DNA from: Leptolyngbya sp. KIOST-1
GTDB lineage: Bacteria; Cyanobacteriota; Cyanobacteriia; Phormidesmidales; Phormidesmidaceae
Direction: 5' to 3'
NCBI RefSeq assembly: GCF_000763385.1
Contig: NZ_JQFA01000002.1
Span: forward strand, 2,108,001 to 2,172,000
DNA: 64,000 nucleotides
The notes beneath the pieces were generated by a model. It did not search any database. It was not told the origin of the DNA and was given only the letters and a program-made list of their open reading frames with translations. Numbering within the stretch: the first letter of the stretch is position 1; each line of letters starts with the position of its first letter. Below are positions 1 to 64,000 of the stretch, piece after piece. The translations under genes were made by a program, and so were the position numbers.

Positions 1-775
1 CGCGCAGGTACTCGGCGGTCTGAAAATCGTCGGGCAGTTTTTCCCGCAGGGTTTGCTCGACTACCCGGCGCCCGGCAAAGCCAATAGTGGCTTTGGGTTC
101 CGCCACAATGATGTCGCCCAGCATGGCAAAACTGGCGGTAACGCCGCCCGTGGTGGGGTGGGTGAGCACCGGCATATAGAGTAGTTTGGCGGCCTGGTGC
201 TGCTGCAAGGCTCCAGAGATTTTAGCCATCTGCATCAGGCTGAGCATGCCCTCCTGCATGCGGGCTCCGCCGGAGGCGCAGACGATGATTACGGGACGAT
301 TCGTGGCGGTGCCGCGCTCGATCAGGCGGGTGAGCTTTTCGCCCACCACCGAGCCCATGCTACCGCCCATGAAGCGAAAGTCCATCACGCCGAGGGCAAC
401 GGGCAGGCCGTCCAGCTCGCCCAGGCCGGTCTGTACCGCGTCGGTGAGCTTGGTCTTGGTCTGGGTGTCGCGCAGGCGATCGCCGTAGCCCTTGCGGTCT
501 TTGAATTTCAGGGGATCTTCAGGCTGAATGTGGGTGTCCAGCGCCTGCCAGGTGTTGGCGTCGATAAGCTGTCGAATGCGCTCATCGCTGAAGATGCGGT
601 GGTGGTGGCCGCACTCGCCGCAGACCCACTGGTTGGCCCGCAGATCTTTGGTGTAGGTGAGAACGTCGCAGTGCTCACACTTGGTCCACAGGCCGTCGGC
701 AATTTCCCGCTCCTGGCGGTCTTCGCTGATGGGGCCTGACTTACGGCGATTGGCAAACCAGTCAAACAGAGACAT
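1..775 (-). CDS. accD: Acetyl-CoA carboxylase carboxyltransferase beta subunit (3' part cut off)
   Basis: Beta subunit of the carboxyltransferase half of acetyl-CoA carboxylase, which moves the carboxyl group from biotin to acetyl-CoA to make malonyl-CoA for fatty acid synthesis in the cytoplasm. The N-terminus [12 protein letters not shown] is followed by a four-cysteine zinc ribbon (C33, C36, C52, C55; CEHC and CGEC) and the crotonase-like core with [10 protein letters not shown] and [16 protein letters not shown], all typical of bacterial and plastid AccD. About 258 codons are present; the C-terminus lies beyond the left edge of the window. The start is the first ATG before the conserved N-terminus. 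The next gene upstream on the same strand is the adenylate cyclase, 186 nt away, so co-transcription is possible but not shown. The family call is secure. Confidence 0.97.
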
Positions 776-961
776 GCGTGTGGGTTAGCTCAACGGCGAT
801 GAAACAACTGCCAAAAGTGTCCAATCTGAACACAACTCCCATCCTAGCGGGTTTGCGACCGCTGCGATAGATGGGCTGAGCCGGGGGGCAGGCAGTATCC
901 CCGGACGGCATTCATCATAATCGCCCATGGCTGTCCACGGTGAGGGGGCAGGGCGGCACAA

Positions 962-3502
962 TCATTTGGTGGTCATGACGTAGACCCCATTCCAGTCCTG
1001 GGGCGGCGGTTGCTGCTGATACTGCCGCGCCCGATTCAGGTGTACGGCGACGGCTTTGTCGTCGGGGCGCATCTGCTGGGCCTGCTCGAACAGACGCAGG
1101 GCCTCGTCAAAGCGCAGGCTGGTATAGGCGCTGCGGGCCCTGGCGTAGAGGTCTAAGAAGGCTTCGGTGCCGGGGCTGAGGGGAACGTCGCGCTTGTCGA
1201 TCAGCTCGTAGAGGCCGACGGCCTGCTGTTTGCCCTTGACCTGGGTGCGGTCGAGCTCGCGCACCCAAATTTTGTCGGCGCAGAGGGCGTAGGTGTACTC
1301 GCTGAGGACGATATCGCAGCCGTATTCTTTGGTGACGCCCTCCAGGCGGGAGCTGAGGTTGACCCCGTCGCCAATCACGGTGTACTCCATTTTGCGCTGG
1401 GAGCCAATGTTGCCCGACACCACCTCGCCCGAGCTAATGCCGATGCCGATGCGGATTTCGGGCTGGCCCAGGGCGCCCCGCTCGGCGTTGAACTGGGCCA
1501 GCCGCCGCCGCATGTCGAGGGCGCTCTGCACCGCGGCCCAGGCGTGGTTGCTGAGGGGCAGCGGCGCTCCAAATACCGCCATCAGGGCGTCGCCAATGAA
1601 CTTGTCGAGGGTGCCCTCGAAGTTAAACACCGACTCCACCATGGTTTCAAAGTAGGCGTTGAGCATTTCCACCACTTTGTCGGCTTCCAGGTCCTCGGTC
1701 AGGGTGGTGTAGCCGCGAATGTCGGAAAACAGCACGGTGACGTCTTTGCGCTCCCCCTTCATCAGCAGATCGTCGCCCAGGGCCATCACCTGCTCGGCCA
1801 CGCCGGGGGTCATATAGCGGTAGAGGGTGCTCTTCATTCGCTTTTCCTGGCTGATGTCTTCCAGCACCAGCAGGCCCCCCAGCACGCCGCCCTCGGGGTT
1901 GTTGAGGGGGTTGACGGTGAGGTTGATGCTGCGCTCGATGCGCTGCACCAGGTTGGCGGGCACGGGCGGGGCGGTGGGATCGCCCCAGGGTCGGTAGATT
2001 TCGGGGGCGGCGGGATCGCTCAGGGCCAACTCAGAGACGGGGTCGAGGCCGGTGCCGGGGCCGGGGGCTACGGCCACCCGCAGGCTCTGCTCGGGGACGT
2101 AGTGGCGGGCGCCGTGCTGGAGGCTGTCTTCGAGGCGAAAGCGCAGGCTCTCGATTGGGATCGCGTCCCAAACGGGGCGGTGTAGCAGGGCCGACTGCCA
2201 GCGATCGCGGATGGTGCGGCCGTGGTCGCGCTCCTCGGGGCAGCCGAGCAGCTCCAGGGCGGCGTCGTTGATGGTGACAATCCGCCCCTCCATATCGGTG
2301 GAAATCACCGCATCGGAGAGGCTCTGCAGCATGTCTTTCTGGTACTGTTTCTCGACCAGCACGCTCTCAAACAGCTTGGCATTCTCCAGCGCTACCCCCG
2401 CCTGAATGTTGAAGGCCCGCATGAAGGCCTCATCGGAGCTGGTAAAGGTGCCCTGGGTCTTGTTGATCAGCTGGGTGACGGCGATCAGCTTGCCGCCTGA
2501 GTCGAACACGGGCATACAGAGGATGGTGCGGGTGGTGTAGCCGGTGCGCTTGTCGGCGTCGGGGTTAAAGCGGGGATCCTGGTAGGCATCGGGAATGTTC
2601 AGCACCTCGCCCGTGGTGGCCACATGGCCGACAATGCCGCTGGTGATGGGGCTGCGCAGCTCCACCAGCGATTTGCCGTCCCCCGACTTCACCTTGGACC
2701 ACAGGTCGCCGCTCTCTTCATCGATCAGCCACAGGGTGCTGCGATCGGCCTGCATCAGCTGGCGGGCCTCTTCCATCACCGATTGCAGGGTTTTCTCCAG
2801 ATCTAAGCTCTGCTCCAGGGAGGAGATTGCCTTTAGCAGGGCTGCTACACCCTTCTGGTTGCGGGCGGCCACATAAAAAGAGTTGCAGCTCTCCAGAATC
2901 ACCCCCAGCGATTCGGCAAACTCCTTAAAGTGGCGCTCGTCCTGATCGTCGAAGGGGGTGTGGTTGAGCTTGTTGAGCAGCTGCACCACCGCCACAATGC
3001 TGTTGCTTTTTTTGCTCAGCACCGGCATGCAGAGAATGCTGCGGGTGCGATAGCCGTGCTTCTGGTCGTAGGTGCTGTCGAAGCGATCGTCGGCGTAGGC
3101 GTCGGGAATGTTCAGGGGCGTCAGGTTGGTGGCCACATAGCCCGAGATCCCCTTGCCCATGGGGACCCGAATTTCGAGCGATCGCTCCCCATCCCCCTGG
3201 GCAATTTTCGACCACAGCTCCTGCTTTTCGTGATCCACCATAAAAATAGTGGTGCGCTCGGCCTGGAGGATCTGGCCAATCTTGAGGGTAAAGGCCTCCA
3301 GAATTTGCTCCAGCATGATCTCCAACGACTCGTTGTTGATCATGTCGATGGCGCGCAAAAAATGCTCGAACTCTGCCGTGATCTGGTCCAGCAGATTGAT
3401 GAACTGGGGCGTCGGCAGGTCGCGCACCCGGTTGGTGAGGGAACTGTGCTGGTTGACCAGAGACAGCGCGGTGATCATGCTGCGGTCGATCTGAGATGCC
3501 AT
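962..3502 (-). CDS. Adenylate cyclase with tandem GAF, PAS and class III cyclase domains (CyaB1-like)
   Basis: Class III nucleotidyl cyclase making cAMP from ATP. Domains in order are GAF-A (about residues 60-200), GAF-B (about 245-390), PAS with a Pro-rich insertion (about 415-560), the catalytic domain (about 620-790) and a C-terminal TPR-like stretch. Metal-binding aspartates are visible in LFSDIRGYT and FIGDALMAVFG. The substrate pair is Lys-Thr (RKMEYT), as in Anabaena CyaB1, which points to ATP rather than GTP. Both GAF domains carry a recognisable NK...F..DE motif, and GAF domains of this class bind cyclic nucleotides, so cAMP feedback is likely (inference). The reading frame opens at 3652, but I chose ATG 3502 (MASQIDRSMI, 846 aa) because the upstream 50 residues look non-homologous and an AGGGA sits just before 3502. 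Confidence 0.93.
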   Translation of the reverse strand: MASQIDRSMITALSLVNQHSSLTNRVRDLPTPQFINLLDQITAEFEHFLRAIDMINNESLEIMLEQILEAFTLKIGQILQAERTTIFMVDHEKQELWSKIAQGDGERSLEIRVPMGKGISGYVATNLTPLNIPDAYADDRFDSTYDQKHGYRTRSILCMPVLSKKSNSIVAVVQLLNKLNHTPFDDQDERHFKEFAESLGVILESCNSFYVAARNQKGVAALLKAISSLEQSLDLEKTLQSVMEEARQLMQADRSTLWLIDEESGDLWSKVKSGDGKSLVELRSPITSGIVGHVATTGEVLNIPDAYQDPRFNPDADKRTGYTTRTILCMPVFDSGGKLIAVTQLINKTQGTFTSSDEAFMRAFNIQAGVALENAKLFESVLVEKQYQKDMLQSLSDAVISTDMEGRIVTINDAALELLGCPEERDHGRTIRDRWQSALLHRPVWDAIPIESLRFRLEDSLQHGARHYVPEQSLRVAVAPGPGTGLDPVSELALSDPAAPEIYRPWGDPTAPPVPANLVQRIERSINLTVNPLNNPEGGVLGGLLVLEDISQEKRMKSTLYRYMTPGVAEQVMALGDDLLMKGERKDVTVLFSDIRGYTTLTEDLEADKVVEMLNAYFETMVESVFNFEGTLDKFIGDALMAVFGAPLPLSNHAWAAVQSALDMRRRLAQFNAERGALGQPEIRIGIGISSGEVVSGNIGSQRKMEYTVIGDGVNLSSRLEGVTKEYGCDIVLSEYTYALCADKIWVRELDRTQVKGKQQAVGLYELIDKRDVPLSPGTEAFLDLYARARSAYTSLRFDEALRLFEQAQQMRPDDKAVAVHLNRARQYQQQPPPQDWNGVYVMTTK

Positions 3503-3797
3503 AGGATCCCTACTCAAGCGTGGCAGATGGGAGTACAAGCAGTGGGCGCAGTCAGCCGCCTGGGTTGAGTTGAAGATCGCACAGGGGGGAGCCTTTCCCG
3601 TGTCGGCGGGTACAGGATCTGCAGCTGGAAGCCACACTTCCCCCTGCGTCATGACGTTGTTAAAGGTTACGAAGGAACCGACTCAGCGCCAATCCCCCTA
3701 ACTACTCTAACCGTATCCTCCAGGGCTTAGGACAGAACGTTGCGATTTGCACAGAATGCTCAGCCCCTGGCTATGCCATAGCATACCCAGCCCTTCC

Positions 3798-4562
3798 CTA
3801 GGAATGCGCTTCGCTCAGCCCAGCTGAGCCAAACTCGGCCTCCAGAAAAGCAATGATTTCTCCCCAGGCGGCGTCGCTGGCGGCCGGATCGTAGCGGTAG
3901 CCATCGTCGCGCATGAAGGTATGGTTGGCCGAATAGATCAGCGTCTTAGGCTCAATGCCGGCGGTGGCCAGGGTCTTGAGCAGGGTGTCGCGCCCTTCGG
4001 CAGGCACGTGGGGATCCTGGTCGCCAAAAATAAATAGCAGCCGAGCCGAGATGTCGCCCAACCGCTCCAGGGTGTCGGCTTTGTCTCGCCCTAGCTTGCC
4101 GCTGTGAATGCCCGTCGGATAGCAACACACCGCTGCTTTTACCCCAGGGTTGAGAGCCGCACGACAGGCCAGATGACCTCCAATGCAAAAACCCAGGGTG
4201 GCAATTTGGCCGGGGGCGACGGTGGCATCGTTGTGTAGCCAGTCGAGGACGGCTGCGGCATCGGCGTCGTGGTGGGCAACTTCGGTGCGTCGGGCGGCAT
4301 CGTTGCCCCGTAGGCGACCCACGTCGTTGGGTTCAATCACGGTGCCGGGGGGTTCCAGGCGGTGAAAGATCTCTGGGGCGACGACGACATAGCCGTAGCC
4401 CGCCAGGCGATCGGCCAGGCGCACCATGGGGCCACCCAGCTGGTAAATGTCGGAATAGAACAAAATGCCGGGATACTGACCGGGTACCGTCGGTTTGGCC
4501 ATGTAGAGGCGCATTAGGCTGTCGTCTACGGTCAGACCCACGTCACGGCGCTGAATTTGCAC
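3798..4562 (-). CDS. Dienelactone hydrolase family protein
   Basis: Alpha/beta-hydrolase of the dienelactone hydrolase family, 254 aa, without a signal peptide and so presumably cytoplasmic. The catalytic triad is readable: nucleophile Cys in GFCIGG, Asp in GDQDPHVP and His in SANHTFMRD. The YSDIYQLGGPMVRLADRLA stretch and GYVVVAPEIFHR are usual for the family. The natural substrate in cyanobacteria is unknown; family members hydrolyse lactones or esters. It ends 295 nt before the cyclase start on the same strand and is not clearly part of an operon. Stop overlaps nothing. Function beyond hydrolase is not inferred. Confidence 0.9.
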   Translation of the reverse strand: MQIQRRDVGLTVDDSLMRLYMAKPTVPGQYPGILFYSDIYQLGGPMVRLADRLAGYGYVVVAPEIFHRLEPPGTVIEPNDVGRLRGNDAARRTEVAHHDADAAAVLDWLHNDATVAPGQIATLGFCIGGHLACRAALNPGVKAAVCCYPTGIHSGKLGRDKADTLERLGDISARLLFIFGDQDPHVPAEGRDTLLKTLATAGIEPKTLIYSANHTFMRDDGYRYDPAASDAAWGEIIAFLEAEFGSAGLSEAHS

Positions 4563-4599
4563 AGGGTTACCTCCAGGGTTCGCCAGGGGGATTAGGTAT

Positions 4600-4680
4600 C
4601 AGGTTTTGGGTTTGCGGTATCAGGTTCACGGTTCTAGGTTCGTGGTTTTGGGTTCGCGGTTTTGGGTTCGCGGTTACTGT
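4600..4680. repeat. Degenerate short tandem repeat (GGTTCGCGGTT-like)
   Basis: The region between the hydrolase start and the next gene holds about 80 nt of imperfect tandem units built on GGTTTTGGGTTCGC and GGTATCAGGTT. Units vary in length and sequence. Similar GGTTTCAGG-type tracts occur at 13607 and 31230. Short tandemly repeated sequences of this sort are common between genes of filamentous cyanobacteria. No coding potential is seen. Confidence 0.6.
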
Positions 4681-4794
4681 GAAACCCAGAACCAGAGGCC
4701 TGAACCCTCACACCTCAATTGCTACAGCAATGCCGTACTGATAGTGCAGGATGATTGAATCGACAAGCGGTTACCTAAGACACAAGCGCTGGCT

Positions 4795-5742
4795 ATGACA
4801 CCCTTTTTTATCCCCGATACCGCCCTGCAGGCAACCCTGGATCAGGTGCTCGATCAGGTGCGGGTTGAGTTTGCCCTCACCCCGACGCAACTGGCGGTCA
4901 CTTGGCTGTGGTACGACCCGCCCTACATCACCAATACCGGCGGTGCCCTGAGCGCCACCGACTTTTGGCAGCGTCCGCCGCGCGGAGCTAGCTACCGGGG
5001 CGTGGAGCTGATCTATCCGGCCAGCGTGGTGAAGCTGTTTTACCTGGTGGCGGCCCACGAATGGCTGGAGCAGGGCATGATCCCGCCGTCTGCCGAGCTG
5101 GATCGGGCGCTGCGGGACATGATTGTGGACTCCAGCAACGACGCCACCTCCCTGGTGGTCGATGTGCTCAGCGGCACCACCAGCGGCCCGGAGCTGCCCC
5201 CTGGTCCCTTCGAGACCTGGTGCCACCAGCGCAACATCGTCAATCGGTTTTTTCAGTCGCTTCAGTGGCCTGAGTTGAGCGGGGTCAACCTCAACCAGAA
5301 ACCCTGGGGCGATGGTCCCTACGGACGGGAACGGGTTTTTGTGGGGGAGCACTACGACAATCGCAATCGACTCACCACCAACGCTGTGGCGCGACTGATC
5401 CACAGCATTGCCGGGGGGGTGGCGGTCTCGGCAGCGCGATCGCAGTCCATGCTGACCTTGATGCAGCGAACCGTGCCCTCGGGCCTTCCAGCCCCCGGCG
5501 AAGAAGACCAGGTGACCGGCTTTTTGGGGGCGGGGTTGCCGCCCGGCACCAGGCTGTACTCGAAGGCCGGCTACACCAGTCAGGTGCGCCACGATGCGAT
5601 TTACTTTGAGCTGCCCACGGGGGCACCCGGTCTGCTGGTGGCCTTTACCAAAGGCCACCAGCAGAGTCAGAACCGCGATCTGCTGCCGCGCCTAGCCGAC
5701 CTGATTGGGCAGGCCATGGTCAGTGCGGCCCCGCTGGCTTGA
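4795..5742 (+). CDS. Serine hydrolase, class A beta-lactamase-like fold
   Basis: 315-aa protein of the beta-lactamase / D,D-peptidase superfamily. The active-site SxxK is seen in PASVVKLFY, the second motif SxN in DSSNDAT, and the third motif, normally KTG or KSG, appears as SKAGYTS. The overall spacing resembles class A beta-lactamase-related proteins that cyanobacteria carry in numbers. No signal peptide is apparent at the N-terminus (MTPFFIPDTAL), which makes a classical secreted resistance enzyme unlikely; a cytoplasmic amidase or esterase role is possible. It stands alone, with tandem repeats upstream and a 448-nt gap downstream. The third motif is KAG rather than the classical KTG, which argues against confident lactamase activity. 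Confidence 0.85.
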   Translation: MTPFFIPDTALQATLDQVLDQVRVEFALTPTQLAVTWLWYDPPYITNTGGALSATDFWQRPPRGASYRGVELIYPASVVKLFYLVAAHEWLEQGMIPPSAELDRALRDMIVDSSNDATSLVVDVLSGTTSGPELPPGPFETWCHQRNIVNRFFQSLQWPELSGVNLNQKPWGDGPYGRERVFVGEHYDNRNRLTTNAVARLIHSIAGGVAVSAARSQSMLTLMQRTVPSGLPAPGEEDQVTGFLGAGLPPGTRLYSKAGYTSQVRHDAIYFELPTGAPGLLVAFTKGHQQSQNRDLLPRLADLIGQAMVSAAPLA

Positions 5743-5948
5743 GCGGTGGGCATCGATGGCTTTCGCTGTTTCACACAGGCTACAGCCCCTGACGGGCTGC
5801 TGGAGTCGGGCCTGAAAACGCTGACAGGATCAAGCCGTTGATCAGCGTGGACGGCAGATCTTGAGGCGTTTGCGGCAAAATCTCTGGCTAAATTTTGAGT
5901 ATGACCATTGATCCCCGTTTTGATCTGTCTTTGAGTAGAGTCGCATCT

Positions 5949-5976
5949 ATCTTAGGTAGGTGCAAAATGTTGTCAA
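5949..5976 (-). promoter_or_regulatory. Candidate sigma-70 promoter reading leftward
   Basis: Read on the minus strand, a perfect TTGACA (5971-5976) is followed after 16 nt by TAAGAT (5949-5954). There is no gene on that strand until the far end of the convergent region, so it would produce a short non-coding transcript across 5743-5950. Inference only. Confidence 0.35.
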
Positions 5977-5983
5977 CATAGCC

Positions 5984-6010
5984 TTGCCACTCGGTTGAAG
6001 ATGGTACAAT
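5984..6010 (+). promoter_or_regulatory. Candidate promoter of the outer-membrane protein gene
   Basis: TTGCCA (5984-5989), a short 15-nt spacer and TACAAT (6005-6010) precede the barrel-protein gene, leaving a leader of about 170 nt. The short spacer lowers confidence. The rest of the 5743-6190 gap holds no ORF with a recognisable product. Confidence 0.4.
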
Positions 6011-6190
6011 TCAGCCAATTTCAAAGATAAATGTGGTGTGAAGGCCCGTAGTCTGCGGAAAAGTTCAGTTTTGATTTTTCCTGCTTTGGCTCCGGTAAGC
6101 CGATTGTGAGATTGGTTGTTTCGAATGTAGCGATCGCTGGCATTTAGCCAACGTGACCAACTGTTAAAAATTTGAGGAGTGAACGAAATT

Positions 6191-7009
6191 ATGGCGTATC
6201 TCAAGCAAGTTTCTCTGGTGCTTGGTCTGGCCGCCGCCGCTGGAATGGCAAGCCCTGCCCTGGCCCAAACCGAGTTGAGCAATCTAGAACTGACCGACAG
6301 CGTTTTGGCCGAGGTCGAAGTTTTGCCCGCTGCGATTGAGTCGGCGGCAGGCAACCCCGTAGAGGCCGCTGAGCCTGTGGAAACGGCCGAGGCTGAGGAA
6401 ATTGATGCGATCGGAGTCGCCCAGGCGACGGCCAGCGAAGCGAGCCTGCTGGCCCTGCCCGAAGCCAATACGTTCTCTAGCAACGGTCTGTTTGACACCG
6501 CTGATATCGAGTCGGCGCTGATGGCTGCCACCATTGAGGCGGCTCCTGAAGCTACCAATTCCATTGACCTGGCTCAGGTGACTGCGCCTGGGGCGGTGGC
6601 GGTTAGCCCTGCTTACGTAGGGGTAGGTGGCAACATTGGTGTGGGCAACCGGGGCGATAGCGCTCTGTCCAGCTTTGGCTTCAACATCATCAGCAAAATT
6701 TCCCTCGGTCCTCGCTTCTCGGTGCGGGCTGGAGCGACCGCTACCAACGATCGCTGGGGCTTCACCATTCCCATTACCTACAACTTCAACCCCGGTACCT
6801 ACGGCGGAGTTCTCGCTCAGCCCTACGTAGGGGCTGGGGTCGAAATTCCCACCAGTGGTGACATCGGGCTGTTGGTCAATGCCGGGGCCGACGTGCCCAT
6901 CTCCCCCAACTTCACCCTCAACGGGGTCGCCAACTTCCGGCTGACCAGCGGCTTTGCCCTGGGCATTTCCCTTGGCGTGGGCTACAACTTCCCCTTCTTC
7001 TTTGACTAA
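6191..7009 (+). CDS. Secreted protein with acidic linker and C-terminal outer-membrane beta-barrel
   Basis: 272 aa. The N-terminus MAYLKQVSLVLGLAAAAG ending in ALAQ is a signal peptide. Residues about 27-140 are rich in Glu and Ala (repeated VEAAEPVETAEAEE-like text) and look disordered. The C-terminal half has alternating-residue strands with many Gly and aromatic residues (VGVGGNIGVGN, FSVRAGATATNDRWGF, AQPYVGAGVEI) and ends in FPFFFD, close to the aromatic C-terminus of outer-membrane proteins. An eight-strand OmpA-like barrel is my inference. An in-frame GTG exists at 6179, but GAGGAG lies correctly only for ATG 6191. A terminator follows. I do not recognise a named family; the acidic post-signal region resembles that of the protein at 35715. 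Confidence 0.75.
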   Translation: MAYLKQVSLVLGLAAAAGMASPALAQTELSNLELTDSVLAEVEVLPAAIESAAGNPVEAAEPVETAEAEEIDAIGVAQATASEASLLALPEANTFSSNGLFDTADIESALMAATIEAAPEATNSIDLAQVTAPGAVAVSPAYVGVGGNIGVGNRGDSALSSFGFNIISKISLGPRFSVRAGATATNDRWGFTIPITYNFNPGTYGGVLAQPYVGAGVEIPTSGDIGLLVNAGADVPISPNFTLNGVANFRLTSGFALGISLGVGYNFPFFFD

Positions 7010-7069
7010 GGCCTGAACGGGAAGCACCAGGGGCCGAGGTGGGCTAAAGCCCCACTGAGCCCCTAATCC

Positions 7070-7110
7070 AGCCGGGGAGTCGTGAGCGATCGCGGCTCCC
7101 CTGCTTTTTT
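7070..7110 (+). terminator. Intrinsic terminator of the barrel-protein gene
   Basis: Arms AGCCGGGGAG and CTCCCCTGCT, with a loop containing GCGATCGC, are followed by a run of six T residues. A second weaker hairpin lies just upstream at about 7038. Confidence 0.85.
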
Positions 7111-7163
7111 CTATCCTGGGCTTTTGTCTGGGCACTCTGAGGGCTCAGGTTGAGGGTGCTGCG

Positions 7164-8627
7164 ATGGCAGAAACAACAGTGGCCTGGGGTGAAGTGCTCC
7201 AGGCCTTTCAGCATATTTGGGGCTATAGCGATTTTCGTCCGCCTCAGGACGCGATCGTCAGGGCGCTATTGGAGCGTCGAGATCTGCTGGTGGTGCTGCC
7301 GACAGGTGGGGGCAAATCCATCTGCTTTCAGCTGCCAGCGCTGTTGCAGTCGGGCCTGACGCTGGTAGTGTCGCCCCTGGTGGCGCTGATGGAAAACCAG
7401 GTTCAGGACCTCCACGACAAAGCCCTGCCTGCGGCTACGCTGCACAGCCAACTGCTGCCGCCCCAGCGGCGCAAAATTCTCCAGGCGCTGGAGCAACAGG
7501 CCCTGCGACTGCTCTACCTGTCGCCCGAAACCCTGCTCAGTCCGCCGGTCTGGGAGCGTCTGTGTCAACCCAGCCTGTGCCTCAACGGCCTGATCCTGGA
7601 TGAGGCCCACTGTCTGGTCCAGTGGGGCGAAACCTTTCGTCCGGCCTATCGCCGATTGGGGGCGGTACGGACGGCGCTGCTGGCCTGTCGCCCACCCGGA
7701 ACCACGCTGCCGATTGCCGCCTTCACCGCCACCGCAGACCCCTCGGCCCAGAGCATTCTGAAGCAGGTTTTGCAGCTCCAGTCGCCCCAGGTGGTGCGGC
7801 TCACCCCCCACCGCGCTAATCTGAACCTGCGGGTCAGGGCGGTGGTGAGCGAGGGGCAGCGCAAAGGCACCCTGGGGCGATATTTGCAGCAGCATGCCGG
7901 CCAAGCCGGGCTGGTCTATGTGCGCACCCGCAGGGACAGCGAGGCGCTGGCCCTGCAGTTGGCCGATCGCTACCGGGTGGCCCCCTACCACGCCGGGTTG
8001 AGCAGCCGCGATCGCCGCCAGATCGAAGCCGACTGGATGGCCGACCGGCTCCAGTTCGTGGTGGCGACCAGTGCCTTCGGCATGGGCATTTCCAAATCGA
8101 ATACCCGCTGGGTGGTGCACTACCAGGCCCCCTGCACCATTACCGAGTACGTGCAGGAGGTGGGGCGGGCGGGGCGTGACGGCAACCCCGCCGAGGCCCT
8201 GACCCTGGTGAGCGAGCCCACGGGCTGGCTGGAGCCGGGCGATCGCCAGCGGGCCAAATTTTTTGAGGCTCAGACCCAGGCGCTGCAGCAAAAGGCCCAG
8301 CGGCTGGTCAGCCAGATTCCGCCCCATGGCGATGTGCGGGAGATTAGCCAGCGGTTTGACCACGGGGCCATTTCGCTGTCGTGGCTGCACAGCGTGGGGC
8401 AGCTAGAGTGGGTCAGTCCCTTTCACTACCAGCTCACGCCCCAGGGGCGATCGCCCTCGAGGCTGCAGGTGTCTGCCAGCCAGCAGATGCACCAGTTTTT
8501 GCACAGCCGCCAGTGCCGCTGGCAGGGGCTACTGGTGGCCTTTGGGTTTCGCACGGAGGCGCAGCGGCTGGGTTCCTGCGGGCACTGCGATAACTGCCAG
8601 CGCGATCGCCCCCGCCGGGCGAACTAA
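7164..8627 (+). CDS. recQ: RecQ-family ATP-dependent DNA helicase (short form)
   Basis: 487-aa superfamily 2 helicase that unwinds DNA 3' to 5' in recombination and fork repair. The motifs are complete: FRPPQ before motif I, Walker A LPTGGGKS, the RecQ box DEAHCLVQWG, TATADPSA (motif III), and ATSAFGMGISK and QEVGRAGRDG (motifs V and VI). The C-terminus ends in a reduced zinc cluster, CGHCDNC. It lacks the HRDC domain found in longer RecQ proteins such as E. coli RecQ (about 600 aa), which is usual for one cyanobacterial RecQ class. The start ATG follows the terminator of the previous gene. No clear operon partner is present. Confidence 0.93.
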   Translation: MAETTVAWGEVLQAFQHIWGYSDFRPPQDAIVRALLERRDLLVVLPTGGGKSICFQLPALLQSGLTLVVSPLVALMENQVQDLHDKALPAATLHSQLLPPQRRKILQALEQQALRLLYLSPETLLSPPVWERLCQPSLCLNGLILDEAHCLVQWGETFRPAYRRLGAVRTALLACRPPGTTLPIAAFTATADPSAQSILKQVLQLQSPQVVRLTPHRANLNLRVRAVVSEGQRKGTLGRYLQQHAGQAGLVYVRTRRDSEALALQLADRYRVAPYHAGLSSRDRRQIEADWMADRLQFVVATSAFGMGISKSNTRWVVHYQAPCTITEYVQEVGRAGRDGNPAEALTLVSEPTGWLEPGDRQRAKFFEAQTQALQQKAQRLVSQIPPHGDVREISQRFDHGAISLSWLHSVGQLEWVSPFHYQLTPQGRSPSRLQVSASQQMHQFLHSRQCRWQGLLVAFGFRTEAQRLGSCGHCDNCQRDRPRRAN

Positions 8628-8850
8628 GAGCCGCTTCTCAACGTCTTAACTCCCGGACCCTCAGCCCCCTGTTTGAGGGCCATGTTTCTGTCTTTGGGGT
8701 GCATTTTTCATCGGCAAAATTGAAATTTCAGCCGTTTACTCAGCCCACTTTTCTATGGTTTGGCCGACCTGAGGTATCGGATTTTTAAGTTTTGCGTTTG
8801 ATTATTTCAGTCAACTCCCTTAGCATGGCGAGGATACCCATACGGTCTCT

Positions 8851-10461
8851 ATGAATATTCTCCTGATCTATCCACGGTTTCCGAAAAGCTTTTGGTCGTT
8901 TGACAAAACTCTGGAACTGGTCGGTCTCAAGGCGCAGCTCCCCCCCCTGGGGCTGGTGACCGTAGCGGCTATCTTGCCCCAGAGCTGGAACTACAAGCTG
9001 GTAGACCGCAACGTGCGCGAGGTGCGCGAAGACGAATGGCGCTGGGCAGACATTGTGGTGATCTCGGCGATGATCGTTCACCGCACCGACTTTTTTGACG
9101 CCGTGCGCACCGCCAAGCGCTACGGCAAGCTGGTGGCGGTGGGCGGCCCCTACCCCACCTCTATGCCCCAGGAGTCAGAGGAGGCCGGGGCCGATTTCTT
9201 GATTCTCGACGAAGGGGAAATCACCCTGCCCATGTTTGTGGAGGCGGTGGAACGGGGTGACCAGGGCGGCACCTTCCGCTCCGGCGGCGAAAAGCCCGAT
9301 GTCACCAGCACTCCCATCCCTCGCTACGACCTGCTGGAGATGGACGCCTACGCCGAAATGTCGGTGCAGTTTTCCCGCGGCTGCCCGTTTCAGTGCGAGT
9401 TTTGCGACATCATCGTGCTCTACGGCCGCAAGCCCCGCACCAAGTCCCCCGAACAGCTATTGGCCGAACTCCAGTCCCTCTACGACCTGGGTTGGCGGCG
9501 CAGCATCTTCATGGTCGATGACAACTTCATCGGCAACAAGCGCAACGTCAAGCTGTTGCTCAAGGCGATGAAACCCTGGATGGAGGAGCACGGCTATCCC
9601 TTCTCCTTTGCCACTGAGGCATCAGTAGACCTGGCCCAGGATCCAGAACTGATGCAGATGATGGTGGACTGCAACTTCGGCACCGTCTTTTTGGGCATTG
9701 AGACTCCCGACGACGACAGCCTGACCTTGACCAAAAAATTCCAGAATACGCGCGATCCCCTCTCGGAGTCGGTGATTTCTATCGCCCAGGCGGGACTGCG
9801 GGTGATGGCGGGGCTGATCGTCGGCTTCGACGGCGAAAAGACTGGGGCCGGTCGGCGAATCTACGAATTTGTCGAGCAGACCGCCATTCCCACCGCCCTG
9901 GTGAGTATGCTGCAAGCCCTGCCCGACACCGCCCTCTGGCACCGCCTCGAGAAAGAGGGCCGCCTGCTGGGCAAGAGCGCCGACATCAACCAGACCACCC
10001 TGATGAACTTTGTGCCCACCCGGCCCATCGAAGAAATCACCGAAGAATACATTCAGGTGTTCTGGGATCTCTACGACCCGCTGACGGTGCTCAACCGCAC
10101 CTTCCGCCACTTTCTCATGCTGGGGGAGGCCCAGAAGCGCAACTACAAAAACCGCACCACCTCAGCGGGGGCTCCCGATATTAACTGGGTGACCATTCGC
10201 GCCTTCCTGATTGTGGTGTGGCGCCAGGGCCTTTTGCGTAAAACTCGCCTGCGCTTCTGGAGCAACCTGGCCGTCATGCTGTGGCGCTACCCGGCCGTGG
10301 CGGCCAACTACGTGTCGGTGTGCGCCCAGGCCGAGCACTTCCTCGACTTCCGCCAGATCGTGCGGCAGAACATTGAAGCGCAGCTGGCGGCCTACCTGGA
10401 GGCGAAAAAGGCCACCGATCAGGCCACCGCCGCCGAATCCGTGGCGGTATCCGTGAGCTAG
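8851..10461 (+). CDS. B12-binding domain radical SAM protein (DUF4070 type)
   Basis: 536 aa. The N-terminal 150 residues match a cobalamin-binding domain organisation (NILLIYPRFPKSFW, VVAVGGPYPTSMPQE, LDEGEITLP). The radical-SAM CxxxCxxC motif is FSRGCPFQCEFCDI, near residue 178. A DUF4070-type C-terminal region follows. Such proteins do methylations or rearrangements on lipids, hopanoids or tetrapyrroles; the substrate of this one cannot be told from sequence. A strong terminator follows directly, so the gene is monocistronic or last in its transcript. The family is secure and the reaction is unknown. Confidence 0.92.
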   Translation: MNILLIYPRFPKSFWSFDKTLELVGLKAQLPPLGLVTVAAILPQSWNYKLVDRNVREVREDEWRWADIVVISAMIVHRTDFFDAVRTAKRYGKLVAVGGPYPTSMPQESEEAGADFLILDEGEITLPMFVEAVERGDQGGTFRSGGEKPDVTSTPIPRYDLLEMDAYAEMSVQFSRGCPFQCEFCDIIVLYGRKPRTKSPEQLLAELQSLYDLGWRRSIFMVDDNFIGNKRNVKLLLKAMKPWMEEHGYPFSFATEASVDLAQDPELMQMMVDCNFGTVFLGIETPDDDSLTLTKKFQNTRDPLSESVISIAQAGLRVMAGLIVGFDGEKTGAGRRIYEFVEQTAIPTALVSMLQALPDTALWHRLEKEGRLLGKSADINQTTLMNFVPTRPIEEITEEYIQVFWDLYDPLTVLNRTFRHFLMLGEAQKRNYKNRTTSAGAPDINWVTIRAFLIVVWRQGLLRKTRLRFWSNLAVMLWRYPAVAANYVSVCAQAEHFLDFRQIVRQNIEAQLAAYLEAKKATDQATAAESVAVSVS

Positions 10462-10490
10462 GTTTAGCTTGTGACCTGGCAAACCATGAC

Positions 10491-10529
10491 AAGATGGTCG
10501 AGGACTTCAGGTGCCTCGGCCATCTTTTT
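10491..10529 (+). terminator. Intrinsic terminator after the radical SAM gene
   Basis: Arms AAGATGGTCGAGG (10491-10503) and CCTCGGCCATCTT form a 13-bp stem with one wobble, followed by T residues. Confidence 0.88.
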
Positions 10530-10659
10530 GCTTGCACAAAACCTGGCACCAGCTTGAGGAATAAAAACTCGCTGCCGTTTAGGACTGCGCCAAAGGCGGG
10601 TCTATCGGCATTTGGACTAGCCAGCATGTAAGCCAATGCCTGGGGAGTGGATAACGGAT

Positions 10660-10812
10660 TTAGCGATCGCCCCTTTCCCCCAGCGCGGCCTCTAGCAGGC
10701 AGGAGTGTCGCCACTGTCGGTAGGCCCGCTGGTAGTCGGCCCAGGCTTTGAGCTGGCCGTCGGGGCCTTCGTAGCGGTGCTTAAACTGCTCCCAGCAGAC
10801 TTTTTCTTCCAT
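10660..10812 (-). CDS. Small hypothetical protein, 50 aa
   Basis: A 50-codon frame starting MEEKVCWEQF and ending GERGDR. It is rich in Trp, Tyr, Arg and Gln (three Trp in 50 residues), the composition of a real small protein rather than of random GC-rich frame. A GAGG lies about 7 nt before the ATG. It contains two Cys residues but no CxxC. I do not recognise a family. It lies between the radical-SAM terminator and nrdJ, on the opposite strand to both. The call rests on composition and the start signal only. Confidence 0.42.
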   Translation of the reverse strand: MEEKVCWEQFKHRYEGPDGQLKAWADYQRAYRQWRHSCLLEAALGERGDR

Positions 10813-11206
10813 GGGGGGCCTCGCCGCTATTCAAAACAACTTGGATTGGATCCTAAATTGATAATGCCAGAGCCATCGCCGCCCTAGGGCAATCCGCAAC
10901 ACATCTTGAGCTTCTGGGGACGGATCGGGGGTGGGGCGATAAGATGTGGGGGCGATCGCTCTCCCAGATGTAGCGCTAAATCTGACAAAAAAAAGTTTTT
11001 CAGACGCTAGATCTGAAAATAATCCGTTATGATAATCGACCATTGGGGCGATCCGCTGAAGCTGGGCTAGGATTTTGCCGATTCATGCGGTTTCCTGGTG
11101 CCCAGGCTGGGCGATAACGCAACGATTTGAATTGCAGTGTTTGACAATGCGCTGTTTGGTAACGCACTCAACCTACGTCCTCTCTTGCTAGCAAAAGGCT
11201 GATCCC
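10813..11206. other. Intergenic region upstream of nrdJ with TCTGA/TCAGA inverted repeats
   Basis: No convincing gene. At 10981-11016 the pentamer TCTGA alternates with its complement TCAGA: the first pair encloses A- and T-runs and forms a hairpin, and the second lies just downstream. TTGACA occurs at about 11140 without a good -10 partner. I looked for a cobalamin riboswitch, because nrdJ is B12-dependent, and did not find its conserved boxes. A NrdR box could not be identified with confidence. Confidence 0.5.
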
Positions 11207-13390
11207 ATGGTTCAAGAACTTCCCCGTACCCGGCAGCAGGGGCCATTCCCTGAGGCAGCTCCAGCGGCGTTTCCCGTGTTTTACCGCACCTACAGCCGCC
11301 GGGGCGAGGTGGTGGAGGGACAGCGGGAGACCTGGGATCAGGTGTGCGATCGCACCCTGGCAGGCCTGGTCGAACTCGGCAACCTCACCGCCGACGAGGT
11401 CGAGCTGCTGGGCCGCATGCAGCGCCAGGTGAAGGCCCTGCCCTCCGGTCGCTGGCTGTGGGTGGGCGGCACCGCCTGGAGCAAACAGCCGGAGAATTTC
11501 TCTGGAGCCTACAACTGCACCAGCACCAACGTGGTGGACTGGCGCGCCTTCGGCCTGATGATGGACTTGGCGATGATGGGCTGCGGCACCGGGGCGATTC
11601 TAGAACCCAAGTACATCAGCCAGATTCCCGCCATCCGCAACCGCATCACCGTTACCATGGCAGGCGACATTGGCGAGACTCCGGTGGCTGAGCGGCAGGA
11701 AAAAACCGACGTCACCGTTGAGGGCAACCAGATCACCATCCGCGTCGGTGACAGTCGCCAGGGCTGGGTCAAGTCCTACGAAACCCTGCTGGAGCTATCC
11801 ACCGACCAGCGGTTTAGCGGCGAAGTGAACGTCACTATCGACCTGCGCGACGTGCGCCCCGCCGGAGAAAAGCTCAAGGGCTTTGGCGGCGTGGCCAACC
11901 CCATTCGCCTGTCGCTGCTCTACGATCGCTGCGCCAACATCCTCAACAAAGCTCTGGGTCGCCAGCTCAACTCCGTCGAGTGCTGCCTGCTGATCGACGA
12001 AGCCGCCGCCTGCGTGGTGGCTGGCAACATTCGCCGTAGTGCGGGCATGCGCCAGTTCGACAGCGCCGACGAACTGGCCGCCAGCGCCAAGGACAACCTC
12101 TGGCAGCAGGACAGCGAGGGCAACTGGCGCATTGACCCCGAGCGCGACGTGCTGCGGATGGCCAACCACACCCGCGTCTTCCACACCAAGCCCAGCCGGC
12201 AAGACTGCGTAGATTCTGTCCGCAAGCAGTTCTACTCCGGCGAGGGGGCGATCCAGTGGGCTGGGGAGGCGAAAAAGCGAGCTGGAGCCGATGACCGCTA
12301 CGGTCTCAACCCCTGCGGCGAAATCCTCGGCTCCAACTTTCACTGCAACCTGGCGGAAGTCCACCTCAACCAGCTCGATCCTGAGAACCTGCAAGAGCAG
12401 GAGGACGCCTTCAGGGCGGCGGCGCTCTCCGTGGCGGTGCTGCTCAACCATCAGTTCCAGGAGCCCCGCTACCAGAAGTCGCGCCTGGAGGATCCCATTG
12501 TGGGGGTCTCCTTCACGGGGCTGTTTGACTTCTTTGTGATCGCCTTTGGGGTGGAGTGGCTGCGCTGGTGGGAGGCGGGCCGCCCCGATACCATGCAGGG
12601 CCTCGAGTTCAAAGCCAGGGAAAAAGAGTTCCTCACCCGCTGGAAGGACATCGTCCACCAGGAGGTGTGGCGCTACTGCGATGCTCACGGCCTGGTGCGG
12701 CCCAACCGCTGCACCACCGTGCAGCCCGCCGGCACCAAGTCGCTGCTGACGGGCGCTAGCCCCGGCTGGCACCCGCCCAAGGCCCAGCGCTTCATTCGCC
12801 GCATCACCTTCCGCAAAAACGACCCGGTGGCCATGGCCTGCATTGACTACGGCTACGCGGTGGTGCCCTCCCAGTCAGACAAGGACGAGCAAGGCAACCT
12901 GCTGAACGACCCCTTTGACCCCCGCTGCACCGAGTGGCTGGTGGAAATTCCCGTAGAAGTGCTGTGGGCGAATTTGCCAGGGGCGGATGCGATCGCGATC
13001 GAGAAATTCTCGGCGGCGGCCCAGTTCGACTTCTACATGCAGGTGCAGGCCCACTACACCACCCACAACACCTCCGCCACCATCGAGTTCCGGGAACCCG
13101 AGCTAGAGGATCTGGCCGATCGCATCTATCAGGCCATTCAGAACGACGAGGGCTACATCTCCGCCGCCCTGCTGGCCCGGTTTGACGACCTGCAAACCTT
13201 CCCCCGCTTACCCTTTGAGCCCATCGACAAGGCTACCTTCGAGGCCCAAAAGCAGCAGGTGGTCGCGCGGCGCGGCACCGACAACTTCCACGCGGCTCTG
13301 TCGCGCTACGACGCGGGTGAGGTGATCGAGGCTGGCCCGGCGGGCTGCGATTCTGACAAGTGCATGCTGCCAGAGAAGAAGCCTGACTAA
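11207..13390 (+). CDS. nrdJ: Adenosylcobalamin-dependent ribonucleotide reductase, class II, monomeric
   Basis: 727-aa enzyme reducing ribonucleoside triphosphates to deoxy forms with B12 as radical source, independent of oxygen. It resembles the monomeric Lactobacillus leichmannii type used by many cyanobacteria. Seen here are the paired cysteine region GAYNCTSTNVVDWRAF, the thiyl-radical loop GLNPCGEILGSNFHCN and a C-terminal redox pair, CDSDKC, which shuttles electrons from thioredoxin. No intein interrupts the gene. The ATG at 11207 precedes the conserved start region. The repressor NrdR is encoded 15 kb away in this window, making NrdR control plausible. A terminator follows the stop codon. 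Confidence 0.95.
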   Translation: MVQELPRTRQQGPFPEAAPAAFPVFYRTYSRRGEVVEGQRETWDQVCDRTLAGLVELGNLTADEVELLGRMQRQVKALPSGRWLWVGGTAWSKQPENFSGAYNCTSTNVVDWRAFGLMMDLAMMGCGTGAILEPKYISQIPAIRNRITVTMAGDIGETPVAERQEKTDVTVEGNQITIRVGDSRQGWVKSYETLLELSTDQRFSGEVNVTIDLRDVRPAGEKLKGFGGVANPIRLSLLYDRCANILNKALGRQLNSVECCLLIDEAAACVVAGNIRRSAGMRQFDSADELAASAKDNLWQQDSEGNWRIDPERDVLRMANHTRVFHTKPSRQDCVDSVRKQFYSGEGAIQWAGEAKKRAGADDRYGLNPCGEILGSNFHCNLAEVHLNQLDPENLQEQEDAFRAAALSVAVLLNHQFQEPRYQKSRLEDPIVGVSFTGLFDFFVIAFGVEWLRWWEAGRPDTMQGLEFKAREKEFLTRWKDIVHQEVWRYCDAHGLVRPNRCTTVQPAGTKSLLTGASPGWHPPKAQRFIRRITFRKNDPVAMACIDYGYAVVPSQSDKDEQGNLLNDPFDPRCTEWLVEIPVEVLWANLPGADAIAIEKFSAAAQFDFYMQVQAHYTTHNTSATIEFREPELEDLADRIYQAIQNDEGYISAALLARFDDLQTFPRLPFEPIDKATFEAQKQQVVARRGTDNFHAALSRYDAGEVIEAGPAGCDSDKCMLPEKKPD

Positions 13391-13435
13391 GCTGGGCTGA
13401 CGAGGCAACAGAACAAGGAATAGAGGCATATCCAA

Positions 13436-13465
13436 GGGGCTCTGGCTAAGGCTAGAGCCCCTTTT
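13436..13465 (+). terminator. Intrinsic terminator of nrdJ
   Basis: GGGGCTCTGGC, loop TAAG, GCTAGAGCCCC, then TTTT. The stem is near-perfect. Confidence 0.9.
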
Positions 13466-13606
13466 CTGTCACACCGCGATGACTACGCCTGGGACAGTGA
13501 TCTTGGCGGCAGATTTTAACCTTCGTAGGGTGTGCATTGCTTGTCACAGCAGCCAGTTGATGAAGCCGCTAGTACGGGTGGTCAGAAATAGGGCAACCCT
13601 TGCTGA

Positions 13607-13637
13607 GGGTTTCAGGTGCTGGGTTTCAGGTTTCAGG
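13607..13637. repeat. GGTTTCAGG short tandem repeat
   Basis: Three GGGTTTCAGG-type units in about 30 nt between nrdJ and the inverted-repeat element. The core is the same as at 31230 and similar to 4600. Confidence 0.5.
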
Positions 13638-13669
13638 AACAGTTGGCTAACTTATGCCGCAGGGTGCCA

Positions 13670-13795
13670 GGGGCTATCATCAATTAGCTGCCAAACAGCC
13701 GAAAATTTAGGGTTACAGCCCCTAGCCTGTCGTTTGGGTCAGGCGTGGCAAAGCTTGATATACCGGGCTTTTAGCCACAATTGATGACACGCCCT
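13670..13795 (+). mobile_element. MITE-like element, copy A
   Basis: About 126 bp with imperfect terminal inverted repeats: the left end reads GGGCTATCATCAATTA and the complement of the right end GGGCGTGTCATCAATTG. It has no coding capacity. A second copy lies at 22519-22646 in opposite orientation and shares long blocks such as GCTGCCAAAC, GGGTTACAGCCCCT and AAGCTTGATATACCG. It fits a non-autonomous element mobilised in trans, but target duplications are unclear and no matching transposase is in the window. Confidence 0.65.
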
Positions 13796-13810
13796 AGTTG
13801 ATAAAGGGCT

Positions 13811-15316
13811 TCAACTTAAATCGCTAAGGTCGTCAAGGCCTCGGAGCCTATCATCGTCAGCACTGTCGGGCTCAGGGCTGTTGAGCAGAGCGTCTAAATC
13901 CAGACTGTCGGTGTCGAAACTGGACTCCAGCCCAAACGGATCGTCCTCGGTAGCTTCGATATTGCTATCCAGAAGGTTGTCAAAACCGATGTCATCGGAT
14001 GTTGCGGGCGGGGCGGTATTGTCCAGGTCAAAGGCGGGGTCTGTGCCAAATGGGTCTTCCTGGGGGGGGAGGGGATCAGGCTCTAAGCCAAATGGGTCGG
14101 TTGGGGAGCTGTCGGGGGCGGGGATGGACTCCAGGTTTAGCGCTTCAGTATTCTCCAGATCCCTGTCCAGACCAGAGTCGAAGCTGACGTCTGATGTCAG
14201 CCCTGATGCTATCTCTGGGGAAAATTCTGGAGCCACCTCAGGGAATGGCGCAGCGGGTTCGATCGCAGCCTCAAGCTCTAGATCTAGACCTGCATCCTCG
14301 CTGGTGACCAGGCTGGCGGCGGCGATCGCCGTGTCGAGGTCAAACTCACCGGGGTCACTGACTGAACCAGCGGCAGCCTCGGGCGAGGCTTGCAGCAGCT
14401 GCAGCCGGGCCTCATAGCTCTGCTCTAGCTCCTGGGTCCGCTGGGTCAGTTCGTCCTGGTAGTGCTCAATCTTTTCGGCCAGCTTTTGCTCGTATTCCTC
14501 GCGCAGGCTGGTCTCTATCTCGCGCCGCAGGTTCAGCTCCAGCTCCTCGGCGGAGGGCTCGCTCGCTGCGGGGGAACCCGCGCCCCGGGCCAGTTGCAGC
14601 TGAGCGTCGTAGGTGGCCTGCATCTGGGCCAGTCGCTGCTCCATCTCATCCTGGTACTGGGCAACGCGCTCGGCCAGGCGCTGGTCATACTCCGCCTGGA
14701 GCCGAGCCTCTACCTCAGCCAGATCGCCAGCCCCGGCACGGGCTTCAGGGGTGGGCTCCGGCACCAGGTTGCCCAACGGGATAGCGCCACTGTCTGCGGC
14801 CAGGCGAGCCTGGGTCTCATCCTGGTAGTGGGCGATCGCCTCTGCCAGGCGCTGCTCGTACTCTTGCTGGGCCTGCGATCGCGCTTCGACCAGTTTCTCT
14901 TGGAGGTGCTGCTCGTAGGCCTGCTGGATTTTGGTGGCGGCCTCTTTGAGACGGGTTTCGTACTGTTTGCGAATGCGTTGCTCAATGCTGCTGTCCGATT
15001 CGCCAGAGGCGTTGCCCGACAGAGCCTGGCGGGCCTGAAACTCGGCCTCTAGCTGGCTGCGCTGCTCATCGTACTGAGTCTGGTAGCGCTCCATGCGTTC
15101 CGCCAGCTGGGCTTCGTAGTCGTTTTGCAGCTGGCGGGTGGCATCGCGCAGTCGCTGCTCGTGCTCCTGGGCTAGCTCGTCCTGCCGCTGCTGGCTCTGC
15201 TGCAACGCCTCACTCAGCTCATTCACCTGGCCCTGGCGCAGGTAGTAGCCCACAATGACCGCCAGAAGTAGGCCAATTAAAGCAGCAACAATAAGACCTT
15301 GCGTGAGTTGAGGCAT
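13811..15316 (-). CDS. Membrane-anchored coiled-coil protein with acidic DPFG-repeat tail
   Basis: 501 aa. Residues about 9-29 form one transmembrane helix (LIVAALIGLLLAVIVGYYL). From about 30 to 300 the protein is highly charged coiled coil in which a unit of about 36 residues recurs four times, recognisable by YEQRLAEAIAHYQDE, YDQRLAERVAQYQDE and YEQKLAEKIEHYQDE. The last 170 residues are acidic and probably disordered, with DPFG or EDPFG occurring four times. I use ATG 15316 (MPQLTQG) rather than 15337, because GGGGA precedes the former at proper spacing. I do not recognise a named family. The layout, one membrane anchor, a long rod and a short-motif tail, suggests a tether or scaffold at the membrane (inference). 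Confidence 0.75.
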   Translation of the reverse strand: MPQLTQGLIVAALIGLLLAVIVGYYLRQGQVNELSEALQQSQQRQDELAQEHEQRLRDATRQLQNDYEAQLAERMERYQTQYDEQRSQLEAEFQARQALSGNASGESDSSIEQRIRKQYETRLKEAATKIQQAYEQHLQEKLVEARSQAQQEYEQRLAEAIAHYQDETQARLAADSGAIPLGNLVPEPTPEARAGAGDLAEVEARLQAEYDQRLAERVAQYQDEMEQRLAQMQATYDAQLQLARGAGSPAASEPSAEELELNLRREIETSLREEYEQKLAEKIEHYQDELTQRTQELEQSYEARLQLLQASPEAAAGSVSDPGEFDLDTAIAAASLVTSEDAGLDLELEAAIEPAAPFPEVAPEFSPEIASGLTSDVSFDSGLDRDLENTEALNLESIPAPDSSPTDPFGLEPDPLPPQEDPFGTDPAFDLDNTAPPATSDDIGFDNLLDSNIEATEDDPFGLESSFDTDSLDLDALLNSPEPDSADDDRLRGLDDLSDLS

Positions 15317-15727
15317 CGTGTTTTCCCCTGTAGACATTAAAAGCCGAGCCGCAGATCATTCACGCTTGAGAGGCCAAAAACGGCGCCTCCCCCGCTTTAG
15401 CAGCTGCTAAATAGTGACGATCAATGATATACGCTGCATCTGGTTTGGGATCTCTAAACTTTCCCCGCCGCCTGGTCCGGCACAGGGGCCGAGAGCGACT
15501 TTGAGGGCGTGTTATTCATTCTGGGTGACAGCCTCCTTGATGTCAGTCCCTCCGATTCCCCGCCAGCCGTTTCGATGACAGATTATGTCCTTGGTCGGCG
15601 TCAGCCCTGCGGTCCCTTGGGCGCATCCTCTACAATGAAGCTAACTTTACCGGTCTCGCCAGTGGGCACACCGATCGGTTCACTGACCAGGATTCCGTCG
15701 TTCCTCTGCCCTATTTCTCCGTTGCGT
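15317..15727. other. Intergenic region between divergent coiled-coil gene and rsfS
   Basis: The rsfS frame stays open back to 15509, but that upstream part has no family-like residues and an in-frame ATG at 15728 fits the RsfS N-terminus better. A TACAAT at about 15631 could be a -10 box for rsfS, though no good -35 is at the right distance. Nothing else is recognised. Confidence 0.4.
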
Positions 15728-16195
15728 ATGACCTATTCTCCCCACCGTCAGCCTGCCCTGCACAAGGCCGTTGCGCCAGAGAGCAACACCCCTGCTTCCC
15801 AGCCCAACCCGGATGAGGACGGTGCCCTCCAACTGGCCTACACCATTGCCGCTGCCGCTGACGAGCGCAAAGCGGGCAACATCACGATTTTGCAGGTGGG
15901 AGATGTGTCGTATCTGGCCGACTATTTTGTGGTGGCGACCGGCTTTTCGGCGGTACAGGTGCGCGCTATCACCCGCTCTATTGAGGCGGCTCTCGAAACC
16001 GACTACAATCGGCGTCCCCTACGGGTTGAAGGCCAGGGCGAGGGCAACTGGATCGTGATGGACTACGGCGAAGTCATTGCCCACATCTTTATGCCCGAGG
16101 CCCGTGACTACTACGATCTAGAAGCCTTTTGGGGCCACGCCAACCAAATCGTTTACCAGCCTTCCGGACCCCATTTCGCCGGTGGCCAGGGCTAA
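15728..16195 (+). CDS. rsfS: Ribosome silencing factor RsfS (iojap family)
   Basis: 155 aa. RsfS binds ribosomal protein L14 and blocks joining of the 50S and 30S subunits when nutrients are short. The diagnostic text is DVSYLADYFVVATGFSAVQVRAI, seen as ADYFVVATG, followed by EGNWIVMDYGEVIAHIFMPEARDYYDLEAFWG, both classic for iojap/YbeB (about 105-150 aa). The first 35 residues are a cyanobacterial extension. It heads a same-strand set with the CGLD27-like and asparaginase genes (gaps 153 and 65 nt), an order I recall as common in cyanobacteria. Confidence 0.95.
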   Translation: MTYSPHRQPALHKAVAPESNTPASQPNPDEDGALQLAYTIAAAADERKAGNITILQVGDVSYLADYFVVATGFSAVQVRAITRSIEAALETDYNRRPLRVEGQGEGNWIVMDYGEVIAHIFMPEARDYYDLEAFWGHANQIVYQPSGPHFAGGQG

Positions 16196-16348
16196 GCAAG
16201 CTGGACCTGAGGTCGACGGTCGGCGATGAGGTCAGACCCCGGTTGAGCGAGGGGTTAACCCCTGGGAGCGAACGAATTGCTGTGCAGAGATTCCTAATGG
16301 TGGGCAATTCGTTTAGTCTAGAGCTAGATTTGCGTATTGTCGGTGGCC

Positions 16349-16840
16349 ATGCCTCAACGATGTCCGGTACCGGCTGAGCAGCAGCCCATCAACGAATACC
16401 AGGATGTGCGAGATTCCTGGTTTTATGGCTGGGGTAGCCGCAATTTAACCGGCTACCTCAAGCCCCTGGTTGTACTTTGGATCGTCGGTTGGGCGGTGGC
16501 TGGGCCGATGGCCGCCGCCAGTTTTGTACCCATCAAGCATCCCCTGCCCTTTGGCCTCAGTGCGGCCATGGGAGCCCTGGTACTGCCTATGCTGGCCCTG
16601 CTACAGCTCTACGTTGGCTGGGCTCATGTGGGAGGAAGGCTGCGGCAGACCACGGTGCCCTACGAAGAGTCGGGCTGGTACGACGGCCAGCTCTGGGTTA
16701 AGCCGGAGGAGGTTTCAAACCGCGATCGCCTGATTGTAGACTACCAGGTACAGCCTGTACTTCAGCGCATTCGCCGCACCCTGGGGGTGATGGCGCTGAT
16801 GTTGGCCCTGGGCCTGATAGTCTGGCCCAGGTTGCATTAG
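16349..16840 (+). CDS. CGLD27-like membrane protein (DUF1230)
   Basis: 163-aa protein of a family conserved in cyanobacteria, green algae and plants (CGLD27; DUF1230). It begins with the family signature CPVPAEQQPINEYQ, followed by SWFYGWGS. Two hydrophobic segments lie at about residues 40-60 and 70-92 (LVVLWIVGWAVAGPMAAAS; GALVLPMLALLQLYVGW), and a third lies near the C-terminus (GVMALMLALGLIVW). Plant and algal members are linked to iron deficiency and plastid function; the molecular role is unknown. The frame opens at a TTG (16337), but ATG 16349 is the likelier start. It sits between rsfS and asparaginase. Confidence 0.88.
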   Translation: MPQRCPVPAEQQPINEYQDVRDSWFYGWGSRNLTGYLKPLVVLWIVGWAVAGPMAAASFVPIKHPLPFGLSAAMGALVLPMLALLQLYVGWAHVGGRLRQTTVPYEESGWYDGQLWVKPEEVSNRDRLIVDYQVQPVLQRIRRTLGVMALMLALGLIVWPRLH

Positions 16841-16905
16841 CGCCCACGGCGGCTATCGACGACTAACCGCTCACCCCCTTGTTCACCACCGCAGAGCCCC
16901 TAATT

Positions 16906-17868
16906 ATGACCAGCAGTCGGGTTAATCGACACCAAACTAAAGAGCTAGAGATACAGCTGCTGCGGGAAGGCATCGTCGAGTCCAACCACATCGCCCACGT
17001 GGCCGTGTGCGACAACCGGGGCCGCACCCTGTCGGTCGCCGGCAACGGTGAGTTGGGTACCTTCATTCGCTCGGCGCTCAAGCCCTTTCAGGCCCTGGCG
17101 GTGACCGCGGCCGGGGCGCTGGAACGCTACAGCCTGGGCGATCGCGACCTGGCCATTATGTGTGGCTCCCACCAGGGCACCATCGAGCAGGTGCGTCAGG
17201 TTTTTCATATCCTCTGGCAGGCGGACCTCGACACCACCGCCCTGCGCTGCCCCACCCCAGCGGGCAAAAAAAGCCCCCTGGAGCACAACTGCTCGGGCAA
17301 GCACGCCGGTATGCTGGCGGTTTCTCAGCAGCGCAACTGGCCCCTGGAGAGCTACCTCGATCGGAATCACCCGGTACAAAAGCTAATTGTGGCCCGCATT
17401 TCGGAACTGCTGGGCATGCCCTCTGATGAATTTATCTGCGCCCACGACGACTGTGGTGCCCCCACCTACTTCATGCAGCTGAGCCAGATGGCCACTCTGT
17501 TTGCCATGCTCTCCTCGGGCAGCAACCTGGATATGGAGCGGATTGTGCGGGCGATGACCAGCCACCCCGACATGGTGGGTGGCCCCGACGCCTTCGACAC
17601 CATTTTGATGGAGCTGACCAACGGCGCTCTGGTGAGCAAATCAGGAGCCGAAGGGATTCAGTGCATTGGTCGAGTCGGCGAGGGCTTGGGGCTGGCCATT
17701 AAGGTGATTGACGGAGCCAAGCGGGCCAAGTACGCCACGGCCATTTTCACCCTCCGTCAGCTGGGCTGGATATCGCCTTCGGTCGCCGATACCCTGGCGG
17801 AAACCTACATGGAAATTGGCAACTACAAGCGCCTTGATGTAGTTGGCGATCTGCCAATGATGTACTAA
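16906..17868 (+). CDS. L-asparaginase II family protein (Rhizobium-type)
   Basis: 320 aa. It belongs to the thermolabile asparaginase family first known from Rhizobium etli, unrelated to E. coli AnsA/AnsB. Family markers are LLREGIVESNHIAHVAVCD, SALKPFQALAV, MCGSHQGT, CPTPAGKKSPLEHNCSGKH, HDDCGAPTYF and SKSGAEGIQCIG, the last with conserved Ser and Lys thought to act in catalysis. No signal peptide, so cytoplasmic. The upstream TTG 16879 would add nine residues; ATG 16906 fits the family start. It hydrolyses asparagine to aspartate and ammonia, giving nitrogen. Confidence 0.9.
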   Translation: MTSSRVNRHQTKELEIQLLREGIVESNHIAHVAVCDNRGRTLSVAGNGELGTFIRSALKPFQALAVTAAGALERYSLGDRDLAIMCGSHQGTIEQVRQVFHILWQADLDTTALRCPTPAGKKSPLEHNCSGKHAGMLAVSQQRNWPLESYLDRNHPVQKLIVARISELLGMPSDEFICAHDDCGAPTYFMQLSQMATLFAMLSSGSNLDMERIVRAMTSHPDMVGGPDAFDTILMELTNGALVSKSGAEGIQCIGRVGEGLGLAIKVIDGAKRAKYATAIFTLRQLGWISPSVADTLAETYMEIGNYKRLDVVGDLPMMY

Positions 17869-17942
17869 CAGTGGTTGGATGGTTACGTTTTGGGCGGCCC
17901 ACAGGATATTTTGAGCAAAAAATTGCTTGAGCGAAAATCAGA

Positions 17943-17972
17943 TTGTTATTTAAGAACATTTAGCGCTATAGT
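17943..17972 (+). promoter_or_regulatory. Candidate promoter of the initiator tRNA gene
   Basis: TTGTTA (17943-17948), an 18-nt spacer and TATAGT (17967-17972) lie 11 nt before the first base of the tRNA. Confidence 0.5.
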
Positions 17973-17983
17973 GAATAAGCCGA

Positions 17984-18060
<77 letters not shown>

Positions 18061-18065
18061 AACTA

Positions 18066-18104
18066 AGTAAGGGCTTCTGAGATTTCAGGAGCCCTTACTT
18101 TTTG
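18066..18104 (+). terminator. Intrinsic terminator of the tRNA gene
   Basis: Arms AGTAAGGGCTTCTGA and TCAGGAGCCCTTACT give a 15-bp stem with one G-T wobble, followed by five T residues. Confidence 0.92.
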
Positions 18105-18207
18105 TCTAAAGATGGGTTGGGGCTGGGCTGGGCGATCGCTGGCCTGGCTTGGCCAACGTCCCCTCCGTGGGCGATAGTGGGGTTGGTTTACCGCACGTTT
18201 CTGCTCC

Positions 18208-19524
18208 ATGGCTCAGCCCAAAATCATTGTTCTCGACGACGACCCCACCGGTTCCCAGACGGTACACAGCTGCCTGTTGCTGATGCAGTGGGATGTGGAG
18301 ACCCTGCGGGAAGGACTGCGGGACAGTGCGCCAATTTTCTTTGTGCTGACCAATACCCGCGCTTTGACCCCGGTGGCGGCGGAAGCGGTCACTCGGGAGG
18401 TTTGCCAGAACCTGAAGCAGGCGATCGCCCTGGAGGGCATCGAGGACTTTCTGGTGGTCAGCCGCTCCGATTCCACCCTGCGGGGCCACTACCCGGTGGA
18501 AACCGACGCGATCGCAGACGAACTCGGCCCCTTCGACGCCCACTTTCTGGTGCCCGCCTTCTTCGAGGGGGGCCGCATCACCCGCGACAGCACCCACTAC
18601 TTGACCGTTGAGGGCACCCCCACCCCGGTCCATGAGACCGAATTTGCCAAAGACTCGGTATTTGGCTACAGCACCAGCTACCTGCCCGACTACGTGGCGG
18701 AAAAAACTAAGGGCCGCATCCCCGCCGCTACCGTGGAGCGCTTTGTGCTGACGGATCTGCGCAGCGGCTCCCTGGACCGGTTGATGGCTCTGGAACACAA
18801 CGTCTGCTGCGCCGTTGATGGCGAAACCCAGGCCGACCTCAACCAGTTTGCTCAGGACCTGCTGGCCGCCGCCGCCCAGGGCAAGAAATTTCTATTTCGT
18901 AGTGCTGCCAGCATCCTCACCGCCCTGGCGGCTCTGCCCCCCCAGCCCATCGACGCCGACCACATGAGAACCTACGTGCGCGGCGGCGTGCCCGGGGCGA
19001 TCATCGTCGGCTCCCACGTCAAAAAGACCACCCAGCAGCTGGAGAAACTGCTGCAGGAGCCGGGGGTGACGGGCATCGAAGTCGATGTGGCCCAGTTGCG
19101 CGATGGGGGCCCAACCGCCCACAGCGATCTGCTCGCCCACATCTTGGCCCAGGTGGAAACGGCCCACAGCAAAGGCCAGGTGCCCGTGGTCTACACCAGC
19201 CGCGACGAACTTACCTTCGATACGGTGCAGGCCCGCCTAGACTTTGGGGTTGAGGTCTCAACTCTGTTGATGGACGTAATCAAGGGACTGCCCGCCGACA
19301 TTGGCTTTCTCATCAGCAAGGGCGGCATCACCTCCAACGACACCCTCAGTACCGGACTGGCCCTGCGCACCGCCCGCCTGCTGGGGCAGATTCTACCCGG
19401 CGTTTCGGCGGTGCGCACCCCCGCCGACCATCCCCAGTTCCCAGATTTGCCCGTGGTGTTGTTTCCTGGCAATGTAGGCGATGGGGATGCGCTGGCGCTG
19501 GCCTACCGGCGACTCAACGGCTAA
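18208..19524 (+). CDS. Four-carbon acid sugar kinase family protein (DUF1537 / OtnK-like)
   Basis: 438 aa. The N-terminus IIVLDDDPTGSQTVHSC carries the DDPTGS motif of the four-carbon acid sugar kinase N-domain, followed by TNTRAL and SRSDSTLRGHYPVE. The C-domain nucleotide-binding text is GFLISKGGITSNDTLSTGL. Family members phosphorylate erythronate, threonate or related acid sugars; the substrate is not predictable here and no partner isomerase or dehydrogenase is nearby. The N-domain insertion HETEFAKDSVFGYSTSYLPDYV is usual. It runs towards hslO and ends 11 nt from it. Confidence 0.9.
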   Translation: MAQPKIIVLDDDPTGSQTVHSCLLLMQWDVETLREGLRDSAPIFFVLTNTRALTPVAAEAVTREVCQNLKQAIALEGIEDFLVVSRSDSTLRGHYPVETDAIADELGPFDAHFLVPAFFEGGRITRDSTHYLTVEGTPTPVHETEFAKDSVFGYSTSYLPDYVAEKTKGRIPAATVERFVLTDLRSGSLDRLMALEHNVCCAVDGETQADLNQFAQDLLAAAAQGKKFLFRSAASILTALAALPPQPIDADHMRTYVRGGVPGAIIVGSHVKKTTQQLEKLLQEPGVTGIEVDVAQLRDGGPTAHSDLLAHILAQVETAHSKGQVPVVYTSRDELTFDTVQARLDFGVEVSTLLMDVIKGLPADIGFLISKGGITSNDTLSTGLALRTARLLGQILPGVSAVRTPADHPQFPDLPVVLFPGNVGDGDALALAYRRLNG

Positions 19525-19535
19525 CAGGCTTTTTC

Positions 19536-20447
19536 CTACCGGCCAGCTTCTTGGCGTTCCTCCCGCAGGTCTTCGATCAGCTGAGCCAGCTGGTCGCTGC
19601 TGGTGTGGTAGACCTCGTTGCAGAAGTGGCAGGTAGCCTCGGCCCCATTGTCTTTTTCGATCATGTCCTGGAGTTCGGCTTCACCCAGCATTTTGAGGGC
19701 CCCCAGCATGCGATCGAAGGAACAGGGGCACTTAAACTGCACCATCTGGGTTTCGGGCAAGATCTCCAGACCCAGGTCGCCCACCAGGTCGGTAAAGATC
19801 TGGGGCAGGGTTTTGTTGGCCCGCAGCAGGGGGGTAAAGCCGGTCAGGCCCGCCAGGCGACTTTCGATCAGTGCCACCATCTCGGTGTCTTCGGCGGCGC
19901 GGGGCAAGATTTGCAGCAGCAGTCCCCCGGCGGCCTCTACGCCGTTGGCCCCCACAAACACCCCCAGCACCAGGGCCGAGGGGGTCTGCTCGGAGTTGAC
20001 CAGGTAGTGGGTGAGGTCGTCGCCGATTTCGCCGGAAACCAGCTCAACGGTGCTGGAGTAGGGATAGCCGTAGCCCATGTCGCGCACCACGTAGACATAG
20101 CCCTCCCGGCCCACGGCCCCACCCACGTCCAGCTTGCCCTGGGGGTTGGGGGGCAGCTCAATGGCAGGGTTATCCACGTAGCCCCGGGCGGTGCCGTCCA
20201 TACCCGCATCCACCAGGATGCCGCCCAGGGGCCCATTGCCCCGTACCCGAATGTTGACCCGCCCCTGGGGTTGCTTCATGCTGGAGGCCAGCAGCAGCCC
20301 CGCCGACAGGGTGCGCCCCAGGGCCGCCGTGGCGACGTAGGACAGGTTGTGGCGCTGTCGGGCCACCTCAGTCAAGGTTGTGGTGATGACGCCAACCACC
20401 CGAATGCCACCGTCGGCGGCGGTTGCTCGAATCAATTGATCTACCAT
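19536..20447 (-). CDS. hslO: Redox-regulated chaperone Hsp33
   Basis: 303 aa. Hsp33 is a cytoplasmic holdase activated when oxidants release zinc from its C-terminal cysteines. The zinc motif CxC...CxxC is present as FKCPCSF and ATCHFCNE. The N-terminus DQLIRATAADGGIRVVG and the substrate-binding core GPLGGILVDAG and ARGYVDNP are typical, and the length matches the family (about 290-300 aa). The start is the ATG before VDQLIR. It is divergent from the small gene at 20627 and convergent with the sugar kinase. Confidence 0.96.
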   Translation of the reverse strand: MVDQLIRATAADGGIRVVGVITTTLTEVARQRHNLSYVATAALGRTLSAGLLLASSMKQPQGRVNIRVRGNGPLGGILVDAGMDGTARGYVDNPAIELPPNPQGKLDVGGAVGREGYVYVVRDMGYGYPYSSTVELVSGEIGDDLTHYLVNSEQTPSALVLGVFVGANGVEAAGGLLLQILPRAAEDTEMVALIESRLAGLTGFTPLLRANKTLPQIFTDLVGDLGLEILPETQMVQFKCPCSFDRMLGALKMLGEAELQDMIEKDNGAEATCHFCNEVYHTSSDQLAQLIEDLREERQEAGR

Positions 20448-20626
20448 GCGCTGCCCCAGTCATTCCTTCATATTGCTTAGTAATTATTGTAGAAGGTTTG
20501 GGGGGGTGGGTTTGAGAAGGGGTAACCGTCCCCTGGGGCGGGGGGCAATTGCCCGTCGTAGCTCCCATCTGACCGAGTTTCTTTTGGCATACTGGGAGGT
20601 GTTGTTTGCGGGCATGTCAACTCCCT

Positions 20627-21013
20627 ATGCTAGGCACATTTCAGCACAGCCGCCTTCGGGTCGAAGTTGAGGCCACCCAGGGCCAAATTCAGGCCAGCTT
20701 GGTGCAGCCCAGCTGCTTTAGTCGCTGGCTCTGGCCCCAGCGCTTTAGCCAGGGGTTGCCCAGCGCACTGCACAGCGGGTTGAGTTTTAACAGCTATCTT
20801 GGCCCGGTTGAGATTCACCACGAGGTCAAGCTGGTGAATGACCACTGCCTGCACATGGTGCTGTCCGGGGGCATTGATGGTTTTCACGAGTGGTACTGGG
20901 GCGATCGCTGGGTGCAGTCGCGTCTGGAGGGGGTTTCGGCGCTGCCCCTCAACCTGGGTCAGAGCCTGGCGATCGCCCGCCTGCGGCAATTTTTGCAGCA
21001 ACCCAATCCCTGA
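20627..21013 (+). CDS. Conserved hypothetical protein, 128 aa
   Basis: 128 aa from ATG 20627 (MLGTFQHSRLRVEVEATQ); an upstream ATG in the same frame (20606) seems less likely. No signal peptide or membrane helix. The middle stretch, SALHSGLSFNSYLGPVEIHHEVKLVNDH, then HMVLSGGIDGFHEWYWGDRW, has alternating hydrophobic residues and many aromatics, suggesting a compact beta-rich fold. I do not recognise a named family, though the composition looks like a genuine protein. It converges with the Nudix gene; their stops are 3 nt apart. Confidence 0.65.
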   Translation: MLGTFQHSRLRVEVEATQGQIQASLVQPSCFSRWLWPQRFSQGLPSALHSGLSFNSYLGPVEIHHEVKLVNDHCLHMVLSGGIDGFHEWYWGDRWVQSRLEGVSALPLNLGQSLAIARLRQFLQQPNP

Positions 21014-21016
21014 GAC

Positions 21017-21517
21017 CTACTCTACCCGCTGCCTGGGGGTTAAAGGTTCCGGCGGCACCTGCCCCAGCAGCTGCACCAACTCATCTAGAAACTGACCCTG
21101 GGCTTTAATAATGCGTTTTCTGGCCTCGTCGAGCTCGAACCAGGCGGCCTGATCCACCTCGGGAAATTCCTTCAGCACGCCTGAACGGGGTGGCCACTCC
21201 AGCATAAAGGTGTTGCTGTGCAGGGTAGCGGGGTTAAAGTTGCCCTCAAAGGCCCAGGCAAACACCAACTTACCTCCGGCCTGACGGACGGGGTGCAGGG
21301 GCCAAAACACCCCCGTAGGCATCTGCCCCGTCTCCTCAAAAAACTCGCGCTTGGCAGCCTCAAAGGTATCTTCCCCAGGGTCAATTTCACCCTTGGGAAT
21401 CGTCCAAGCCTGCCAGCGGCGATTTGTCCAGTAGGGACCGCCCGAATGCACCAGCAAAACCTCCAGGCGGTGATTTTGGGTGCGATACATGAGTAGCCCG
21501 GCACTTTTCTTAGTCAT
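21017..21517 (-). CDS. Nudix hydrolase
   Basis: 166 aa. The Nudix box is intact: Gly-Glu of KGEIDPGED followed by REFFEETG at the right spacing, giving the metal-binding glutamates. The N-terminal text KKSAGLLMYR, GPYWTNRRWQAWTIPKG resembles the Ap4A/NUDT2-like group that hydrolyses dinucleoside polyphosphates or NTPs; the exact substrate is uncertain. The frame extends upstream to 21610, but ATG 21517 has AGGGA before it and matches the family N-terminus. It is monocistronic as far as visible. Confidence 0.9.
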   Translation of the reverse strand: MTKKSAGLLMYRTQNHRLEVLLVHSGGPYWTNRRWQAWTIPKGEIDPGEDTFEAAKREFFEETGQMPTGVFWPLHPVRQAGGKLVFAWAFEGNFNPATLHSNTFMLEWPPRSGVLKEFPEVDQAAWFELDEARKRIIKAQGQFLDELVQLLGQVPPEPLTPRQRVE

Positions 21518-21889
21518 AGCAGCGATTCCCTTTTGGGGGAGGCTTTGCCAACGCCCTAGTCCCTGGCCCGTCTGCAGAGGGTTAGGCGTGTTGCCGTCCT
21601 GACACCTCAACTGGTACCAGCACTCGAACAGGAACTCACTGACTTTCAGATTGTAGCTGGCCGACCCAAAGCCTTTGGGCTGGTTTTGGCTTAGATTGCC
21701 CTGCTATGGTCTGACTTGACCAAAACTGAGCCCGCGTCACCCTGAATAAGCCCCATAGCCTGAGCCAAATAGAGGCTGAAGATACCCAAAGGGAACGAGT
21801 TTTGGCCTAGCATACCTTTAGACCCTGTGCTGGAGAGACAGCCCAGGACATCTATTTGACGTGACGAACAGTGTTTGTCAAGGCTAACT

Positions 21890-22459
21890 ATGCCCTATCA
21901 ATATGACCTTGGCCCCGGCCAAAAGATATATCTTGACAACCCTGGATCCACAACTGCGATTTCTCTAGTCAGCGGGGGACCAGGACAGCAGCAACAGTCA
22001 ACGACTCAGGTGTCTACTGGGGCCTGGACCGAAATCCCGCAGGCCGCCAGAGTGGGAAATGGCGTGCTGATTCGCTGTGTGACGGCGCAGGGGGTCTTCA
22101 TCTGGCAAATTCAGGGTATGCAGGTTGGGGCCGCCGACCCCTCTGCCTGGACGGCTCACCAGGCTGTTCCTCTGGAGTCTACGACGGCCGAGTCATGGGC
22201 CATGCCCCCCATGACACCGATGGCACCGATGCCCCCATTAACTATGGGCAACATGACCCTGGGCGACATGCAGATGTCCTCCAATCCCATGACCATGCGC
22301 ATGGGCGACATGACCCTGAGCATGGGTGAGGCTAAGGCCCCGGGGTCGATGGCCGCCCCTGCCAGTACCCCCGAGGGTCAAAAATTTTGTACCCAGTGTG
22401 GTACCGCCGTGAACCCCAGCGATCGCTTCTGCGGCAGCTGCGGCCATCGGCTTCACTAA
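21890..22459 (+). CDS. Met-rich protein with C-terminal zinc ribbon
   Basis: 189 aa. Residues 1-90 form a domain of unknown type (YDLGPGQKIYLDNPGSTTAI, GVLIRCVTAQGVFIWQIQG). Residues about 105-150 are extraordinarily rich in methionine (TPMAPMPPLTMGNMTLGDM and on), about one Met every three to four residues. The C-terminus is a zinc-ribbon with two CxxC knuckles, FCTQCGTAVN and FCGSCGHRLH. No signal peptide. I do not know a function. Met-rich tracts can bind Cu(I) or be oxidation-sensitive (known for other proteins); applying that here is inference. A hairpin terminator follows at 22490. The start is the ATG with AAGG upstream. Confidence 0.72.
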   Translation: MPYQYDLGPGQKIYLDNPGSTTAISLVSGGPGQQQQSTTQVSTGAWTEIPQAARVGNGVLIRCVTAQGVFIWQIQGMQVGAADPSAWTAHQAVPLESTTAESWAMPPMTPMAPMPPLTMGNMTLGDMQMSSNPMTMRMGDMTLSMGEAKAPGSMAAPASTPEGQKFCTQCGTAVNPSDRFCGSCGHRLH

Positions 22460-22489
22460 ACCGTGGCGTCAATTTTGGATAACCAATCA

Positions 22490-22517
22490 AAAACCGGGAG
22501 GTCTGCATCCCGGTTTT
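22490..22517 (+). terminator. Intrinsic terminator after the zinc-ribbon gene
   Basis: Perfect 10-bp arms AAAACCGGGA and TCCCGGTTTT with an 8-nt loop. The T-run is part of the right arm. Confidence 0.75.
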
Positions 22518-22518
22518 A

Positions 22519-22646
22519 AGGCGTGTCATCAATTGGGGCCGAAAGCTCGGTATATCAAGCTTTGTCACGCCCGATCCAAAACGCCAGGCAAGGGGCTGTA
22601 ACCCTTAATTTTTAGGCGTTTGGCAGCTCATCAATGACAGCCCCTA
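22519..22646 (-). mobile_element. MITE-like element, copy B
   Basis: Second copy of the 126-bp element at 13670, in opposite orientation. Its ends read GGCGTGTCATCAATTGG (left on plus strand) and AATGACAGCCCCTAGG (right). It lies directly behind a terminator, a typical non-damaging landing site. Confidence 0.65.
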
Positions 22647-22659
22647 GGCTTTGCTGGTC

Positions 22660-22703
22660 AACCCCGACCGAGGACTACTCAAACAGGTGCCTCGGTCGGG
22701 GTT
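22660..22703 (-). terminator. Perfect 14-bp hairpin, probable former terminator of aqpZ
   Basis: AACCCCGACCGAGG (22660-22673) and CCTCGGTCGGGGTT (22690-22703) pair perfectly around a 16-nt loop. No U-run is obvious on either strand. The tandem duplication begins inside the loop, so the downstream copy retains only the right arm (about 23011-23024). Confidence 0.6.
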
Positions 22704-22770
22704 ATGAGTTGTGGCGTTGCCGGATTGAGTAATGAATCTCTAAACTTGACATCCTTTCATCGCCCCTAAA

Positions 22771-23151
22771 TCCCCCAATTTCTGGGGGACTTTGAGATTT
22801 CGACTCCCCCCAGAATTGGGGGGCTGGGGGGGGCAAATCATACCTGCATTCAGCAACGCCTAAGTTGTCCTAAGCTGCTGGGTTGGGTTGATCGGTACGC
22901 AGGGTCTTTTCGCTGTTGTCGGCGAAGAAGGTGGCATAGACCCAACCGGCTAGCAGGGCACCCAGGATAGGGGCCACCCAAAAGAGCCATAGCTGATACT
23001 CAAACAGGTGCCTCGGTCGGGGTTATGAGTTGTGGCGTTGCCGGATTGAGTAATGAATCTCTAAACTTGACATCCTTTCATCGCCCCCTAAATCCCCCAA
23101 TTCTGGGGGACTTTGAGATTTCGACTCCCCCCAGAATTGGGGGGCTGGGGG
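22771..23151. repeat. Two copies of a dispersed palindromic element
   Basis: Each copy (about 22771-22832 and 23090-23151) contains TAAATCCCCCAATT and, inverted, AATTGGGGGGCTGGG around CTTTGAGATTTCG, able to form a long G/C hairpin. Elements of this text are widespread between genes of filamentous cyanobacteria. Here the two copies come from the tandem duplication. Confidence 0.7.
22870..22996 (-). pseudogene. Duplicated aqpZ 3' fragment
   Basis: 42 codons identical to the end of aqpZ (from [14 protein letters not shown] to DQPNPAA and stop), left behind by the tandem duplication. It has no start codon or channel motifs and cannot make an aquaporin. Confidence 0.9.
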
Positions 23152-23188
23152 GCAAATCATACCTGCATTCAGCAACGCCTAAGTTGTC

Positions 23189-23956
23189 CTAAGCTGCTGG
23201 GTTGGGTTGATCGGTACGCAGGGTCTTTTCGCTGTTGTCGGCGAAGAAGGTGGCATAGACCCAACCGGCTAGCAGGGCACCCAGGATAGGGGCCACCCAA
23301 AAGAGCCATAGCTGACCTACCAGTGGTCCTCCGACAAACAGCGCCGGACCAGTGCTGCGGGCGGGGTTGACCGAAGTGTTGGTGACTGGAATGCTAATCA
23401 GGTGAATCAGCGTCAGGCCCAGGCCAATGGCCACCGGGGCCAAGCCCACCGGAGCGCGAAAGTCGGTGGCCCCCAGGATGATCATCAGGAAGAAGAAGGT
23501 CATCACCACTTCGCAGACAAAGCAGGCCAACAGGCTAAACCCGCCTGGCGAGTGGGCCCCAAAGCCGTTGGTAGCCAGGGGGTTGCCTGCCGAGGGGTCG
23601 ATGGCAAAACCCGGCTGCCCCGTGGCAATCAGGTAAATAATGCCTGCTCCCAGGATTCCCCCCAGCACCTGAGCCACAATGTAGGGCAGCAGTTCACCGC
23701 TGGGAAAGCGCCCCGCGGCCCACAGCCCAAAGGACACTGCGGGGTTGAGGTGACAACCGGAGATATGGCCAATGGCGTAGGCCATGGTCAATACCGTGAG
23801 GCCAAAGGCCAGGGACACCCCCAAAAAGCCGATGCCCAAATTGAAGGCACCGCTGCCGTCAAGAAAAATACCCGCCAGAACGGCGCTGCCGCAGCCGCCC
23901 AGCACGAGCCATAACGTTCCCAAAAACTCAGCCAAACAACGCTTTGTAATAGGCAT
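23189..23956 (-). CDS. aqpZ: Aquaporin Z (MIP family channel)
   Basis: 255-aa inner-membrane water channel with six transmembrane helices. Both pore motifs are present: [11 protein letters not shown] after the second helix and [12 protein letters not shown] before the sixth. The N-terminal [22 protein letters not shown] is typical of AqpZ. The start is ATG 23956 (MPITKRC), preceded by GGAG; a TTG six bases upstream would add two residues. The gene is intact, but its 3' end and downstream flank are tandemly duplicated. AqpZ in Synechocystis works in osmotic adaptation; the same role is assumed. Divergent from glgX. Confidence 0.96.
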
Positions 23957-24208
23957 TGCCAACCACTCCTACTTGACAGGTTTTTACAGACAATTTCGTG
24001 TGACTCGATACAGACCGAAGACCGACGATTGATTAGGTTTGGCAATCCTATCTCAAGACTATAAAAGTTTGATAAGCTCGTTGGCCTCGGCGGCTGGCCA
24101 GGCGCTTCGTGGATCAACCCAGTCCTGGTAACCTAGGAAAGGCACCGCGAAGGTCCAGCGCCCGATCGCTACACTTCCGCCTGAAGTTATTAGGAAGCCA
24201 CGCTCACC

Positions 24209-26374
24209 ATGGGAATGCAAGTCTGGCCGGGTCGTCCCCATCCCCTAGGCGCTACCTGGGATGGCACGGGCACAAACTTTGCCTTGTTTTCAGAGAATGC
24301 AACGGCGGTTGAACTCTGTCTGTTTGACGATGGCGATCGCGAAACCCGCCTGCCGCTGACTGAGGTTGACAACTATGTCTGGCACGGCTACTTGAACGAG
24401 GTTAAGCCCGGGCAGCGCTATGGCTTCCGGGTCTATGGCCCCCACGATCCGGGGGCAGGGCAGCGGTTCAACCCCCACAAACTGCTGATCGATCCCTACG
24501 CCCGGGCCTTAGACGGCGACGTTCAGTTTGATCCAGCCATCTTTGGCTATGACATCGAGGCCACCGACGATCTGGAGCATCTGGACCTGTCGTTTTCTGA
24601 GGTCGACAGTGCCCCCTTCATGCCTAAGGCCGTTGTGGTCGATCCTAGCTTTGACTGGGAGGGCGATCGCCCCCTCGACACCCCCTGGCACCGCACCATC
24701 ATCTACGAAACCCACGTGAAGGGCCTCACCCGGCTCCACCCCGAGGTGCCGGAACCGCTGCGGGGCACCTATGCCGGGCTGGCCCACCCCGCCACTATCG
24801 ACCACCTCACCCGGCTGGGCATTACCGCCGTCGAGCTGCTGCCTGTGCACCATTTCCACGCCTACCCTGGCCACCTGGCCAACACGGGGTTGCGCAACTA
24901 CTGGGGATACGACTCGCTCAACTACTTTGCCCCCTACGGCGGCTATAGCAGGGCCGGGCAGGCCGGGGGCCAGGTGAACGAATTTAAGCAGATGGTGAAG
25001 GCCCTGCACCAGGCCGGCATCGAGGTGATCTTAGATGTGGTCTACAACCACACCGGGGAGGGTAGCCACCTGGGGCCAACCCTGAGCCTACGGGGCATCG
25101 ACAATGCCGTCTACTACCGCCTGGTGGAGGACGCTCCCCGCTACTACATGGACTTCACCGGCTGCGGCAACTCCCTGAACGTGCGCCATCCCCAGATTCT
25201 CAAGCTGATTATGGACAGCCTGCGCTACTGGGTACTGGAGATGCACGTCGACGGCTTTCGCTTTGACCTGGCTTCGGCCCTGGCCCGGGAACTCTACGAG
25301 GTGGATAGCCTGGCCGCCTTCTTCGATATCATCCACCAGGACCCGGTGTTGTCGACCATCAAGCTGATCGCCGAACCCTGGGATTTGGGCGAGGGTGGCT
25401 ACCAGGTGGGGAATTTTCCGCTGCTGTGGTCGGAGTGGAACGGCAAGTACCGCGACTCCATGCGCGACTTCTGGCGGGACCACGACTGTCGCCTGGGAGA
25501 GTTTGCCTTTCGCATCACCGGCAGCTCAGACCTGTACCAGGCCAATGGCAAGCGCCCCCACGCCAGCATCAATTTCATTACCTGTCACGACGGCTTCACC
25601 CTGCGGGATCTGGTCAGCTATAACGAAAAACACAACCTGGCCAACCACGAGAACAACCGCGATGGCGAGAGCTACAACCGCTCCTGGAACTGCGGGGCTG
25701 AGGGAGATACCGACGACCCCGACATTCTGGCCCTGCGGCGTCGCCAGCAGCGCAACCTGCTGGCGACGCTGTTTTTGTCCCAGGGAGTTCCAATGATTCT
25801 GGGCGGGGACGAAATTGGCCGCACCCAGCAGGGCAACAACAACACCTACTGCCAGGACAGCCGACTGTCCTGGTTTGATTGGTCGCTGACCCCCATGCAG
25901 CAGGATCAGCTGGATTTTGTCTGTCAGCTGATTAGACTGCGGCGGGAGCACCCCGCCTTTGCCCGGCGCCACTGGTTTCAGGGTCGCGCTATCCACGGTT
26001 CTGGCGTCCACGATATTGGCTGGTACAACCCCGATGGCAGCGAGATTAGCATCGATCAGTGGCACGACGGTTCGGCCAAGGCGATCGCGGTCTACCTCAA
26101 CGGCGAAGAACTCATGACCGTCCAAACCGCTGGTCAGCGGCTTGTAGACGACAGCTTTTTGCTGTTCTTTAACGCCCAGGCGGAGGCCCAGGCGTTTCAA
26201 ATTCCCGCTGAGGTGAAAAAAGAGCGCTGGTCCATGGTGCTCAACACCAGCGACCCCAAAGGCTTTATTCAAGAAAAGCGGATTTATAAACCGGGCAGCG
26301 CGATCGCCGTTGCCGACTTCTCGCTGGTCGTGCTGTGCAGCCCCCGAGTCCAGCCCGCCGGGGCTCAACGATGA
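24209..26374 (+). CDS. glgX: Glycogen debranching enzyme, isoamylase type
   Basis: 721-aa GH13 enzyme cleaving alpha-1,6 branches of glycogen during breakdown. The N-terminal carbohydrate-binding part begins [20 protein letters not shown]. The catalytic residues are readable: Asp in DGFRFDLAS, Glu in [19 protein letters not shown], and the transition-state Asp in [10 protein letters not shown]. Length fits GlgX (about 650-720). The stop codon overlaps the ATG of the next gene (ATGA at 26371), implying translational coupling. Regulation cannot be read from sequence. Confidence 0.96.
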
Positions 26375-26751
26375 CGACCTACGACCGGATCTATGCTGTG
26401 GTGCGCCAAATTCCCCGGGGCAAAGTGGCCACCTACGGGCAGGTGGCGGAACTGGCGGGGCTGGTGGGTAAACCTCGCCTGGTGGGCTATGCCCTCTACC
26501 GGGTGGACATGTCGATTCCAGATGTGCCCTGGCAGCGCGTGATCAACGCCAGGGGAGAAGTATCCGAGTCCCCCCTGCGGAATGGCACCGACTACATTCA
26601 GCGGGCAATGCTAGAGGACGAAGGAGTGGAGTTTGACCATCGGGGTCGAGTCGATCTCAGCCTATACAAATGGCGCCCGCCCGATACCGTGATCGAGCAG
26701 GCGCTGGCAGCATTTAGAGAACGTTTTGATAGAGAACGTTTGGACCAGTAG
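26371..26751 (+). CDS. Alkyltransferase-like protein (ATL; MGMT fold without cysteine)
   Basis: 126 aa, the C-terminal DNA-binding half of O6-alkylguanine-DNA alkyltransferase. The reactive PCHRV motif of MGMT is replaced by PWQRV with Trp54, the hallmark of alkyltransferase-like proteins, which bind O6-alkylguanine and hand it to nucleotide excision repair instead of removing it. The helix-turn-helix part GKVATYGQVAELAG and the arginine-finger region GYALYRVD are present. Its ATG overlaps the glgX stop by four bases. Pairing with a glycogen enzyme has no obvious logic and may simply be compaction. Confidence 0.92.
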   Translation: MTTYDRIYAVVRQIPRGKVATYGQVAELAGLVGKPRLVGYALYRVDMSIPDVPWQRVINARGEVSESPLRNGTDYIQRAMLEDEGVEFDHRGRVDLSLYKWRPPDTVIEQALAAFRERFDRERLDQ

Positions 26752-26769
26752 CCCGGTGGTGGGCCGCTA

Positions 26770-27747
26770 CTAGTCGACCGCTACGGCCACTTCTTCCTCC
26801 ACGTAGGCCTCTTCGGAGTCATCGATCAGCTCACCCGCCTGCTCTGCGGCCTGACGGCGCATGGCTTCGCGATACTTGGCAGCCATTTCTTCGGCTTTGT
26901 CGTAGACCAGATCCGGGTTTTTCACCATATCGCCGGGCTCGGGCTCCAGCTGCTTGGTCGAGAGGGAAATCCGTCCCCGCTCGGCATCGAGGTCGATGAT
27001 CATGACCTTGATTTCGTCGTTGACGTTGAGTACGCTGTGGGGCGTGTCAATGTGATCGTGGGAGATTTCGGAGATGTGCAGCAGACCGCTAACGCCGCCG
27101 ATGTCGATAAAGGCACCGTAGGGCTTCAGGCCACGCACAGCCCCCAGCACGACTTCGCCCACCTGCAGGCCGTTCATCTTGCGCTCCACCAGCGCCCGAC
27201 GGTGGCTGAGCACCAGGCGGTTGCGCTCTTCGTCCACCTCCAGGAACTTCAGGGGCAAGTCTTCGCCGACCAGGTCTTCCTTAGGCTTGCGGGTGCTGAT
27301 GTGGGAGCCAGGAATAAACCCACGCAGCCCTTCAATCCGAACCAGGGCACCGCCACGGTTGGTGGCAAACACGCCCGAGCGCACGGTGGCATCTTCCTGC
27401 TGGAGCTGGCGCACCCGTTCCCAGGCCCGCATGTACTCAATCCGGCGGATGGAGAGGGTCAGCTGCCCGTCCTCGTTCTCGTCGGTGAGAATGAAAAACT
27501 CGCGAGTTTCGTTGGAGCGCAGCACATCCTCGGGGTGGTCAACCCGGTTGATTGACATCTCCTGAATGGGCAGGTAGGCAGCGGTTTTAGCACCAATATC
27601 AATCAGGGCACCCCTGGGCTCAAGACTAAACACGGTGCCAGAGACGGTATCGCCTGGGTTGAAGTGATAGTCGTACTGGTCCAGTAGTGCGGCAAAGTCT
27701 TCGTGTGTAAACCCGATGTCAGCGTCCTTTACGTCCTGATTGAGCAT
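26770..27747 (-). CDS. rpsA: 30S ribosomal protein S1 (three S1 domains)
   Basis: 325 aa. S1 binds mRNA on the small subunit. Three OB-fold S1 repeats are seen at about residues 30-100 (GDTVSGTVFSLEPRGALIDIG), 118-182 (FATNRGGALVRIEGLRGFIPGSHIS) and 198-265 (GEVVLGAVRGLKPYGAFIDIGGVSGLLHISEIS, divided here). Cyanobacterial and plastid S1 have three domains, against six in E. coli. The tail is acidic (DDSEEAYVEEEVAVAVD). An upstream -10 box and a leader hairpin are noted separately; S1 autoregulation is known in other bacteria and is possible here. Confidence 0.97.
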   Translation of the reverse strand: MLNQDVKDADIGFTHEDFAALLDQYDYHFNPGDTVSGTVFSLEPRGALIDIGAKTAAYLPIQEMSINRVDHPEDVLRSNETREFFILTDENEDGQLTLSIRRIEYMRAWERVRQLQQEDATVRSGVFATNRGGALVRIEGLRGFIPGSHISTRKPKEDLVGEDLPLKFLEVDEERNRLVLSHRRALVERKMNGLQVGEVVLGAVRGLKPYGAFIDIGGVSGLLHISEISHDHIDTPHSVLNVNDEIKVMIIDLDAERGRISLSTKQLEPEPGDMVKNPDLVYDKAEEMAAKYREAMRRQAAEQAGELIDDSEEAYVEEEVAVAVD

Positions 27748-27888
27748 GCTAGTGTTGTCCTAATGATTTCTCCGTATTACTGCGGTTTCCGTGTAGACGT
27801 ACAAAACAATCAACTCAGATATGTGACAGCCCTACCCCCACGCAGCAGCGTGCAGGCGTAGACAGCCCGATAAACCCACAGGATTAAA

Positions 27889-27916
27889 ATTATAGCCGAA
27901 GAGACGGTGTTGTTGA
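27889..27916 (-). promoter_or_regulatory. Candidate rpsA promoter and leader
   Basis: On the minus strand TCAACA (27911-27916), 16 nt, then TATAAT (27889-27894). It leaves a leader of about 140 nt, containing the small palindrome CACGC AGCA GCGTG at 27839. Confidence 0.6.
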
Positions 27917-27996
27917 TAGCTCACCGTCAGGATTGATCGAGTTGGTTGCGCCAAAGGGCTGTAACCAGAGATTTAGAGCGCCCTGAAGAGGCGACC

Positions 27997-28518
27997 CTAT
28001 AGAGATGTAGAGACGACGTAGGTAGATGGATGGCTGTTTTCGCTCTCCTTCTGAGGGCGATCGCCCTGATCATCCTGAAGCTCACTTAGGGTTTCGGCGA
28101 AATCACGAATGCCCTGAAACTGGCGGTACACCGAGGCGAACCGCACAAAGGCGACTTCATTGACTGTCTGTAGTTTGGCCAGCACCATTTCGCCAATTTC
28201 GACGCTGGTGACTTCTCGGGTGGCGCGCTGCTGAAGTTCGGCTTCAATATCGTCAACAATTGCCTCCATGGCCAGGGAGGAAACCGGCGTTTTTTCACAG
28301 GCCCGTACGATGCCGCGCAGCACCTTGGAGCGCTCAAACAGTTCCCGGTCCTCGCTGCGCTTGATCACAGTAACCGGCACGTACTCGATCCGTTCGTAGG
28401 TGGTAAATCGCCGTTCGCAGCGCAGACATTCTCGCCGTCTGCGAATGCTGCGCCCCGCCTCCGCCGACCGCGACTCTAATACTCGGTTGTTGAGGTGCTG
28501 ACAAAACGGACAATGCAT
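27997..28518 (-). CDS. nrdR: Transcriptional repressor NrdR
   Basis: 173 aa. NrdR senses ATP/dATP and represses ribonucleotide reductase genes. The N-terminal zinc ribbon has C3, C6, C31 and C34 (MHCPFC, ECLRC), followed by [10 protein letters not shown] and an ATP-cone domain ([20 protein letters not shown]). The C-terminal 25 residues are polar and variable. The frame opens at 28602, but ATG 28518 gives the family N-terminus. The order psbB, psbT, nrdR on one strand is common in cyanobacteria. The likely target, nrdJ, is at 11207. Confidence 0.96.
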
Positions 28519-28726
28519 AGACACACTCCCAACGGGAGAACAGGGAACCCAGCTACGCACCACGGGAGGGTAGTCGGGAAAAAATAAAGACAAGCCTTTC
28601 ATGTACAGGAAAGACTTGCCTCTATATTAATTAAATTGTGAGAAAACAATCGAAATAGCCCAAAAGTATCGCTTAAGTTACGCAAACCCGGCAACTCTTA
28701 GCGGCTCAGTGACCATTTCGGCAGGA

Positions 28727-28825
28727 CTAGTCCTTGGGAATACGGGGGGGTTCGCGAAAGGCGATCGCAAAAAACAGGGTGCCAATGATGCAGGCAAAAA
28801 TGAAGATGTAAGCGACAGCTTCCAT
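28727..28825 (-). CDS. psbT: Photosystem II protein T
   Basis: 32 aa, a single-span thylakoid protein at the PSII dimer interface. It reads [20 protein letters not shown] and then [12 protein letters not shown], nearly identical to known PsbT. It lies 113 nt downstream of psbB on the same strand, the conserved arrangement. It is too short for most gene finders. Confidence 0.98.
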
Positions 28826-28938
28826 GGTTGAAAAGGCTCCTAGTCGACCGAACTATCTTTAGTTTACAGGGATTTTAAGGCAACTGCCCGGTGGCGAAAG
28901 TGTAGACTCAACCACCGGGCAGCTTTAATCAGGCGAAA

Positions 28939-30471
28939 CTAAACCGTTTCTTCTTTACGGGTAGAGGTATCCCCCACCTTGGCAAAGAAGCCCCACTCCA
29001 CCTGCTCGGGAGACAGATCGGGGTCGATACCTGCAAACACATCGCGGAACAGGGTGCGAGACCCGTGCCAGATGTGGCCAAAGAAGAACAGCAGCGCAAA
29101 TACCGCGTGGCCGTAGGTGAACCAGCCGCGAGTGCTGGTGCGGAAGACCCCGTCAGAGCCCAGGGTCTCGCGGTCGAACTCGAAGGGCTCACCGAGTTGA
29201 GCCTTACGGGCGTAGCGCTTGACCAGCGCCGGTTCGGTAATGGTCTGGCCGGCCAGATCGCCACCGTAGAAGGTGACGCTTACGCCAGTCTGCTCAAAGC
29301 TGTACTTAGATTCAGCCCGGCGGAAGGGAATGTCAGCTCGGACAATACCGTCTTTGTCGACCAGCACCACGGGGAAGGTCTCAAAGAAGTTGGGCAGGCG
29401 ACGCACAAAGAGTTCGCGACCTTCCTTGTCCTTGAAAACAGGATGGCCCAGCCAACCCTCAGCAATGCCGTCGCCCTGAACCATCGGACCAACCCGGAAC
29501 AGACCGCCCTTGGCCGGGCTGTTGCCCACGTAGTCGTAGAAGGCCAGTTTTTCGGGAATGGCGCCGTAGGCCTCAGCCAGGCTATACCCGGCGTTGACGT
29601 CGGCCTGTACCCGCCGCTGAATTTCCTGCTTGAAGTAGTCGCCATCCCACTGGTAGCGGGTGGGGCCAAACAGCTCGATGGGGGTAGCGGCACTGCCGTA
29701 CCACATGGTACCGGCCACCACAAAGGCCGCAAAGAACACCGCCGCAATACTGCTAGAGAGAACGGTCTCGATGTTACCCATGCGCAGCGCTTTGTAGAGG
29801 CGCTGGGGCGGACGCACCGTCAGGTGGAACAGACCGGCAATAATGCCCACAATACCGGCCGCGATGTGGTGAGCCACAATACCGCCAGGGTTGAAGGGGT
29901 TAAAGCCAGCCGCTCCCCATTCAGGCGCGACCCCCTGAACATGGCCCGTCAGGCCGTAGGGGTCGGACACCCACATGCCAGGTCCCCAGAGACCGGTCAG
30001 GTGAAACGCGCCAAACCCGAAGCAGAGTAGACCCGACAGAAACAGGTGAATGCCAAACATTTTGGGCAGATCCAGCGCCGGTTCGCCGGTGCGAGGATCG
30101 CGGAACAGGTCTAGATCCCAGTAGACCCAGTGCCAGCAGGCGGCCAGAAACAGCAGACCCGACAGCACAATGTGGGCCGCAGCCACGCCCTCAAAGGACC
30201 AGAAGCCGGGGTTGACAGCGGTTGAGCCGGTTACGCTCCAGCCGCCCCAGGACTCGGTCACGCCCAGGCGAGCCATAAAGGGCAGCACAAACATGCCCTG
30301 CCGCCACATGGGGTTGAGCACGGGGTCGCTGGGGTCAAAGGTGGCCAGTTCGAATAGCGCCATGGAGCCGGCCCAGCCAGCTACCAGGGCCGTGTGCATT
30401 AGGTGTACAGCAATCAGTCGCCCGGGATCGTTAATGACGACCGTATGTACCCGGTACCAGGGTAGTCCCAT
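28939..30471 (-). CDS. psbB: Photosystem II CP47 chlorophyll-binding core antenna
   Basis: 510 aa with six transmembrane helices binding chlorophyll a, which passes excitation to the PSII reaction centre. The start [20 protein letters not shown] and the helices with paired His ([54 protein letters not shown]) are unmistakable. The large lumenal loop before helix VI ([17 protein letters not shown] through [10 protein letters not shown]) is complete. Length matches the family (about 508). No frameshift or oddity. A divergent regulatory region of 356 nt separates it from the ferredoxin gene. Confidence 0.99.
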
Positions 30472-30827
30472 TGACTACTCTCCTCCTCTAGGTAAAACAG
30501 TGATGTTTTGTGGAATTGATCTTAAGCATTGCCAGATACTGATTAGCCTATCAGAATCGGGCTCCCAGAACCGCCCCAATTGACGCCATCATCCGGGTAT
30601 TGCTTTGCGGGCCACACCGTTGTTGGATGCTGAATCATTTGGTACAGATGAGATGTAACAATGAAATTACTTAACGAAGTGTAACTAGTCCGAATTGCCC
30701 TCGCAAGCTGCCCGAGCCCTGAGCGGTGGCGATCGCGAGGGGGCGCAGTAGATAATCAACTCGGTCTAGCGGCTAAAGGCTTGATCTACCGCCATTGTCG
30801 ACGCAGAACATAAAGGAGATTTCCCTG
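30472..30827. promoter_or_regulatory. Divergent regulatory region of psbB and the ferredoxin gene
   Basis: No gene. It contains the AT-rich stretch TGTAACAATGAAATTAC and a repeat GTGTAAC at about 30655-30690, flanked by GC-rich DNA. GTA and TAC are 10 nt apart, not the 8 nt of an NtcA site. The ferredoxin has a strong ribosome site AAAGGAGAT at about 30812. Confidence 0.5.
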
Positions 30828-31166
30828 ATGGCTAATGTTAAGTTTGTTAACGAAGAGGCGGAGATCATTGTTGCCGACGGGTCCAACCTGCGTTTCAAGG
30901 CGCTAGAAAACCGCATCGACCTCTATACGTTTGGCGGCAAGCTGATGAACTGCGGCGGCTATGGCCAGTGCGGCACCTGCGTTGTGGATGTTGTGGAGGG
31001 GGGCGAGAATCTTTCGCCCCGGACCCAGGTGGAGGAGCGCAAGCTGAAAAAGTGGCCTGCCAGCTGTCGCCTGGCCTGCCAGACTACGGTGCAAGGTCCC
31101 GTTTCGGTGGTCACCAAGCCCAGCCGTAAGTCGAAGGCCTCGGCCAAGGCGACCAAGAGCGCCTGA
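30828..31166 (+). CDS. 2Fe-2S ferredoxin (ISC/adrenodoxin-like cysteine spacing)
   Basis: 112 aa. Cluster ligands are C42, C48 and C51 ([11 protein letters not shown], a Cx5Cx2C spacing) and C84 in SCRLACQ, unlike the Cx4Cx2C of plant-type photosynthetic ferredoxin PetF. The C-terminus has a basic tail, [16 protein letters not shown]. This type is found next to psbB in many cyanobacteria and is thought to be a low-abundance electron carrier; its partner is unknown. ATG 30828 follows AAAGGAG; the upstream in-frame codons are rejected for lack of a site. Divergent from psbB, followed by psbM. Confidence 0.93.
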
Positions 31167-31225
31167 AGCGGGATAGGGGCGCTGAGACTCCACGCTAGTG
31201 TCGCTGGGCAGGTGTGGAACTGCCT

Positions 31226-31291
31226 GGGTTGATGTGTTGGGTTTCAGGGGCTAGATTTCAGGGGCTAGGGCTCAGGTGTCGGGTTTCTGGA
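31226..31291. repeat. GGTTTCAGGGGCTAG short tandem repeat
   Basis: Imperfect units GGGTTTCAGG, GATTTCAGGGGCTAG and GGGCTCAGG between the ferredoxin and psbM genes, of the same kind as at 13607. The remainder of 31167-31488 holds only a possible AT-rich promoter (about 31355-31370, TATTCTAAATTTATG). Confidence 0.5.
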
Positions 31292-31488
31292 CTGATGGGC
31301 TGACTAATGCCATCGAGTACTCGTGCGTGGCGGGCATTCTCACCGGGGAGAGTGATATTCTAAATTTATGGGAGTCTTTGCCGACGTGAGGTGGCGATCA
31401 GCCCGACCTCGACCGCTGGGTTAGGTTGATGGTGCTGCTGACGTAAAGGCTCTGAAGCGACGTTGTTGGGTTGAGAGTAGAGACAAGC

Positions 31489-31599
31489 ATGGAAGTTAAT
31501 AAACTGGGTTTTGTGGCCAGCATTCTCTTTGTGCTGGTGCCGACGGTTTTCTTGCTGATTCTGTACATTCAGACCTCCAGCAAACAAACGGGTTCGTAG
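31489..31599 (+). CDS. psbM: Photosystem II protein M
   Basis: 36 aa, single-span subunit at the PSII dimer interface. It begins [20 protein letters not shown] and ends [11 protein letters not shown], matching PsbM (34-37 aa). It is a real gene despite its size, lying alone between the ferredoxin and the Anbu peptidase. Confidence 0.97.
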
Positions 31600-31760
31600 C
31601 CTGTCTTGGTTGGGGTAGTGGCTGAGCCATCTGGAGTCAGTCGCCACCCTGTGGGGTCTAGGTGTAGTCTTGAGGCGCTGGTTTAACCGGCGCTTTTTTG
31701 TCAATGTTTTGATCACCTTCAACCGCCTCCCCTGCGGCGATCGCACGTTTTATCGAGCCT

Positions 31761-32537
31761 ATGACCTACTGTTTAGGCATTCTGGTGAAGGAGGGTCTGG
31801 TGCTGGCCGCCGACTCGCGCACCAATGCCGGTGTGGACTATATCTCGTCGTACCGGAAGCTGTTTGAGTTTTCAAAGCCGGGCGATCGCGTCATTTTGCT
31901 CTGCACCTCCGGCAATCTGTCGATTACCCAGGCGGTGGTGCACCAGTTGGCCCAGGACATCAAGCGCGATCGCAAACCCAATCTGCACAGTCTGCCCACC
32001 CTTTACGACGTGGCCCGCTACCTGGGGGAACAGATTCGCGCCCTGCAGGAGACCGATCGCCCCTGGTTAGAAAAGGACCAGATTGACTTTCAGTGCAGCT
32101 TTTTGCTGGGGGGACAGGTGCAGGGAGATGCGCCGGAGCTGTTCCTGGTCTACAGCCAGGGCAACTGTATCCAGGCCACCCCAGAAACGCCGTTTTTGCA
32201 GATTGGCGAAACCAAGTACGGCAAGCCAATTTTAGATCGTACCCTGGGGTTTGACGTGCCCCTCGATGCGGTGGCCAAGTGTGCGCTGCTCTCGATTGAC
32301 TCGACCATGCGCTCCAACCTGTCGGTGGGACCGCCCATTCACCTGGTGATGTATCAGGCTGGCAGCTTTGAGGTGCGCCACCGAGCCCAGTTTCAGGCGG
32401 GGGACCCCTACCTGATCAAAATGCGTAAGCACTGGGAAGTCGCCCTGCGGGAGGCCTCGGTCACAATGCCCGACATTTCCTGGAACCAGGGCGACCTCCC
32501 CTCCCCCCTGGGGATTGCCGATTTGGGCAATGGTTAG
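31761..32537 (+). CDS. Anbu-type proteasome-like peptidase
   Basis: 258 aa of the Ntn-hydrolase fold (ancestral beta subunit, Anbu/HslV relative). The N-terminus MTYCLGILVKEGLVLAADSR puts Thr2 as the predicted nucleophile after removal of Met1, and TNAGVDYISSYRKLF and LLCTSGNLSITQ are Anbu signatures. In many bacteria Anbu lies with an alpha-E domain protein, an ATP-grasp enzyme and a transglutaminase-like gene; none of these is next to it here. Its substrates are unknown. The stop overlaps that of the convergent phosphopantetheinyl transferase by 4 bases. Confidence 0.92.
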   Translation: MTYCLGILVKEGLVLAADSRTNAGVDYISSYRKLFEFSKPGDRVILLCTSGNLSITQAVVHQLAQDIKRDRKPNLHSLPTLYDVARYLGEQIRALQETDRPWLEKDQIDFQCSFLLGGQVQGDAPELFLVYSQGNCIQATPETPFLQIGETKYGKPILDRTLGFDVPLDAVAKCALLSIDSTMRSNLSVGPPIHLVMYQAGSFEVRHRAQFQAGDPYLIKMRKHWEVALREASVTMPDISWNQGDLPSPLGIADLGNG

Positions 32538-33340
32538 GCCGTAGGCTGGGGGTTGGGCAACCCCAAGGCAATCGCAGCAGGGGTTGTCTGCTTCAGGTGC
32601 AAGACAGGGGCGCTGGAGCCTTGAATCTGCACAGCGATCGCCGCTGTGTAGTGGGCCTCTGGCGGTCCCTGGTAAAGCTTCATCGCTGGCGTTAGGGGGG
32701 CAGGGGCCGCAACCTCTATCGCCGTTAGCGCCGCAGAAATCTCTCCCTCCGCTATCTCCAGGGCGATCGCCTGTAGGGAGTCGGCAATGCCCAAACCCTG
32801 GGCTTTGAGCCAGGCTTCTTTGCCGGTCCAGTAGCGCAAAAACCGATGGTCGGCCTGGGGATGCTCTAGCCTGAGCACGGTGGCGGCCTCGGTGGTCGTG
32901 AGGTAGCGGCGGCACAGCTGTGGCAGGTGCCGTACGGAGCGCAGCCTCTCAATATCGACCCCAATCGCCCCAATGTTAGGGGCCACAGTGACCCCCAGCA
33001 GCAGGCGGGTGCCGCTGTGGGAGAGATTGAACACGGGCGTTACGCCTGGGTGATGGGGACAGAGGGCTGGCTTGCCGCGAGGCCCGTAGGCAAAGGTGAG
33101 AGCCTGGGGCGGTTGTTTAGTGTAGCGACTGAGCAGGTGGCGCAGGCAGCCCCGGCTCAGGATAAATTGGCGCTGGGCCCCGGCTAACCTAAGGTCCTCA
33201 AGGCGGGCCTGTTCCTCGGCTGACAGGACCGTTCTCAGGCTTTCCAGTTCCGATCGCTCAACCTGCTCGGTAGCGATTAGCCAGAGGTCCACGGTTGAGG
33301 AGCGAGGGGATGGCTGTGGCACCTGGCCTGGGGCTGGCAT
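32534..33340 (-). CDS. 4'-phosphopantetheinyl transferase (Sfp/HetI type)
   Basis: 268 aa. It attaches phosphopantetheine from CoA to a conserved Ser of acyl or peptidyl carrier proteins. Motifs: GKPAL, FNLSHSG, IGVDIERLR with metal-binding Asp and Glu, and RYWTGKEAWLKAQGLGI with the last Glu and Lys. In cyanobacteria one Sfp-type enzyme often serves both fatty acid and natural-product synthases. The first 12 residues are variable; the start could be a few codons later. Convergent overlap with the Anbu gene. Confidence 0.93.
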   Translation of the reverse strand: MPAPGQVPQPSPRSSTVDLWLIATEQVERSELESLRTVLSAEEQARLEDLRLAGAQRQFILSRGCLRHLLSRYTKQPPQALTFAYGPRGKPALCPHHPGVTPVFNLSHSGTRLLLGVTVAPNIGAIGVDIERLRSVRHLPQLCRRYLTTTEAATVLRLEHPQADHRFLRYWTGKEAWLKAQGLGIADSLQAIALEIAEGEISAALTAIEVAAPAPLTPAMKLYQGPPEAHYTAAIAVQIQGSSAPVLHLKQTTPAAIALGLPNPQPTA

Positions 33341-33433
33341 GGGCAGTGGAGGGGGCGATCGCAGGGACTGAATCTAGCGCTATTGTGCAGCAAGCTGGGC
33401 ACTCTGGACACAGCCCCCTGCTATAACTCCGCT

Positions 33434-34660
33434 ATGCCACCGACGCCCCCTACCGCTGGTCCGGCAGATCCGGCTGCCTTTCGCCCCTCCCCGGCCGTTC
33501 CCCGGCCGGTGCAGGTCTGCATTGTGGGCGGCGGGTTTGGCGGACTGTACTGTGCCCTGGCTCTGCATCGGCGGTTGGGCAAAGGGACTCCGGTGCGCAT
33601 TACCCTGGTGGAGCCGCGCGATCGCTTCAGCTTCACGCCGCTGCTCTACGAATTGCTCACCCAGGAGCTGGCCCCCTGGGAAATCGCCCCCGCTTATCGC
33701 GATCTCCTCAAGCACACCGCCATCCACCTGTGCCAGGACTGGGTTGAGCGCATTGACTTGGGTCAGCAAATCGTCACCCTGCGCCACGGCCCCCCCCTCA
33801 CCTACGACTACCTGGTGGTGGCCATGGGCAGCCAGCTGCGACCACCCAGCCTCCCCAGCAGCCAGACCCATACCCTGCCGTTTACCACCCTGCACGACGC
33901 CGAACAGCTGGAGCGGCGACTCGGGGACCTCGACTCCTTGTCCCAGGTGCGGGTGGTGGTGGCTGGGGCTGGGGCCAGTGGGGTTGAGCTGGCCTGCAAA
34001 CTGAGCGATCGCCTCGGGGCGCGGGGCCAGGTCACCCTGGTCGATCGACGGGGAGAAATTCTGCGATCGTACCCCAGCCGCCTTCAGCGGGCGGCGGCGC
34101 GCGCCCTGGCCAAACGGGGGGTAGAGGTCTACCTCAACGCCGCCATTGAAGCGGTGGAGGCCAACGGGGTGACCTTTGGCTACGAGGGCAAAACCCGCCA
34201 TGCCCAGGCCGATTTGATGCTCTGGACGGTCGGCACGGTGCCGCGATCGTGGCCGGGGAACGACGCTCCCAAACCCACCCTTATGGGCCAGTGCCAGGTG
34301 TTGTCTACCCTGCAGCTGCCCGACCACAGCAATGTCTTTGTGCTGGGCGATATGGCGGCCATGCCTGCCCCTGGCCGAGACCGCGCCCCCGCCACCGCCC
34401 AGGCCGCCTACCAGGCTGGCCCCGCTGTGGCCCACAACATCCTGGCGCTGATCGCCCATCGCCCCCTCAAGCCCTTTGTCTACAACCATCTGGGCGACAT
34501 GCTCACCCTGGGGCAGGGGGAAGCAGTGGTCTGTGGCTTTGGGCTGTGCATTACCGGGCGGCTGGGCGGCTTTTCGCGCCGCTGGGCCTACTGGCTGCGG
34601 CTGCCCACTGCGGCCCACCGCTGGCGAGTGCTCAAGCACTGGCTGGGGTTGAAGGCTTAG
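33434..34660 (+). CDS. Type II NAD(P)H dehydrogenase (NDH-2, flavoprotein)
   Basis: 408 aa. Non-pumping flavoenzyme passing electrons from NAD(P)H to quinones. The FAD-binding Rossmann motif is VCIVGGGFGGLYCAL near the N-terminus; the NAD(P)H motif is VVVAGAGASGVELACKL (about residue 180); the second FAD contact is SNVFVLGDMA. Cyanobacteria have several NDH-2 paralogs (NdbA, NdbB, NdbC); which one this is I cannot say. A Pro-rich N-terminal extension precedes the first motif. I use ATG 33434 since the upstream frame is not family-like. Confidence 0.9.
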   Translation: MPPTPPTAGPADPAAFRPSPAVPRPVQVCIVGGGFGGLYCALALHRRLGKGTPVRITLVEPRDRFSFTPLLYELLTQELAPWEIAPAYRDLLKHTAIHLCQDWVERIDLGQQIVTLRHGPPLTYDYLVVAMGSQLRPPSLPSSQTHTLPFTTLHDAEQLERRLGDLDSLSQVRVVVAGAGASGVELACKLSDRLGARGQVTLVDRRGEILRSYPSRLQRAAARALAKRGVEVYLNAAIEAVEANGVTFGYEGKTRHAQADLMLWTVGTVPRSWPGNDAPKPTLMGQCQVLSTLQLPDHSNVFVLGDMAAMPAPGRDRAPATAQAAYQAGPAVAHNILALIAHRPLKPFVYNHLGDMLTLGQGEAVVCGFGLCITGRLGGFSRRWAYWLRLPTAAHRWRVLKHWLGLKA

Positions 34661-35020
34661 GGCGTGTCATCTTCGCTATACCGGAGGAGCTTAGCTATTC
34701 TGTGGCTGTAGTTTGCACGGCATTCTAGTCGAAGCAGTTGGGCTAGAATCAGCCCTCGGCGGGGTTGGGTTTGAAAACCGGCGGGAGCTCCTAGAGCGGT
34801 TTTAGGGTTCTCAATAGAGCGGAGTACACAATGGCTGAGGTCTAGCTCCCCCCAGTCCTTAGCCGTCTAAGTTGCACTCTGTATCCCACTCGATTAGGCG
34901 GGCCGGGGGGAATCCTCACGATGTACTTTTTACAAGAGAAATTCGCCATATAACGCCTGACGCACGGGTAAGGCCAGGTTGGTTTGGGCTGCCCCTTTCT
35001 CTCTTACCAAACGCACTGCT
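34659..35020. other. Intergenic stretch beginning with an inverted-repeat end
   Basis: The first bases after the NDH-2 stop are AGGGCGTGTCATC, the same as the terminal repeat of the elements at 13795 and 22519, but the internal sequence does not match, so it may be a remnant or a different element. The rest holds G/C-rich text and no gene that I can support. Confidence 0.45.
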
Positions 35021-35467
35021 ATGACTAAAGAACTCACCACGTCCATCGACATTGAGGCCTCGCCTCAGACGGTTTGGCAGATCTTGACCGACTTTTCGGC
35101 CTACGGGCAGTGGAATCCGTTTATTCGCTCGATCAGCGGTGCGGCGGTGCAGGGCAGTCGGCTGGAGGCTCAGATTCAGCCCCCGGGAGGGCAGGGTATG
35201 ACCTTCAAACCCACCGTGCTCGTCGCGGAGCCTGAGAAAGAATTTCGCTGGCTGGGACGCCTTCTAATTCCTGGCCTGTTTGACGGTGAACACCGATTTC
35301 AGATCGAGCCGCTGGGCGACAACCGGGTGCGGTTCATCCACGGCGAGACATTTTCGGGGCTGCTGGTGCCGCTGCTGGCCAAGAGTTTAGACACCGACGT
35401 GCGGACGGGCTTTGAGGCGATGAACCAGGCGCTCAAAGCGCGGGCTGAGGCGGGTATGGGGCAGTAA
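35021..35467 (+). CDS. SRPBCC-domain (polyketide cyclase/START-like) protein
   Basis: 148 aa. It has the START-like fold: SIDIEASPQTVWQILTDFSAYGQWNPFIRS is the classic entry to the domain, followed by GLFDGEHRFQIEPLGDNRVRF and the C-terminal long helix (LAKSLDTDVRTGFEAMNQALKARAE, split here). Such proteins bind lipids or other hydrophobic ligands; the ligand is unknown. ATG 35021 gives the family start. It stands alone between noncoding stretches. Confidence 0.9.
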   Translation: MTKELTTSIDIEASPQTVWQILTDFSAYGQWNPFIRSISGAAVQGSRLEAQIQPPGGQGMTFKPTVLVAEPEKEFRWLGRLLIPGLFDGEHRFQIEPLGDNRVRFIHGETFSGLLVPLLAKSLDTDVRTGFEAMNQALKARAEAGMGQ

Positions 35468-35714
35468 GTCCAGCGACTGTTGGTAGCTGGATAGCTGACC
35501 AGTTAGAAAACTGAACCCCAATCCGGCCATCCGAACGGTTGGGATTGGTCTAATAGATGGGTAAGGAACAGGCCCGCTACCACTGGTTGGCTCTAGCGCA
35601 CCTCAACCCTGGGGAACTGACTGCACAGCCCCTATCTACAGCTAGCAGTCAGGCCCTGATCGGCTAGCGGTGGCACGGCCTCGCCCACCTAACTCTATTG
35701 TTTGGAGAACGTTC

Positions 35715-36371
35715 ATGATTCTTTGGCGACGGACGCTCGGCGTCGGTTTAGGTTTGGTGGCTGCTGGCAGCCTGTGCACTGTGGCCCAGGCATCCTCTGT
35801 TCTGGCGGAGGTCATCGACGACGCTCCCGGCCTGGTACAGGTTGACGAGCTTCCCGTTGAGCAGGCTCAAGCTGAGGCAGGCTTAGTTGACCAGGCCCAG
35901 CTAGATCAGACTTCCATCGAACAGGCGGTAGAAAGCCTGGACACCCCCGAGGCTGTGGCGGAGGCGCTGCCTCTTTCCGCAGAGGACCTGGCCGACCTGG
36001 TGACCGTGGCCGATCCGGCAACAGAGGTAGCTCTTGTGCCCACTCAGGTGCTGGAAAACCTCTCCCAGGAGCAAATTGAGGCGATCGCCACCATCATCGC
36101 AACCGCCGAAGAAACGCCCCGCACCGAAGTTATAGCCAACCTGCCTGCCGAAGTTTTGACCCATCTGGACACCCTGGTGGGGGTTCAGCCGCAGGTCAGC
36201 CGCAGGCGCTGGTTGCCCACCAACCTGGTCCGCAGGCTGCGAATTCCCCAAATGGTCGCCGCTCTGATCAGACAGCCGAAAAATTCGGCTCTGGTCATGC
36301 TGGGCAACCACATTGTCGTCGTCAACCCGGTTACAGGGGCGGTGCTGGGGGCGGTGTTGGGGGCTCTCTAA
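35715..36371 (+). CDS. Secreted or anchored acidic protein of unknown function
   Basis: 218 aa. A signal-peptide-like N-terminus (RTLGVGLGLVAAGSLCTVAQA) is followed by about 120 residues rich in Glu, Ala, Gln and Val with repeated Q and E (VEQAQAEAGLVDQAQLDQTS). There is a basic patch (SRRRWLPTNLVRRLRIPQ) and a C-terminal hydrophobic hairpin (HIVVVNPVTGAVLGAVLGAL) that could insert in a membrane. I do not recognise the family. The post-signal composition is reminiscent of the barrel protein at 6191. ATG 35715 is chosen over 35670 because the signal peptide begins there. Confidence 0.65.
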   Translation: MILWRRTLGVGLGLVAAGSLCTVAQASSVLAEVIDDAPGLVQVDELPVEQAQAEAGLVDQAQLDQTSIEQAVESLDTPEAVAEALPLSAEDLADLVTVADPATEVALVPTQVLENLSQEQIEAIATIIATAEETPRTEVIANLPAEVLTHLDTLVGVQPQVSRRRWLPTNLVRRLRIPQMVAALIRQPKNSALVMLGNHIVVVNPVTGAVLGAVLGAL

Positions 36372-36477
36372 CGACCATGAGCAACCCCTGGGAGAGAAAG
36401 CAGTGGGTTGACGGGCTTGCCCAAATAGTTCGCTTGAACTATTATGCTGGTGCTGTCAACCCTGCGGGTGAAAGACG

Positions 36478-36912
36478 ATGAGCGATGAAAATCCCAGCAT
36501 CCTTTCCCATGTTTCCGTGGGCACAAACGACTTCGATCGCGCCCTGGCCTTCTACGATCGCGTGCTGCCCAGCCTCGGCTGTCAGCGAATTATGCAGCAT
36601 CCGGGGGCTGTCGCCTACGGCAAGGTCTATCCCGAGTTTTGGGTACAGACCCCCTTCGATGGTAAGCCCGCTACGGTGGGCAACGGTACCCATGTCGGGT
36701 TTGTTGCCCCCACCAAAGACTCCGTGCACGCTTTTTACGAGGCTGCGATCGCGGCTGGTGCCCAACCCGACGGCCCCCCTGGTCCCCGCCCCGACTACGG
36801 CGAACCCTACTACGGCTGCTTCGTGCGCGATCTAGACGGCCACAAAATCGAGGCCTCCTACTGGGATATGGCCCTAATTCAAGAACTGTACGGCAACGGC
36901 GAGCAGCCGTAG
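36478..36912 (+). CDS. VOC superfamily (glyoxalase/bleomycin resistance-like) protein
   Basis: 144 aa. It begins SILSHVSVGTNDFDRALAFYDRVL, the first beta-alpha-beta unit of the vicinal oxygen chelate fold, with His as a likely metal ligand, and ends FVRDLDGHKIEASYWD, with the conserved DGHKIE glutamate of the second unit. Closest to lactoylglutathione-lyase-like proteins of unknown substrate. It has an ATG directly after TGAAAGACG, with only a weak ribosome site. It converges with purF over a small hairpin. Confidence 0.9.
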   Translation: MSDENPSILSHVSVGTNDFDRALAFYDRVLPSLGCQRIMQHPGAVAYGKVYPEFWVQTPFDGKPATVGNGTHVGFVAPTKDSVHAFYEAAIAAGAQPDGPPGPRPDYGEPYYGCFVRDLDGHKIEASYWDMALIQELYGNGEQP

Positions 36913-36928
36913 TTGGCTCGGGTCAGTT

Positions 36929-36946
36929 CTGCCCCTGGGGGGGCAG
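36929..36946. terminator. Short hairpin between the VOC gene and purF
   Basis: CTGCCCC, loop TGGG, GGGGCAG. Strong 7-bp stem but no T-run. It could act on either convergent transcript. Confidence 0.4.
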
Positions 36947-37044
36947 CCACAGGCGATCGGGTTTGGCTGTGGGTCCGACCAGGCCTGTGTCTGACCATCG
37001 GTATGGCTAGACACAGGATTAAACGCTGATTGAGTGAATCGCCC

Positions 37045-38568
37045 CTAGGTGGCCACGGGTTCTTTGAGCTCAAACTTGAGCTTGGCCCGCTTGAAGGGCT
37101 CGGGAATTTCTACCGGATAATTCCCTGTAAAACACGCCGAGCAGAAGCTATCCGGGTCTTGGTAGGTCGTTTCCAGCATTCCTTCCCAGCTCAGATAGGC
37201 CAGGGAATTGACATCGATTTGCTGGGCAATCTCCTCCAGGGATTTTGTGGCGGCAATCAGCTGATCCTGGTTATCGGTATCGATACCGTAAAAGCAGGGG
37301 TGGGTGACGGGCGGCGACGAAATCCGCATGTGCACCTCGATCGCCCCGGCATCGCGCAGGGCCTGCACAATCTTGCGGCTGGTGGTACCTCGTACAATCG
37401 AGTCATCCACGATCAGCACCCGTTTGCCCTCCAGGACGTCCCTGAGCGGGTTGAGCTTCATGCGAATGCCCACCTCCCGCATGGACTGGGTGGGCTGAAT
37501 AAAGGTGCGGCCCACGTAGCGGTTTTTGATCAGCCCCTCGGCGTAGGGAATTTGGGATTGCTGGGAGAAGCCGATCGCCGCGGGTACCCCAGAGTCGGGC
37601 ACCGCCATAATCAAATCGACATCGGCGGGGGATTCTTTGGCCAGCTGGTGGCCCAGGCGGCGGCGGTAGCTGTAGAGACTCTCGCCGTTGACAATGCTGT
37701 CGGGCCGCGAGAAGTAGATCATTTCAAACACGCAGAGCTTGCGCTGGGTGGCCGCTGCCCACTGGTGAGAGACCAGCCCTTCAGGGGTAATCCACACCAG
37801 TTCTCCCGGTTCAATGTCGCGCACGTAGGTGGCCCCGATGATGTCGAGGGCACAGGTCTCTGAGGCCAGCACGTAGTGGGCGGGCTGGCCCACCTCAGGA
37901 ATGTCGTGGCCGAGCACGCCCAGCACCAGGGGGCGAATGCCCTGCTGGTCGCGGGCACCCAAAATGCCCTGGGGGGTGCCAATCACCAGGCTAAACGCTC
38001 CGTAGCAGCGGTTAAACGCTGTTTTGGCCGCCGCCACCCAGTCGGCCCCGTCGTTGACCGCCTCGGCCAGGGCAAAGGCAATCATCTCCGAGTCGGTGGT
38101 GGTGACCAGGTCGTGGTTTCGCTGCAGCAGTTCTTCCCGCAGGTCGGCCGCATTGACCAGGTTACCGTTGTGAGCCAGGGCCAGGTTTCCCAGGCGAGTG
38201 GGGATGACGGCGGGCTGAGCATTGCACACATGGCTAGACCCCGTGGTGGAGTAGCGGGTGTGCCCAACCGCAATATGCCCTGTCAGGTCTTTAAGAATAT
38301 GGTCGTCAAACACCTGGGACACCAGGCCCATGTGCTTGTAGCAGTGGGTACCGGACGCGTCAAACGTGGCAATCCCGGCCGATTCCTGGCCCCGGTGCTG
38401 GAGGGCAAACAGTCCAAAGTAGGCCAGCCTCGCCACTTCTTCGTCAGGGGCGTAGAGGCCAAAGATACCGCAGGCTTCTTCGGGCTTGTCGGGATGATCC
38501 AGGTAGGACGCAGCCCCCTGGCGGGACTGAAAAGACTCGTCGAGGAGGGATTCGGAAGGGAACGTCAT
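37045..38568 (-). CDS. purF: Amidophosphoribosyltransferase
   Basis: 507 aa, first committed enzyme of purine synthesis, making phosphoribosylamine from PRPP and glutamine. A propeptide of about 32 residues ends just before the catalytic cysteine in ACGIFGLY, which becomes the N-terminal nucleophile. Glutaminase text: HRGQESAGI, HTRYSTTGSS, NAQPAV. The PRPP loop is RVLIVDDSIVRGTTSRKI. Four cysteines for the usual Fe-S cluster can be seen (CFYG, CSACF). PurL lies upstream on the same strand 425 nt away, so they are separate or loosely linked purine genes. Confidence 0.97.
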   Translation of the reverse strand: MTFPSESLLDESFQSRQGAASYLDHPDKPEEACGIFGLYAPDEEVARLAYFGLFALQHRGQESAGIATFDASGTHCYKHMGLVSQVFDDHILKDLTGHIAVGHTRYSTTGSSHVCNAQPAVIPTRLGNLALAHNGNLVNAADLREELLQRNHDLVTTTDSEMIAFALAEAVNDGADWVAAAKTAFNRCYGAFSLVIGTPQGILGARDQQGIRPLVLGVLGHDIPEVGQPAHYVLASETCALDIIGATYVRDIEPGELVWITPEGLVSHQWAAATQRKLCVFEMIYFSRPDSIVNGESLYSYRRRLGHQLAKESPADVDLIMAVPDSGVPAAIGFSQQSQIPYAEGLIKNRYVGRTFIQPTQSMREVGIRMKLNPLRDVLEGKRVLIVDDSIVRGTTSRKIVQALRDAGAIEVHMRISSPPVTHPCFYGIDTDNQDQLIAATKSLEEIAQQIDVNSLAYLSWEGMLETTYQDPDSFCSACFTGNYPVEIPEPFKRAKLKFELKEPVAT

Positions 38569-38993
38569 GGTGGTGCGGGGTGGCTTTAGGAACGCAATGG
38601 CAAAGGAGCAGAACGTCTCAACACATTTGGCTGCCGCATTTTGCCTTCAATGCGAGCCCAGCTTCATCATAGGGCGGGGGCTTTCAGAGTGGTATTAGAA
38701 ACTACCGAACTTCCCCACCCTGTTTAATAGTTCCTTAATATATGACCGATCATAGCACTGTCCTTTCCCCTCAAGGGGGATAGGTGACAAGAGTGCAGGC
38801 AGGTGAAAATCTAGAAATCGGCCCCCCAGGAACGCTGGGGCCAGGGCCAGGCCGTACTAGGCCCTGCTTGGGGTGACTGAGCGCAGGGATGAATCAAAAC
38901 AGCGCCGCTCCCAGGGCAAACGACCGTTCCCCCTACCCATGCCGCAACTCAGTAACGGCCTTGCTCAATTCGGTGACACCTAAGCAATGCCCC
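38569..38993. other. purL-purF intergenic region with stacked hairpins
   Basis: Two adjacent G/C hairpins at about 38820-38842 (arms GGCCCC and GGGGCC) and 38842-38866 (arms CAGGGCC and GGCCCTG), plus CCCCTCAAGGGG at 38768. Read on the minus strand, T-rich bases follow the first hairpin, so it could end the purL transcript. No gene is seen. Confidence 0.5.
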
Positions 38994-41390
38994 CTATAGG
39001 ATGGCTTCTACGTTCGCCGCTAGCCGCTGCTCCAGGGCGGTGCTCCAGATGTGGCCCAGGGCGCTCACGGTGTCGCTGAGTAGGGTATGGCCGTCTTGAC
39101 TGGTCAGGGTCAGGGAGTCGCCCTGGACTGTGCCCAGTCGCTGCCAGGTATCCGTCAGGCGATCGCCCAGGTAGGCTTCCCACACCGTCTGGTGCTCAGG
39201 GCGGATCGAAACCACAATTCTGGCCCCACCTTCGCCGAACAGCAGCCGATCCCAACGCTGGTCGGTCTGATTTGCCTCCAGGGTCAGATGAATCAGCCCC
39301 CCCCGCTGCCCGCCAATGGCGGACTCCGCTAGAGCCACGGCCAACCCACCCTCGGCACAGTCGTGGGCCGATCGCACCCAGCCCTGGGCAATGCCGTGGC
39401 GACAGGCCGCCTGCACCCGCTTTTCTAGCTCGATGTCGATGGCCGGAGGGTGCCCCACGATTGCCCCGTGGATAGCGGCCAGATACTCAGAGCCGCCCAG
39501 GGTGACCAGGGGTTTGCCATCGACGGCAGCGGTCAGGGTTTGCTCGACGGGCACACCGAGGAGATAGATCAGGTCTCCGTCCTGCTGCCAGCCCTGACCG
39601 CAGGTATGGTTCAAGTCGTCAATCAGGCCGACCATGCCCACGACGGGGGTGGGGTAGATGGGTTGGGGGTTGCCCTGGCTATCTACGGTTTCGTTGTAAA
39701 GGGACACGTTACCGCCCGTCACCGGGGTGCCAAACTCGTGGCAGGCTTCCGCCAGCCCCCGACAGGCCTCGGCCAGCTGCCAGTAGCCGATCGGTTTTTC
39801 GGGGCTGCCAAAGTTGAGGTTGTCGGTCACCGCCAGGGGCAGTGCGCCCACGCAGCTGAGGTTGCGGGCGGCTTCGGCCACGGCGGCCCTGGCGCCTTCG
39901 TAGGGGCTGAGGTAGACGTGGCGGGCGTTGCAGTCGACGGTGGCGGCCAGCCCTCGGGTAACTGCCCCCGGCTGGTAGCCCGGCACCCCTTCCAGGGGTC
40001 GCAGACGAATCACTGCAGCATCGCCGTGGCCGGGGTACTGCACAGTGTTGTTCTGCACCTGGTGGTCGTACTGGTGGTAGACCCAGGCTTTGGAGGCGAT
40101 CGTCGGCTGCCCCAGCAGCTGGTGGAGCACCTCCGTCCAGGGGGTACTCCCTGCATCGGGCCGCGTCAGGCCTGTGGCGGTGCAGGGGGGAAGGCTGGCT
40201 TCGCTCCAGGCCCAGGCTTTTTGGGCGTACTCGGGCGGTTCGCTCAGCAGGTCGCGGTGGTAGATCGGCGTGTTTTCGGCCAGGGCCAGGGCCGGAATTT
40301 CGGCGGCGGTGTCGCCTTTGAACAAAATTCGCACGATGGCGTCCGGGATGACGGTGCCCGCCACCACGGCGTGCAGCCCCCAGCGCTCAAAAATCTCGAT
40401 TACCTCGGCTTCACGGCCTTTGGCGACCACAAACAGCATCCGCTCCTGGGACTCGGAGAGCAGGTACTCGTAGGGCACCATGCCGGTTTCCCGCACCGGA
40501 ATCAGATCGAGATCCAGCTCGATGCCGACCCCACCCTTGGCGGCCATCTCGGCGGTGGAGCAGGTGAGACCCGCCGCCCCCATGTCCTGGGCGGCGATGA
40601 TCGCCCCGGTCTTAAACGCCTCCAGGCAGGCTTCCACCAGGGATTTTTCTAAAAACGGGTTGCCCACCTGCACGGCAGGGCGATCGGCCTCGGATTCGTC
40701 GGTCAGCTCGGCACTGGCGAAGCTGGCTCCGCCCATGCCGTCGCGCCCGGTGGTGGAGCCGACATAGACCACTGGGTTGCCGATGCCCGCCGCCCCCGAC
40801 TTCACAATCTCGTCGGTCTCCAGGATGCCGATCGCCATGGCGTTGACCAGGGGGTTGCCGTTGTAGGCGGCATCAAAATAGACCTCCCCCCCCACGGTGG
40901 GCACACCAAAGCAGTTGCCGTAGTGGGCAATGCCCGACACCACCCCCTGGCAGAGGCGGCGGGTGCGGCTGTCGGTCAGGTCGCCAAACCGCAGGGAGTT
41001 GAGCACGGCGATCGGGCGAGCCCCCATGGTAAAAATGTCGCGCAGAATGCCGCCAACGCCCGTGGCGGCCCCCTGAAACGGCTCCACCGCCGAGGGGTGG
41101 TTGTGGGACTCAATTTTGAAGGCCACCCGCAGTCCGTCCCCCGCATCGATAACGCCAGCATTTTCCCCCGGCCCCACCAGCACGCGCGGCCCCTCGGTGG
41201 GAAACTGCTTCAGCAGCGGACGCGAGTTTTTGTAGCAGCAGTGCTCAGACCACATCACCCCGAACATGCCCAGCTCCGCCCGGTTGGGGTGGCGGCCCAG
41301 GCGCTGCACAATGTCGTCGTATTCTTCGGGGCGAATGCCCTCGGCGGCGATCTCGGCGGGGCTGAAGGGGGCGGTGGAGTAGGCAGTCAT
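38994..41390 (-). CDS. purL: Phosphoribosylformylglycinamidine synthase subunit PurL
   Basis: 798 aa, the catalytic subunit of the three-part FGAM synthase (with PurS and PurQ, not in this window), which converts FGAR to FGAM with ATP. Typical text: the N-terminal [47 protein letters not shown], and the second-half [17 protein letters not shown] and NVSLYNET. Length is normal for the small PurL form. A G-rich tract lies about 55-100 nt before the start. Complete and without oddities. Confidence 0.97.
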
Positions 41391-41448
41391 GGGGTTGGGG
41401 GGGAAGTTGCTTCCCGATCTTATCCCTAAGTTGTCTTTTGTAGCTGGA

Positions 41449-41488
41449 GGGGGGGGGGAGGGGGGGGAGGGGAGGGGCGTGGGGGAGG
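41449..41488 (+). repeat. Poly-G tract upstream of purL
   Basis: About 40 bases consisting almost only of G runs of 4-10 separated by single A or CGT, on the plus strand, which is the template strand for purL. It has the pattern of four or more G-runs needed for a G-quadruplex. It lies between the sigma-factor stop (41541) and the purL start (41390). Confidence 0.7.
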
Positions 41489-41540
41489 TTTGAGTGGTGA
41501 GTGGAGGCTCTACCGAGGACTGTCTTGATGGCTAAGGGTG

Positions 41541-42773
41541 TCAGGTCTGGAGCAGGCGCGATCGCCCCAGCAGAAATTCCCGAATCGCTGCATCTTCGCA
41601 GAGGCCGATCGCCTGCTGGTAGGCCTCCCTGGCGGCTACAGGCTGACCCAGCTGGTGCAGCAAATGGGCCTTGAGGGCCCAGTAGGGCTGGTAGTGCTTG
41701 ACCTCACTGAGGGGGAGCTTTTCCAGGGCTAGCAGACCGACGGCAGGGCCACGGGCTGCCGCGATCGCCGCCGCCTGGCTGACCCTGGCTCCCAGCGTCG
41801 GTGCCAGTTGCAGCAGCCCTTCGTAGAGTAGGGCGATCGCCTCCCAGTCGGTCGCTTGCCCCCTGACCCGCTGCATGTGGGCCGATTGAATCGCCGCCTC
41901 TAGCTGAAAGCGTCCCAGGCGCTGGGCCACCGCCGCCTGCCCCAGCAGCTGCTCCGCCTCCCGCAGCAGGCTTTGCGACCACAGCTCAACCCTCTGATCC
42001 GACAGGGGAACGTAGGTTCCCTCGGTGGTCCGACGGGCCCTGGTGCGCGCTTCACAAAACAGCATCAGAGCCATCAGCCCCTTCGCCTCCGGCTCCTGGG
42101 GCATCAGCTGCACACACAGGCGAGCCAGCCAGATCGCCTCCTGGGTCAGCCCCTGATGGCGGGGGTCGCGGCCGGCCACGTCTTCCCAGCCCAGAGTGTA
42201 AAGGGCATAGATGGCCTCTAGTACCGCCTGAAGCCGGGCCGGTAGCTCCTTTTCCTCCGGAATGGTGAAGGCAATGCCCGCATCACGAAGTTTGGTCTTG
42301 GCTCGCACCAGCCGCTGCCCCATGGTGGTGGGCGATACCAGAAACGCCGAGGCGATCTGCTGAGCGTTGAGGCCCAAAATCGTTTGCAGCATCAGCGCCG
42401 TGTGGAGGCTGGGGGCGATCGCTGGATGGGCACAGGCAAAGAGCAGCTTCAGGCGATCGTCGGGAAACACAATCTCGTCCACCGCCGGCCCTAGCGCTGC
42501 GGTTGGGGTATTGGCCTGAAGAGTTTGGAGCACCCGCGCCTGGGTTTGTCCGCGCCGGGCAGTGTCGATCAGTTTACGGCGGGCGGTCACCAGCAGCCAG
42601 GCCTCGGGACGGGCCGGTACCCCCTGCGCTGGCCAGGTGTTGAGGGCGGTGAGAAACGCATCGCCGAGGGCATCCTCAGCCGCCGCCACATCCCGGGTCT
42701 GAGCCGCCAGGTAGGCGACCAGTCGACCATAGGCGTTGCGGGCCGCCAGTTCTGCCGCTCGACGTGCATCCAT
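41541..42773 (-). CDS. ECF sigma factor, ECF42 type (DUF6596 C-terminal extension)
   Basis: 410 aa. The N-terminal sigma-2 and sigma-4 regions span about residues 1-180 (AYGRLVAYLAAQTRDVAAAEDALGDAF; LGLNAQQIASAFLVSPTTMGQRLVRAK, divided here). A C-terminal alpha-helical extension of about 200 residues follows (GYPARLQAVLEAIYALYTLGW-like text, then TPR-like helices). ECF42 sigma factors are recognised by this extension and by adjacent DGPF/YciI proteins rather than an anti-sigma factor. Both are found here. It is the last gene of a compact three-gene operon, 6 nt after the glutathione transferase. No anti-sigma gene is nearby. Confidence 0.92.
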   Translation of the reverse strand: MDARRAAELAARNAYGRLVAYLAAQTRDVAAAEDALGDAFLTALNTWPAQGVPARPEAWLLVTARRKLIDTARRGQTQARVLQTLQANTPTAALGPAVDEIVFPDDRLKLLFACAHPAIAPSLHTALMLQTILGLNAQQIASAFLVSPTTMGQRLVRAKTKLRDAGIAFTIPEEKELPARLQAVLEAIYALYTLGWEDVAGRDPRHQGLTQEAIWLARLCVQLMPQEPEAKGLMALMLFCEARTRARRTTEGTYVPLSDQRVELWSQSLLREAEQLLGQAAVAQRLGRFQLEAAIQSAHMQRVRGQATDWEAIALLYEGLLQLAPTLGARVSQAAAIAAARGPAVGLLALEKLPLSEVKHYQPYWALKAHLLHQLGQPVAAREAYQQAIGLCEDAAIREFLLGRSRLLQT

Positions 42774-42779
42774 GGGGGG

Positions 42780-43397
42780 TTAACTCCGTGGCTTGGTTTG
42801 CTGCCAGGCGGGTAGCGCCTCAATGCGCTCGTACCAGGCCTGGAGATGGGGATAGTCTGCCAACGGAAACTGCCCCGGCCCGGCGTAGGTGAGGTCACTG
42901 GCGACTGAAAAATCGGCCAGGGTGAGCGTGTCGCCGACTAAGAAGGCGCGCTCAGCCAGGTGGTCCTCAAGCACCTGGGCCTCCTGGCGAAAGCGATCGG
43001 TCGCCTCCTTCACCACTTGGGGGTCGGGTTCACCCAACTGCAGCAGGGGCTTCACGAAGTTCTCAAACTGCAACGGCTGACAGCTGCCGTACCAGTGGGC
43101 GAGTTGCCAGCTCTGCCACCGCATAATGTCGGCCCGACTCCGTGCGTTGTTGGGCCACAGGGGTGTGGGTAGCTGGCTGGCCAGATACTGCATAATCGCC
43201 GTCGACTCCCACAGAATAAAGTCGCCATCCTGGAGGACCGGCGTCCGCCCAGTGGGGTTGAGGACCATAAATTCAGGGGTGCGCTGTTCCCCCTTTTGCA
43301 AATCGACCAACCGCAGGTCGAGGGGAAGGTTCAAATGAATGGCCACTGCGTGGACTTTGCGGGTATTGGGCGAAGGGGGAAAGTAGTAAAGTTTCAT
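42780..43397 (-). CDS. Glutathione S-transferase family protein
   Basis: 205 aa. An N-terminal thioredoxin-like domain starts MKLYYFPPSPNTRKV, with NPTGRTPVLQDGDFILWESTAIMQYLA carrying the cis-Pro and the Glu-Ser glutathione contacts. The C-terminal all-alpha domain has LAERAFLVGDTLTLADFSVA with the conserved N-capping Asp. The substrate is unknown. It lies between the DGPF protein (11 nt upstream) and the ECF42 sigma factor (6 nt downstream), suggesting all three are made together, perhaps in a detoxification response (inference). Confidence 0.92.
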   Translation of the reverse strand: MKLYYFPPSPNTRKVHAVAIHLNLPLDLRLVDLQKGEQRTPEFMVLNPTGRTPVLQDGDFILWESTAIMQYLASQLPTPLWPNNARSRADIMRWQSWQLAHWYGSCQPLQFENFVKPLLQLGEPDPQVVKEATDRFRQEAQVLEDHLAERAFLVGDTLTLADFSVASDLTYAGPGQFPLADYPHLQAWYERIEALPAWQQTKPRS

Positions 43398-43408
43398 GGG
43401 GTCGTCTC

Positions 43409-43747
43409 CTAGGCGGGATTCGAAAGCAGAGGGCGCACTTCAACGGCACAGTTGCTGGCAGCGGGGCAGCGAGCCGCCCAGTCCAGTGCGGTGTCGAGAT
43501 CGGGCACCTCAATCAAAAAAAAGCCCCCCAGCTGCTCTTTAGTGTCAGCAAAGGGGCCATCCTGCACCTGCCGCTGGCCGTCCTTCAGCTGCAGGGTAGT
43601 GGCGGTGTGGCTGGGGTGCAGCGCCGCGCCTCCGACCATAACTCCGGCATCCGCTAGAGCCTGAGAGTAGGCGCTGTAGGCGGGCATCTGCTGTTCGCGG
43701 TGGGCTAAGTCATGCTCGGTTTCGTAAACCAAAATGGCGTACTGCAT
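43409..43747 (-). CDS. DGPF / YciI-related protein
   Basis: 112 aa, a ferredoxin-like fold. The signature DGPFADTKEQLGGFFLIEV names the DGPF family that accompanies ECF42 sigma factors and is thought to work with them. It begins MQYAILVYETEHD. It is the first gene of the operon; a candidate ECF promoter may lie in 43748-43925, where I cannot pick a motif by eye. The 178-nt region upstream holds no gene. Confidence 0.93.
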   Translation of the reverse strand: MQYAILVYETEHDLAHREQQMPAYSAYSQALADAGVMVGGAALHPSHTATTLQLKDGQRQVQDGPFADTKEQLGGFFLIEVPDLDTALDWAARCPAASNCAVEVRPLLSNPA

Positions 43748-43925
43748 CGGTCAACTCCATCAATAGGTCGATGTTAGAGGGCGTGAATAGCCCTATGTAA
43801 CTACGACGAATGGAGCCAAGGCATTTCGACATCGCTGGAAAAACTTGGCCAACTCCTTGAGGCCGAAAAGGTGATCCGAGCCCGCAGCCCCGGCCCAAAG
43901 TCTGATGATGCCAAGGACAGGGTAG

Positions 43926-44936
43926 CTAGAGCGTTTCAGCCAAAAACTGGTCGAGGTCGGAAAAGGTGCCGGCCCGCAGGGTGAAGGGCTCTTCGTAGCC
44001 CTTCATTTCCACAGTGAAGCGCTTAAAGGGAGGGGGTGCCATATCGGCGGTGTCAGCTCCAGCTTCGGGGCCGCAGATTTTTTGAATGTACTCGTAGGTG
44101 GTTTCGCCCAGGGCGAGATCGAGTCCCAGATGCTTGGTGGATGACTCCAGCCGAAAGGCGGCGTTGACGGTATCGCCCAGGGCGGTGTAATCGGGGCGAT
44201 CGCCGCTGCCGGTGTTGCCCACCATGGCGTAGCCCGTGTTGATGCCAGCCCCAATCCGGAGTGGAAAAGGCAGCGGAAACTGCTGGTGGAGCTGTTCGGT
44301 CATGGCCGCCAGGGTGCTGACGGCCTGCAAAATTTGTAGCACCGTGGCCTCATCGGCCCCCTCGGGACCGTGAATCCAAACGGCCATCACCGCATCGCCA
44401 ATGTATTTATCAACCCAGGAGCCGTACTGACCAATAATTTCCCCGGCTCGGCGAAACCAGGTGCCGATCGCCTCGGAATGAATTTTTTCGTCGGTTTGGC
44501 GGGTCATGACGGTGAAGTCACGAATGTCGACGACCATCACTGAGATCAGCTGGCGCACGTGGAGCATGGCGGTGGCGGTGGTGTCGCTGCCGCGAGCATC
44601 GCCCCGACTTGTGACGGCGACGGTTGCGACGGGCGAGCAGAACCGCAGCTCGGTTTGGCCAAAGGTGAGCAGGTCGCCGTCGTGCAGAATGACAGGAACG
44701 CTGACCCGCCGTCCGTTCACAAAGGTGCCGTTGCGGCTGCCCAGATCGATCAGGTAAAACATGCCGTTGTCAGTGCCCTGGAGCATGGCATGGTTGCGGG
44801 AGATCCAGCGATCGGGTAGCACAAAGTTGTTGTCGTCGCCCCGGCCAACGGTCCAATAGTTGCCGCCTACCAAAGAGAGCTGGCGATCGCCGGAGCCGGT
44901 TTTTAGCGCAAGGTAGGGACCAGAGAAGGAAGTCAC
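43926..44936 (-). CDS. cya1: FHA-domain adenylate/guanylate cyclase (Cya1-like)
   Basis: 336 aa. The FHA phosphothreonine-binding domain lies at about residues 25-100 (YWTVGRGDDNNFVLPD, ISRNHAML, LGSRNGTFVNGRR). The class III cyclase domain spans about 130-300, with metal Asp residues in VVDIRDFTVMT and DKYIGDAVMAVW. The substrate-selecting lysine of adenylate cyclases is Arg here (DRPDYTALGD), with Thr at the partner site. Architecture and length match Synechocystis Cya1, whose cAMP controls pili-based motility under blue light (from memory). Product specificity is therefore likely but not certain cAMP. The symbol is by analogy. Confidence 0.85.
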   Translation of the reverse strand: MTSFSGPYLALKTGSGDRQLSLVGGNYWTVGRGDDNNFVLPDRWISRNHAMLQGTDNGMFYLIDLGSRNGTFVNGRRVSVPVILHDGDLLTFGQTELRFCSPVATVAVTSRGDARGSDTTATAMLHVRQLISVMVVDIRDFTVMTRQTDEKIHSEAIGTWFRRAGEIIGQYGSWVDKYIGDAVMAVWIHGPEGADEATVLQILQAVSTLAAMTEQLHQQFPLPFPLRIGAGINTGYAMVGNTGSGDRPDYTALGDTVNAAFRLESSTKHLGLDLALGETTYEYIQKICGPEAGADTADMAPPPFKRFTVEMKGYEEPFTLRAGTFSDLDQFLAETL

Positions 44937-45086
44937 GACAGTAGGATAAGGGCGCGGGCTGAAATCAGTTGGGCGCGATCGCGAACTAGAAAACCCTTTA
45001 ATTTAAGGTCGCGATCGGAGCAGACCACCCCAAGGTTTCCCTGAGCTGAATCCATTATGCCAGATATGCAAACCCTGTCATGCAAG

Positions 45087-45794
45087 CTAGGCCAGGGCTG
45101 CCGTCAAAAAAAACAGCCCATCGACGATCAGCGTACTAAACACGGCTCCGCCAAAGGCCCACCAGGCTAACTGGCGGGAGGTGGTCAGCGCGATCGCCGT
45201 CGCCACCAGCAAAAATAGCACCAGCACGAGCGCCCGACAGGCGGCCACATCCGACTCCAGGGTCACGCTGGCTGCGCGCAGCACCAGAGGAGCTACATCG
45301 GGGTCTGACAGCATCAGCTGTTGCCAGGTGGGGAACAAATGCATCCAGTTGATGTAGAGATCGGTGACGGCGGTGCCCAAGAGAGAGCCCAAGAAGAAAT
45401 AGCTGCCAACGCGACCCCAGCCCCACTGCAAACAGACAACCGCAATGGGCAACCCTAACGCTTCAATCGGCAAATGCACCAGCGGATCCCAGCGGAACCA
45501 CCCCCAGTAGATCGACCCCGTCAGCCAGATCCACCCGAAGCCAACGATCAGGTCGCCCCAGAGGTGCAACCGAGAGCGCTGCATCATCCAGGCTCCTAAG
45601 CCCAGCCACAGCGGCGTCATCGCCAGACTGACCCAGGGGAAATAGCGCACCAGGGGAGCCTGCACAAACACGGGTAAGATGACGAGCGCCAGAGAGACTG
45701 CAAACACCCGAATTTGCAGACGAGAGGCGGCCAGCCAGTCGATCGCTGAGGCCAGCCAGGAGGGGGAAGCGTTGTTGGAGTAGGAAAGACTCAA
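45087..45794 (-). CDS. DUF3120 membrane protein
   Basis: 235-aa integral membrane protein with about six hydrophobic helices (for example FAVSLALVILPVFVQAPLV, FFLGSLLGTAVTDLYINW, VLVLFLLVATAIAL). The text LGSLLGTAVTDLYINWMHLFPTWQ is diagnostic of the cyanobacterial DUF3120 family. No function is known for the family. It is alone on its strand, with a divergent 383-nt gap before uppP. Confidence 0.88.
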   Translation of the reverse strand: MSLSYSNNASPSWLASAIDWLAASRLQIRVFAVSLALVILPVFVQAPLVRYFPWVSLAMTPLWLGLGAWMMQRSRLHLWGDLIVGFGWIWLTGSIYWGWFRWDPLVHLPIEALGLPIAVVCLQWGWGRVGSYFFLGSLLGTAVTDLYINWMHLFPTWQQLMLSDPDVAPLVLRAASVTLESDVAACRALVLVLFLLVATAIALTTSRQLAWWAFGGAVFSTLIVDGLFFLTAALA

Positions 45795-46177
45795 TGGAAT
45801 CCTGAAAGCGGGTTAACTATCGTTAACATAACATGCCCCCCAGGGGGATGCACGGGACTGCCCTGGCAAAAGCCGCAGGTCAGCCTCTGTTGAAGGCACT
45901 GACCCCCAGTATTAAGCCCACACAAAGAATTTAGATTCTCGGCTTGGGCAAGTTTGGGGTCTCGTACAATGACACACGAGGTCAGCCGTTCCGCTGAACC
46001 TGGCCTACTGTCAGTATATGTGTTTATTTGTAAAGCTTTCTACGTCGTGAGGGGTTCCCCAGGGTTTCCTCAGAGGTAGATCCGAGTCAAATTGGCACCT
46101 GACCTGGTGCCCGACCCAGCGCCTGAACCCTATCACCGCCAGGGTTTCGATGTAATGCACTGTTAGTGGTTTCACCT
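45795..46177. promoter_or_regulatory. Divergent intergenic region upstream of uppP
   Basis: TTGGGC at 45944 and TACAAT at 45965, with a short 15-nt spacer, could be a rightward promoter. A partly paired AGGTCAGC / GCTGAACCT occurs at about 45981. There is no gene I can support. Confidence 0.4.
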
Positions 46178-47092
46178 ATGACTATGAGTTTTGCCAGCCT
46201 TTTCCCCTGCCTCGCCCAGACCGGCGGCGGCGGTGAGACGGCGCTGTTGACCGATATGTCGGTCTGGCAGGCCATCGTAATTGGCGTGGTGCAGGGGTTT
46301 ACTGAATTCCTGCCGATTAGCAGCACGGCCCACGTCAAAATCGTGCCGGTGATGCTGGGCTGGGGCGACCCTGGGGTGGCGTTTACGGCGGTGATTCAGC
46401 TCGGCAGTATTGCCGCCATCCTCTGGTACTTCTGGGATGATCTGGTGCAGGTCACTACGGGTATGGTCAAAGCCGTGGGCGATCGCAACTTTGATGCTCC
46501 AGATTTTCGGCTGGGGATGGGCATTTTGGTGGGCACCCTGCCGCTGATTGTGGGGGGCGTCTTTGTCAAAGTCTTTATTCCCGATTTTGACAACTCTTTT
46601 TTGCGGGGCAGCGCCACCATTGCCATGGTCTCCATTCTTATGGCCGGGCTGCTGGGGGTAGCGGAGGTGTTTGGCCGCCGCGTCCGCACCTTTGAGTCGC
46701 TCAAGTTCTACGACGGCATCATGATGGGCTTTGGTCAGGCCCTGGCGATTATTCCGGGGGTGTCGCGGGCGGGGTCCACCCTGACCGCCGGCCTGTTTAT
46801 GGGGCTAGAGCGGGCCACCGCCGCCCGGTTCTCATTTTTGATGGGAATTCCGGCCATTGTGCTGGCGGGTCTGGTGGAGGTCAAAGACTTTTTTGACGCC
46901 GATACGGCTTCGGTGGGCGCGGTGCCCCTGATCGTCGGCCTGATTGCCACGGTGATCTCCTCCTATGTCTCGATCGTTTGGCTGCTGGGCTTTTTGAAGC
47001 GGCACACCACCTGGGTATTTGTGTGGTACCGCCTGGCCTTTGGGGTGGCGATTCTGACGGCGATCGCCATGGGGCACACGCCCAGCCTGTAG
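46178..47092 (+). CDS. uppP: Undecaprenyl-diphosphatase
   Basis: 304-aa polytopic membrane enzyme removing a phosphate from undecaprenyl pyrophosphate to recycle the lipid carrier for peptidoglycan; also known as BacA from bacitracin resistance. Active-site motifs: VQGFTEFLPISSTAH with catalytic Glu and Ser, and IIPGVSRAGSTLTAGL. The first 27 residues are a cyanobacterial N-terminal extension (FASLFPCLAQTGGGGETALL). ATG 46178 was chosen over the GTG at 46166. A perfect hairpin follows the stop. Confidence 0.95.
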   Translation: MTMSFASLFPCLAQTGGGGETALLTDMSVWQAIVIGVVQGFTEFLPISSTAHVKIVPVMLGWGDPGVAFTAVIQLGSIAAILWYFWDDLVQVTTGMVKAVGDRNFDAPDFRLGMGILVGTLPLIVGGVFVKVFIPDFDNSFLRGSATIAMVSILMAGLLGVAEVFGRRVRTFESLKFYDGIMMGFGQALAIIPGVSRAGSTLTAGLFMGLERATAARFSFLMGIPAIVLAGLVEVKDFFDADTASVGAVPLIVGLIATVISSYVSIVWLLGFLKRHTTWVFVWYRLAFGVAILTAIAMGHTPSL

Positions 47093-47135
47093 GGACCAGA
47101 GGGCATGGGGACTGGGCGCAGGGCCTCTGGTCCCT
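47091..47135 (+). terminator. Perfect 12-bp hairpin after uppP
   Basis: AGGGACCAGAGG (47091-47102) and CCTCTGGTCCCT (47124-47135) pair perfectly around a G-rich 21-nt loop. The left arm overlaps the stop codon. The T-run is poor. Confidence 0.6.
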
Positions 47136-47216
47136 GATTGGTGGCACTAACCTCTTTCTACCCTGCACCTAATCCGAAATCTGATTTAGTAAGCCCTGAT
47201 TCACAATCAGGAACTG

Positions 47217-47243
47217 GTAGGGCGTACCATGCTGCGCCCCTAC
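47217..47243. repeat. GTAGGG-CGCCCCTAC imperfect palindrome
   Basis: A 27-nt imperfect palindrome of a type common between cyanobacterial genes; a relative lies at 57784. TACAAT at the right end could serve as a -10 box for the following gene. Confidence 0.5.
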
Positions 47244-47331
47244 AATTGGTATCCTCCCGATACCCGAACCCCGATACCCAATCCTCCGACACCTCCTAAT
47301 ATAGAGAAGCAGATTTCCAACCGTTACTTCC

Positions 47332-48741
47332 ATGGGCACCCAGGCCATTCGTCCCGCCCGCATCACCGCCGTGCTGCCCGACTCCATCGCTGAAGAGATA
47401 GGCTTTGAACCGGGGGATGCCCTGGTGGCCATCAATGGCCAGAAACCCCGCGACCTGATCGACTACCGCTTTCTCTGCGCCGATGAGGAACTGGCCCTGG
47501 AGGTGCTCGATGGCCGGGGCAGAACCCACCGGATTGAAATAGAAAAAGAGATCGACGAGGACCTGGGCCTGGAGTTTGAAACCGCCCTGTTCGACGGGCT
47601 GATGCAGTGTAACAACGCCTGCCCCTTCTGCTTTATCGATCAGCAGCCCACCGGCAAACGGGGCACCCTCTACCTCAAGGACGACGACTACCGGCTCAGC
47701 TTTCTCTACGGCAGCTATCTTACCCTCACGAACCTGCTGCCCCAGGAGTGGGACCGGATTGCGCAGCTGCGGCTGTCGCCCCTGTATGTGTCGGTGCATG
47801 CGACGGAGGCAGCGGTGCGATCGCGCCTGCTGAAAAACCCCAGGGCGGGCCAAATTCTCGATCAGCTCACCTGGTTTCAGGACCAGCGGCTGCAAATTCA
47901 CGCCCAGGTAGTGGTTTGCCCCGGCATTAACGACGGCGTTCACCTGGACACCACCCTGCGGGATCTGGCCAAATTCCACCAGGGAGACACCCCGGCGGTG
48001 ATTTCGGCCGCGGTAGTGCCCGTTGGCCTTACCCGATTTCGCCCCCAGGACGACGAGTTGACCCCCGTCACCCAGGCCCAAGCCCGGCAGGTCATCGACC
48101 AGGTGCAGGCGCTACAGAGCGAGTGGCGGCAGCAGTTCGGTACCAATTTTGCCTGGCTGGCCGACGAGTGGTTCCTGATCGCCCAGCGATCGGTGCCCGC
48201 CGAGAGCCACTACGAAGACTATCCCCAACTGGGTAACGGGGTGGGGTCAATTCGCCAGTTTCTCAAGGCCTTTGAGCAGTCGGCTGCCGACTTTTTGCCC
48301 GAGGCCGTGAGCCCGCCCCGCACCCTCACCTGGGTCGTGGGCAATGCGGTTGAGCACGCCTTTCAGCCGATTGTCGATCGCCTCAACCAGGTACAGGGCC
48401 TGACCGTGCACCTGGCGGCCCTGGCCAGCGACTACTGGGGCCGCGAGATGACCGTCACCGGATTGCTCACCGGCCACGATCTGCTGCTGGGGTTGCGGCA
48501 GCGCTCCCTGGGGGATGCCCTGCTGCTGCCCACCGTGATGCTCAAACCCAGCGACTCGGGCGACCCTGGCGACACGCTGTTTTTGGACGACACAAGCGTC
48601 GCCACCCTCAGCCAGCAGCTAAACTGTCCGGTGCTGCCCGTGGATGACACCGATGCTCTGGTCAGGGCCTGTTGCGGAGATCTGCCCGCTCACCAATTCA
48701 CTGATTTACAGCCCGCCGCAGGCTATTGGGCCCCCTCGTGA
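47332..48741 (+). CDS. TIGR03279-type radical SAM protein with PDZ-like N-domain (DUF512)
   Basis: 469 aa. The N-terminus AVLPDSIAEEIGFEPGDALVAINGQKPRDLIDYRF is a PDZ-like domain. The CxxxCxxC is QCNNACPFCFIDQ, followed by GKRGTLYLKDDDYRLSFLYGSYLTLTN, then a DUF512 region that starts ISAAVVPVGLTRFRP. This is the conserved cyanobacterial family annotated as putative FeS-containing oxidoreductase. The reaction is unknown. Distribution across cyanobacteria suggests a core role (recollection). It sits between uppP and the TolC gene on one strand, gaps over 200 nt. Confidence 0.93.
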   Translation: MGTQAIRPARITAVLPDSIAEEIGFEPGDALVAINGQKPRDLIDYRFLCADEELALEVLDGRGRTHRIEIEKEIDEDLGLEFETALFDGLMQCNNACPFCFIDQQPTGKRGTLYLKDDDYRLSFLYGSYLTLTNLLPQEWDRIAQLRLSPLYVSVHATEAAVRSRLLKNPRAGQILDQLTWFQDQRLQIHAQVVVCPGINDGVHLDTTLRDLAKFHQGDTPAVISAAVVPVGLTRFRPQDDELTPVTQAQARQVIDQVQALQSEWRQQFGTNFAWLADEWFLIAQRSVPAESHYEDYPQLGNGVGSIRQFLKAFEQSAADFLPEAVSPPRTLTWVVGNAVEHAFQPIVDRLNQVQGLTVHLAALASDYWGREMTVTGLLTGHDLLLGLRQRSLGDALLLPTVMLKPSDSGDPGDTLFLDDTSVATLSQQLNCPVLPVDDTDALVRACCGDLPAHQFTDLQPAAGYWAPS

Positions 48742-48944
48742 TTGTACTAAACCGTTTAGTTTGCTAAGCTATGGTCGAGAAAATTTTGCGGTCGACCCTT
48801 CTACCCTGGGGCCTAAATGTGGCTCTCTCTAAGGGCGGAATTGGCTGCGGGGGACTCAAGTGTTCCCGATGCCGATATGCTAAAAAGCTGAGGCAGAAAA
48901 ATTGATTTTCCCGGTTGGTGGTTCATTTTCGCTACGGATAGTCC

Positions 48945-50618
48945 ATGGTGCCTATGCTTTACTCCTATCGACGCTGTCTGGTACCCCTGGGCCTGGGCAT
49001 GACGCTATCTGGCTGGTGCGCTGTGGGGTTGGCCGCCCCGGAAACCCCGACCGAAACAGAGGATGGAGCGGCGATCGCCCAGGTTGAGGCCGAAACGTCA
49101 GGAAGTCCAGATCCGAGCTCGCTGGATGCTCCTGCGGTGCTGCCAGGGGGGGAGGGGCTAGAGCCTGGTGAGGAGGCCGTGCCCCTGGAGGTCGATGGTG
49201 GTGGCGGTGGCCGACCGGCGGCGAGGCGCCCTGGTCTGCCATTGCCCCAGTCGGACCGACCGACTGACCAGGGTTTTGAAACCCCGCCCCCCTACCTGAC
49301 CCCTGCCCCCAACCCGCTGCTGGTTCCGACTCGCCCCGAGGAGGTGGAGATCCTGGGAACTCAGCCCCTGTCGTTGGAAACCGCCATTGAACTGGCTTAC
49401 CGCAACAGTGAGCAACTGCGCATCGCACTACTGCAGCTGGAGCGGAGTCAAGCGGGCCTGCGGGCTGAACAGGCGCTACTGTATCCCACCGTCGATCTCA
49501 GTGGCGGTCTGCAAACCACGAACCAGTCTGCTGGAGGTGGCCCCGGACAGACCGGGGGCGACGTCACCACTACGACCGGCTCGGCCAGCCTCAGAACTGA
49601 CTACGATCTGGGTATCTCGGGGGAGCGATCGGCCCGGATTGCCGCCGCCGAGCGACAGGTACGGCTGTTTGAGCTGCAGGTGGAGCAAACCCGCGAGGAT
49701 TTGCGGCTCAACACCATTAACGATTACTACGCGGTGCAGGAGGCTATCGAGCAAATTCGCATCAATCAGGCGTTTTTGGTTGAGGCTGAGCGCAACCTGG
49801 GCGATAGCCAGCTGCGCGAGGAGGTCGGGGTGGGTACCCGCTTCGATGTGTTGCGGGCCGAGGTGCAGGTGGCCAACGCTCGCCAAACCCTGACCCAGGC
49901 CACCAGCCAGCGGCAGATTGCCCAGCGGCAGCTGGCCCGACGGCTCAATGTGCCTGCTTCAATCGACCTCACCACCCTGGCCGTCAATATTGTCGGCGCC
50001 TGGCCGCTCTCTCTGGAGGAGAGCATTGTGCTGGCGTTTCAAAATCGGGCTGAGCTAGAGCAATTTTTGGTGGAGCGAGAGTTCAACGATGCCCAGCGTC
50101 AGATCAGCCTGGCTGCTCTGCGGCCACGCCTGGGGGTCTTCGGTCAGTATGGGGTCCAGAGCGTGCTGGGCTCGTCGGTAGGGGCGGCTTCCGGACTGAA
50201 TGACGGGTTTTCCCTAGGCGCACAGCTGAGCTGGCGGCTGTTTGACGGCGGCGGCGCCCGAGCCAGGGCGGCCCAAAACGAACTTGACATTCAGGTCGAC
50301 GAATCGGAGTTTGAAAGCGCCCGCAACGACATTCGCGTGCAGGTGGAAGAGGCCTACTACACGCTGGTGGCGAACCAGGCCAATATCGACACGGCGACGG
50401 TGGCCGTCGCTCAGGCGGAGGAGGCGCTGGAGCTGGCCAACCTGCGATTCAATGCCGGTGTGGGTACCCAACTCGACGTGTTGACTGCCACCCGGGAACT
50501 GGCGGAGGCCGAGGGCAATCTGGTCACCGCCGTGCTCAACTACAACCGCGCCCTGGCCCGCCTGGAGCGCGCGATTAGTAACCTGGATAGCCCTGCTAAC
50601 CCTGGTGTTGGGTTCTAG
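48945..50618 (+). CDS. TolC-family outer-membrane efflux protein
   Basis: 557 aa. A signal peptide (CLVPLGLGMTLSGWCAVGLA) is followed by a Pro/Gly-rich N-terminal linker of about 110 residues, then two repeats of the outer-membrane efflux domain beginning LSLETAIELAYRNSEQLRIALLQL and LSLEESIVLAFQNRAELEQF (divided here). The C-terminal coil, VSLEEALELANLRFNAGVGTQLDVLTA-like, is typical, with FNAGVGTQLDVL present. It forms the trimeric channel used by type I secretion and efflux pumps. No membrane-fusion or ABC gene is adjacent, so the partner is unknown. Confidence 0.92.
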   Translation: MVPMLYSYRRCLVPLGLGMTLSGWCAVGLAAPETPTETEDGAAIAQVEAETSGSPDPSSLDAPAVLPGGEGLEPGEEAVPLEVDGGGGGRPAARRPGLPLPQSDRPTDQGFETPPPYLTPAPNPLLVPTRPEEVEILGTQPLSLETAIELAYRNSEQLRIALLQLERSQAGLRAEQALLYPTVDLSGGLQTTNQSAGGGPGQTGGDVTTTTGSASLRTDYDLGISGERSARIAAAERQVRLFELQVEQTREDLRLNTINDYYAVQEAIEQIRINQAFLVEAERNLGDSQLREEVGVGTRFDVLRAEVQVANARQTLTQATSQRQIAQRQLARRLNVPASIDLTTLAVNIVGAWPLSLEESIVLAFQNRAELEQFLVEREFNDAQRQISLAALRPRLGVFGQYGVQSVLGSSVGAASGLNDGFSLGAQLSWRLFDGGGARARAAQNELDIQVDESEFESARNDIRVQVEEAYYTLVANQANIDTATVAVAQAEEALELANLRFNAGVGTQLDVLTATRELAEAEGNLVTAVLNYNRALARLERAISNLDSPANPGVGF

Positions 50619-50647
50619 GGGCGCTCATCCATTAGCGCTGACGAACT

Positions 50648-51169
50648 ATGGCCCTTCAGCTTGACCCGGAACACTGGCGGGCGATCGCCCAGGCCGTTGT
50701 CGCTGGCTACCCCCGCGAAGCCTGCGGGCTACTGGTCGGTCACCGGGTGCTGGCCGCCGAAGACCCTACTGATGAAACCGATCGCACGGTGACCGCCGTC
50801 GTGCCGGTGGCCAACGCCTGGGATAGTTCACGGCAGGATTACACTGATGGCGAAGCTGAAGGGCAGGCCCACAGCCAGCGCGATCGCTACTGGATCGACC
50901 CCGCCGATCTGCTGGCGGTGCAGCGGCAGGCGCGGCAGCAGGGGTTGGAGATTATCGGCATCTATCACTCCCATCCTGACCACCCGGCGGTGCCTTCGGA
51001 GTGCGATCGCGCCCTGGCCTGGCCCGTCTATTCCTACGTCATAGTCTCGGTGGTGCAGGGTCGGGTTGCCGCTCTAAACAGCTGGCGACTTGACGAACAC
51101 AGCCAGTTTCAGCCCGAGGCTGTGAAAATGATTGAACCATCTGCAAACAAAGCCCCATTCTTGTCCTAA
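50648..51169 (+). CDS. M67 (JAMM/MPN) metallopeptidase
   Basis: 173 aa. The JAMM zinc site is complete: IIGIYHSHPDHPAVPSECD gives HxH, Ser and Asp at the correct spacing, with Glu24 of PREACGLLVGH as the general base. Bacterial JAMM proteins of this size cleave after the C-terminal Gly-Gly of small ubiquitin-like sulfur carriers. It begins 29 nt after the TolC stop and is followed by a MoeB-type activating enzyme 76 nt later, a frequent pairing. No sulfur carrier gene lies between them. Cytoplasmic. Confidence 0.93.
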   Translation: MALQLDPEHWRAIAQAVVAGYPREACGLLVGHRVLAAEDPTDETDRTVTAVVPVANAWDSSRQDYTDGEAEGQAHSQRDRYWIDPADLLAVQRQARQQGLEIIGIYHSHPDHPAVPSECDRALAWPVYSYVIVSVVQGRVAALNSWRLDEHSQFQPEAVKMIEPSANKAPFLS

Positions 51170-51245
51170 GCTGAAATGATGTGAAAAACGGTCGTGCCCC
51201 AGGCCGTTTTTTGTGTTTAACCGCCACAGTTTCTCCGCCGAGGCC

Positions 51246-52418
51246 ATGCTCAACCCAAACCTGGACGATATTCAGCTCACCAAAGAGGAGTACGAGCGCT
51301 ACTCCCGCCACATCATTCTGCCGGAGGTGGGCCTTGATGGGCAGAAAAAACTCAAGGCCGCCAGCGTGCTCTGTGTGGGCACCGGGGGGCTGGGTTCGCC
51401 GCTGCTGCTGTACTTAGCTGCCGCGGGCATTGGCCGCATCGGCATCGTCGATTTTGATGTAGTCGATCAGTCCAACCTGCACCGCCAGGTCATCCACAGC
51501 GAGTCCTGGGTGGGCAAGCCCAAAATTGAGTCCGCCAAGAGCCGCATTTTGGAGATCAACCCCCACTGCCAGGTAGACCTCTACGAAACTCGCCTCAGCG
51601 CCGAGAATGCTCTAGGCATCTTTGAACCCTACGACGTTGTGGTAGACGGCACCGACAACTTCCCCACCCGCTATCTGGTCAACGATGCCTGCGTACTGCT
51701 GGGTAAGCCCAACGTCTACGGCTCCATCTTCCGCTTTGAGGGGCAAGCGACGGTGTTTAACTACCAGGAAGGCCCCAACTACCGCGACCTCTACCCCGAA
51801 CCGCCGCCGCCGGGGCTAGTTCCCTCCTGCGCCGAAGGCGGTGTGCTGGGCGTGCTGCCAGGCATCATCGGCGTGATTCAGGCCAATGAGACCATCAAGG
51901 TAATTTTGGGCGCGGGCAAGACCCTCAGTGGTCGCCTGCTGCTCTACAACGCCCTGGACATGACCTTCCGAGAGCTGAAACTGCGCCCCAACCCGGTACG
52001 TCCGGTGATCGACAAGCTGATCGACTACGAAGAGTTTTGCGGGATTCCCCAGGCGCGTATGGAAGAGGAAAAAGAGAAAGCCGGTCTGGCCGAAATGAGC
52101 GTGACCGAACTCAAGCAAGTGCTCGATGGCGGCGACGACAACGTGCTGCTGCTCGACGTGCGCAACCCCAACGAGTATGAGATCGCCCGCATTCCCGGTT
52201 CGGTGCTGGTGCCCCTGCCCGACATTGAAAACGGTGACGGCGTCGACAAAGTGAAAAGCCTGGTCAATGGCCACCGGCTGATTGTGCACTGCAAAATGGG
52301 CGGGCGATCGGCTAAGGCCCTGGGCATTCTCAAGCAGCACGGTATCGAGGGCACCAACGTTAAAGGCGGCATCACCGCCTGGAGCAAGGAAGTGGATGCT
52401 TCTGTGCCCGAGTATTAA
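51246..52418 (+). CDS. moeB: MoeB/ThiF adenylyltransferase with C-terminal rhodanese domain
   Basis: 390 aa. An E1-like enzyme that adenylates the C-terminal Gly of MoaD or ThiS-type sulfur carriers and, through the rhodanese domain, loads sulfur (MoeZ architecture). Seen: RYSRHIILPEVGLDGQKKL, GTGGLGSPLLLYLAAAGIG nucleotide site (divided here), DNFPTRYLVNDAC, PSCAEGGVLGVLPG. The rhodanese domain (about residues 285-390) has catalytic Cys in LIVHCKMGGRSAKAL. Zinc CxxC is not obvious. ATG 51246 fits the family; the frame opens at 51213. Partner JAMM peptidase upstream. Confidence 0.93.
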   Translation: MLNPNLDDIQLTKEEYERYSRHIILPEVGLDGQKKLKAASVLCVGTGGLGSPLLLYLAAAGIGRIGIVDFDVVDQSNLHRQVIHSESWVGKPKIESAKSRILEINPHCQVDLYETRLSAENALGIFEPYDVVVDGTDNFPTRYLVNDACVLLGKPNVYGSIFRFEGQATVFNYQEGPNYRDLYPEPPPPGLVPSCAEGGVLGVLPGIIGVIQANETIKVILGAGKTLSGRLLLYNALDMTFRELKLRPNPVRPVIDKLIDYEEFCGIPQARMEEEKEKAGLAEMSVTELKQVLDGGDDNVLLLDVRNPNEYEIARIPGSVLVPLPDIENGDGVDKVKSLVNGHRLIVHCKMGGRSAKALGILKQHGIEGTNVKGGITAWSKEVDASVPEY

Positions 52419-52425
52419 TCCGTAG

Positions 52426-52442
52426 GGTGGGCACCGCCCACC
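52426..52442 (+). terminator. GGTGGGC hairpin after moeB
   Basis: GGTGGGC, loop ACC, GCCCACC, preceded by GTAG. It matches a widespread cyanobacterial intergenic palindrome and may end the moeB transcript. Confidence 0.55.
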
Positions 52443-52484
52443 GCCAGCCTCGGCTGGGCCTTTAATCCTTTGTCAACAGCAAAG

Positions 52485-52514
52485 TGCCTCGATGGAGTTC
52501 TTTCCATTGGGGCA
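52485..52514 (+). promoter_or_regulatory. Stem-loop upstream of coiled-coil twin 1
   Basis: TGCCTCGATGGA and TCCATTGGGGCA pair over 12 bp with two G-U wobbles around a 6-nt loop. The same structure with different wobbles precedes twin 2 at 57218. T-rich bases follow, so a terminator of the upstream gene is one explanation. Confidence 0.6.
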
Positions 52515-52574
52515 TTCTGTTTTGTGTAGAGAATGTTCCTTCCCATCGATCCGCTAAGCTAAAGACATCCACGT

Positions 52575-53138
52575 ATGACTCCGTGGCTCAACTTTTTATC
52601 GTTAATCCCAGCGACAACAGTCACCCTGCTGCTGATCAGCATTGCCTTTCTGCGGTTTTACAATGAGCAAGACTTCACCTTCCTCGGCCTCATCGCCAAC
52701 CCCAGAATCTGGAGCAACCGACTCACTGTGGCGGCCCTCGCGGCTGCGGTGGCTAATTTCGGCATTGAGTGGGACCGTCGAAATCGAGAAACAGACCGCC
52801 TGGCTGAAGAAGCACAACGCCGAGCTGAGGAGGTACAACGAAGAGCTGAGGAAGAGCAACGCCGAGCTGAGGAAGTACAACGAAGAGCGGAGGAAGAGCA
52901 GCGAAGAGTTGAGGAAGAGCAGCGAAGAGTTGAGGAAGAGCAGCGAAGAGTTGAGGAAGAGCGACGAGAAAGAGCTCGAAGAGCTGCGGGAGAAGAACAG
53001 GCGGCTCGCCGAGCTACAGTCGAAATTGAACGAAATCTTGCGTTCTTGAGCTATTTGCTCGATCCCTCCCCCGAAAACCGCAGCCGCCTCGCTCAGGTCA
53101 TGGTCTTGCTGAGAGAGTACCGCGACACCTTAGCGTAG
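52575..53138 (+). CDS. Membrane-anchored coiled-coil protein, twin 1
   Basis: 187 aa. Two N-terminal hydrophobic helices (about 8-27, FLSLIPATTVTLLLISIAFL; about 47-63, RLTVAALAAAVANFGIEW) form a hairpin anchor. A charged rod of heptads (AEEVQRR, AEEEQRR, VEEEQRR; seven or eight units) follows, then a conserved C-terminal helix region (IERNLAFLSYLLDPSPENR ... LREYRDTLA). The paralog at 57306 shares every part but the heptad array. Silent third-base differences between the copies in codons 7-19 show this frame, not the overlapping one, is under selection. I know no function; a spacer or tether at the cytoplasmic membrane face is inferred. The ATG is preceded by a shared 13-nt motif (52549-52561). 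Confidence 0.78.
   Translation: MTPWLNFLSLIPATTVTLLLISIAFLRFYNEQDFTFLGLIANPRIWSNRLTVAALAAAVANFGIEWDRRNRETDRLAEEAQRRAEEVQRRAEEEQRRAEEVQRRAEEEQRRVEEEQRRVEEEQRRVEEERRERARRAAGEEQAARRATVEIERNLAFLSYLLDPSPENRSRLAQVMVLLREYRDTLA
52803..52970 (+). repeat. 21-bp tandem repeat encoding heptads
   Basis: Eight units of 21 bp, consensus GCTGAGGAAGAGCAGCGAAGA, starting at 52803 (degenerate) and 52824; the last full unit is 52950-52970. Units at 52887-52949 are nearly identical. Each encodes one heptad, so length changes add whole coiled-coil turns. Twin 2 has only about two units. Confidence 0.9.
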
Positions 53139-53248
53139 GGCTCACGGGCAGTGATTCCCAAAGAAGTGGCCCAGTGAAGTGAACCTATGTGAGTCGCCGA
53201 TCGCTACAGTTGCTATCATCGAACACGGGTTCCTAGGAGGTAGTGCCG

Positions 53249-53818
53249 ATGAAATGGTGTTGTCGCAGTTTTGGTGGGGTGTTGATTGCCTTAGCCCTAG
53301 CCAGCTCTCCGGCCTGGGCCGTCCCTGGGCAAACTGTGACCCTGACTGAAACCTGGATTCGCAACAACCCCACCCTGCGGCCCTCCCCCAGGGAACGCCT
53401 GGCGATTAACCGTCTGGTTGCCCCTGGACAGCGGTTTACCTTTCAGGCCTCGGTGTTCCCCGTCAGTGGTGTCAACTCCGAAGTCGATCGCCGCCTGATC
53501 CGCACCGAGCGGTTTAGCATCGTTGACCATGCCAACCCCATTACGGGCGATCGCCTCGATGAATCCCTGCGGGCGATCTACGGCCAGGAAATTTTCAACG
53601 ACTACCGCCAGGCAGCGGTGCTGACCCGCTACCCGGCCCGAGGCGCTAGGCCAGTGCCCGGGCAAAATGTGGTGCTGCGGGGGGAAGTGCGCGAGGGCGA
53701 TCGCTTCGCCTACTGGCAGGAGATTGCCTACGATCGCGCTGGCACCGCCTACCTGGGTCGGATGGTCGTGTTTCTCAGGGAAGACATCCCGGCGCTCCAG
53801 GCCCAGCTCAACTTCTAA
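53249..53818 (+). CDS. Secreted hypothetical protein
   Basis: 189 aa. The signal peptide SFGGVLIALALASSPAWA is followed by a mature domain with VTLTETWIRNNPTLRPSPRERLAINR, FTFQASVFPVSG and YLGRMVVFLRED. The mixture of short strands and the repeated RLxxxERFS-like text suggest a beta-rich periplasmic fold. Not a family I recognise. An AGGAGG eight bases before ATG 53249 marks the start strongly; the frame opens at GTG 53243. It converges with petP, 24 nt apart. Location beside the copper-switch genes is suggestive only. Confidence 0.68.
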   Translation: MKWCCRSFGGVLIALALASSPAWAVPGQTVTLTETWIRNNPTLRPSPRERLAINRLVAPGQRFTFQASVFPVSGVNSEVDRRLIRTERFSIVDHANPITGDRLDESLRAIYGQEIFNDYRQAAVLTRYPARGARPVPGQNVVLRGEVREGDRFAYWQEIAYDRAGTAYLGRMVVFLREDIPALQAQLNF

Positions 53819-53842
53819 ACTGGCAACGGAAGGGATGACGGG

Positions 53843-54733
53843 CTAGGTGTGGAGCCAGGTGGTGGCCAGGGGCAGCACCGCCGCCGCCAGCCAGGCCAGA
53901 TGCCTGAACCCTGGAGCCTGGGGATCAGCTTCAGGGGCTGGGGTGAGCAGCGCATTGACCCGTTGCTCTAGCCGACTAACCGACAGGGATTCATTAAACG
54001 CGGCAAAGCAGTCGATGCCCGTCCCCAGGGCTGGAGGCTGTAGCGCCAGGGTGATCTGGCGGGCCAGTTTCACCAGCAGCTCGGCCAATACCAGGGGGTC
54101 GCTGGTGGTTGCCGCCTGTTGGTCGGCCCGCATTTCCCGCAGCAGCAGCAGATCGTCCCACAGGGCTGTGGTGTGGGGGAGCCAGCAGCCAAAGCGCCGT
54201 AGCAGCCCCAGCCCAAAAAACCACAGCGGGTCGTGAAAGTCGGCGTGGGCCTGTTCGTGGGCGAGCATAGCCCGCTGCTCAGCGGGAGTGAGGTGGTCGA
54301 GCCAGCCCTGGCTGACGAGCAGGGACGATCGCCACAGCCCCACCTGGGCGGCCATGGGCACCGCCCCTGGCACGCAGCGGGCAACCCCGCCCTGGGGCAG
54401 GGCAATGGTGGGGTAACGGCGCAGGCGTCCGTGGGCCACCAGGGCGCGCCCCAGGGAGTAGACCAGAACGCCGCTAAACCAGCACAGCACCCCCAGGCTG
54501 ACCCAGCACCCCACCGGGCTGACCGACCAGCCCAGCATGGTGCCGTGGTGGCCCATGGAGAGCACCGCACTGGCCACCAGCAACACGGTCAGCGGCGGCA
54601 GGCAAAAGGCCCTCAGGGTAGACTCCCAGCGATCCTGCCAGGGGGCATCGGGCGATCGCCCAGCCGAACTTTCCCCCAGCCACCGCCATACCACCGCCAG
54701 TAAAATCGTCAGCACTATCAGGCTGCTGTGCAT
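53843..54733 (-). CDS. petP: M56 (BlaR1-type) membrane metalloprotease, PetP-like
   Basis: 296 aa. Hydrophobic helices occur at about 3-17, 43-60, 77-95 and at the C-terminus. The zinc protease motif HEQAH is at residues 159-163, in AMLAHEQAHADFHDPLWF. M56 proteases pair with BlaI-type repressors and inactivate them by cleavage. In Synechocystis the pair PetR-PetP controls plastocyanin versus cytochrome c6 according to copper (from the literature as I recall it). Here the gene overlaps petR by 4 bases (ATGA), and petJ lies just beyond petR, so the symbol is well supported by context. Confidence 0.88.
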   Translation of the reverse strand: MHSSLIVLTILLAVVWRWLGESSAGRSPDAPWQDRWESTLRAFCLPPLTVLLVASAVLSMGHHGTMLGWSVSPVGCWVSLGVLCWFSGVLVYSLGRALVAHGRLRRYPTIALPQGGVARCVPGAVPMAAQVGLWRSSLLVSQGWLDHLTPAEQRAMLAHEQAHADFHDPLWFFGLGLLRRFGCWLPHTTALWDDLLLLREMRADQQAATTSDPLVLAELLVKLARQITLALQPPALGTGIDCFAAFNESLSVSRLEQRVNALLTPAPEADPQAPGFRHLAWLAAAVLPLATTWLHT

Positions 54734-55170
54734 CAGGTTTCCTCCTGCCTGGCTTCACGCAGGGCGCGCAGCCGATCGGCGATCGCATCCAGTTGCTCTA
54801 GCTCGGCCACGTCGAGGCTGTCGGCAAAGGCGGCCACAATGTCGGGGCTGCCCACCGCCAAAAAACTCTGGAGTTGCTGGTGGGCGGTCAGCGCCTGGGC
54901 CTCCTGTTGGGTCACCGTGGGCTGCCAGCGGTAGAGGCGACGGGTCTTCTCCTGGCGAATGGTTTCCCGCCGCAGCCAGCCCTTTTTGGCCAGCCGCTGG
55001 AGCACCGTGGTGATCGATGCCTGGGTGAGGTCGCGATCGGGGTCGGCCAGAATGTGGTCGTGAATAGCTTTGACCGTGGCCCCGCCCCTGGCCCAGATGA
55101 TGGCCAGAATTTCGGTCTCCAGCGGGCCGAGGGAGAGCTGATGGGGTCGGTGACGGGGCAGGGGAGCCAT
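54733..55170 (-). CDS. petR: BlaI/CopY-family transcriptional repressor, PetR-like
   Basis: 145 aa winged-helix repressor. Typical text: LGPLETEILAIIWARGGATVKAIHDHIL, then LTQASITTVLQRLAKKGWLRRE with the recognition helix, and YRWQPTVTQQEAQ. The C-terminal helices dimerise. Start ATG 55170 (MAPLPRHR); the frame remains open to 55263 but those residues are not family-like. It is divergent from petJ and translationally coupled to petP. In Synechocystis PetR represses petJ and activates petE in copper; here the operators are presumably in 55171-55343. Confidence 0.9.
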   Translation of the reverse strand: MAPLPRHRPHQLSLGPLETEILAIIWARGGATVKAIHDHILADPDRDLTQASITTVLQRLAKKGWLRRETIRQEKTRRLYRWQPTVTQQEAQALTAHQQLQSFLAVGSPDIVAAFADSLDVAELEQLDAIADRLRALREARQEET

Positions 55171-55343
55171 AGCGGCGCTGGCGAAGGGAGCAGGACTGGG
55201 CAATAAGCCCCAGTTTAGGGGATGGGGAGAGGTCTGCCCAGGCGATCGCGTTACAGTTCGCAATAGTTGACGGACTGTCTTTTGATCGAAATGGCCCTTA
55301 CCCGGAGAATTTTGCCAGAGAGGATTTTGGACTGTGAACGGTA
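55171..55343. promoter_or_regulatory. petR-petJ divergent promoter region with ACTGT elements
   Basis: A petJ promoter candidate is TTGATC (55282-55287), 17 nt, GAGAAT (55305-55310). Three copies of ACTGT or its complement lie at 55253 (inverted), 55274 and 55331; the first two form an inverted pair with centre spacing of about 21 nt. They flank the promoter and are candidate PetR half-sites. I cannot recall the PetR consensus well enough to match it. Confidence 0.5.
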
Positions 55344-55676
55344 ATGAGAAAACTTGCTTTCACCCTGGCGGCGGTGCTGATTGGCGTCGCCCTCTGGATG
55401 GCACCGGCGGCCCAGGCGGCTGATCTGGCCCACGGCGGCCAAATTTTTGGCAACAACTGCGCGGCCTGCCACATTGGCGGCGGCAACGTGGTAAATGGGG
55501 CCAAAACTCTGAAACAGGCCGACCTAGAGAAATATGACATGGCCTCGATCGAGGCGATTACCACCCAGGTGACCAACGGCAAAAATGCCATGCCTGCCTT
55601 CAAGGGGCGGCTGAGCGACGAGGACATTGCCGATGTCGCCGCCTACGTGCTCAGCCAGGCTGAGCAGGGTTGGTAG
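55344..55676 (+). CDS. petJ: Cytochrome c6
   Basis: 110 aa precursor; a soluble lumenal carrier between cytochrome b6f and photosystem I or oxidase. The signal peptide ends in APAAQA near residue 25, followed by [13 protein letters not shown]. Heme attachment is CAACH (C39, C42, H43) and the axial Met lies in [10 protein letters not shown]. The length is normal (about 85 mature). It is used when copper is scarce in place of plastocyanin; petR and petP directly upstream on the other strand fit this. No petE in the window. Confidence 0.97.
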
Positions 55677-55704
55677 GGTCAGTTTTTTATCTCCAGTGCC
55701 CCCG

Positions 55705-55743
55705 CCCTGCTTGCCGTAAACACCTCTGCAAGCGGGGTTTTTT
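55705..55743 (+). terminator. Intrinsic terminator of petJ
   Basis: Arms CCCTGCTTGC (55705-55714) and GCAAGCGGGG (55728-55737) with one wobble, followed by six T residues. Confidence 0.88.
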
Positions 55744-55775
55744 GTCGTTAGGGCTGATGGCCAGAGGTCGAACTT

Positions 55776-56561
55776 ATGGGTATTTCCCGACTGATAGCGG
55801 GCTGTTTGGGGCTGCTGCTCAGCCTGGGCTGGCCAGGATTGGCCCAGGCAGAGGCACTGTCTGCGCCCATCGCCCCCGGCGATCGCTGTTTCATAGCTGT
55901 GCAGCAGGAGCGCTACGAGGAGGCGATCGCCCTCTGCTCCCAGGCTCTCCAGCTCGATGCCGCCGCTGCCGACTACCGCCTCAACCGGGGCTTAGCCCTC
56001 TATCGCACAGGCCAGTATGCCCAGGCGCTGGTGGACAACACCCAGGTCTTGGCGGCCCATCCCAAGGACTACCGGGCCTTCTACAACCGGGGACTCGTGC
56101 GGGTGGCCCTGCACGATTTCCAAAGGGCGATCGCCGATTTTGACCAGGCGGCTGCCCTGGCCTCCGATCCCGACGCCCTGGGCGACATCTACGACGATCG
56201 AGGTCTGGCGAAGCTGATGGCCGCCCAGCCCCAGGCGGCCCTGGGCGACTTTGACCAGGCCCTGGCCATCAATGGCCACGATACGCGGGCGCTGTACAAC
56301 CACGGCTGCGCCTGCCACCAACTGGGCCGCCTCAACGAGGCCCTGGCCGATCTGAATCAGGTGCTGGCCCTGGAGCCCGACCACGCCCGCACCTACCTGA
56401 AGCGGGGAGTAATGCGGCAGTCCCTGGGCGATCGCACCGGCAGCCTGGCCGATCTGCGTCAGGCCGCCGCCTGCGCCCAGGCCCAGGGACACCCCCACCT
56501 GCACCACTACATCCTCACCCTGCTCCATGAGTGGCAAACCCCCAGCACCCAGCTGGGCTAG
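55776..56561 (+). CDS. Secreted TPR-repeat protein
   Basis: 261 aa. A signal peptide (RLIAGCLGLLLSLGWPGLAQA) is followed by about five to six tetratricopeptide repeats. Typical TPR text includes RYEEAIALCSQALQLD, QYAQALVDNTQVLAAHPKDYRAFYNRG, PQAALGDFDQALAINGHD and RLNEALADLNQVLALEPDHARTYLKRG (the latter divided). It is a protein-protein interaction domain in the periplasm or lumen. Partner unknown. Directly between petJ and the His-rich gene on the same strand, each with its own terminator, so independently transcribed. Confidence 0.85.
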   Translation: MGISRLIAGCLGLLLSLGWPGLAQAEALSAPIAPGDRCFIAVQQERYEEAIALCSQALQLDAAAADYRLNRGLALYRTGQYAQALVDNTQVLAAHPKDYRAFYNRGLVRVALHDFQRAIADFDQAAALASDPDALGDIYDDRGLAKLMAAQPQAALGDFDQALAINGHDTRALYNHGCACHQLGRLNEALADLNQVLALEPDHARTYLKRGVMRQSLGDRTGSLADLRQAAACAQAQGHPHLHHYILTLLHEWQTPSTQLG

Positions 56562-56606
56562 GCCCTGGGGCTAGGCTCAACCCACCTGGGCCTAGCTGTT
56601 TTTTTC
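56557..56606 (+). terminator. Terminator of the TPR gene
   Basis: GCTAGGCCC (56557-56565) and GGGCCTAGC (56588-56596) pair perfectly around a 22-nt loop, then TGTTTTTTT. The left arm overlaps the stop codon. Confidence 0.85.
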
Positions 56607-56642
56607 ACCAAGCTGTTTATTTACTGACCTGACCGATACACC

Positions 56643-57182
56643 ATGCAACGTTCAACTGTTTCCACGGCAACGATTCAAACGGCGGTGGCCAAACCCGCCC
56701 TGGCTCTACTCACCCTGGCCCTGGTTCTAGGTGGTGCCCCTTCCCCCACCCCCGCCGACCCTGGCCACGGCCAAGCCGCCCATGATCAGAGCGAAGGCCA
56801 CGGCCACAGCGAAGGGCAGGGACACTCCCCCCACGGCCACCACGGCCACAGCACTCTGGAAATTCCGGCGGGTCAGCCCGTGCCAACGGTGACGCTAATG
56901 GTGCATCCCGACCCGGTGCGGGGGTGGAACGTAGAAATCCAGACCACCAACTTTCGCTTTGCCCCCGAAGCGGTCAACCAGGCCAACCAGCCAGGCGCGG
57001 GCCATGGCCACCTCTACATCAATGGGGAATACCACTCGCGGGTCTACGGCCCCTGGCTACACCTGCCCAGCCTCCCCAGCGGGCGGCACGAGTTGACCGT
57101 CAGCCTCAATGCCAACGACCACGCTGCGCTTACCCACAATGGTCAAAATATTAAGTCTACCGCCGTGGTCGAGGTACCCTAG
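56643..57182 (+). CDS. Secreted His-rich protein, probable metal binder
   Basis: 179 aa. A signal-like segment (LALLTLALVLGGAPSPTPA) is followed at about residues 40-70 by a His/Gly tract (GHGQAAHDQSEGHGHSEG, then HSPHGHHGHST) with about ten His in 30 residues. The folded C-terminal domain carries GAGHGHLYINGEYHSRVYG, PWLHLPSLPSGRHEL and NANDHAALTHNGQ, a beta-sandwich-like pattern with its own conserved-looking His residues. I do not recognise a named family. Copper or zinc binding is inferred from His density and the neighbouring petJ-petR-petP. No Cys or Met motif suggests a cupredoxin. Confidence 0.7.
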   Translation: MQRSTVSTATIQTAVAKPALALLTLALVLGGAPSPTPADPGHGQAAHDQSEGHGHSEGQGHSPHGHHGHSTLEIPAGQPVPTVTLMVHPDPVRGWNVEIQTTNFRFAPEAVNQANQPGAGHGHLYINGEYHSRVYGPWLHLPSLPSGRHELTVSLNANDHAALTHNGQNIKSTAVVEVP

Positions 57183-57217
57183 CCGGGTTACTTGAGGCCA
57201 AGACCCTAGACTGTCGA

Positions 57218-57247
57218 TGCCCTGGTGGAGTAATTACCATCGGGGCA
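57218..57247 (+). promoter_or_regulatory. Stem-loop upstream of coiled-coil twin 2
   Basis: TGCCCTGGTGG and CCATCGGGGCA pair over 11 bp with two wobbles at different positions from those of the 52485 stem. T-rich bases follow. It may be the terminator of the His-rich gene, but its match to the other twin is close. Confidence 0.6.
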
Positions 57248-57305
57248 TTCTTTATAGAGAAGAGCAGTGCGCCGCTCCTATCCGCTAAGCTAGACCTAGA
57301 CCTGA

Positions 57306-57731
57306 ATGACTCCGTGGCTCAACTTCCTATCGCTGATTCCGGCCACCACGGTGACGGTACTCCTGATCAGCATTGCCTTTCTGCGGTTCTACAATGAGCA
57401 AGACTTCACCCTTCTCGGCCTCATCGCCAACCCCAGAACCTGGAGCAACCGACTCACTGTGGCGGCCCTCGTGGCTGCGATTAGTAATTTCTGCATTGAG
57501 TGGGACGGTCGAAACCGAGAAGCAAACCGCCTGGCTGAAGAAGCACAACGCCGACTTGAGGAAGAGCAACAAAGACTTGCGGCAGAAGAACAGGCGTCTC
57601 GCCGAGCTGCAGTCGAAGTTGAACGAGATCTTGCACTCCTGAGCTACCTGGCTGACCCATCGGCGGAAAACCAGCGCAAGCTGACCCAAGTGCTAGCGTT
57701 GCTCAACGACTATCGGGACTCTCTTGGCTAA
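57306..57731 (+). CDS. Membrane-anchored coiled-coil protein, twin 2
   Basis: 141 aa, paralog of the protein at 52575. It shares the N-terminal double hydrophobic anchor (ATTVTVLLISIAFLRFYNEQ; RLTVAALVAAISNFCIEW) and the C-terminal region (DLALLSYLADPSAENQRKL), but the heptad rod has only about two units (AEEAQRR, LEEEQQR). The ATG lies 14 nt after the same ATCCGCTAAGCTA motif as in twin 1, at identical distance. Differences in the first codons are silent, differences in the next 36 codons are few, so the divergence is patchy. No function is known. Confidence 0.78.
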   Translation: MTPWLNFLSLIPATTVTVLLISIAFLRFYNEQDFTLLGLIANPRTWSNRLTVAALVAAISNFCIEWDGRNREANRLAEEAQRRLEEEQQRLAAEEQASRRAAVEVERDLALLSYLADPSAENQRKLTQVLALLNDYRDSLG

Positions 57732-57783
57732 ACACCTAAGAGCAAGTCCGACTCACCAAACTCCGGTTCAAAACCGATATCTG

Positions 57784-57812
57784 GTAGGGGCGTAGCAATG
57801 CAACGCCCTGCC
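57784..57812. repeat. GTAGGGGCGT-ACGCCCTGC imperfect palindrome
   Basis: Arms GTAGGGGCGT and ACGCCCTGC around a 9-nt loop; same family as the element at 47217. It lies between convergent genes and could stop transcription. Confidence 0.5.
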
Positions 57813-57813
57813 G

Positions 57814-58716
57814 CTATTGAGTCAGGTTTGTCAGCACCCAATCACGCAGCAGGCTGTTGACCTGGTCGGGCACCTCATCGTGGGGGCAGTGGCCCGCCTG
57901 GAGGTAGTGCTCGGTCAAGTCTGGGTAGTGCTGGCGAAACTGGGCCCCTTTGTCCCGACAGTTCATCCAGGGGTCGCCCTCGCCCCAGAGCATCAATAAA
58001 GGACAGGAGAGCTTTTTCAGAAGTTCGTCCACCTTTTCGCCCTGGCGGGACTTGAACACCGAGGCAAATACCCTGGGGGCACCGGGGTCGAGGGCGGGGC
58101 GGCGAATGTCTTCCACCAGCTGGTCGGTAATGGCGGTTTTGTCCAGGTAGACCTGCCGGAGGGTGCGGCGGATGATGGCGGGCTGGCGCACGTACTGAAA
58201 CAGCAGCCAACTGGGCAGCGGTTGCAGCATCAGGGATTGGATTGCTTTTGCGATCGGGTTGGGGGGCGGCGGTGGGGTTTGGGCCGGGGTGGAGAAGGGC
58301 CCGGCGCTGTTGAGCAGCACCAGCCCGGCGGCGGACTCGGGGTGGTTGGCAGCCACGCACAGGGAGGCGTAGCCGCCGAGGGAGTTGCCCGCCAGCACCA
58401 CCGGACGACCGATCACCTCGGTGATGAACTCGTGGAGCTGGGCCTGCCACAGGTCGCCGCTGTAGTGCCAGTCGGGCTTGGCCGATCGCCCAAAGCCCAG
58501 CAGATCGATCGCCCATACCTGGAAGTCAGCCTGGAGGCCCTGAATGTTTTTGCGCCAGTGGTCAGTGGAGGCCCCAAAGCCGTGAACCAGCAGCAGGGGG
58601 GGGCGGTCATCCCGCGATTCCCCCGCGACGACGTGGTGGATGGCCTGGTCGCGCCAGTACCAGTAGGTGCCTTCCGGGGTAGGGCGAGTCGCTTGAGCGG
58701 TAGCAGCAGTGGCCAT
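57814..58716 (-). CDS. Alpha/beta hydrolase
   Basis: 300 aa. The fold markers are LLLVHGFGASTDHWRKN (oxyanion region), AIDLLGFGRS, nucleophile elbow GNSLGGYAS, Asp in WGEGDPWMN and His in AGHCPHDE, giving a complete Ser-Asp-His triad. Related cyanobacterial proteins are annotated as haloalkane dehalogenase-like or epoxide hydrolase-like, without known substrate; plant relatives include plastid chlorophyll-metabolism hydrolases. The frame opens at 58818, but ATG 58716 (MATAATAQ) is the family-like start. No signal peptide. Confidence 0.92.
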   Translation of the reverse strand: MATAATAQATRPTPEGTYWYWRDQAIHHVVAGESRDDRPPLLLVHGFGASTDHWRKNIQGLQADFQVWAIDLLGFGRSAKPDWHYSGDLWQAQLHEFITEVIGRPVVLAGNSLGGYASLCVAANHPESAAGLVLLNSAGPFSTPAQTPPPPPNPIAKAIQSLMLQPLPSWLLFQYVRQPAIIRRTLRQVYLDKTAITDQLVEDIRRPALDPGAPRVFASVFKSRQGEKVDELLKKLSCPLLMLWGEGDPWMNCRDKGAQFRQHYPDLTEHYLQAGHCPHDEVPDQVNSLLRDWVLTNLTQ

Positions 58717-58850
58717 AGAGCTTGGGTGACGGTTTCGTAAACATACATTAACTAAAATGGTAGCGAATCTGGGCAGGGTAGGCCTGGTAAGGATGACAAA
58801 ACGCCGAATACCAGGCATTGTTGCAGTGGAATCTTCTTAAGCCCCCGCCT

Positions 58851-60335
58851 ATGGCTGCCCTATCTCGCCCTCGTCGATCGTCGCGCCGGTCGGCCAACGG
58901 CCGCGAATTTTCTAAGTACGATGCCCGCCGCGTGAAATCGCTGTGGTTTGAGCGGCTGATGGCGATCGCAGCCCTGCTGAACCTGGCTCTGGTGATTGGC
59001 GATCTCAGCTACATTCCCCTGCGGGATCTATACCTGCGATTTTTACCTGGAATCACCACCTGGTACGGCGAGAGCTTCAAAGGTATTGAGCCCCACCGGT
59101 TTACGGCCAACTACCTGGCTACGGTCGACGACCTGGAGCGCCAGGTGTCAGAGACCGGGTTGACGTCGCCAGCAGCCCAGGCAATTTTGGCCGACTTGCA
59201 GCAGCAGAGTGCGGCCATGATCAGCGAGAATCCCTTTCAACTGGCCAATCGCTCGGGCAACCTGGAGCGGATTAAGAACAGTCTGCGCGAGCGCATGGAC
59301 AACGACTCGGCTACCGACTCTTTTGTCGAGTTCTGGAGCGTGGGCCACCTCAGCGCGGCGGGCTTTCCGGCAGAAATTGCCTTTTTCAACCGCGAAATCC
59401 GCCCATTGATCAACACCAATTTCTTTCGCCATACTGCGGTTCACGGCGGCTTTGTCGATCAGTTCTGGCGCATCGATATCTGGTTTAACCTGCTGTTTGC
59501 CCTGGAGCTATTGGCCCGCAGCATCTACCTCGATCGCCGCTACAAAAACTTCACCTGGCGCGATGCGGTGCTCTGGCGCTGGTACGACCTGCTGCTAATT
59601 GTGCCCTTCAGCGCCCTGCGCCTGCCCTGGCTGGCCCTATCGCGGCTGATCCCGGTCACCATTCGCATCAACCAGTCCAACCTGATCGACCTGGACCCGG
59701 TTCAAAATAGCATCAGCCGGTTTGTGATCAGTCAGGTGGCGGTGGAAATTACCGAAATTGTGGTGCTGCGGATCATCGACCAGATGCAGGCCCTGGTGCG
59801 CGACGGCAGCCTCACCCAGCGGCTGCTGGAGCCCGCGGAGAGCCGTCGCTACATCGATGTCAGCGGCATGAATGACCTTGAAGTGCTGGCCCAGCGATTG
59901 GCGGCCCTGACGGTCTACAACGTGCTGCCCCAGGTCAAACCCGAACTCGATGACCTGCTCAAGCACACCGTCACCCAGGCCTTTGATCGCGCCCCCGGCT
60001 ACCAGGGGTTTCGGCAGCTTCCCGGGATTGGCGGATTGCCCGACCAGGTGGCCCAACTGGTGGTGGCCCAGCTTTCAGCCAATGTCTACGGCATGGTTAG
60101 GGGATCGCTTGAAAATGAGACCGGGGGCGAGAAAACCCAGGCGCTGATTGACAAGCTGGCGGAGACCTTTAAACTCCAGCTCAGGGAGAACGAAAACATT
60201 GAAGAACTGGAAGCCCTGGTGGTGAATTTTCTGGAGGAGTTTAAGCTCAACTACGTCAAACGGTTGGCCGCCGAAGATGTCGATCGCCTGATCGAAGAGC
60301 GCTACCAGATCTACAACGTCACCCAGGGCCAGTAG
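58851..60335 (+). CDS. Conserved cyanobacterial membrane protein with voltage-sensor-like segment
   Basis: 494 aa. Helices are predicted at about 35-55 (LMAIAALLNLALVIGDLSYI) and 208-226 (IDIWFNLLFALELLARSIYL), then 243-275 with WRWYDLLLIVPFSALRLPW and LSRLIPVTIRI. This last part, an acidic helix followed by Trp-Arg-Trp-Tyr-Asp and an Arg-bearing helix, resembles S2-S4 of voltage sensors, but the Arg spacing is not the regular three. A soluble C-terminal half of about 220 residues follows, rich in Leu/Glu (DDLLKHTVTQAFDR, ENIEELEALVVNFLEEF). The family is unknown to me. ATG 58851 (MAALSRPRRS) is preferred to 58818. Confidence 0.72.
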   Translation: MAALSRPRRSSRRSANGREFSKYDARRVKSLWFERLMAIAALLNLALVIGDLSYIPLRDLYLRFLPGITTWYGESFKGIEPHRFTANYLATVDDLERQVSETGLTSPAAQAILADLQQQSAAMISENPFQLANRSGNLERIKNSLRERMDNDSATDSFVEFWSVGHLSAAGFPAEIAFFNREIRPLINTNFFRHTAVHGGFVDQFWRIDIWFNLLFALELLARSIYLDRRYKNFTWRDAVLWRWYDLLLIVPFSALRLPWLALSRLIPVTIRINQSNLIDLDPVQNSISRFVISQVAVEITEIVVLRIIDQMQALVRDGSLTQRLLEPAESRRYIDVSGMNDLEVLAQRLAALTVYNVLPQVKPELDDLLKHTVTQAFDRAPGYQGFRQLPGIGGLPDQVAQLVVAQLSANVYGMVRGSLENETGGEKTQALIDKLAETFKLQLRENENIEELEALVVNFLEEFKLNYVKRLAAEDVDRLIEERYQIYNVTQGQ

Positions 60336-60588
60336 GGGGCGATCGCCACCGGGCTACAACCGTGGATGAATAGACTCAGGTTCCTCGATCCCCTCCCAAA
60401 GACGGACGCGCCGAAGTGCTATCTCCTCCCTGTACTTCTCCACGGGGATAGAGAGATAGCGCTATCCGGCGCTGCTATGGTTAGCAAAACTGAGCAGTAC
60501 GGATGAGAGCGGGCCATTTTGCCCTAATAACTCTCCAACGCGCTCAACCTTGGCCCGACCTTGGCCCAACTTTGGGAGGATAATAACG

Positions 60589-61116
60589 ATGTCTACTCGC
60601 AATCGAAAAACCGACGATATCCGCAGTCGCGACTTTGAATCATCCATTAACACTCGACCCGTGACCAACGATGAAGTTGCCTACCGCAATGGTTACGTGC
60701 GGGGCAAGTCGGCGGAGCAGCTAGAGCAAGAGCGGCGACGGGCCACAGAAGCCAGAATCTATGAAGAAAATGCCCGCCTGCGATCCGATAACGGTGTGTC
60801 TGCTGGCTTGATTTTGGGCCTGGCCCTGGCGGCTTTGGCGGCTGTGATTGGCGGTCTCATCTACGTCTACAGCGAAGAGACGAACCCAGGAGCCGTCACC
60901 CCTACCCCTGAAGCGACCAGCCCCGAACCAGCTACCAACGAGACTACGATTATTGAGCGCACAATTGAGCGGACCCAGGAAGTGATCCCGTCCCCGGCTC
61001 CCGTGCAAACGCCGGAGGTAAATGTCGAACTGAATACCCCGGCTCCCGCCCCCGCCCAACCTGAGCCCGCCACCAACCAGGCTCAACCTGCCCCAGCGGA
61101 AGGGACAGCCAACTAG
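60589..61116 (+). CDS. Single-span protein with Pro/Ala/Thr-rich tail
   Basis: 175 aa. An N-terminal cytoplasmic part has NDEVAYRNGYVRGKSAEQLEQERRRATEARIYEENARL, a recurring cyanobacterial motif of unknown meaning. One transmembrane helix lies at about 70-92 (AGLILGLALAALAAVIGGLIYVY). The outside tail is repetitive TPTPEATSPEPATNE and PAPAPAQPEPATNQAQ, likely extended. A good ribosome site (GGGAGG) precedes ATG 60589, after a direct repeat of CCTTGGCCC. Possibly a cell-envelope spanning protein; no function known. Confidence 0.72.
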   Translation: MSTRNRKTDDIRSRDFESSINTRPVTNDEVAYRNGYVRGKSAEQLEQERRRATEARIYEENARLRSDNGVSAGLILGLALAALAAVIGGLIYVYSEETNPGAVTPTPEATSPEPATNETTIIERTIERTQEVIPSPAPVQTPEVNVELNTPAPAPAQPEPATNQAQPAPAEGTAN

Positions 61117-61188
61117 ACTCCCGTCGAAACCCTCAGAGGGCCTATCTTAGAGAGGCTTGTCCCTAAACTGACCCTCTAAACTGACGCT

Positions 61189-61854
61189 ATGGGTACCTAC
61201 CTGATTACCGGAGCCAACCGCGGCATTGGTTACGAATACTGTCGGCAGATCCAGCGGCGGGGCGATTGCGCGATCGCGGTCTGCCGTCAGCCCTCCAGCG
61301 AGCTAAAAAAGCTGGGCATCCAGGTCGAAACCGGGGTAAACATCACCGATGCTGCCTCGGTGAGCGACCTGGCCCAGCGGCTAAGTGGGATGGCAATCGA
61401 TGTTTTGATCAACAATGCGGGGATTCTGCACCGCGTCACTCTGGAAGATCTGGACTTCGACAGCATTCGGCAGCAGTTTGAGGTCAACGCGATCGGCCCG
61501 CTGCGGGTTACCCAGGCGTTGTTGCCCAACCTGTCCCCGGGTGCAAAGGTCGGCCTGATGACCAGCCGCATGGGCTCGATCGCCGACAACACCTCCGGCG
61601 GTTCCTACGGCTACCGCATGTCGAAGGTGGCGCTGTCGATGGCGGGCAAGTCTTTGGCCCACGACCTTAAACCCAGGGGCATTGCCGTGGCCATCTTGCA
61701 TCCAGGGCTGGTGCAAACCCGCATGACAGGCTTTACCAACAGCGGCATTACTCCCGCCGAGTCGGTGGAGGGACTGCTGGCCCGCATCGATGCGCTCAAT
61801 TTAGAAAACACCGGCACCTTCTGGCATTCCAACGGCGAAGGGTTGCCCTGGTAA
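61189..61854 (+). CDS. Short-chain dehydrogenase/reductase
   Basis: 221 aa Rossmann-fold oxidoreductase. The NAD(P) site is ITGANRGIGYEY, the structural motif INNAG, and the catalytic Ser, Tyr and Lys lie in LMTSRMGSIADNTSG and YGYRMSKVAL. The C-terminal LHPGLVQTRM is typical of the csgA-like subgroup. Substrate unknown. It converges with tocopherol cyclase, 11 nt apart. Confidence 0.92.
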   Translation: MGTYLITGANRGIGYEYCRQIQRRGDCAIAVCRQPSSELKKLGIQVETGVNITDAASVSDLAQRLSGMAIDVLINNAGILHRVTLEDLDFDSIRQQFEVNAIGPLRVTQALLPNLSPGAKVGLMTSRMGSIADNTSGGSYGYRMSKVALSMAGKSLAHDLKPRGIAVAILHPGLVQTRMTGFTNSGITPAESVEGLLARIDALNLENTGTFWHSNGEGLPW

Positions 61855-61865
61855 AGGGACTGGCC

Positions 61866-63116
<1,251 letters not shown>

Positions 63117-63166
63117 TCAGCCTAGGGATTCTGCTCCCTGAAACAGCCTATTTCCTTAAAAACTTC

Positions 63167-63925
63167 TCAGTCTTCTACCCAGCGGGGCACGTACTGCCAG
63201 CCGTTGCGAATTTCATCGCGGTACTGCTGGTGATTGGGCTGCTTTTCCTCTACCAGTTTCCAAAACGCGGCGGAATGGTTCATATGCACCGTGTGGCACA
63301 GCTCGTGGACAAAGACGTAGTGCACCAACTCCGGCGGCAAAAACAGCAGCTTGTAATTGAGGCTGATATTTTTGTTGGAGGAACAGCTGGCCCAACGGGT
63401 CTTTTGGCCCCGGATGGAAACCCGGCTAAAGGGCAGGTTGACCACAAAACTTAGCTCGCGCAACCAGGGGGCAAACTCGGCTCGGGCTTTGCGGCTCAGC
63501 CACTGGCGCAGCAGTTCGCTGCAGGCGGCGCTATCTTCGACCGGGCCGCGCAGCAGCAGGGTTTGGGGTGCGCTCTGGGTCATGGCCAGGGTGCGCGAGG
63601 GGAAGGGCTGGTAGTGAACCTGCCAGGTCTGGTGGCGCGATCGCAGCTCAATTTGCCCTGGTTTGTCCTCAAAGTGGGCTTCGGCCAGGGTGGCGGTTTG
63701 GTGAGCCAGCCGCTGGCGCGATCGCCACAGCCAGTCCCGGCGGCGGTGCAGCAGTTCCGGCACCTGGCTGTGGTCAAAGCCGCTGGGAACGACGACCTCG
63801 ATCTGACCATCGAGGTGTAGCTTGATGGAGACATGGCGGGCGCGAACGCTCTCTCGAATTCGGTAGTCGGGCAGCGCCCCCGGGTCAGCGGGAAAAAGCT
63901 GGAGCTGTTCGGAGGATTCAGCCAT
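63167..63925 (-). CDS. YgjP/DUF45-type metallopeptidase (M48-like)
   Basis: 252 aa. The zinc motif HELCH is in YVFVHELCHTVHMNHSAAFW, with a further acidic ligand likely in KLVEEKQP. The preceding FSRVSIRGQKTRWASCSSNKNISLN is the DUF45 (WLM) signature. Enzymes of this group are cytoplasmic; their substrates are not known. The N-terminal 160 residues are more variable. Ends 191 nt after the tocopherol cyclase start. Confidence 0.9.
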   Translation of the reverse strand: MAESSEQLQLFPADPGALPDYRIRESVRARHVSIKLHLDGQIEVVVPSGFDHSQVPELLHRRRDWLWRSRQRLAHQTATLAEAHFEDKPGQIELRSRHQTWQVHYQPFPSRTLAMTQSAPQTLLLRGPVEDSAACSELLRQWLSRKARAEFAPWLRELSFVVNLPFSRVSIRGQKTRWASCSSNKNISLNYKLLFLPPELVHYVFVHELCHTVHMNHSAAFWKLVEEKQPNHQQYRDEIRNGWQYVPRWVED

Positions 63926-64000
63926 AGGACAGCAGCAGACGGCACGCTTGGTTAGATAGCCTGTTCTATCCTACGGTGCTCCAGAAAAGAGAGCAAAAGT

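Follow-up and report, generated by a model that had tools for sequence, protein, structure and literature searches.

The gene and its locus

The DNA analysed, here called the window, is a stretch of 64,000 nucleotides of Leptolyngbya sp. KIOST-1. The gene under study (13811..15316) lies on the minus strand, runs from an ATG at 15316 to a stop codon at 13811-13813, and encodes a 501-aa protein in which a membrane helix is followed by coils and an acidic tail. All coordinates given below for parts of this gene refer to the minus strand. This is a real protein-coding frame, as shown by the open reading frame, the alignment of homologs, and dN/dS values of 0.00–0.32 per region, found in all regions with dS > 0 in eight homolog pairs, in several of which dS is saturated.

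Translation was taken from the second ATG (MPQ...). An alternative ATG is found upstream at 15337, giving a longer frame of 508 aa. In the alignment, homologs of the genus begin at MPQ or MTP, and G007 lacks a Met at the position of the upstream ATG. The sequence AGGGG is located 8 bases 5' of the ATG at 15316. The interval reported in the earlier note coincides with the 501-aa frame read from the second ATG; the strand, which was left unspecified there, is the minus one. Scans for promoters (2 sites, against 0.8 +/- 1.1 by chance) and terminators (1, against 2.5 by chance) were uninformative.

The divergent neighbour is rsfS (15509..16195, plus strand), encoding the ribosomal silencing factor, which serves as a synteny landmark. 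The RsfS domain covers only residues 112-208 of this open reading frame, so the true rsfS start may be further in. Lengths of open reading frames in the homolog and locus listings were measured from stop to stop.

Membrane helix and coil units

One N-terminal membrane helix, as proposed from the sequence, is found at residues ~7-26 (GLIVAALIGLLLAVIVGYYL; 15239..15298, range set by eye), and is followed by an Arg. The helix is evident in the sequence and in alignment A1, which includes the first 170 aa of 18/30 proteins. An Arg follows the membrane helix and nothing charged precedes it; by the positive-inside rule, the coil therefore probably faces the cytosol.

Alignment A2 and the AlphaFold2 model take in 27/30 proteins. 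L027, devoid of such a tail, L029, cut by the end of the locus, and L030, which is HEAT-tailed, were left out. Four long helices are predicted, mostly with ten-residue pLDDT means of 82-95; over the whole protein, the mean pLDDT is 67.7 and the pTM 0.26. Helix 1 (residues 3-100; 15017..15310) takes in the membrane segment and runs into coil 1. Helix 2 (residues 109-176; 14789..14992) includes the conserved EQRIRKQYETRLKEAATKIQQAYEQHL stretch. Helix 3 spans residues 194-245 (14582..14737), and helix 4, which includes YEQKLAEKIEHYQDELTQRTQELEQ, residues 256-309 (14390..14551). Three parts are conserved across homologs: the stretch made up of membrane helix and coil 1, the remaining coils, and the far C-terminal end. 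When dN is compared among four regions, the first of these parts shows the lowest value in 7/8 homolog pairs, one of them being a tie.

Four coiled-coil units of about 36 residues had been described in the earlier note. Four diverged units sharing a Y-x-x-x-L-A-E core are indeed present, at residues 67 (helix 1), 153 (helix 2), 210 (helix 3), and 275 (helix 4), and a weaker relative is found at 119. The likeness of the units exceeds what composition would give, as each of the ten pairwise scores is reached by 0-2/500 shuffles; the score of the 119/153 pair is inflated, the windows chosen having ten residues in common. The coil profile derived from A1 matches the protein again at residues ~199-279 (E 2.8e-10) and ~265-321 (E 2.0e-10). 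Core sites, shuffle scores and profile matches together indicate that the repeated units are real. Their spacing is uneven (86, 57 and 65 residues), no 36-residue tandem arrangement is seen, and the core recurs with a repeat length of 11 or ~15 residues.

For coil 1, all 30 proteins compared give a best core period of 3.65-3.68 (power 5.5-11.0, against <=1.0 at 3.5), and pooling 26 proteins in register gives a period of 3.67 (power 10.5, against 0.1 at 3.5). A heptad coiled coil is ruled out for coil 1 by this period, which corresponds to 11 residues. Peaks in the other coils of the window protein fall at 3.78-3.79 (coil 2), 3.72 (coil 3), and 3.74 (coil 4, where the periodicity is weak, 7/500 shuffles reaching the peak), closer to the value of 3.75 expected for 15-residue repeats. 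Consequently, a single uniform hendecad rod is too simple a description. Repeats of 11 and 15 residues accompany right-handed coiling in the stalks of rotary ATPases, as described in PMC6131620, and by this precedent the rod is predicted to be a right-handed or nearly straight coiled coil. The b subunit of ATP synthase offers a similar layout, in which the membrane helix leads into a right-handed coil of 11-residue repeats (PMC6131620). It differs from the window protein in repeats, tail, and locus, and a weak match to b' is found in 1/27 members (E 0.0062).

The acidic tail and the conserved C-terminus

Residues 310-487 (13856..14389) form an acidic tail. Most of it is predicted to be disordered (ten-residue pLDDT means of 33-53 in the AlphaFold2 model), except for a short helix at 327-336. 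The description of the protein as a membrane-tethered rod with an acidic, mostly disordered tail is thus borne out by prediction. Residues 313-501 carry a net charge of -48. Among homologs, the longest tails are about ten times the length of the shortest, and charge density hardly changes: the charge measures -0.19 to -0.34 per residue in 32/33 tails of 50-516 aa, the exception being L031 (44 aa, -0.05 per residue). Four of 37 tails, for which the boundary rule gave under 40 aa, were left out of this survey. G019, from the same genus, is 264 aa long and lacks such a tail.

The DPFG tetrapeptide occurs three times, at residues 407-410 (14087..14098), 421-424 (14045..14056), and 459-462 (13931..13942), and not four times as previously counted. 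Three copies were reached in 0/100,000 shuffles of the tail composition. Some 4-mer occurs three times in 73/3,000 shuffles, so that the significance is modest once any tetrapeptide is allowed. Among 30 proteins, DPFG is found in two, the window protein and G002 (2 copies), and it is missing from 28/29 homologs, same-genus species included. Close homologs lacking the motif are what the earlier note had itself named as the finding that would refute its view of DPFG repeats as docking motifs of a partner-recruiting hub. In spite of the shuffle result, that view is scarcely tenable, and DPFG was rejected as a functional motif because of its lack of conservation. By comparison of homologs, the repeated DPFG is best classed as a local quirk rather than a working part of the protein. 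The tail may still have a docking role, in which case the candidate elements would be the conserved ones at the C-terminal end.

This conserved end consists of the sequence LDLDALLN (residues 472-479; 13880..13903), an element multiplied in long-tailed homologs, followed by DDLLDxLDDLSxLS-COOH, which ends the protein (residues 485-501, ...DDDRLRGLDDLSDLS-COOH; 13814..13864). In A2 (27/30 proteins) F467, L474, L477, L478, D496, L500 and S501 are nearly invariant. The terminal pattern D[DLEF]-x(0,4)-L-[ST]-COOH fits 21/30 proteins; among the nine missing it is L029, cut by the locus end. A C-terminal helix (488-500) is predicted by AlphaFold2 at low confidence (pLDDT ~50). The degenerate C-terminal pattern occurs once in the genome carrying the window, with no second copy hinting at a partner set.

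Eight long tails contain 3 to 6 LDLxxLL elements (6 in L009, 5 in L015, 3-5 in six others), against <=0.03 expected in shuffles. The tails of L009 and L015 contain 192-bp (64-aa) tandem repeats, present in 4.5 and 4.4 copies, respectively. In contrast, no tandem DNA repeat was found in the window gene at score 30.

An acidic repeat tail, preceded by a membrane helix and a coil and with no HEAT match, is found also in two genomes of family f36 (L097, L143). The L143 protein (L143:2364-4241, minus strand) has a short coil and ends in LDFDTLLEDDK. Counted by eye, its tail includes eight acidic repeats of the EEDFTPSLELEEESSFDDGDLEFAGE type, nearly identical and 25-26 residues long, and no Pfam match was obtained for this protein at E up to 0.001.

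Distribution and the rsfS locus

Searches with the whole protein identified relatives in 36/57 sampled genomes, that of the window included. In 388 sampled genomes of the larger class, up to nine candidates per genome being scored, the N-terminal profile matched 83 genomes. These correspond to 55/60 of the same taxonomic family and 28 others, many of them weak matches. In the cyanobacterial family the gene usually resides at a fixed locus adjoining rsfS, and conservation extends to the anchor, the rod, and the terminal motif. Four of the five misses in the same family also lack rsfS in the assembly, so the locus itself is probably absent there; the fifth (G171) has rsfS and no match.

The gene diverges from rsfS in 24/26 named window-type loci, L048 and L050 being the exceptions. 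The genes located behind rsfS in the window, presumably encoding CGLD27-like and asparaginase-like proteins, are conserved in most of these loci. The shared locus argues for orthology, not for function, since a promoter region in common with a ribosome-silencing factor says little.

In G135 (L096:6497-6847, plus strand), a short frame of 117 aa beside rsfS encodes the membrane helix and coil 1 without the tail. Frames of 106-129 aa match also in G103, G309, G384, G078 and G246. A class II ribonucleotide reductase gene adjoins the locus. In the metagenome-assembled genome of Leptolyngbya sp. DLM2.Bin27 this gene (L043:7537-11847, minus strand) measures 1437 codons, against 732 in the window, and carries an intein (Intein_splicing, E 5e-11; LAGLIDADG_3, E 2.3e-29).

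Comparison with known families

No Pfam or NCBIfam model matches the window protein at or above cut-off, and no chain of a solved structure matches it at E up to 0.1, in line with the earlier impression that no named scaffold covers it. Profile A1 gave seven chance-level matches among solved chains (best E 0.2), plasmid sequences contained no relatives at E up to 1e-5, and a literature search, in which subscription papers fell mostly outside coverage, returned no report that could be connected with the family. By these comparisons, the protein belongs to an unnamed cyanobacterial family.

The commonest matches among 27 members are to thylo_ssl2009 (12/27), DUF4709 (13/27), and DUF2508 (10/27); coils often give such hits. 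For the ssl2009 family thylakoid membrane protein (NF053524), members match at E up to 0.1 (best 0.0014), and the window protein scores 17.2 bits, below the cut-off of 58. DUF4709 (PF15821) matches coil segments of members at E up to 0.1 (best 2.2e-6); the window protein scores 15.5 bits, below the cut-off of 27. L031, the sole member among the 27 known to pass that cut-off, reaches 28.5 bits overall, none of its individual stretches passing by itself. The DUF4709 match probably reflects a general resemblance of coils.

ZapG (YhcB, PF06295) also features an N-terminal membrane helix and a cytosolic coil. The window protein has the same layout, the cytosolic side being deduced from the Arg. ZapG is presumably shorter, and without an acidic tail. 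The window protein falls below the family cut-off, with no match to ZapG-like models (PF06295 / NF008672) at E up to 1. Sub-threshold matches at E up to 0.01 were found in 4/10 distant relatives scanned, the best being L106 (26.5 bits, E 7.2e-6, cut-off 33.5). According to PMC8163987, ZapG is conserved among gamma-proteobacteria and missing from other groups; it is described there as a coiled-coil tetramer, proposed to run along the membrane, which binds FtsI and RodZ.

Syc2039 of Synechococcus elongatus, a protein of ~280 aa with an N-terminal membrane helix, is reported to form networks in vivo, and its mutant to be impaired in cytokinesis (PMC7002697). As described in PMC7002697, Syc2039 and other cyanobacterial coiled-coil-rich proteins resemble the window protein in having a membrane helix and a coil. 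Profile A1 had no match at E up to 10 in G063, possibly an S. elongatus genome, a negative which shows little. SepT (All2460) is likewise a membrane-anchored, coiled-coil-rich cyanobacterial protein. Two membrane helices and matches to SMC and TerB-C domains are described for it (PMC10653889). In contrast, the window protein has one membrane helix, and no SMC or TerB-C match in Pfam or NCBIfam at E up to 1. ZapG and Syc2039 may be regarded as the nearest working analogues, and by analogy make a role in division plausible.

A putative membrane tether, and alternative readings

In the best-supported reading, which has about even odds, the protein is a single-pass membrane tether or scaffold. The single helix would anchor the protein to a membrane, with the coil in the cytosol. 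The rod, probably an oligomer assembled as a right-handed 11-residue coiled coil, would hold the long tail, polyacidic and disordered, at a distance from the membrane, and the acidic C-terminal helix would dock one partner, which would thereby be concentrated at the membrane. Docking is proposed because the C-terminal end is conserved; no partner for the tail was found in this analysis. Counting against the reading are the nine proteins outside the terminal pattern, the lack of such a tail in G019, the low model confidence of the C-terminal helix, and the departure of coils 2-4 from the period of 3.67. Tail length and the number of LDLxxLLN elements, both variable among species, may tune reach and valence. 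If the tether reading is true, the family would represent a compact bacterial scaffold, in which anchor, rod, and docking helix stay fixed, and reach and valence evolve through the number of tail repeats.

A protein so built could alternatively act as a cell-division or cytoskeletal factor, serving at the membrane as an attachment point for the divisome or for a network of filaments, as ZapG or Syc2039 may do. The gross architecture is the same, distant relatives give the sub-threshold ZapG-like matches noted above, and both the phenotype and the networks of Syc2039 (PMC7002697) and the tetrameric coil of ZapG along the membrane (PMC8163987) would fit such a role. Still, the window protein itself has no ZapG match, ZapG is described as confined to gamma-proteobacteria (PMC8163987), and no division gene is seen beside the window gene, where neighbours other than rsfS are provisionally named; the missing A1 match in G063 is of little weight. 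On balance, a division role is unlikely. Similarly improbable is that the tail works as an electrostatic brush, or as a condensate-forming spacer, which would separate membranes or complexes and be selected for charge rather than for motif, with nothing specific docked. In favour are the charge density, kept nearly constant over a tenfold range of lengths, and the rates of change: among the regions, dN peaks in the tail in 7/8 pairs, and dN/dS in 5/8. The extreme C-terminus does not behave accordingly, as D496, L500 and S501 are nearly invariant in A2, and the last 40 residues have dN/dS values below those of the tail in 7/8 pairs (24 residues belong to both regions, and several pairs are saturated in dS).

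The rod itself can be read differently. Helices with 11-residue periodicity lie on the membrane surface in apolipoproteins and alpha-synuclein, and the helices of the window protein might do the same instead of pairing with each other. The periodicity of coil 1 agrees with this, as do sub-threshold Apolipoprotein matches in 2/27 members (L031, 21.3 bits against 90). The conserved hydrophobic strip is, however, narrow (13/67 columns of coil 1), and the remainder is rich in Glu, Gln and Arg. Pairing of coils fits these features better, and a location on the membrane surface is very unlikely.

HEAT-tailed relatives

The N-terminal module of the putative tether is found also in unnamed cyanobacterial proteins which combine membrane helix, coil, and HEAT repeats (profile A3; e.g. 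L094, L105, L147, L148). Profile A3 matches the window gene over profile positions 4-94 (E 2.6e-18). With up to six candidates scored per genome, A3 identified matches in 123/388 genomes at E up to 1e-10, some through the HEAT part or the N-terminus alone. HEAT_2 was detected (E 4.6e-9 to 5.7e-17) in 6/10 distant relatives carrying the membrane-coil module. These proteins end in HEAT repeats, whereas the window protein has additional coil units and the acidic tail, and no HEAT match at E up to 1. Its own genome (G000) gave generic HEAT matches only, none above 37 bits, whereas six genomes carrying such a protein score 71-149 bits. Twenty same-genus genomes were searched for a separate HEAT protein that might act as a partner in Nodosilinea, and the idea was discarded, as none reached family level (best 45.3 bits, against the same 71-149).

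Some HEAT-tailed genes reside at the rsfS locus (L089, L105, L107), others are not beside rsfS (L091, L093, L094, L095, L098, L103). In a tree of the N-terminal module, L089, L105 and L107 fall on the window-type side of a branch with support 88/86. The 21 rows labelled as HEAT-less make up one side of a branch with weak support (75/78, found in 73% of 200 bootstrap trees). The tree includes 33 chosen rows of <=115 aa, has long branches, and 8/30 of its branches are starred.

Split pairs were observed in G179 (L144) and G337 (L145). As in the window, a membrane-coil protein with an acidic tail is encoded there, but its 3' end is overlapped by a HEAT open frame of 138-143 codons, on the same strand and in another frame; no such HEAT neighbour is found at the window locus. 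Overlapping genes and one frameshifted protein are both possible explanations of this arrangement.

The window protein may descend from, or be a sister to, a membrane-coil-HEAT protein, the HEAT module being gone. In the simplest reading, HEAT repeats are ancestral, and several lineages have either lost them or come to encode them apart; alternatively, they may have been gained repeatedly. A fuller version, offered tentatively and on the whole doubtful, is that an ancestral membrane-coil-HEAT protein has been taken apart, and persists whole, as two frames that overlap, or, in Nodosilineaceae, without HEAT repeats and with an acidic tail instead, whose repeated LDLxxLLN elements and fixed C-terminal helix would make up a docking arm of tunable valence on a right-handed coiled-coil rod. 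If this is true, the family would form a class of its own among bacterial membrane scaffolds. One-protein, split-pair, and HEAT-less forms suggest where the partner may be sought.

Tandem arrangements were noted at two loci. Beside rsfS in L088 (6862-8739, plus strand), HEAT-less and HEAT-tailed genes lie in tandem, possibly as the record of a duplication preceding the loss of HEAT repeats. In G337, two nearly identical N-terminal membrane-coil modules lie in tandem on the minus strand (L145:4401-4874 and 3060-4130), the first in a short frame of 158 aa, which suggests a partial duplication.
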